DNA of 26,301 nucleotides, taken from the IMG/VR virus record IMGVR_UViG_3300025128_000279, positions 1-26,301 of that record; one strand, written 5' to 3'. The stretch comes from a virus. Of this stretch, positions 1 through 26,301 are shown one piece after another. The stretch's first letter is position 1. Every line of letters begins with the position of its first letter. A model generated the notes under the pieces. That model was given only the letters and a program-made list of their open reading frames with translations, searched no databases and was not told where the DNA came from. The translations under genes and the position numbers were made by a program.

Positions 1-960
1 TATATGGGCCAACCAGTAGCTCCTCAACCAGTACTTGATCCAAGAGCAGAGCCACAAGACTTTGATTTTACAGGACAGGAACCAGCAGCTCCTCAACCAG
101 CAGCTCCTGAACCAGTAGCTCCTGCTAAACTGCCCGAAAACCTTCGGACGTTTTTAGATAACTTGAGGAATCAACAGAGGAATGCTAGGAAAATACCTGA
201 CACCACTACTGTACCTGCACCTGCAGCGGATGCAATTGAATTCGCACCAATGCCTGTACCTGAACCTTTAGCTATACCTGCACCTGCAGCGGATGCAATT
301 GATGATTCATCTGTAAATCGGTTTGAACAAGTAGGAGGACGGCCCTTACCTCCAGCATATACACCAACGGGACCAGCTTCTAATCTTCTTTCTTCTTTTG
401 AGCAAGTTCCCGGTGGTTTTACTGTAAGCTCTCCTGTAGAAAGGGTAGCAGCTACAAAGCCAAATATTGCTCTAATACCCGAAGTACCTTCTCCGTTTGA
501 ACGAGGAGGAAGGACGACAAGGCCGTATAGTCCTTCATTTCCTCCGCCCATACCAGAACCACCACATAGTCCTTCATTTCCTCCGCCCATACCAGAACCA
601 CCACCTTTACCACCAGCACCAGCCTCAGTATTTACACCAGTAACGCCTGTTGACCAAAGGCCAGCTATTATCAACAAGCAAAAACTGGCTACTGCACAAC
701 AAGATGCAAATAACGCAGCAGCAGCATTAGCAAGACAAGAAGAAGATGCAAGAAGAGCAGACGAAGAGGCTGAAGAAGAAATACTGCGACTTGAAAAAGA
801 ACGAGAAGACCAAATAGAAGCAGAAGCAAAAGCACGAGAAGAGCAGATTGCAGCCCAATATGCACAGGATTATGGTGGCATGGCTGCTGGTGGCTTAGTG
901 ACGAAAAAGAAACAACGTACACGAACAAGAAAAGGCAAGGGACTAGCCAGACGTAAATAG
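1..960 (+). CDS. Proline/alanine-rich phage protein with basic tail (5' end missing)
   Basis: The frame is open to the left edge, so the true start is probably outside; the first visible Met is at base 4. No enzymatic domain is recognised. The first two thirds are rich in Pro, Ala and Glu with short repeats (PAAPQPAAPEPVAP; the 9-residue PAPAADAID/E block twice; a 13-residue block containing PSFPPPIPEPP twice in tandem). Visible residues ~225-285 are a charged Ala/Glu/Arg coiled coil. The end is GGMAAGGLV followed by a Lys/Arg-rich tail. Lying just before the scaffold and capsid genes, it is likely a head-region or portal-proximal protein, but low complexity prevents assignment. It is followed by a 65-base gap with a possible weak hairpin before the scaffold gene. 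Confidence 0.6.
   Translation, partial: YMGQPVAPQPVLDPRAEPQDFDFTGQEPAAPQPAAPEPVAPAKLPENLRTFLDNLRNQQRNARKIPDTTTVPAPAADAIEFAPMPVPEPLAIPAPAADAIDDSSVNRFEQVGGRPLPPAYTPTGPASNLLSSFEQVPGGFTVSSPVERVAATKPNIALIPEVPSPFERGGRTTRPYSPSFPPPIPEPPHSPSFPPPIPEPPPLPPAPASVFTPVTPVDQRPAIINKQKLATAQQDANNAAAALARQEEDARRADEEAEEEILRLEKEREDQIEAEAKAREEQIAAQYAQDYGGMAAGGLVTKKKQRTRTRKGKGLARRK
212..302 (+). repeat. Perfect 28-bp direct repeat, two copies
   Basis: The same 28 bases occur at 212-239 and 275-302, encoding a PAPAADAI block twice inside the proline-rich protein. Identity at DNA level indicates recent duplication or homogenisation. Confidence 0.85.
527..604 (+). repeat. Perfect tandem duplication, 39 bp x 2
   Basis: Bases 527-565 and 566-604 are identical and abut each other. 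The unit is 13 codons, so the frame is kept, and it encodes a SPSFPPPIPEPP module. Zero divergence suggests a very recent slippage or unequal-exchange event, and copy number may vary between relatives. Confidence 0.9.
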
Positions 961-967
961 TCCCATT

Positions 968-1011
968 GTTGGCTTACCTAACCCCCCGACTTGGCTACGG
1001 ATAGCCCCAAC
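968..1011 (+). other. Possible weak intergenic hairpin
   Basis: GTTGG (968-972) can pair with CCAAC (1007-1011), enclosing an inner GGCTA/TAGCC stem (993-997/1002-1006) with loop CGGA. There is no T-tract, so this is not a clear terminator. It lies between the proline-rich gene and the scaffold gene, whose ribosome binding site GGAGAG is at 1015-1020. Confidence 0.3.
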
Positions 1012-1025
1012 ATTGGAGAGAAAAT

Positions 1026-1934
1026 ATGGAAGATGAAACAGTAGTAGGTACAGTTAATCCTATTAAAAAAGTTGTAAGTATGGGAGATCGTCGTTATAAT
1101 TCCCAAAAAACAATTGAAGATGAAGAAAAAGAACTTGAAGAATTAATTAAAGAGCAGGCTACAAATAGTGATAGTGAACCGAACTCCGAGAATGATTCAT
1201 TAGATGAGGATCAAGAAGCTAAAACACCAGAAGAAAAAACATTCAAGAAACGATATGGTGATCTTCGCAGACATTCTCAGAAACAACAAAAAGAACATGA
1301 AGAAAAGATTGTAGCATTACAAGAACAATTGACTACTGCAACAAAAACACAGATAAGTTTGCCTAAATCCGAAAAAGAACTAGAAGACTGGGCAAAAGAA
1401 TATCCTGACGTAGCTGCAATTATTGAAACAATTGCAATTAAAAAATCAAAAGAACAGGCTGAAGATTTAGAAAAGCAACTTGAAGAAATTAATCAATTGC
1501 AAGCGACAGCAAAAAGAGAAAAAGCTGAAGTTGAATTGCTTTCTTTACATCCTGATTTTGAAACTATTAGAGCTACAGAAGAATTTCATACATGGGCAGA
1601 TGCTCAACCTAAATGGATCCAAGATGCATTGTATGAAAATGAAACGGATGCTCACGCTGCTTCTAGAGCCATTGATTTGTATAAGGTAGATAAAGGAATT
1701 GAAGCGTCAGATTCTAAGAAACCCTCTAAATCAAAAGCAAATAAAGCTGCTGCTAAACTCGTAACTACAAAAACAGCTAAATCTGCTCCAGAAACAAATT
1801 CTGATAATAATAAATGGAAAGAATCAACTGTAGATAAAATGTCTTCAGAACAATACGAAAAAAATGCAGAATCTATAATGGAAGCAATACGTTCTGGTAA
1901 CTTTATATATGATATCTCAGGAAGTGCTAGATAA
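1026..1934 (+). CDS. Capsid scaffold / head assembly protein
   Basis: A 302-residue, very acidic and lysine-rich protein placed directly upstream of the major capsid gene. Residues ~30-65 and ~80-170 are charged and predicted coiled coil (EEKELEELIKE; KEHEEKIVALQEQL). The middle contains an LxxHPDF block at ~177-182, a feature I associate with scaffold or assembly proteins of marine podoviruses. The C-terminal third is Lys/Ser-rich and ends in a short ordered segment (residues ~270-302), which in other phages would be the capsid-binding end. Scaffold proteins direct procapsid assembly and then leave or are cleaved. The start is supported by GGAGAG five bases upstream. The call rests on position and composition more than on a diagnostic motif. 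Confidence 0.7.
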   Translation: MEDETVVGTVNPIKKVVSMGDRRYNSQKTIEDEEKELEELIKEQATNSDSEPNSENDSLDEDQEAKTPEEKTFKKRYGDLRRHSQKQQKEHEEKIVALQEQLTTATKTQISLPKSEKELEDWAKEYPDVAAIIETIAIKKSKEQAEDLEKQLEEINQLQATAKREKAEVELLSLHPDFETIRATEEFHTWADAQPKWIQDALYENETDAHAASRAIDLYKVDKGIEASDSKKPSKSKANKAAAKLVTTKTAKSAPETNSDNNKWKESTVDKMSSEQYEKNAESIMEAIRSGNFIYDISGSAR

Positions 1935-1947
1935 CTGTATTTTTTTC

Positions 1948-1975
1948 TTGACTTTTATAATATTTTAAGTAGAAT
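1948..1975 (+). promoter_or_regulatory. Sigma70-like promoter for the capsid gene
   Basis: TTGACT at 1948-1953 is a near-consensus -35 box, followed after 16 bases by TAGAAT at 1970-1975 as the -10 box. Transcription would start near 1982, giving a leader of about 205 bases before the capsid ATG at 2187. It begins 14 bases after the scaffold stop, behind a run of eight T. An internal promoter here would raise capsid output relative to scaffold. Confidence 0.5.
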
Positions 1976-1981
1976 GGTAGT

Positions 1982-2186
1982 ATAACTAGGCCCACGTTCT
2001 GTGCAACCCTAGAATATATAAGTAAAACTTTTTTGCAACCCAGTAATATGGCCGATAATAGGTTGATCCCCTGTTTATCCTACCCCCTAGAGCTGGCCCG
2101 TGAAAGTTATGTCCTGAAGTATGACCTTTACAGTCATGCTTGTGGGCCTTGTTGCCCACTTAGTACGAAAAAAAGGAGATTTAATT
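1982..2186 (+). promoter_or_regulatory. Structured 5' leader of the capsid gene
   Basis: This is the longest gene-free stretch in the window (1935-2186). Visible pairings are ATGAC/GTCAT (2121-2125/2133-2137) and GTGGGC/GCCCAC (2142-2147/2154-2159). GTGGGCC at 2142-2148 could instead pair exactly with GGCCCAC at 1989-1995. TTGTGGGCC at 2140-2148 could also pair, with three GU pairs, to GGCCCGTGA at 2095-2103. These helices exclude one another. The ribosome binding site AAAAGGAG (2171-2178) lies just after the last hairpin. A 60-codon frame in this leader has no ribosome binding site and runs into the capsid gene, so I do not call it. Confidence 0.4.
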
Positions 2187-3260
2187 ATGGCTTTTCAACG
2201 TGCTGCAGGGTATAACAATTTACCGAATGGTAATTTTAGCCCTGTAATTTACTCTAAGCAGGTCCAGCTTGCGTTTCGCAAGGGTTCTGTTGCTGAGGAT
2301 ATTACCAATAATGACTACTTTGGTGATATCGCAAACTTTGGTGATACTGTCCGTATTATCAAGGAGCCTGAGATCACGGTCAAATCTTATGCCCGTGGTA
2401 CTCAAATCTCGCCACAAGACCTTGATGACGAAGATTTTCAGCTTGTAGTTGATCAAGCTAACTACTTCGCATTTAAGGTTGATGATATCGAAGAAGCACA
2501 TTCACATGTGAACTTTCAGAACGTAGCGTCTGATCGTGCAGGCTATCGCCTCAAGGATCAGTATGACGCAGAAGTTTTGGGCTACCTTTCTGGTTTTGCT
2601 CAGGCTTCTATCAGTGCTGTTGCTAGTACCGCTAATACTACGGTTTCTGGCACCAAGGCTGTTTCGACTGCTGGTTCCGACGAATTGCTTTCTTCTATGC
2701 AGCTTAAGAAGGGTGACTTTGGTAACATTACGACCTCTTCAGCAGGTACGCATTCCGTTCCAGTGGCAGCTCGTCTGCCGGGGGCAAGTGCGCTTCCTAC
2801 AGCTACTGCATCACCTAATATGGTTGTGGCAAGAATGGCTAGGCTCTTGGACACGCAGTTTGTGGACAAGGATAATCGGTGGCTCGTTATTTCACCACAC
2901 TTCATGGAAGTGTTGATGGATGAGGACTCCCGACTTCTAAACCAAGACTTTGGTGAATCCGGTGCGATTCGCAATGGTCTTGCACTAAATAATCTTTACG
3001 GCTTTAGGGTTTATGTTTCTAACAACCTACCTGCTGTTGGCACTGGTCCGGGTACTTCTGGTACTGCAAACCAAAACTCCAACTATGGTGTAATTGTTGG
3101 TGGACATAATTCTGCTATTGCAACCGCAAGCCAGATCACTAAGACGGAAACGTATCGTGATCCTGATAGCTTTGCTGATATCGTGCGTGGTATGCACCTT
3201 TACGGTCGTAAGATTCTACGACCTGAAGCAATTGCCACAGCGAAATACAATATAGCATAG
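2187..3260 (+). CDS. Major capsid protein
   Basis: A 357-residue protein beginning MAFQRAAGYNNLPNGNFSP. The N-terminal half (FGDTVRIIKEPEI, AFKVDDIEEAH, YRLKDQYDAEVLGYL) matches my memory of the major capsid proteins of HMO-2011-type marine podoviruses, presumably with an HK97-type fold. Residues ~135-210 are Ser/Thr/Ala-rich. The start at 2187 is preferred over the in-frame ATG at 2121 because AAAAGGAG ends eight bases upstream and the extra 22 residues would arise from leader RNA. Its codons look more C/G-ending than those of the scaffold gene, as expected for the most expressed gene. It has its own promoter and leader, and GGGAGG at the end leads into the next gene. Confidence 0.85.
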   Translation: MAFQRAAGYNNLPNGNFSPVIYSKQVQLAFRKGSVAEDITNNDYFGDIANFGDTVRIIKEPEITVKSYARGTQISPQDLDDEDFQLVVDQANYFAFKVDDIEEAHSHVNFQNVASDRAGYRLKDQYDAEVLGYLSGFAQASISAVASTANTTVSGTKAVSTAGSDELLSSMQLKKGDFGNITTSSAGTHSVPVAARLPGASALPTATASPNMVVARMARLLDTQFVDKDNRWLVISPHFMEVLMDEDSRLLNQDFGESGAIRNGLALNNLYGFRVYVSNNLPAVGTGPGTSGTANQNSNYGVIVGGHNSAIATASQITKTETYRDPDSFADIVRGMHLYGRKILRPEAIATAKYNIA

Positions 3261-3273
3261 GGGAGGTATTACA

Positions 3274-3807
3274 ATGGCAACTTTTGATATGACATTAAAG
3301 TCAACGACTGGCGTAAGTGCCAGCTCTATTGCAACTCTTCAAGCTACTCGTCGAGGAAGTGCTATGAGAATGGTAGATGCTATTCTCGATGTCGACGCTC
3401 TGGCTGCAGATGGCTATAGTTGTACAAATGGTGATATTTTCCAACTTCTAGAAATTCCTGCAAATACTTTTGTGTTGTTTGCTGGAGCGGAAGTTCTTAA
3501 AGCCTTTGATGGTAGTTCTCCAACAGTAGATATCGATTTTGCTGAAGGTGATGATATTATCGATGGTGGAGATGTTACCTCAACAGGTATTCTCGCTGAA
3601 GGAACAAATGGTCAGGCCAATGATGTTATTACTGGTGCTGATTCTTTGTTTGAATGCTTTGTAACTACTACAGACACGATTGATGTGAAGCTCATTGCTG
3701 CATCTGCTGACGTTACTGAAGGAAGGCTGCGAGTTTACGCATGTCTTGTTGATGTAAATGGTTATGCAGAAGAAGCGGATGAAGTTGATCGAGATCAGCT
3801 TGCATAG
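3274..3807 (+). CDS. Acidic beta-rich virion protein, possible head decoration protein
   Basis: A 177-residue acidic protein that follows the capsid gene by 13 bases, with a strong ribosome binding site (GGGAGG). It has no recognised catalytic motif. Alternating hydrophobic and Ser/Thr/Asp segments (IPANTFVLFAGAEVL, DSLFECFVTTTDTIDVKLIA, GRLRVYACLVDV) suggest a beta-sandwich or beta-barrel. In this position tailed phages often carry a head decoration, fibre or head-completion protein, so a virion role is likely. Decoration is a guess from location; it could also be a neck component. It is followed by a stable hairpin. Confidence 0.55.
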   Translation: MATFDMTLKSTTGVSASSIATLQATRRGSAMRMVDAILDVDALAADGYSCTNGDIFQLLEIPANTFVLFAGAEVLKAFDGSSPTVDIDFAEGDDIIDGGDVTSTGILAEGTNGQANDVITGADSLFECFVTTTDTIDVKLIAASADVTEGRLRVYACLVDVNGYAEEADEVDRDQLA

Positions 3808-3816
3808 TTAATGATT

Positions 3817-3842
3817 GTGGGAGGGGCTAATACCCCTCTCAC
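3817..3842 (+). terminator. Hairpin after the decoration-like gene; weak terminator or mRNA stabiliser
   Basis: GTGGGAGGGG (3817-3826) pairs with CCCCTCTCAC (3833-3842): ten pairs, one of them GU, with a six-base loop. Only a mixed TATCTAACTT follows, with no T-run. It could attenuate transcription or protect the 3' end of the abundant capsid message. Confidence 0.5.
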
Positions 3843-3864
3843 TATCTAACTTAAAAGGAAACAA

Positions 3865-4800
3865 ATGGCAAATTCATTTTTAACATACACAAATGATGTA
3901 CTTGTAAAATTAAATGAAGTCAAGCTTACTTCAACTGATTTTACAGATGATCGTGGTATTCAAACACAAGCCAAATATGCAATAAATCAAGCAATTCGTT
4001 ATATTAATCAACGAGAATTTAACTGGCCGTTTAACCATGCTACGGCAAGTCAAACTTTAACTGCTGGCGTTGTGAGCTATTCTTTGCCATCAAACACTAA
4101 ACATGTAGACTATGCTACAGCACGACTTAGAAAAAGTGAAAGTTTAGGTAATGCTGCTCGTCCGTTAGCTTTATTAGACTACCATGAATATTTAGAGTTG
4201 CATATAAAACAAGAAGATGATACAGTAACTACTACATTAAGTAGTGGGATTGACGATGACGATACGACAATTTCTGTTGCTGATGCTTCGTCCTTTGATT
4301 CAACAGGTACGATTATTATTAATACAGAAAATATAACTTATACTGGTACAACTTCAACAAGTTTCACAGGAGCAACACGAGGCGCAGAAAGTACAACTGC
4401 AGCCAGCCATTCGACAGGAGCTACTGTTGCTCAGATTGATGCAGGTGGAATACCTACTCATATATTTAGAAAACCAGATAATACGTATGGACTTTGGCCT
4501 TTTCCAAATAAAGCATATACTTTATCTTTTGATTATTTTACTCATCCAAGTTCAGACTTATCTGCTCATGGAGACACAACAACCATTCCTGATAGATTCG
4601 GTCATGTAATTGTAGATGGAGCAGTTGCATATACTTATTTATACAGAAGTGAAGTTCCACTATATGAGCGCAGTTTTGCGCTATTTCAGGAAGGCATAAA
4701 GAATATGCAAACTTTACTTATTAATCGGCATGATTATGTGCGATCTACCTATATTCCAAGATCAATCAGTTCTGCCTATACAAGTTCATCGTCATTTTAA
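3865..4800 (+). CDS. Head-tail adaptor / tail tubular protein A-like, with beta insertion
   Basis: A 311-residue protein. Residues ~1-120 (FLTYTNDVLVKLNEV, then an alpha-helical YAINQAIRYINQREFNWPFN block) and ~195-311 (YGLWPFPNKAYTLSFDYF, then helices ending in NRHDYVRSTYIPR) resemble the podovirus adaptor of the T7 gp11 type, which sits under the portal. Between them, residues ~122-192 form a self-contained Thr/Ser-rich beta insertion (TTISVADASSFDSTGTI, NTENITYTG, SFTGATRGAESTTAASHSTG). I recognise this as a small module recurring in phage virion proteins. The ribosome binding site AAAAGG lies eight bases before the ATG. The adaptor role is fairly likely; the exact homology needs a profile search. 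Confidence 0.65.
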   Translation: MANSFLTYTNDVLVKLNEVKLTSTDFTDDRGIQTQAKYAINQAIRYINQREFNWPFNHATASQTLTAGVVSYSLPSNTKHVDYATARLRKSESLGNAARPLALLDYHEYLELHIKQEDDTVTTTLSSGIDDDDTTISVADASSFDSTGTIIINTENITYTGTTSTSFTGATRGAESTTAASHSTGATVAQIDAGGIPTHIFRKPDNTYGLWPFPNKAYTLSFDYFTHPSSDLSAHGDTTTIPDRFGHVIVDGAVAYTYLYRSEVPLYERSFALFQEGIKNMQTLLINRHDYVRSTYIPRSISSAYTSSSSF

Positions 4801-4813
4801 ATAGGAGAAAGCT

Positions 4814-5113
4814 ATGACACAGATACCACAAGGAAATAATATGTTCTGGGATGTGCAGTCGGCGGTAACGGTTGGCTCAACAGCAGGCGGAACTAATGTT
4901 TCAGCTTATAATTTAGTAACGATGCATCTAGACGGTGAGATTTATGTAAACTTTGGTGCTTCCAGTACGGCTGCTGTAAGCACTGCTAATGATGTTAAGT
5001 TAGCAGCAGGGCTACATTCTCTTACTGTTCCAAAACAAGCTGGCGATTCACAATATTTGAATTATGCACGAGTTGGTGGAACAGATGTAACAATGCGTTT
5101 AGTATTGTCTTAG
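4814..5113 (+). CDS. Small beta-rich virion protein
   Basis: A 99-residue protein of unknown family, Ala/Thr/Val-rich, without a signal peptide or membrane segment. Regular strand-like stretches (YNLVTMHLDGEIYVNFGASS, LAAGLHSLTVPK, TDVTMRLVLS) suggest a small beta fold. TAGGAG is a good ribosome binding site and the gene is ten bases from the next. By position it is a minor structural protein such as a head or neck decoration, but nothing in the sequence proves that. Confidence 0.55.
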   Translation: MTQIPQGNNMFWDVQSAVTVGSTAGGTNVSAYNLVTMHLDGEIYVNFGASSTAAVSTANDVKLAAGLHSLTVPKQAGDSQYLNYARVGGTDVTMRLVLS

Positions 5114-5123
5114 GAGAAGCTTT

Positions 5124-5609
5124 ATGACTCTATTATCAGGGCTAATTCAGCAAAATGTCGATAGGCATACTACCGATCTTGTAACTCTAACCGCAACTGC
5201 TTCAATTACAACGGCAGATCATGCAGGAAGAACTCTTCTTATGGGAGAGGTTGGTGGCGATGCTGCTGCTACATTTACGCTTCCGGCTGCAACAGGTACA
5301 GGCAGTGTATTTAAATTTGTTGTATCTGTTGTGAATACTTCAAATTATTTAATTAAAGTGGCTGATGCCACAGACACCATAGATGGTCAAATTGTAATTA
5401 CGGATGCTGATGGAACGGACGCTGCCTCAATGGTAACGGCTGCTACTTCTGACACAATTACATTAAATGGCACAACTACTGGTGGAGGTGCTATAGGTGA
5501 CTATGTTGAGTTGATTGACATAGCATCTAATCAATATACCGTAAGTGGTATGGTAACATGTGCTGCAGGTTCTAATATTGCAACCATGTTTAGTGCTACT
5601 GTTTCTTAG
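5124..5609 (+). CDS. Beta-rich virion protein, paralog of 5835-6419
   Basis: A 161-residue protein. From residue ~18 (DLVTLTATASITTADHAGR) to the end it aligns without large gaps to the second paralog downstream. They share exact blocks such as GEVGGDAAATFTLPAATG, SVVNTSNY, KVADATDTIDG, DTITLNGTT and LIDIASNQY. This copy has a short N-terminus (MTLLSGLIQQNVDRHTT) and lacks the repetitive N-terminal extension of its partner. The fold appears to be all beta. Similar modules occur in phage head-fibre or tail-associated proteins, so a surface virion role is plausible. The ribosome binding site is TAGGAGAAG. pqqA begins 36 bases after its stop. Confidence 0.6.
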   Translation: MTLLSGLIQQNVDRHTTDLVTLTATASITTADHAGRTLLMGEVGGDAAATFTLPAATGTGSVFKFVVSVVNTSNYLIKVADATDTIDGQIVITDADGTDAASMVTAATSDTITLNGTTTGGGAIGDYVELIDIASNQYTVSGMVTCAAGSNIATMFSATVS

Positions 5610-5645
5610 TAGCTTAGTAGTTTAACCAAAGAAAGGAGTAGTACT

Positions 5646-5723
5646 ATGTCTTGGAACACACCAAAGATTACCGAAGTTTGTGTCGGTATGGAAATCAATT
5701 GCTACGCTTGTGCAGAGCTTTAG
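5646..5723 (+). CDS. pqqA: PqqA, coenzyme PQQ precursor peptide
   Basis: A 25-codon gene. The peptide starts MSWNTPKITE, continues VCVGMEINCY and ends ACAEL. It has the hallmarks of PqqA: family length (about 22-26 residues), Trp3 and Pro6 near the start, Gly14, and the invariant Glu16-x-x-x-Tyr20 pair. PqqE, a radical-SAM enzyme working with the chaperone PqqD, cross-links that pair to build pyrroloquinoline quinone. A perfect AAAGGAG (5632-5638) lies seven bases upstream of the ATG, supporting real translation. The VGMEINCY form looks, from memory, like alphaproteobacterial PqqA. No pqqB-E genes are present, so the peptide would depend on host enzymes. It sits between two paralogous structural genes and is followed by a strong hairpin. 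The main alternative is chance resemblance, which the motif, length and ribosome binding site together make unlikely. Confidence 0.88.
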   Translation: MSWNTPKITEVCVGMEINCYACAEL

Positions 5724-5761
5724 TTACTGCCGATAGTAGTTTTTAAAAATTAACTATATGA

Positions 5762-5800
5762 AGGGATATATGGCACATTTACCGTGTGTCATATATCCCT
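5762..5800 (+). terminator. 16-bp hairpin after pqqA
   Basis: AGGGATATATGGCACA (5762-5777) pairs with TGTGTCATATATCCCT (5785-5800): 16 continuous pairs including one GU, around a seven-base loop. It is followed by CCCATTTATAATTTAG, so the T-tract is poor. It may be a leaky terminator, an RNase block that stabilises the pqqA message, or a processing site. It occupies most of the 111-base gap before the second paralog. Confidence 0.65.
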
Positions 5801-5834
5801 CCCATTTATAATTTAGCTAAGAAAGGAATAAATA

Positions 5835-6419
5835 ATGGCTAGTTTTAAAATGACACAGGGCATTTCTCGTGTGCCTGAAGATGTCTTTGTTGAAGATGGC
5901 ATGACGGTCACTTCAGGCGGTCTAACCGTCACTGCTGGTGGCGTAACAGTTACTGCAGGCACCACTACTCTTGGAGGATCATTTATACGAGATTTAGTTA
6001 CGCTAACTGCAACCGCAACACTGACAAACGCTGATCATGCAGGACGTATTCTGCTTATGGGCGAAGTTGGTGGTGATGCTGCAGCAACATTTACGTTGCC
6101 TGCCGCTACTGGTTCTGGTGCAGAGTTTCAATTTATTGTCTCAGTTGTTAATACATCCAACTATGTAATTAAGGTTGCTGATGCTACTGATACGATTGAC
6201 GGTTCTGTTACTCTTCATCAAGATAGTGCTGCTACCGTGGCTTCTTTTAATACTGCTGCTGATTCAGATACCATTACGTTGAATGGTACTACGCAAGGTG
6301 GTGTTTCTATTGGTGATGAAATCACGCTTATTGATATTGCTTCTAACCAGTATATGGTTAAGGGTATCCTAACTGCGAGTGGAACGGAAGCTACTCCATT
6401 TAGTGCCAGCGTTTCTTAA
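5835..6419 (+). CDS. Beta-rich virion protein, paralog of 5124-5609
   Basis: A 194-residue protein with two parts. Residues ~20-50 carry short repeats of the type GGLTVTAGGVTVTAG, typical of triple-beta or fibre-stalk segments. Residues ~52-194 are the same domain as the upstream paralog, with long identical blocks but many synonymous DNA differences. The duplication is therefore not recent and the protein is held by selection. The ribosome binding site is AAGAAAGGAATAA. By context it is a trimeric head or tail appendage. It is followed by a stable hairpin at 6429-6459. Confidence 0.6.
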   Translation: MASFKMTQGISRVPEDVFVEDGMTVTSGGLTVTAGGVTVTAGTTTLGGSFIRDLVTLTATATLTNADHAGRILLMGEVGGDAAATFTLPAATGSGAEFQFIVSVVNTSNYVIKVADATDTIDGSVTLHQDSAATVASFNTAADSDTITLNGTTQGGVSIGDEITLIDIASNQYMVKGILTASGTEATPFSASVS

Positions 6420-6428
6420 TGTATTAGG

Positions 6429-6459
6429 CGGCTGCTATTGAAGACACGAATAGCAGTCG
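6429..6459 (+). terminator. 11-bp hairpin after the second paralog
   Basis: CGGCTGCTATT (6429-6439) pairs with AATAGCAGTCG (6449-6459), with one GU pair and a nine-base loop. TTGTAATT follows, a weak T-tract. It is the third intergenic hairpin of this kind in the structural region, so it may be a partial terminator or 3'-end stabiliser. Confidence 0.5.
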
Positions 6460-6481
6460 TTGTAATTAAAAGGAAAAGCAT

Positions 6482-6667
6482 ATGAAGGCATTAACCGATA
6501 AACAAAAAGAACTTTTAAATTCCCATCGTAAACCCCATAAAAATAAGCAGGGTAAAACGGTTCCGGGGCATTCAGAAAAGCATATGAAAGCAATGAAAGT
6601 TGCTATGCAAGAAGGTGTGTCTTTTGATAAAGCACATACGATTGCGATGAAGATTTTTGGTAAATAG
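6482..6667 (+). CDS. Small basic protein
   Basis: A 61-residue Lys/His-rich protein starting MKALTDKQKELLNSHRKPH and ending FDKAHTIAMKIFGK. The His-containing HSEKHMKAMKVAMQEG segment followed by a short helix resembles small proteins seen in other marine phages, but I know of no defined function. It could bind nucleic acid or be a minor virion protein. AAAAGGAAAAGC precedes the ATG. Confidence 0.5.
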   Translation: MKALTDKQKELLNSHRKPHKNKQGKTVPGHSEKHMKAMKVAMQEGVSFDKAHTIAMKIFGK

Positions 6668-6698
6668 GTAGTAAAAAAATTATAGGGGAAAATATAAA

Positions 6699-7280
6699 AT
6701 GGCTTTAAATAAAAATGTGGCTGCAATTATGGTAGCCTTTATAACTGGTCTATCACCTATGGGAGTAATCTTAACTCAAGGGTGGATGGAACAAAGAAAA
6801 ATGGAAGCAGGTATTATTGATACTTCTGTTCTTTTAAATCATTCCTTATTTACTCATGCCGATACTTGGGTTGATTTGATTATTCCGGGGCTACAAGTTT
6901 CAGACAATGCTAGAGAATTTTTAACAATTAAATTTGTAGCATTTCAAGAAGCATTAGAAGACCTTGTAGAAAACAATGATTTTAATATGATGACAGATGC
7001 TCAGTTAAATTCAGTAGTGACTAAAAATTTAAATGAGACTGTGTCTAATTATATAGCAGACGCACGACGAGCTGGTATTCCAGAAGAATTTATCCGAAAC
7101 TTTAATCTTTGGCACCAACAGGTTGTTAATATCTTAACACAAAGTATTGAAGACAATGTTTATTCAATGATACATACCACACAAAACTCAAAGATGTACG
7201 CAATTTTAACAGCGTATGATGCTGCTCTTGGTGCGACAATTGAGGACGTAGAAAAGACATTAGAAGCTAGTAATCCGTAG
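6699..7280 (+). CDS. Protein with one N-terminal membrane segment
   Basis: A 193-residue protein. Residues ~7-27 (VAAIMVAFITGLSPMGVILT) are hydrophobic and would span the membrane or act as an uncleaved signal anchor. The remainder is mainly helical and amphipathic, with no cysteine and no recognised motif. The ribosome binding site AGGGGAA is about nine bases upstream. Surrounded by virion genes it may be structural, perhaps an internal protein delivered to the membrane. I do not recognise the family. Confidence 0.5.
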   Translation: MALNKNVAAIMVAFITGLSPMGVILTQGWMEQRKMEAGIIDTSVLLNHSLFTHADTWVDLIIPGLQVSDNAREFLTIKFVAFQEALEDLVENNDFNMMTDAQLNSVVTKNLNETVSNYIADARRAGIPEEFIRNFNLWHQQVVNILTQSIEDNVYSMIHTTQNSKMYAILTAYDAALGATIEDVEKTLEASNP

Positions 7281-7291
7281 AGGTAGTTTAA

Positions 7292-7633
7292 ATGGCTGTA
7301 AGATTAAAAAACGCTGGAGTATCATTAACAGGTACAAGCTTGACTGTAGTTTATACTTGTCCAGCTAATTTTACAGCACGAATCCGAGAGATTTTTATTA
7401 CAAATGTTGATGGCAGTAATGCTGCTGACATTACTCTTTCTTGGACGGACACATCAGCTAGTGCCACTTATTCGCTATTAAGCACATTGAGTGTTGCTGC
7501 TGATAATCTTTATAGAATTGATAATGCAAATATTATGTTAGAAGCAGGAGATATATTAAAAGCTCAAGCTGGTGCAGCAAATGATCTTATGGTATCTGCT
7601 TTTATTGAAGAAGAAATTACATTAGCGAGTTAG
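7292..7633 (+). CDS. Small beta-rich virion protein
   Basis: A 113-residue protein with alternating strand pattern (LTGTSLTVVYTCPANFTARIR, then EIFITNVDGSNAADITLSW) and an acidic, Ala-rich end. The pattern suggests an immunoglobulin-like or jelly-roll domain of the kind found on phage tails and heads, but no specific family is recognised. GAGGTAG stands eight bases before the ATG, and the next gene starts six bases after the stop. Confidence 0.5.
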   Translation: MAVRLKNAGVSLTGTSLTVVYTCPANFTARIREIFITNVDGSNAADITLSWTDTSASATYSLLSTLSVAADNLYRIDNANIMLEAGDILKAQAGAANDLMVSAFIEEEITLAS

Positions 7634-7639
7634 TAAAAT

Positions 7640-9148
7640 ATGCCTGATACATCTACAATATCTCCAGTTACAGTTTCTTTAGGTGGTGGTTTAGTCTTAG
7701 ATAAAGATGACTTTGCTATTCCACCGGGAGCTGCTGTAGCTTTACAAAACTTTGAACCAAGTATTAATGGAGGATATAGACGGTTATCTGGGTCTGCTAA
7801 GTTTGATAGTAGTCAGGTCGATAGCACTAATACTATTCTTGGTGTTAAAATTTTTAATGACGGAGTACTTGCTGCTGCTGGCAATGTCCTGAAATTTAGT
7901 ACAGGGACTGGGTGGGGTTCTTCAATTGCGACAAGAACATCTGCTGGTCGTTATAAGTTTGATACTTTTAATTTTACGAATACACCTAAAGTTGTGATGG
8001 TAGATGATGTTAATCAAGCAGCGACGTATGATGGTTCAACGTATGCACTTCTAAGTGCTACAGGTGCGCCAGCTGATCCTGCTTCTGTAGCCGTATTTAA
8101 AGATCATATTTTCTTTGCAGGAATGTCCACCAATCCACAAGAGATTGTATTCTCTGCTCCGTTTGCAGAGACAGACTTTTCAGCAGCCAACGGTGCAGGC
8201 TCTATTAAAGTTGATACCAATATTATTGAATTAAAAGTATTCCGTGATGGATTGTTTGTATTTGGTAAAGATAAGATTTATCGCCTAACAGGTTCAAGTA
8301 TAGCAGATTGGAAAGTTGATCCAGTAACTCGAACATTGGGTTGTGCAGATGGCTTCTCGGTACAGGAAATAGGTGGTGACCTGCTCTTCTTATCGCCTGA
8401 TGGTTTGAGAACGATTGCTGCTACAGCTAGAATTGGCGACGTTGAGTTAGGAACTGTGTCGAAGCCCATACAACGAAGAATACAAGAGATTGGGTTTGAT
8501 AATGTTAGTTCCGTTATTGTACGAAATAAAAGTCAATACAGACTATTTTATCCGAAAACGGGTGCAGATGCAGCAGATAGTCGAGGCATATTAGCTACTC
8601 TACGCAGGACACCGCAAGGAGCAATTGGCTTTGAGTATGCTGATTTAAAAGGACTTAAACCCTCTGCGATGGATTCTGGATTTATCAGTAATACCGAATA
8701 CATTATTGAGGGAGGATATGATGGCTATGTACGCCGACAAGAAAGTGGTGACACTTTTGATGGAACAAATGTTATAGCTGTTTATCGTTCTCCTGATTTA
8801 TCCCTTGGAGATACGGGTCTTAGAAAATTAATGCAACGGGTCATTTTAAATTATGAAGTTGAAGGAACAATCGCTGCAGAACTTAGAATTAGATATGATT
8901 CTGATGATAAAAATGTACCACAGCCCACAAAATTTGATATCACTTCTCCCGGTGGTATAGCAATTTATGGTAGTTCTTCTTCTACATATGCTAATGCAGT
9001 ATATGGTTCAAGTGGAGTTCCTATCTTTAGAAGGTCGATTGAAGGGTCAGGATTTTTGTTAGCTGTGAAAGTAAATCACGATAGCTCTAATAATCCATTT
9101 ACATTACATTCATATCAATTAGAATTTACAACCGGAGGACGTAGATAA
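7640..9148 (+). CDS. Tail tube / nozzle-like protein
   Basis: A 502-residue beta-rich protein. Its first 60 residues include LGGGLVLDKDDFAIPPGAAV and NFEPSINGGYRRLSG, where a GYRR block follows an ordered-position phrase. This is a pattern I associate with the podovirus tail nozzle or stabilisation protein (T7 gp12 / P22 gp10 role). Repeated strand motifs such as VFKDHIFFAGM and VFRDGLFVFGKDKIYRLTG suggest beta-propeller-like blades. It lies between the gp11-like adaptor block and the tail fibre, matching the usual order. Its TAA stop overlaps the next ATG (TAATG), so the fibre gene is probably translationally coupled. Placement supports the call more than any single residue does. Confidence 0.55.
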   Translation: MPDTSTISPVTVSLGGGLVLDKDDFAIPPGAAVALQNFEPSINGGYRRLSGSAKFDSSQVDSTNTILGVKIFNDGVLAAAGNVLKFSTGTGWGSSIATRTSAGRYKFDTFNFTNTPKVVMVDDVNQAATYDGSTYALLSATGAPADPASVAVFKDHIFFAGMSTNPQEIVFSAPFAETDFSAANGAGSIKVDTNIIELKVFRDGLFVFGKDKIYRLTGSSIADWKVDPVTRTLGCADGFSVQEIGGDLLFLSPDGLRTIAATARIGDVELGTVSKPIQRRIQEIGFDNVSSVIVRNKSQYRLFYPKTGADAADSRGILATLRRTPQGAIGFEYADLKGLKPSAMDSGFISNTEYIIEGGYDGYVRRQESGDTFDGTNVIAVYRSPDLSLGDTGLRKLMQRVILNYEVEGTIAAELRIRYDSDDKNVPQPTKFDITSPGGIAIYGSSSSTYANAVYGSSGVPIFRRSIEGSGFLLAVKVNHDSSNNPFTLHSYQLEFTTGGRR

Positions 9149-12100
9149 TGGGTTCAACCTATACAAGACAAAGTAGCACAGAAATAGTAGATGGCGAAGT
9201 AATTCAAGCCGCAGACTTTAATAATGAGTTTTCGCAGCTTGTTTCTGCTTTTGCTGCATCTACTGGTCATACTCACGATGGCACATCCGCCGAAGGCGGT
9301 CCTATTACAAAATTACTCGGAACAGCTATTACAATTGGTGATGGTACTTCTGGAACAGATATTGCCGTAACTTTTGACGGCGAAACAAGTGACGGTCTTC
9401 TAACATGGATGGAAGACGAAGATCACTTTAAGTTTAGTGATGATGTCGTTATTGACAGCTCGAAACGACTATATTTATATGATGAAGGTGGGGAATATAT
9501 CTATGGCGACGGTACAGATTTATATCTAGTATCTGGCGCAGATATTAATATTCCTGCTAGTATTGGATTAACATTTGGAAATGATGGTGAAAAAATTGAA
9601 GGCGATGGGACCGATCTTACTATTACTGGTAATAATATCAATCTTACTGCCACCGCTGACGTTAATATTCCTAGCGGTGTGGGGGTTACGTTTGCTACAG
9701 CAGAAAAGATTGAGTCGGATGGTACAGACCTGTCGATCACGGTTGGGTCAGGTGGTGACGTTAATATCCCAGCGGATATCGGAGTCACCTTCGGCAATGA
9801 CGGAGAGAAGATTGAAGGTGATGGCACTGATCTTACCATTACTGGTAATAACATTAATCTTACTGCTACCGCAGATGTTGTAATACCTGCAGATGTTGGA
9901 ATTACCTTTGGTACTGGTGAAAAGATTGAAGGCAATAATACAGACATTACAATAACATCTGGTGCAGATATTAACCTCACTGCAACTGCTGATGTGAACA
10001 TTCCTAGTGGTGTAGGAGTAACCTTTGCTACTGCGGAGAAGATTGAATCAGATGGCACAGACCTTTCTATAACTGTAGGTGCTGGTGGTGATATTAATAT
10101 TCCAACCGACATTGGTGTTACATTCGGTAATGACGGGGAAAAGATCGAAGGTGATGGTACTGACTTAACAATCAGTGGTAACAATATCAATCTAACTGCT
10201 ACAGCGGATGTAAACATTCCGAGTGGCGTAGGGTTGACGTTTGCTACTGGTGAGAAACTAGAGTCCGATGGTACTGATCTTTCAATCACAGTAGGATCTA
10301 ACGGTGATATCAATATCCCGGCAGACATTGGTCTAACCTTTGGCGATGACGGAGAGAAGATAGAAGGAGATGGAACAGACTTAACAATTTCTGCTTCTGC
10401 TCTAGCGAATATTGATGCTGGCACAGACATTGTTCTTGATGCTGGTGGTGGAGATATTTTCTTCAAAGATGATGGAACTACCTTTGGTAGTGCAACGAAT
10501 ACCAGTGGTGATCTAATCATCAAGTCAGGCACTACTACAGCTATGACGTTTAGTGGTGCGAATGTTACTTTTGCTGGCACAGTTACAATTGGCAGTGCAG
10601 GTATCAGTGAAGCAGAACTAGAAATTTTAGATGGTGCTGAGGTAACAACTACTGAATTAAACTTAATTGATGGTGATACAGCACGAGGTACTACATCAGT
10701 AGCAAGTGGCGACGGTATCTTAATCAACGATGCTGGCACCATGCGTATGACGAATGTGGATACGGTATCAACGTATTTTGCAAGTCATAATGTTGGTGGT
10801 GGTAACATTGTTACAACTGGCGCACTGGATAGTGGTTCAATAACTTCTGGCTTTGGGGCTATTGATAATGGCACATCTGGAATACGAACCGATACCTTTA
10901 CGGCAGAAACTTCTCTCGTACCTGATGCTTCTGGAGGAGCAGATATAGGAACAGCCTCTTTAGAATGGGGAGATGTGTATATTGCTGACGATAAATATAT
11001 TCAATTTGGTTCCGATCAAAATATTCTAGTAGGCTATGATGAAAATGGAAATGATACTTTAGAAGTGAAAGCACTATCTGGTGCAGCTTTAGGCTTAACA
11101 TTTAGTGCTGATGCAGCAGAAGATAATGCAGATACATGGAAACTAAATTTTGCTGATGGTGGAGATGTCACATTACAAAGTTATACATCTGGTTCTTTTG
11201 CTACAAAATTAACTTTAGATACAGGCGGTGATTTAACTGTAGCAGGAGACTTAACAGTCTCTGGTGATGACCTATTCATGGGTACAAATACAGATGGATA
11301 TATATTAGTAGCCGATGGTACAAATTATAATCCTGTAGCTGTGTCAGGGGATATTAGTCTTTCCAACACAGGTGCGGCAGCAATTGCTTCTGGTGTGATT
11401 GTTAATGCCGATATTAATGCGTCAGCGGCAATTGCAGATAGTAAACTTGATACGATTACTACGGCAAATAAAGTTGGCCTAGCTGCTCTTGACATTGATG
11501 GTGGAACAGACATTGGTGAAGCAATTGTAGATGCAGATTTATTTATTATTGATAATGGGGCAGGAGGAACCAATAGAAAGGTTGCTGCTTCTAGACTTAA
11601 AACGTATGCCGGTGGGACAGCAGCAGTTACAGCACTTAATAATGCAACAGCAAACGAGTTAGTAACGGTTGGCTCTACTACTACAGAGCTTGATGCAGAA
11701 GCTAATCTTCTGTTTGATGGGAATATCCTTTTTCTGGGTGACTCTGCAAATGGACAAATGACGCAAGGTATCACGATTAACCAAGCTGGAGCAGATGATG
11801 ATATTCTAACATTTAAGTCATCTGATGTAGCACATGGCAAGACCACTCATGGTGAAACCGACACGTTTGCTCGCTTCTTCAAAGCAGGGGATGCGACCGG
11901 TGGTTTGGCAGTACGTTCCTTCAGAGAAAACTCTGGAGCCAACGAAGGAAGTCTTCAATTTGTTAATTATGGACCCTCAACCTTCACCACAACTAAGACT
12001 GGTGGTAATTGGAATGGTGCCACTCAATTTGATGTTTTTGGACACGATGGTAGTGATGGATTCGCTGATGCGACAGCAAATGGAAATGTATTTTCTATAA

Positions 12101-12645
12101 GAACCTCCAAAGGTGGTGGGCTTTCGTTTATTTTTGGTATTGATGAGGACGGGGACATATATCAAGACGGATCGACCAATAATGCATTTGATGCATGGGA
12201 CGATGCGGCATTGTTGCGGAGTTTACAACTTCAACAAACTGAAGATCATAAGGGTCGGAATACACTTAGCTTAGATAAACAAATTATAGAATCCAGATTT
12301 GATGGAAATCGATATACAAAAGAGCATCTTGAGCAAGCTAAATTAATTGAGGTAGTTGCCGATGAAGAGTGGAATAAGGGAGAAAACCATCGAAGCCTTA
12401 TTAATGAAACCGTTAGAGGGTATGTCCAAACGGGTGCTATTTGGCAGAACCATGAAATGATTGATGCACTCATGGAAGCATTAGAAGCCGCATTGAAAGC
12501 AGCGGGGGTTAATAATTTTCAGCAAGATTATGTAAAGCCTAAGTTTGTAGAACGAGGGCTACCAACACAAATTCTCGATTGGTCAGGTTCTGTTCCTGCG
12601 GATATTACAGTTCCTGACATTGCACCGAAAGCATTTAACGCATAA
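9148..12645 (+). CDS. Large repetitive tail fibre protein
   Basis: A 1165-residue protein. Residues ~40-52 contain GHTHDGTSAEGGP, a segment common near the virion end of marine phage fibres. Residues ~134-415 are alternating 39- and 33-residue repeats (INIPADIGVTFGNDGEKIEGDGTD and relatives) expected to form a trimeric beta shaft. Residues ~480-560 include AELEILDGAEVTTTELNLIDG, another fibre-shaft motif. The middle and distal parts are Gly/Asp/Thr-rich. The last ~150 residues change to a helical, charged segment (RNTLSLDKQIIESRFDGNRY; ALMEALEAALKAAGV), perhaps a trimerisation or assembly tip. No depolymerase catalytic motif was identified. Translation is coupled to the nozzle gene by TAATG. 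Confidence 0.75.
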   Translation: MGSTYTRQSSTEIVDGEVIQAADFNNEFSQLVSAFAASTGHTHDGTSAEGGPITKLLGTAITIGDGTSGTDIAVTFDGETSDGLLTWMEDEDHFKFSDDVVIDSSKRLYLYDEGGEYIYGDGTDLYLVSGADINIPASIGLTFGNDGEKIEGDGTDLTITGNNINLTATADVNIPSGVGVTFATAEKIESDGTDLSITVGSGGDVNIPADIGVTFGNDGEKIEGDGTDLTITGNNINLTATADVVIPADVGITFGTGEKIEGNNTDITITSGADINLTATADVNIPSGVGVTFATAEKIESDGTDLSITVGAGGDINIPTDIGVTFGNDGEKIEGDGTDLTISGNNINLTATADVNIPSGVGLTFATGEKLESDGTDLSITVGSNGDINIPADIGLTFGDDGEKIEGDGTDLTISASALANIDAGTDIVLDAGGGDIFFKDDGTTFGSATNTSGDLIIKSGTTTAMTFSGANVTFAGTVTIGSAGISEAELEILDGAEVTTTELNLIDGDTARGTTSVASGDGILINDAGTMRMTNVDTVSTYFASHNVGGGNIVTTGALDSGSITSGFGAIDNGTSGIRTDTFTAETSLVPDASGGADIGTASLEWGDVYIADDKYIQFGSDQNILVGYDENGNDTLEVKALSGAALGLTFSADAAEDNADTWKLNFADGGDVTLQSYTSGSFATKLTLDTGGDLTVAGDLTVSGDDLFMGTNTDGYILVADGTNYNPVAVSGDISLSNTGAAAIASGVIVNADINASAAIADSKLDTITTANKVGLAALDIDGGTDIGEAIVDADLFIIDNGAGGTNRKVAASRLKTYAGGTAAVTALNNATANELVTVGSTTTELDAEANLLFDGNILFLGDSANGQMTQGITINQAGADDDILTFKSSDVAHGKTTHGETDTFARFFKAGDATGGLAVRSFRENSGANEGSLQFVNYGPSTFTTTKTGGNWNGATQFDVFGHDGSDGFADATANGNVFSIRTSKGGGLSFIFGIDEDGDIYQDGSTNNAFDAWDDAALLRSLQLQQTEDHKGRNTLSLDKQIIESRFDGNRYTKEHLEQAKLIEVVADEEWNKGENHRSLINETVRGYVQTGAIWQNHEMIDALMEALEAALKAAGVNNFQQDYVKPKFVERGLPTQILDWSGSVPADITVPDIAPKAFNA
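9547..10392 (+). repeat. In-gene shaft repeats of alternating 39 and 33 codons
   Basis: Each unit starts with NIP/VIP, then GVTF, then EKIE.DGTDL.I. Long units carry the extra GNDG and NNINLTATAD pieces; short units carry FATAEKIESDGTDLSITVG. The DNA copies differ mostly at third positions, so the repeat is selected at protein level and is not freshly copied. The same period produces a long open frame on the opposite strand that is not a gene. Confidence 0.8.
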
Positions 12646-12700
12646 GCAAAATTATATAAGATTACATCGCACATGGAGAACTTAATAAAAGGAAATTATT

Positions 12701-12868
12701 ATGGAAGCCGATATTAGAGATGTTTTAGTTGTAATAATGCAGCAAAGAAATGATGCACTAAATAAAGTAGCAGAGCTTACAGCACAAAATATAGTAATGC
12801 ACAAGAAGTTAAAGGCCCCTGAACCTTCAGAAGAGGCAACGGAAGAGCCGGTAAAAACTGACTGGTAA
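12701..12868 (+). CDS. Small 55-residue protein with acidic tail
   Basis: The frame starts MEADIRDVLVVIMQQRNDAL and ends PVKTDW. The first ~38 residues form an amphipathic helix that could be a coiled coil; the rest is Pro/Glu/Ala-rich. The ribosome binding site AAAAGGAAATTATT is nearly the same string that precedes the next gene's ATG, supporting translation. Located between the fibre and the internal proteins, it might be a small assembly chaperone or virion peptide. Function unknown. Confidence 0.6.
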   Translation: MEADIRDVLVVIMQQRNDALNKVAELTAQNIVMHKKLKAPEPSEEATEEPVKTDW

Positions 12869-12906
12869 TTATTACCTCTGTTGCAGATAAATAAAAAGGA
12901 ATTATT

Positions 12907-15015
12907 ATGGCACTACCAAACAATATTTTTACTGGATATAATCCAAAGCAGTTACAAACATTAGCACAAAAGTATGGATACAATGAAGCTAATTTAGATA
13001 ACTTTGGAAAGTTCTTGGAAGAAAATCCAGCAAGAGCAAAACAGTATTTTGATCAGCAAAATATGGATATGTTTGGTGCTGATAAAATGCGACAGTTTCA
13101 GCAGGGTGGCACGAATATGAATATGGACTCTAGAAATCCATATGGGTTTACTGGCCCTGAAGGGATAGCAACACAGATGTTTGTTCCTTATTATAATCAA
13201 AAAACAGGTGAAAGGTGGACTGCTCCATCAGGAGGATGGACTCCTCCTAGTGCAGATTGGACTATGGGGAGTGAAAATCCGGTGAGGCCAGAGATAGGAC
13301 TCCCTCCTTCTCCTGCACAGCCAACGGATGAGGTAACTTTTCCGGGCATTGGGCAAGAAACTACTCAAAGACTATTTGATCCAAGATTACCTTCGGCTAG
13401 TCAGTTTCAAGCAACTTATGTTCCATTTGAACAGGCACAGCTTATACCACAAACGGCTGGACAACTTCCAACTGCTCCGACAATTGGACAGGCAACTATT
13501 GTAACGCCAGCAGAAGCTACAGCTCCTACTTCAAGAACAGCAACAGAAATTGCTACTGCTACTGCTGTTCCAGCGGCTCAACAGATTGCTTCTCAAGCAG
13601 CTCAAGCACAGGCTCCTTCCCAGACAATTGAGGCGGCTCAACAGGCTCAGACGCAAGTTGCAAATGTTCAAGCAGCGCAAGCTGCTCAAGCAACACAAGT
13701 GGCAGCACCAACAGCGAGAACTTTACAGACTGGAGAACAAATTGCAGCTCCTACAGGGCAAGCAGCACAAGCAGCAGCTTTTGTAGACCCTGTTGCCCAA
13801 GCAGCTCAGGCTACGCCGACAGAAGAGGCAACTGTGCAAGGACAATTAGCTACTTTACTTCAAGAGTTTGAAAGTGGAGAGGTTCCTGCATGGGCAAAAG
13901 GCGCAATTCGGGCAGCCCAACAAACACTATTAGCAAGAGGATTAGGCGCAAGTAGCATGGCTGGACAGGCCATTGTTCAAACTGCGATGGAAGTAGCTTT
14001 GCCTATCGCTCAATTAGATGCGGCAACGGTAGCTAAATTTGAAGCTCAGAATTTAAGCAATAGACAACAAGCGGCAATGGCACAGGCGCAATATCGAGCG
14101 CAGTTTATGGGCCAAGAGTTTGATCAAGCATTTCAAAGTAGAGTACAAAATGCTGCAAAAGTAGCTGATATTGGAAATCGTAATTTTACTGCGGAACAGC
14201 AAATTGCTTTAGAAAATTCTAAACTAACTCAAACGGTTGATCTTACAAATTTAAGTAATAAGCAAGCTCTCGTCATGGCAAATGCAGGCACCCTTTCACA
14301 GTTAGATATTGCAAATCTAAACAATAGACAACAGGCTGCCGTACAAAATGCACAGAATTTCTTACAAGTAGACATGAAAAATTTAGATAATTCTCAACAA
14401 TCAGCAGTTTTAAATTCACAGCAACAGTTACAGGCATTGTTCACAGACACTGCTGCAGAAAACACAGTGAGACAGATTAATGCTACTAACCAACAGCAGG
14501 TAGATCAGTTTTATGATAATTTAATTACTACTGTGTCTCAGTTTAATACAGCACAAAAGAATGCCATATTACAAAAAAATGCAGATTCAATAAATGCTAT
14601 TGCAAAACAAAATGCTGAAATGACAAATATGCGTGATCAATTTGAAGCGACAAATCGAGTGGCAATTGATCAAAGTAATGCGACATGGAGAAGAAAAATT
14701 GCAACAGAAGATACTGCTGTAGTTAATTTTGAAAATCAAATTAATGCACAAAATGCAACAAATATGAGTACTCAAGCTTATAATAATTTATGGCAAGAAT
14801 TTAGAGATATGGTTGATTTTGCATTTACATCTGGAGAAAGTGAACTTGAACGCATGACTACACTACAGCTTGCGGCGTTAAATGCGGATTCTAGAAAGTC
14901 TTTGGCACAATTTAAAGAAGATAGAGAAGATTCTCGCAGTATAGGGGGATTCATAGGAGAGGTTATGAAAAATCCATTAACTAGCTTAGTAACAGGCTGG
15001 CTTGGTGGTGGATAA
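12907..15015 (+). CDS. Gln/Ala-rich internal virion (ejection) protein candidate
   Basis: A 702-residue protein. Residues ~1-60 are ordered (GYNPKQLQTLAQKYGYNE), residues ~60-180 Pro/Gly-rich, and residues ~180-310 an extraordinarily Ala/Gln/Thr-rich stretch. Residues ~310-700 are helical with ~22-residue repeats built on L.N.QQAA..NAQ (NLSNRQQAAMAQAQ, NLNNRQQAAVQNAQ, NLDNSQQSAVLNSQ). ARGLGASSMAGQAI at ~341-354 is a block I recall from marine podovirus proteins. Large helical Gln/Ala-rich proteins after the fibre gene are usually internal core or ejection proteins. No enzyme motif is visible. Confidence 0.55.
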   Translation: MALPNNIFTGYNPKQLQTLAQKYGYNEANLDNFGKFLEENPARAKQYFDQQNMDMFGADKMRQFQQGGTNMNMDSRNPYGFTGPEGIATQMFVPYYNQKTGERWTAPSGGWTPPSADWTMGSENPVRPEIGLPPSPAQPTDEVTFPGIGQETTQRLFDPRLPSASQFQATYVPFEQAQLIPQTAGQLPTAPTIGQATIVTPAEATAPTSRTATEIATATAVPAAQQIASQAAQAQAPSQTIEAAQQAQTQVANVQAAQAAQATQVAAPTARTLQTGEQIAAPTGQAAQAAAFVDPVAQAAQATPTEEATVQGQLATLLQEFESGEVPAWAKGAIRAAQQTLLARGLGASSMAGQAIVQTAMEVALPIAQLDAATVAKFEAQNLSNRQQAAMAQAQYRAQFMGQEFDQAFQSRVQNAAKVADIGNRNFTAEQQIALENSKLTQTVDLTNLSNKQALVMANAGTLSQLDIANLNNRQQAAVQNAQNFLQVDMKNLDNSQQSAVLNSQQQLQALFTDTAAENTVRQINATNQQQVDQFYDNLITTVSQFNTAQKNAILQKNADSINAIAKQNAEMTNMRDQFEATNRVAIDQSNATWRRKIATEDTAVVNFENQINAQNATNMSTQAYNNLWQEFRDMVDFAFTSGESELERMTTLQLAALNADSRKSLAQFKEDREDSRSIGGFIGEVMKNPLTSLVTGWLGGG

Positions 15016-15038
15016 TTTTTTAGAATTGGAGTTTAAAA

Positions 15039-15422
15039 ATGAAAATTGATAACGTAATTAAAAATACAACTGCTAATCAAATGCTCAAGGAAGCCTCCCT
15101 TGAAGAACAGATAAGAGAAAGAGATGCGGAACTAGCCTCTCTTAAAAATTATATTGACGATGAGCCTATTGGAGATATTCCACAAGCAACTTTAGAAGCA
15201 AGAATGGAAAGCTTACAAAGAAATGTAGCAAGGCTAAGAGCTATGAAAACGGAACAGGACCAAAGACAAAAAATGGCTACTTCTTTAATGTCTAAAGATA
15301 TACAAGATTTACCAGAATACACAAAAGGAAAACCAAAACTATCTCCTTCAGAATCTCTTATAAGAATAGTACGAGGGATTCTTCCACCCCATTTAACCCA
15401 AAGTAAGGATGAAATAGTCTAA
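15039..15422 (+). CDS. Small coiled-coil protein
   Basis: A 127-residue protein. Residues ~15-90 are a strongly charged helix (EEQIRERDAELASLKNYI; RMESLQRNVARLRAMK), predicted coiled coil. The C-terminus is PSESLIRIVRGILPPHL plus an acidic tail. GGAG is present upstream. The stop codon overlaps the next start (TAATG). It probably belongs to the internal-protein cluster; function unrecognised. Confidence 0.55.
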   Translation: MKIDNVIKNTTANQMLKEASLEEQIRERDAELASLKNYIDDEPIGDIPQATLEARMESLQRNVARLRAMKTEQDQRQKMATSLMSKDIQDLPEYTKGKPKLSPSESLIRIVRGILPPHLTQSKDEIV

Positions 15423-16006
15423 TGGCTGATTTTGATACTGATGTTTTAAGAGGGCCAATTCCCGGTCAATCGTTAACTACAGAACCCGGAGGCAGACCTT
15501 GGGAACAACCTCCTCAATTTGTTCATGCCGAAGAAGCATTGAATTTTTATGTTGACTCTATAACAATGCCAAAACGAGCTAGTGCGCTCTTTATGATTTT
15601 AGAACGGGAGTATCCTGTCATTAGTCTTGTAGATACTATGATTATGGCAGGAGTTATGCAAGGAATGCATACAGTAGATGTTGGTATTTTAATTGCTCCA
15701 GCGTTATTTACACTTATTACAGGATTGGCAGATAGAGCAAATATAAAATATGTGACTGGGTTAGAGGAAGATACAGAGGGTCCAAGTATGACTGTTGTTG
15801 AGCAAGCCGTAGCGGAAGCAAATGCGGATAGAGATAGAGAGGTAAAAGAAAACCGACAAAAAATTAATTTAGATGATGAAATTCATCAAGCTATGACAAC
15901 TTTTGATATAGAACCAGAAATGCAAGAGGCAGAGAAAAAACCGCCTGTTGAAGATTTAGATAGAGGTCTTATGCAACGGCCTGTTATGGAACAAGGGGAA
16001 ATATAA
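15422..16006 (+). CDS. Virion-cluster protein with two hydrophobic segments
   Basis: A 194-residue protein. Residues ~64-82 and ~85-102 (VDVGILIAPALFTLITGLA) are hydrophobic and could insert as a helical hairpin, with a short turn containing His83. The C-terminal half is acidic, helical and disordered-looking. Both its start and its stop overlap neighbouring genes by TAATG, so the three genes from 15039 to 17916 look like one coupled unit. A role in making a membrane channel during ejection is possible but unproven; holin function is less likely given its place among large internal proteins. Confidence 0.5.
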   Translation: MADFDTDVLRGPIPGQSLTTEPGGRPWEQPPQFVHAEEALNFYVDSITMPKRASALFMILEREYPVISLVDTMIMAGVMQGMHTVDVGILIAPALFTLITGLADRANIKYVTGLEEDTEGPSMTVVEQAVAEANADRDREVKENRQKINLDDEIHQAMTTFDIEPEMQEAEKKPPVEDLDRGLMQRPVMEQGEI

Positions 16007-17916
16007 TGGCACTATCATTTACAGGAGTTATGGGTGGCTTTGCAGAAGCAACAGTCGAAGCTAAAAAACGGGATCGAAGAGAACAAGCTGCAGAGCTATT
16101 AGCAAATAAACAAATAGTGCTTCCTAGAATTTTGGATGCTATGAAGGAGGAAAACGAAGAAAAAGAAAAGCTAAAAAATTTATATCAGCAAATTTTGCCT
16201 TATGCTCATGGTGATCCTGATCTAGCAAAAGAGTATTTAGGTTTAGGGTCAGCAGAACTGGAGAAATTTCTGACAAGCATTAGAAGTTGGGAATCTCAAC
16301 AAGGAAAAACTGCTAGAAATATCGAGGCGCAAAAGGAGATGGGGCTTGTTCCTGACGACTATACACCAACTATAGGAGAGCAAGTTCCTTTTGATACTAT
16401 ATGGAATGAATCCCTTCGAGGTAAACCGGGAGATTTTGTTGGTACTACTACAGATTCATCACGAAAAGAGGCTATTTTAGCTGATTGGGGACAATCAAAT
16501 CCAGACGTTCTTATGAACACAGCGTATCAACACATGGCAGGAATAGCAGGCTTAGGAACTGGCCCTGAAGGGGCTGCTATCGCAAGAGCCTATGCTACAG
16601 GTGAATGGGAACCTACATTAACTTCTGATGGAATTGGATTAGCTTTGCCCCGTGATCCAAGTGTGTACATTCAAAGTGAAACAGAAAGACTAGCACTGAA
16701 GCAGCTTAACAATTTGATGAAGCCACAAAAATTTGATATATCAGGTATGCCAGATGCGATAAAAGCCATGTTTGGTGGTGCAGATGAAGTTGAGATGTCT
16801 CTGTCTAAGTTTAGGGAAACCGTAGGAGCAGGTGTAAATATAGCCCAAATTCTTAATTCAATGGCTGCAGCTCGATTGGCTGGTGTAAAAGCGGAAAATG
16901 AAGGAATACTGTCTACAGATCAAAGGAATGTAATAAGTAGACTTGCTGGTAAGTCAGGAGAAATTACAAGGCAGATAAGAGAAAATTTACTAAATAAATT
17001 GAAAGTAGCCTACTCGATTGAGGGGGGCCAAGTGGTGATACCTACTGCGACTCTTGAGGATCCCACTGGTGCGATGACAGAGAATCTGATGAATGATGCT
17101 TTGGGATTACTTCATACTGGGTATATAGAATATGCCAGTAATAAAGTAAAAAATGAAGGGGCAATCACTCTTCCGTCGCTTGCAACTTTTTTAACTGAGA
17201 ACGATAAACTAAATTCTGCTCTTTTAATTGCCGCTGCTCACGCAGACGGACAACAAATAGTAAGTAGTTTCAGAAATGATCAAGAACTACCAAGTGTTAC
17301 TCTACATAGGGATATTGTAACTGAAGCTATTGGTTTAGCTGGATTTGGTGGCGCAAAGATGACTGATCGCATATATAATGAGGCTTTACGAGTGTATATC
17401 ACTAATAAAGTAGCCATGCCAGCACCAGACTTGGAGACCCTAACAACCCCAGTGCCTATAGAAATAGGGGACGTAATTAATGTTGAGAAAATAATGGGAC
17501 ATTTTTCGGACCCTAACAATCCAACAGTTTTTAACACAGACAATATAACTTTGCGACCAACTGTAGCAAATGGCCTTCGTAAGACTATTAACAATTCTGT
17601 TCTAGACTTTGTTGCAGCAAAATTTCCAACGGATGATAGTCAAGACCGAACTTATAATGATCGGCAGAGGAACTTGGCACTTGAAGTGGCAGAAAGTTTA
17701 TTTCCCTCCGCTAATAATGACAAGGCCATGAGATTTGATCTGGGTGAGGAGGACCATGTAACCATACCTGAACTTTTAGATATATTATTTAAGGACGCTA
17801 CAAATAAAGACGCTCAAAAGACACTTAGAACTATTTTAAATCTGATTCAAGAGCAATCTTTACGCTTGATCCCTGAAGGAGAGTTGCGTGGGGCAGCTAC
17901 GAGGTCGGAAGACTAG
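16006..17916 (+). CDS. Large internal virion protein candidate
   Basis: A 636-residue, mainly helical protein with no cysteine and no recognised enzyme signature. The N-terminus (FAEATVEAKKRDRREQAAELL) and residues ~40-70 (EENEEKEKLKNLYQQ) are charged helices. The middle contains DPDLAKEYLGLG, then long helical domains. It sits directly before the 1247-residue protein and shares a dense coupled layout, the usual place of podovirus ejection proteins. Role inferred from size, composition and position only. Confidence 0.55.
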   Translation: MALSFTGVMGGFAEATVEAKKRDRREQAAELLANKQIVLPRILDAMKEENEEKEKLKNLYQQILPYAHGDPDLAKEYLGLGSAELEKFLTSIRSWESQQGKTARNIEAQKEMGLVPDDYTPTIGEQVPFDTIWNESLRGKPGDFVGTTTDSSRKEAILADWGQSNPDVLMNTAYQHMAGIAGLGTGPEGAAIARAYATGEWEPTLTSDGIGLALPRDPSVYIQSETERLALKQLNNLMKPQKFDISGMPDAIKAMFGGADEVEMSLSKFRETVGAGVNIAQILNSMAAARLAGVKAENEGILSTDQRNVISRLAGKSGEITRQIRENLLNKLKVAYSIEGGQVVIPTATLEDPTGAMTENLMNDALGLLHTGYIEYASNKVKNEGAITLPSLATFLTENDKLNSALLIAAAHADGQQIVSSFRNDQELPSVTLHRDIVTEAIGLAGFGGAKMTDRIYNEALRVYITNKVAMPAPDLETLTTPVPIEIGDVINVEKIMGHFSDPNNPTVFNTDNITLRPTVANGLRKTINNSVLDFVAAKFPTDDSQDRTYNDRQRNLALEVAESLFPSANNDKAMRFDLGEEDHVTIPELLDILFKDATNKDAQKTLRTILNLIQEQSLRLIPEGELRGAATRSED

Positions 17917-17920
17917 GTTT

Positions 17921-20900
17921 ATGTCAGAAACAACTCGTGAATATTTAGATCGAATGCTTCAAAATCAACAGGATGAAAATGTTGATGAAAGCCTTTCAAT
18001 TCCTCCTATTGATCCAGAAAAAGTTCTTACCAAAGAAAATCTTTTAAAAGATAAAGGTTTTATGGATGATGTTCATAGCTTTCTTTCACAACGAGTAGGT
18101 GAAAATTTTGGAAGTGATGAAGCCGCTTATAATAGATACTTAGAACACATGAGAGCTGGTATAAATTCTGTGGTTATGTGGGGAGATTGGAAATATGCTT
18201 CAGACCCAAACAGAACAGAGCAGGAAAAAATTGCTATGGCTAAATTGTACCAAACACACGATGTCTTGGCAAAGCAGAGAAAATGGTATCAAGCTTCCGA
18301 TCAAAAATTGGGTTTAGTAGGTAAGACATGGGATTATCTTGCTCCATCATTATGGGATCCTACAAATGTCGCTGCTGTTTTTACTGGAGGGACTGGTAAG
18401 GTTGCGGCAGAAGCAGCAAAACAAGGCGTAAAATGGAACCTTAGAAAGTATTTAAGTAGTGCATTAAAACGAGGGCTAGTAGGCGGCACTATTGAAGGAG
18501 CTGGAGGAGCAGCACATGGAGCATTCACAGAATTAGCTCGAAAAGAAGTTGGGTTAGAAGCAGATGTAAAAAAAGGAACAATTACTGGTGCTGTATTTGG
18601 ATTCGGGGCTGGTACAGTTCTTGGAGCCGGAGCAGCGCATATAGCAAATAGATCCGCTTATCGTGCCACAAGTAGGATAAAAGTGGGACAAGAAGCAGCA
18701 AAAGAACAAAGTGACGCATTTAGAGTAGAAGCTACGAAAATTGCTGAAGAAAAAATAGCTGACCCAAAGAACAAAGCAAATGCGACTGTTGCTACTAAGT
18801 TTGTAGAGCAACGTAGAGCATTAGAAGCAGATCATATTGCGAGAGGCAATTTAATTATAGAGGAGTCTACAGTATCCAGACTTGAACCAGACGAAGTTAA
18901 ACGCATAGTTGCAGCTACATCAGATATACTTAAAATAGTCGATAAGCTGGTTCTAGACGAAACGCTCTTGCCAGATGGCACTAAATTAATAGATAAATTT
19001 ACCGATCCTACACTAAGGAAAACTGCAAAAATTCATTATGCCATTAAGTCAGGACTAATTCCAGAGGACAGGCTAAGAGACTTAGCTTCTAAATTTGATA
19101 TTGATTTCCATGATTTAGGATATGTTTTAACGGCTGAAGCATCAGCGGCTGGCAGAACCCTACAAGCTCTTAGCAATACAATCGAAGGCTTAGATATGGA
19201 TCCTGCTGTTGCCAAAAAAATTGTAGATGAAATTATCCTTGGTGTAGAAAATCTTCCTTTACAAAAAACCGTACAAACTACTATTGCAGATGCAAGTGTA
19301 GAGGCAGTGGGAAAATTGGGAGGTACAACATGGAATTTTATGATGAATTTAAGTAAAGCAAGGTTGGGAATACTAACCTCTGCAATAGGCACAACAATGA
19401 GAAACATTGAAAATATTACGCTAAGAGTACCAATGTTTATGTTAGAATATACTTTGATGGGTGGTGGAAAGGGATCAACTGTTGGAACAAGATTTGTAGA
19501 CGCTCTTAAAGTTCCCTATGGCATTTTCAATAGCGGAGATGCCCAAGCACTGCGTTTATTCTGGGCTGATACAGGTAAAATGAAACGTGATCCAGTAAAA
19601 TGGGCAGAAGCAAAATCAAAAATAAGAAAACGACTAAAGTTGAAAAAGACTCAACAACTAACTGAGGCACAGGAGAACATTGCACGTAAATATTATACCG
19701 AAGAACTTGGTGGAAAGGAAATTACTGAATCAGGAGAACTGGCACAGAGAATCTTTCGACAGAACGCTGATGTTGAAGCAGCAACAGGTCGCTTTAGTTT
19801 TCTAGGCAATCTAGGTAGAAAACTTAATTTTGTGAATACTCTTGTAGATAATTCTGTAAAATCAGGTTTGTTTTTAGCAGAAATGCGTAGAGTGGCTGGG
19901 GGATCAGCCGCCTTAAATTCTATTCTTTCTGGAACAGGTCGAACTACAGTTGGCGATAAAACAATTCCACTTACTTTTGATAGATGGGCAAGAGATAATT
20001 CAAAAGAAGTTGAAGGGGCAATGCAAAATGTTTTAGAAACTGTATATCAAGGAGATTATAAAAAAGGAACTTTTGGAGAAAAATTTATACAGCATACGGC
20101 AACGGGTCCATATATGCCACTTTGGAGTATTTTTATTCCCTTTGCTAGATTTTTAGCAAACTCTATTGAATTTCAATATAAACACGCCCCTCTTTTGGGG
20201 TTAGTAGGTAGAGGATCATGGAGAAAATTTGACTATCAAACTGGAGCAGCAGTTAGAGGACGAGGGTTTGTTGGACAAGCGCAGAGCAAATGGAAACAAT
20301 TTCGAGGGGCTGACCTCTCAGTAGAACAAGCATTAGAAGTTAAAGATTTTAATAAAAACATGGCACAACAAATAAGTGGTGCAGGGTTAATATATGGTGC
20401 GTTACACTGGAAGGCTTCTCAAGGTCCAGATATAGCGTGGAATGAAGCAAGAATTGGAGGAAAAACGTATGACATTACAGCATGGTTAGGCCCATTTGCA
20501 GTGACTGCGTTTGGAGCTGACTTTGTATATCGATTAATGGAAGGTAACTTAGGCCATATTACTCCAACATATAAAGAGCCAAAAGATACAAATGTTGATA
20601 AACTTATTACACCAAGCATAATTAAAAATGCATTATTAGTCGTGGCTGGTTACAGAGGGCGAGGAATTGCTCAACCATTAAATGCACTGGAACAACTGGT
20701 TTTTGGAATAGCTAGTTTTGATGGAGATTTAGATAGTCCTGAAGCTATAAAAGAAGCAAAAGTTACTAAGTTTGCAACAGAAATGGCAGCTAATTATTTT
20801 GCATCCTTTACTACTCCTTTAACTATGTTCAGAGATGCAGGAGCAGCATTTGATCCTGCGGGTCGTGTTATTATGGACAATGATCGTGTTAATATCATGG

Positions 20901-21664
20901 AGCATTTTTATAATGTAGCTCTACGTAACCTACCCAATACCGAAGCAATGAGAAATTTTGAGAAATATCTTGGGATCACAGATGGAACACCTATGGCAAG
21001 TTGGTTAGCACGAACAAGAAGTTCTACACTTAAACCTTGGGCTAGACTTACTCGCACAGGAAGAGAACAAATTGCTGATATTGAAGTTAAAAAACAATTA
21101 CCTTCTCAAGCAAGTACACATGAGGGACCAGTAACCCGATCAACAGATATTGTTCGTCAACTTGGTTTTAGTTCCAATTATCCAAATGGAATAAAGCCTC
21201 CTCTCGATCTTCTTTTAACTCGCATGGGAAGAACTCGTAGCCAGTGGCATGGACGAAAAATAGAAGATCCAATTATCTGGAATGCATATAAAGATTTGTT
21301 AGACAGCAAAGCCGAAGAGCTACTGGCATATATGTACCAAGATCCTGTCTATGTTGGGTCAGATTGGGCAACTCGTAGAGACTTATTATTTAATCCTCAA
21401 AGTGGAAAGATCATCGAATTAAGACGAGAAACAAAAAAAGTGGTAGAACAAGCAGCAGATAGAAGTATACCAGATCGAATGGATAGAGTACGTTATATGC
21501 GATTACCAGAAACACGTAGAGTGGTGTTACAAAAATGGTATGAAGACACATTTAACGAAAGCTTTTCCGACTGGACTGGATTTTCAAAAACAAGGAACTT
21601 GAATGTTTTTACCCTAATGCTGGCACGAAACTACGAAATACAGAGCGCACAGGGAAACCGATAG
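17921..21664 (+). CDS. Very large internal virion / ejection protein candidate
   Basis: A 1247-residue protein starting MSETTREYLDRMLQNQQDEN. I prefer the ATG at 17921, five bases after the previous stop, to an in-frame GTG at 17888 that would overlap the upstream gene by 29 bases and add a basic 11-residue stretch. Residues ~130-150 contain GLVGKTWDYLAPSLWDPTN. Residues ~185-250 are Gly/Ala-rich and hydrophobic (GGTIEGAGGAAHGAF, FGFGAGTVLGAGAAHIA), resembling membrane-inserting hairpins. The remainder is long helical domains, including a region near 770-900 with GPYMPLWSIFIPFARFLAN. No lytic transglycosylase motif was spotted. Size and position match the podovirus protein that extends the tail into the cell envelope, such as T7 gp16. 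Confidence 0.6.
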   Translation: MSETTREYLDRMLQNQQDENVDESLSIPPIDPEKVLTKENLLKDKGFMDDVHSFLSQRVGENFGSDEAAYNRYLEHMRAGINSVVMWGDWKYASDPNRTEQEKIAMAKLYQTHDVLAKQRKWYQASDQKLGLVGKTWDYLAPSLWDPTNVAAVFTGGTGKVAAEAAKQGVKWNLRKYLSSALKRGLVGGTIEGAGGAAHGAFTELARKEVGLEADVKKGTITGAVFGFGAGTVLGAGAAHIANRSAYRATSRIKVGQEAAKEQSDAFRVEATKIAEEKIADPKNKANATVATKFVEQRRALEADHIARGNLIIEESTVSRLEPDEVKRIVAATSDILKIVDKLVLDETLLPDGTKLIDKFTDPTLRKTAKIHYAIKSGLIPEDRLRDLASKFDIDFHDLGYVLTAEASAAGRTLQALSNTIEGLDMDPAVAKKIVDEIILGVENLPLQKTVQTTIADASVEAVGKLGGTTWNFMMNLSKARLGILTSAIGTTMRNIENITLRVPMFMLEYTLMGGGKGSTVGTRFVDALKVPYGIFNSGDAQALRLFWADTGKMKRDPVKWAEAKSKIRKRLKLKKTQQLTEAQENIARKYYTEELGGKEITESGELAQRIFRQNADVEAATGRFSFLGNLGRKLNFVNTLVDNSVKSGLFLAEMRRVAGGSAALNSILSGTGRTTVGDKTIPLTFDRWARDNSKEVEGAMQNVLETVYQGDYKKGTFGEKFIQHTATGPYMPLWSIFIPFARFLANSIEFQYKHAPLLGLVGRGSWRKFDYQTGAAVRGRGFVGQAQSKWKQFRGADLSVEQALEVKDFNKNMAQQISGAGLIYGALHWKASQGPDIAWNEARIGGKTYDITAWLGPFAVTAFGADFVYRLMEGNLGHITPTYKEPKDTNVDKLITPSIIKNALLVVAGYRGRGIAQPLNALEQLVFGIASFDGDLDSPEAIKEAKVTKFATEMAANYFASFTTPLTMFRDAGAAFDPAGRVIMDNDRVNIMEHFYNVALRNLPNTEAMRNFEKYLGITDGTPMASWLARTRSSTLKPWARLTRTGREQIADIEVKKQLPSQASTHEGPVTRSTDIVRQLGFSSNYPNGIKPPLDLLLTRMGRTRSQWHGRKIEDPIIWNAYKDLLDSKAEELLAYMYQDPVYVGSDWATRRDLLFNPQSGKIIELRRETKKVVEQAADRSIPDRMDRVRYMRLPETRRVVLQKWYEDTFNESFSDWTGFSKTRNLNVFTLMLARNYEIQSAQGNR

Positions 21665-21665
21665 T

Positions 21666-22091
21666 ATGGAACTAATAACAACATTATTAGGTGGATCTTT
21701 ATTAGGTTTCTTTACCACGTTACTAGGACAGTTTGCTAAGGCGAAAGCAAAGCAGCAGGAAATGATGCTGCAAGCTATGAATCAAAAAGCAAAGATTGTA
21801 GATCAGGCTAGACAGCATGGCATGAAAGACAAGAACTTTGCATGGACACGGAGAGTGATTGCCTTGATTTGTGTAATCACAATTGTATGTGTTCCCTTCG
21901 CTGCTCCATTCTTAGGTATACCAATTCTTGTAAGTGAAACACAGGAAGGTGGATTTTCAATTCCATTTATTTGGCAGGCTACAAAAGAAGTAGTATGGAC
22001 AGAAGTGCAGGGTATACCCCTTGCCCCTATGTATCTGCATACCCTAGCAGCTATAGTGAGTTTTTATTTTGGCTCAAGCGCAGCGAGGTAA
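21666..22091 (+). CDS. Three-TM membrane protein, holin candidate
   Basis: A 141-residue protein. Hydrophobic segments lie at ~4-21 (ITTLLGGSLLGFFTTLL), ~62-80 (RRVIALICVITIVCVPF) and ~120-138 (LAPMYLHTLAAIVSFYFG). A charged Lys/Gln-rich helix stands between the first two, and FAWTRR marks the cytosolic edge of the second. This arrangement resembles three-TM holins found in phages and gene transfer agents. It begins one base after the preceding stop. With the next two small membrane proteins it would form the lysis set, although no endolysin is visible in the window. It could instead be a minor membrane-linked virion protein. Confidence 0.5.
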   Translation: MELITTLLGGSLLGFFTTLLGQFAKAKAKQQEMMLQAMNQKAKIVDQARQHGMKDKNFAWTRRVIALICVITIVCVPFAAPFLGIPILVSETQEGGFSIPFIWQATKEVVWTEVQGIPLAPMYLHTLAAIVSFYFGSSAAR

Positions 22092-22092
22092 A

Positions 22093-22545
22093 GTGAAAAT
22101 ATCGGATAGCACAGCCATCAGTATGCCAGCAAGGAATTTAATTTCCATTGTTGTAGCAGTAAGTGTTGGTGTTTGGGCGTTCTTTGGTATTCAAGAAAGA
22201 CTAAACCGATTAGAAACAGCAGAAGAAATAATGAAGAAGGCCATAGAACATGAGGTTCGTAGGCTACAAGACGGTATTGATATTATACGAACAAATGAAG
22301 TAGCGTTAAATACAGATTTTAGAATACGGTGGCCTAGAGGAGAGATGGGAGCATTACCAGCCGACCAGCAACAAGACCTGCTTATTGAGTTTCTTAGCTC
22401 TCAAGTGGAGTCTATACAAGAGCAAATGGAAGGTATGATGTCCAACACCGTGAATATTAAACGGGCTCAAGAAGATATTGAAAAGATGTTAGAGGATATC
22501 GAATCCTTAAAAAACAGTATGAGAGAAGCTAATGGAGGTCATTAG
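22093..22545 (+). CDS. Single-TM coiled-coil protein, spanin-like candidate
   Basis: A 150-residue protein from a GTG at 22093, chosen because GAGG (22085-22088) precedes it and it clears the previous stop. A TTG at 22069 would add eight residues overlapping the holin-like gene. Residues ~15-33 (NLISIVVAVSVGVWAFFGI) are a membrane segment. From ~34 on there is a long coiled coil (ERLNRLETAEEIMKKAIEHE) broken by an RIRWPRGEMGALPADQQ loop, then another coiled coil. The topology fits an inner-membrane spanin, but I recall proteins of this form in marine phages without assigned function. Its end overlaps the next gene by 14 bases. Confidence 0.5.
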   Translation: MKISDSTAISMPARNLISIVVAVSVGVWAFFGIQERLNRLETAEEIMKKAIEHEVRRLQDGIDIIRTNEVALNTDFRIRWPRGEMGALPADQQQDLLIEFLSSQVESIQEQMEGMMSNTVNIKRAQEDIEKMLEDIESLKNSMREANGGH

Positions 22546-22843
22546 TATTATTGTAATGTTCCTATTTGGAAACATGAACGATCAAGAAATAAAACTTACG
22601 CAGTACATTCCTATGGAATCTTTATCTGTTTGTATGAAAGAAGTACGAGCAATGAAGAAAAACCCAACATCCTATTATAAGGATGCCTTTTGTGGGCCTG
22701 CTATTGTTGAAATTAAAGATGGAGAAGTTCTAACTTTATACAATGTAATCCCTGAAGGAGCTACTCTTGTTAATAAAAAGATTGACAAGGAAGCCTTTGA
22801 ACGATGGGCAATTCGTGCCAAACAAAGATGGGCGACAAAGTAA
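22532..22843 (+). CDS. Small protein with hydrophobic N-terminus
   Basis: A 103-residue protein. Residues 1-13 (MEVISIIVMFLFG) are hydrophobic, possibly a short signal or anchor. The rest (SLSVCMKEVRAMKKNPTSYY, then CGPAIVEI) has two cysteines, C34 and C54, that could form a disulphide outside the cytoplasm. It overlaps the previous gene by 14 bases and its stop overlaps the next ATG. Function unknown; placement suggests a lysis or envelope role. Confidence 0.5.
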   Translation: MEVISIIVMFLFGNMNDQEIKLTQYIPMESLSVCMKEVRAMKKNPTSYYKDAFCGPAIVEIKDGEVLTLYNVIPEGATLVNKKIDKEAFERWAIRAKQRWATK

Positions 22844-23133
22844 TGGCAAAAAAGAATACAGGCATGAAAGGTTTAACGGTTAAAGGAGGACATAAGCGTT
22901 CAACCAAGTCGGGTGCTGGTCTGACTGCCAAAGGAGTACGTGCATACCGTAGAAAAAATCCGGGCAGTAAATTAAAAACTGCTGTAACAGAAAAAAACCC
23001 TCGCACAAAGGCAAGGGCTGCTAGGCGTAAGAGTTATTGTGCTAGATCAGCAGGACAAATGAAGAAGTTTCCGAAAGCAGCTAAGAATCCTAACAGCCGT
23101 TTGCGTAAAGCTCGTAAAAGATGGAGGTGTTAA
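22843..23133 (+). CDS. Small basic phage protein (DUF6321-like)
   Basis: A 96-residue, very Lys/Arg-rich protein. It contains KGLTVKGGHKRSTKSGAGL at ~9-27, then AYRRKNPGSKLKTAVTEKNP, then SYCARSAGQMKKFPKAA and a C-terminal RWRC. I know this pattern as a small uncharacterised family common in phages and environmental sequence, which I recall as DUF6321 (from memory). The start at 22843 forms a TAATG overlap with the previous stop; the in-frame ATG at 22804 would lie inside the upstream gene. Its own stop overlaps the iscU start in the same way. The charge suggests nucleic-acid binding; the two cysteines are a curiosity next to an Fe-S scaffold gene. Confidence 0.7.
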   Translation: MAKKNTGMKGLTVKGGHKRSTKSGAGLTAKGVRAYRRKNPGSKLKTAVTEKNPRTKARAARRKSYCARSAGQMKKFPKAAKNPNSRLRKARKRWRC

Positions 23134-23510
23134 TGGCATACGGAAATAAAGTTTTAGATCATTACGAGAATCCAAGAAACATTGGATCAATGGATAAGGA
23201 TTCAACAAAAGTAGGCACAGGTTTAGTGGGTGCGCCTGCCTGTGGTGACGTAATGAAATTACAAATACAAGTTAGCGATGACGGTGTAATTGAAGATGCA
23301 AAATTTAAAACCTTTGGTTGTGGATCAGCAATAGCTTCCTCTAGTCTTGTAACAGAATGGGTAAAGGGTAAGTCATTAGCTGAAGCTGGAACAATAAAGA
23401 ATACTGAAATTGCGCAGCATCTTGCATTGCCCCCTGTCAAGATTCACTGTTCTGTTTTAGCAGAAGATGCGATCAAGGCTGCAATAGCAGATTATTTAAA
23501 TCGTTCTTAA
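23133..23510 (+). CDS. iscU: IscU, iron-sulfur cluster assembly scaffold
   Basis: A 125-residue protein that reads almost like a cellular IscU. It has MAYGNKVLDHYENPRNIG at the N-terminus, the three cluster-ligand cysteines Cys37 (APACGD), Cys63 (FGCGSA) and Cys106 (IHCSVLAEDA), and Asp39 and His105. The LPPVK motif at 99-103 is recognised by the HscA chaperone. Length matches the family, so it should be functional. IscU receives sulfur from IscS and passes [2Fe-2S] or [4Fe-4S] clusters on; here IscS, HscA/B and ferredoxin would come from the host. The ATG at 23133 overlaps the previous stop and has GGAGGT upstream. Its TAA overlaps the stop of the convergent gene on the - strand. Strong conservation in a phage suggests a recent cellular origin or strong selection. 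Confidence 0.95.
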   Translation: MAYGNKVLDHYENPRNIGSMDKDSTKVGTGLVGAPACGDVMKLQIQVSDDGVIEDAKFKTFGCGSAIASSSLVTEWVKGKSLAEAGTIKNTEIAQHLALPPVKIHCSVLAEDAIKAAIADYLNRS

Positions 23511-23812
23511 TTACCTCTGGGTATACGGAACTCTATAATGTCTATAAGAACTCCGTCTATAACCCTTAGATTTACAGTACCAGTGTAAGGAGTGGTAATG
23601 GGGTTAGAAAATATTTTGTAATACAGGCCATCTGATCGTAACTCTAGGTCGGTAAACATAGTTAAGTGCGTAGGGTTAACTATTTCAGTGTGGGCAACTA
23701 TACTGTTAACACATTCTTTTTGAGAATTAATGTATGCAGTAATCAGTACCACTATGGCAACTAACAAGGCTCCCCCTACTACACCCATGATCGTAATGTC
23801 TTGACGGTTCAT
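23507..23812 (-). CDS. Small membrane-anchored protein
   Basis: A 101-residue protein on the - strand. Residues ~8-28 (IMGVVGGALLVAIVVLITAYI) are one membrane segment, followed by a ~70-residue soluble domain with strand-like stretches (LRSDGLYYKIFS, TVNLRVIDGVLIDIIEF). The ribosome binding site TAGGAG overlaps the stop of the upstream metallopeptidase-like gene, so the two are coupled. Its stop shares TTAA with the iscU stop on the other strand. No family recognised. Confidence 0.55.
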   Translation of the reverse strand: MNRQDITIMGVVGGALLVAIVVLITAYINSQKECVNSIVAHTEIVNPTHLTMFTDLELRSDGLYYKIFSNPITTPYTGTVNLRVIDGVLIDIIEFRIPRGN

Positions 23813-23823
23813 TGAAGTTACTC

Positions 23824-24255
23824 CTATCGTTTAAATTGTGCTTGTAAATAATCTAGTAACCATGTGTTATCTCTAAATATTTGGGCCAAGTAGTTAGAAG
23901 CATTGTAAATAAACTTTTCCTCTGTCTCGTCATCAGCTAGTACGCCACCTTTTTGAGTTTCACCTATGTCATTGACAATTACGTGTAGTAACTCATGGAG
24001 TATTGTATTTACCTCATCAAGAGGATGTTGTTGAGCTTGAATGTCAATTCTATTTTGCTTTGGTAAGAACTGACCATAATCGCTTGACCCAATATTCTCA
24101 GTTATAAAGTCTGGTTTAACAACATGAATAGAAATATCTCGATATCCTACCTTTAGGGTACGGTTATGTAATTTAATATTTTTCGCAACGGAAGGCTTTT
24201 TGCCTTCCTTTTTTTTGACAAAAGCAAGAGCTTCTTGTTCTAGTTTACTTATCAT
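23824..24255 (-). CDS. HExxH zinc metallopeptidase-like protein
   Basis: A 143-residue protein from the ATG at 24255; an upstream in-frame start would overlap the preceding gene. HELLH at residues 87-91, within NTILHELLHVIVNDIG, is the zinc-binding and catalytic HExxH motif on a helix, and DDETEEKF at 108-115 supplies a plausible third acidic ligand. This arrangement is like the small ImmA/IrrE or SprT-like metallopeptidases seen in many phages. Substrate unknown; it may cleave a regulator or a host protein. The Lys/Glu stretch at residues ~14-21 is encoded by bases that, on the other strand, form an intrinsic terminator. Confidence 0.65.
   Translation of the reverse strand: MISKLEQEALAFVKKKEGKKPSVAKNIKLHNRTLKVGYRDISIHVVKPDFITENIGSSDYGQFLPKQNRIDIQAQQHPLDEVNTILHELLHVIVNDIGETQKGGVLADDETEEKFIYNASNYLAQIFRDNTWLLDYLQAQFKR
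24190..24216 (+). terminator. Perfect intrinsic terminator for + strand transcription, inside a - strand gene
   Basis: On the + strand, GGAAGGC (24190-24196), a five-T loop and GCCTTCC (24202-24208) are followed by eight T (24209-24216): seven perfect pairs, five of them GC, plus a full T-tract. Read on the - strand there is no T-tract after the stem, so it works in one direction only. It is the best terminator in the window and the first strong one downstream of the structural operon and iscU. Confidence 0.85.
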
Positions 24256-24421
24256 TGATCTTACCCAAGTTTTCAAAATATGCCTTATTAAATCCTCTAT
24301 CCCATTCCTTATAAAATGAGGAGTCAATCTTGTAGGGATTAATTATTCTCCCTGTATGAAATGCACGATAACCTTTTTCCATTTGTATTCGTAAAGGAGG
24401 ATGCCGTTCTTTTATTTTCAT
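24245..24421 (-). CDS. Ribosome-modulation-factor-like small protein
   Basis: A 58-residue basic protein if started at 24421, where GAGGAA sits nine bases upstream. An alternative ATG at 24436 gives five more residues and an ATGA overlap with the RNR stop. Residues 17-48 follow the pattern G-Y-x-A-x3-G-R-x2-N-P-Y-x9-W-x2-G-F-x2-A-Y. That spacing resembles ribosome modulation factor and the related CrpP-type proteins (GYxAG..G...CPY...W..GW..A). RMF binds the 30S subunit and drives 100S dimers. A phage version could alter host ribosome use or simply be a small DNA/RNA-binding domain. It lies between RNR and the metallopeptidase-like gene in the same - strand unit. Confidence 0.5.
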   Translation of the reverse strand: MKIKERHPPLRIQMEKGYRAFHTGRIINPYKIDSSFYKEWDRGFNKAYFENLGKINDK

Positions 24422-24432
24422 ATGTTTATTCC

Positions 24433-26301
24433 TCATTGTGCTACTACCGAAATTGGCGTTGGGAAATCTACAATCTCACAACTATTAGCTGTGCAAGCAA
24501 ATTCTTGAGAGCCTGTTGTCCTGTCCTCTGTCTCATAAGAGGCGAAGGATTCCCAGTCTACTTCATTAGGCATGGAAAGTAAAGCATCATTCCATTGTTC
24601 TTTTGAGACATCTTGGTATGGTGCTTGTTTGTAAGTATGCTCAGTCATAGGTAAAAAACTGATACCAGACATCGAGTAAAAGTGTTCATACACAAAGTTT
24701 GCAATACCCAACCATTCATCTTCTTTTACACTTACCGTAATAGAAGGCTTATGTTCACACCAATTATCTGCATAAATCTTCCACAGTTTAAGATGATCTA
24801 TGGCAGTCATATCCTTGCGAGTAATTGCTCCTTCAGGTGCAGCTATAGGAAAGGAAAAGACTACCGTACTGTCGGGCTTCTCTGAAGCATCTTCATGTGG
24901 AAAGCCCTGATCAATGAGAAACTGCGTAAGTGGATCTTTCTTATCGGCTCGTATGGTACGAATGTAATACGTGTTATGTCTAGGATGAATACCACTCGAT
25001 GCGTCAACTAACTGACTAACTGTACCAGAAGGCTTTACACAAGTGATGGCAGTAGAAGCTTCGATATCAAGTTTCTTAGCCCACTTTTTATTAACAGCTA
25101 CGGCATGTAGTCTTAACTTGTCTAACACCACTGCTAGATCATCATCAGTTTTGTTTGACATCATCATGTTATCCATTATGCCAGTTAAGGACACACCAAG
25201 TAATCTTTCTTCCTCTGTATTTCTAGTCCATTGTTTACTCAATCCCTTTAGATCCGTAAAGCACGACTGAATTGTACCAAGAATAGTAGCTAGTTCTATT
25301 TTATTCTTGAGAGTTTCAATAGTATCTGAAGCTCTAACTACAACCTCTGACAGATTACAAAACTGCTTTGGTCGTAATATGATTTCACTGCATGGGTTAG
25401 TACCATACTGAATATTCGGATCTCTTCGTTCATACTTAGCAGCCTGTACTTGAGCCGATTGCCTATTAAAGATTCCACGTTCTCCTGATTTGCTATCATA
25501 GAGAGCTAACCATTCTCGCATAAATGTACCAATGTCAGGCTTCTCTGTATAGCAGACACTGTTGTTTGACAAAGCTCTTTGTGGCTCTGTCTCCCACCAT
25601 GAACCAGATTTAGCATGACGCATACGATCATCAGATAGATTAGAGAGACTAATCAAGGCACTCCTACGCACACCCCCTACAACTACAACATCAGCTACCT
25701 TACAGATTATATCGTGACACTCAATACTAGAGAACTTTCTACCAGCAGCTTTTCTAAATGCACTTACAGTAAAGGTAAAGAGATCGTGTAATGGGTCAGG
25801 GCCAGAAGCTCTACCACCAAAGGTCTTTAGCTTAGATCCAGCAGGACGTACTCGTGACATATTCCATTGTGGCACCATACCAGCATACAATAGATTTATG
25901 AGTTCTTTATAGCTCTTATACCAACCTTCTTTGCTATCTTGCACAATTATAGTGGTTTCACTATCTTCCAATATATGTGGTATCTTAGGAAGTTCATTCG
26001 TGTATTGTCGTTCTACACTAAACCCTACACCTGTGCCGTGCATCAGAATATATAAACATTCATCAAAAGCTCTGGGGTTGTCAATAGGAAGATATGCACA
26101 ATTGTAAGCAGCTATATGATTACGCTCTAGTGCAGGCCCTGCAGTCATCATGGCTCGCATACTAGGCATAACATTTAATGTACTAATAGCAATATACAAA
26201 TCATTATATAGTTCGGGCTTCAATACAACATTGTGTTTTTCTTTAATAAACTTTTGGTAAAAATTCAATAAACGTTCAACTGTTTCTTCCCATGTTTCAC
26301 G
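24433..26301 (-). CDS. nrdJ: Class II (adenosylcobalamin-dependent) ribonucleotide reductase, N-terminus missing
   Basis: The frame runs off the right edge: 622 residues are visible, starting RETWEETVERLL. It resembles the monomeric ribonucleoside-triphosphate reductase type. Numbered from the first visible codon: NVMPSMRAMMTAGPALER at ~43-60; Cys68 in AYNCAYLP (first reductant cysteine); GTGVGFSVE at ~89-97; Cys304 in NPCSEI (thiyl radical cysteine, with the Asn and Glu of the finger loop); and Cys315 in QFCNLSEV (second reductant cysteine, 11 residues later). The end has a Cys603-x4-Cys608 tail pair that recharges the active site. All five redox cysteines are therefore present. It makes deoxynucleotides for phage replication without oxygen or a diiron subunit, but needs coenzyme B12. 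Its stop overlaps a possible start of the next gene by ATGA. Confidence 0.92.
   Translation of the reverse strand, partial: RETWEETVERLLNFYQKFIKEKHNVVLKPELYNDLYIAISTLNVMPSMRAMMTAGPALERNHIAAYNCAYLPIDNPRAFDECLYILMHGTGVGFSVERQYTNELPKIPHILEDSETTIIVQDSKEGWYKSYKELINLLYAGMVPQWNMSRVRPAGSKLKTFGGRASGPDPLHDLFTFTVSAFRKAAGRKFSSIECHDIICKVADVVVVGGVRRSALISLSNLSDDRMRHAKSGSWWETEPQRALSNNSVCYTEKPDIGTFMREWLALYDSKSGERGIFNRQSAQVQAAKYERRDPNIQYGTNPCSEIILRPKQFCNLSEVVVRASDTIETLKNKIELATILGTIQSCFTDLKGLSKQWTRNTEEERLLGVSLTGIMDNMMMSNKTDDDLAVVLDKLRLHAVAVNKKWAKKLDIEASTAITCVKPSGTVSQLVDASSGIHPRHNTYYIRTIRADKKDPLTQFLIDQGFPHEDASEKPDSTVVFSFPIAAPEGAITRKDMTAIDHLKLWKIYADNWCEHKPSITVSVKEDEWLGIANFVYEHFYSMSGISFLPMTEHTYKQAPYQDVSKEQWNDALLSMPNEVDWESFASYETEDRTTGSQEFACTANSCEIVDFPTPISVVAQ

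Follow-up and report, generated by a model that had tools for sequence, protein, structure and literature searches.

A 26,301-base virus record (hereafter the window), which holds mainly the structural half of a phage genome, encodes a genuine PqqA, the precursor peptide of PQQ. With a probability of about three in four, the phage peptide feeds the PqqD and PqqE of the host and would thereby keep up or raise PQQ. As an auxiliary metabolic gene it qualifies in part, being a host-type metabolic gene within a viral genome.

The major head protein of the window is 70–74% identical to those of phages CRP-1, CRP-9 and Puniceispirillum phage HMO-2011, which identifies the phage as an HMO-2011-type podovirus. 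The original prediction placed pqqA in a structural operon, and the neighbours agree: the major head protein (phrog_267) and a tail protein (phrog_10775) are encoded upstream, and a match to the virion-protein family phrog_3287 is found downstream. In a megablast search the window matched no public phage record. An IscU/NifU-like Fe-S scaffold protein is encoded at positions 23121–23510 (PF01592, E = 1.5e-51); a link between it and PqqE, itself an Fe-S enzyme, would be speculation.

The translated ORF (25 residues) bears out the full PqqA signature that had been claimed for it, with Trp3, Pro6, Gly14, Glu16 and Tyr20 all in place. PQQ is formed from the joined Glu16 and Tyr20, whose numbering is that of M. 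extorquens PqqA (PMC10906245). The length falls in the range of the family (about 22–29 residues), the Glu-x3-Tyr pair lies near the C-terminus, and the leader contains Trp-x2-Pro and a Gly preceding the Glu. Both family profiles match strongly, TIGR02107 with 41.5 bits (E = 7.9e-11, curated cut-off 20) and PF08042 with 31.8 bits (E = 1.4e-07, curated cut-off 21.1), and searches with the two profiles gave zero matches in 14 control genomes. The AAAGGAG motif reported seven bases before the ATG was also verified. No promoter was found close upstream of pqqA, and promoter matches were no more frequent than expected by chance.

Table 1. Features of the window around pqqA and the head protein used to place the phage.
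Feature	Position	Strand	Basis or remark
Major head protein (phrog_267)	2121..3260	+	73.5% identity to Roseobacter phage CRP-1, 69.7% to HMO-2011
Gene 5' of pqqA, 161 aa, at the left border of the cassette; its paralog lies 3' of pqqA	5124..5609	+	
Interval between the paralogs, with pqqA and hairpin	5610..5834	+	L003 has a short intergenic stretch instead
Shine-Dalgarno sequence AAAGGAG	5632..5638	+	7 bases 5' of the pqqA ATG, direct reading
pqqA, 25 codons, PQQ precursor peptide MSWNTPKITEVCVGMEINCYACAEL	5646..5723	+	Translation, PF08042, TIGR02107
17-bp RNA hairpin 3' of pqqA, part of the cassette	5762..5800	+	z = -6.5
Gene 3' of pqqA, 194 aa, at the right border of the cassette; its paralog lies 5' of pqqA	5835..6419	+	

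The hairpin that accompanies pqqA between the two paralogs (Table 1) was matched in stability by none of 200 shuffled sequences, and it is conserved in a related locus (L004, z = -5.8). It has no T-run and is therefore not a standard terminator; it is also absent from the list returned by terminator prediction and is possibly an RNA-processing or stabilising element. Across 117 loci, 71% have a hairpin of -9 kcal/mol or lower 3' of pqqA versus 28% after mononucleotide shuffling. In six related loci (L010, L012, L014, L018, L031, L032) a Cys-rich, metallothionein-like ORF of 39–44 residues, e.g. MKDSNAAVAKCGNENCKCINCTCENCQCSIENPCGCSEGKNEWR, lies directly 3' of the second paralog (at about 9150–9285 in L010). 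The block around the paralogs appears to acquire small cargo genes.

A collection of 80 related viral loci, obtained with the upstream paralog as query, contains an intact pqqA at the same place in six (L002 and L004–L008), so the frame is intact in all seven carriers of the window clade. Of the 80 records, 46 were searched in full with the profile, and pqqA was found in six only. No carrier has a disrupted frame, and Glu16 and Tyr20, whose loss the original prediction had named, along with a missing profile match, as evidence against itself, are kept in every one. In L003 the upstream protein is 98% identical and pqqA is cleanly absent. This locus is nested inside the carrier clade in a tree of three flanking genes (support 0.98), consistent with a single gain and a single loss; recombination could also account for the absence. 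That the gene is accessory in the window clade, with two alleles, counts against its role in PQQ supply.

The wide spread of pqqA among viruses had been missed by the original prediction. At least 120 IMG/VR contigs match a degenerate pqqA pattern, and all 120 that are listed encode PqqA-like peptides, 88 of them distinct; among the matches listed, most viral contigs have the alphaproteobacterial xYxCA peptide type. A named phage hallmark lies within 5 kb in 69 of the 120, and not every contig is proven viral. As the pattern itself demands Trp, Pro, Gly, Glu and Tyr, the conservation of these five residues in the listed contigs was not taken as evidence. An unbiased sample was instead drawn via a neighbouring GroES-like protein, and the evidence on conservation is restricted to this sample and the window clade. 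The sample comprises 80 loci, four of which start too near a contig end, leaving 76 assessable. In 63 of these pqqA is found upstream of groES at one syntenic place, where its neighbours encode a portal, GroES, a scaffold-position protein, a major head protein and a terminase. This lineage is unrelated to the window; Glu and Tyr are kept in all 63 copies, and none is degenerate or broken. Other viral groups have pqqA near the terminase small subunit, a T4-like helicase loader, holins or replication genes. A viral record of 265,895 bases (L189) encodes a Methylobacterium-type PqqA, MKWSAPIVQEVCVGMEVTSYDSAEIDTFN.

For the window clade, the dN/dS of pqqA comes to ~0.11 (from just two alleles); the groES lineage has 0.18, and 77 distinct viral sequences together give 0.11. 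These ratios indicate purifying selection. They bear on a first alternative, in which pqqA is a neutral passenger, i.e. a recently acquired fragment of host pqqA that, expressed or not, has no effect on infection. Such a fragment would explain why the gene is accessory in the window clade and cleanly missing in L003, and why just two alleles are known there. However, dN/dS is low both in the clade and across phages, there are zero broken copies in seven clade carriers or 63 groES-lineage loci, pqqA has a Shine-Dalgarno sequence of its own, and unrelated phages repeatedly carry a pqqA matched to the host type. A neutral passenger was thus already disfavoured, and we consider it improbable.

The processing enzymes do not travel with the phage gene. 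As the original prediction stated for the surroundings of pqqA, the window has no pqqB-E, and PqqB, PqqC, PqqD and PqqE are missing from all 211 viral stretches searched (the window and 210 related ones), with three bacterial controls all positive. PqqE was found in none of the 126 pqqA-bearing viral records searched, in which two partial radical-SAM matches were weak and far below the cut-off. Adjacency to pqqB-E is usual in bacteria but not required of a pqqA, and lone bacterial copies exist. A matching PqqA motif occurs in 36 of 385 alphaproteobacterial genomes; PqqE is present in 33 of the 36 and a PQQ-dependent alcohol dehydrogenase in 32, and in many of them pqqA is adjoined by pqqBCDE. 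The closest bacterial peptides are identical to the window PqqA at 18–19 of 23 residues. What strengthens the reading of the phage gene as a lone precursor peptide is that the processing enzymes are missing from the viral records but usual in bacteria that share the peptide type.

Some of these alphaproteobacteria (L236, L242–L244, L245, L246–L247 and L250) carry two or three copies of pqqA, in tandem or distant from pqqBCDE, so that extra precursor genes are normal there. A LysR-type regulator is found beside some lone copies (L235, L247 and L248). L235 was suspected of being viral since its peptide equals a phage one; its neighbours look bacterial.

In bacteria, PqqE together with PqqD cross-links Glu16 to Tyr20 in PqqA; a protease, PqqB and PqqC then complete the cofactor (PMC10906245). 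The phage peptide would enter the same route. It would be translated off its own ribosome-binding site, probably alongside the surrounding structural genes; host PqqD would bind its Trp-Pro leader half, host PqqE would join its Glu16 to Tyr20, and the cell's own protease, PqqB and PqqC would complete PQQ, which would then serve periplasmic PQQ-dependent alcohol or methanol dehydrogenases. The phage would provide nothing except a consumable substrate, at a cost of ~80 coding bases, and may benefit from a PQQ supply that is held or raised as host expression drops. The original prediction held that PQQ output responds to pqqA dosage in several bacteria. In Gluconobacter, overexpression of pqqA alone gives more PQQ (cited in PMC7936290); in Acetobacter pqqAB yields +29% and pqqABCDE an eightfold increase. 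Because such dosage effects are modest beside that of the whole operon, PqqA may not limit every host; its dosage can matter and is not always limiting.

The lack of accompanying processing enzymes would also suit a decoy, i.e. a phage PqqA that occupies host PqqD and PqqE without being converted and so lowers PQQ or alters radical-SAM chemistry. PqqA, PqqD and PqqE do form a ternary complex (PMC10906245), but a decoy has no need of both cross-linked residues, and Glu and Tyr persist in every copy of the unbiased sample, which makes this explanation quite improbable. We find it very unlikely that the peptide has taken on another role, e.g. as a virion part or as a metal- or thiol-binding peptide acting through Cys12, Cys19 and Cys22. 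The location of pqqA amid structural genes and the Cys-rich mini-proteins in the same block of related phages speak for such a role; against it, bacterial PqqA peptides encoded beside pqqBCDE share the CYACAE ending, and in other lineages pqqA is found near terminase, holin or replication genes or between transcription units. A use of PQQ outside host oxidation is just as hard to credit, e.g. one in which PQQ serves as an antioxidant or binds the TonB-dependent importer PqqU of neighbouring or superinfected cells. Its one point in favour is the wide distribution of a high-affinity PQQ importer among Gram-negative bacteria (PMC12124388); against it, the hosts do possess PQQ dehydrogenases.

The gene also occurs, unrecognised, in phages in culture. 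A tblastn search with a beta/gamma-type peptide detected pqqA in nine cultured methylotroph phage records, namely Venkman, P19250A, MEP301, MEP401, MEP402 and four Melnitz records. In the five examined (L333–L337: Venkman, P19250A, MEP301, MEP402 and Melnitz-1) the frames are intact and preceded by Shine-Dalgarno-like sites, and the peptides score 34–41 bits with TIGR02107. Four of these five records have no feature covering pqqA, and that of Melnitz-1 has an overlapping hypothetical protein, annotated on the opposite strand. The FGFEVTMY peptide type is found in phages recorded from Methylophilales hosts. The Methylophilales phages MEP431–434, known from taxonomy names, were not among the matches and may be absent from the searched collection. 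No cultured phage was recovered with the window peptide type or with either of two further alphaproteobacterial types as query; a Klebsiella phage match to the window type (E = 10) was put down to chance. Two Acinetobacter 'phage' matches were excluded, and the one inspected, CAKLQF020000010.1 (L338, titled 'Acinetobacter phage MD-2021a'), contains the full bacterial pqqABCDE operon and appears to be DNA of a bacterium.

The original prediction was not aware of PqqA as an established auxiliary metabolic gene, a remark that needs correction. In 2020 PqqA was described together with a methanol dehydrogenase in a Lake Baikal virus and proposed to aid methanol oxidation (PMC7678222), and a 2026 list of viral genes from reservoir sediments includes pqqA (PMC13188868). 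The literature searched, outside which lie subscription papers and preprints, yielded no further reports of phage PqqA: PQQ is unmentioned in a survey of HMO-2011-type phages (PMC9038755) and in the MEP301 paper, and appears only as a medium component in the Venkman paper. The breadth of the distribution, the lone-gene arrangement, the matching to hosts and the presence in cultured phages have no counterpart in this literature, so that novelty is limited to these points.

We lean towards the view that marine phages in general pursue a strategy of supplying a consumable precursor peptide, in which a lone pqqA matched to the host type has been acquired repeatedly by unrelated phage groups, has become nearly fixed in at least one of these and has escaped notice because of its length (under 30 codons); marine PQQ-dependent alcohol and methanol oxidation would then be widely influenced by viruses. 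If the mechanism is true, a viral gene of fewer than 30 codons could sustain the cofactor supply for bacterial methanol and alcohol oxidation, and abundant marine methylotrophs and alphaproteobacteria would be affected. It would amount to cheap control of a pathway, the phage contributing the substrate peptide and relying on enzymes of the host. The gene also falls into a blind spot of annotation, being unlabelled even in the genomes of cultured phages, in which the idea is directly testable.

Among known systems, the HMO-2011-type phages (CRP-1, HMO-2011; PMC9038755) are close to the window in the major head protein, and iscU, present in the window, is reported in some members. Unlike in the window, pqqA was not detected in cultured phages of this type in the public collection (short-peptide tblastn), which counts against the PQQ-supply model. 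The pqqABCDE operons of alphaproteobacteria encode a PqqA of the window's type, but of these genes the phage carries just that for the precursor. The cultured methylotroph phages (Venkman, P19250A, MEP301, MEP401, MEP402 and Melnitz) share with the window a lone intact pqqA with a Shine-Dalgarno sequence. Theirs is 23–24 codons long, encodes the FGFEVTMY type and belongs to different phage families with Methylophilales hosts; it lies in intergenic gaps or is not labelled PqqA. The T4-like Methylophilaceae viruses VP_266 and VP_139 of Lake Baikal (PMC7678222) encode PqqA too, likewise proposed to act in PQQ-dependent oxidation. They are freshwater viruses with a methanol dehydrogenase of their own, whereas the window comes from a marine HMO-2011-type podovirus in which no PQQ enzyme was found, and its PqqA is of the alphaproteobacterial type and encoded between structural genes.
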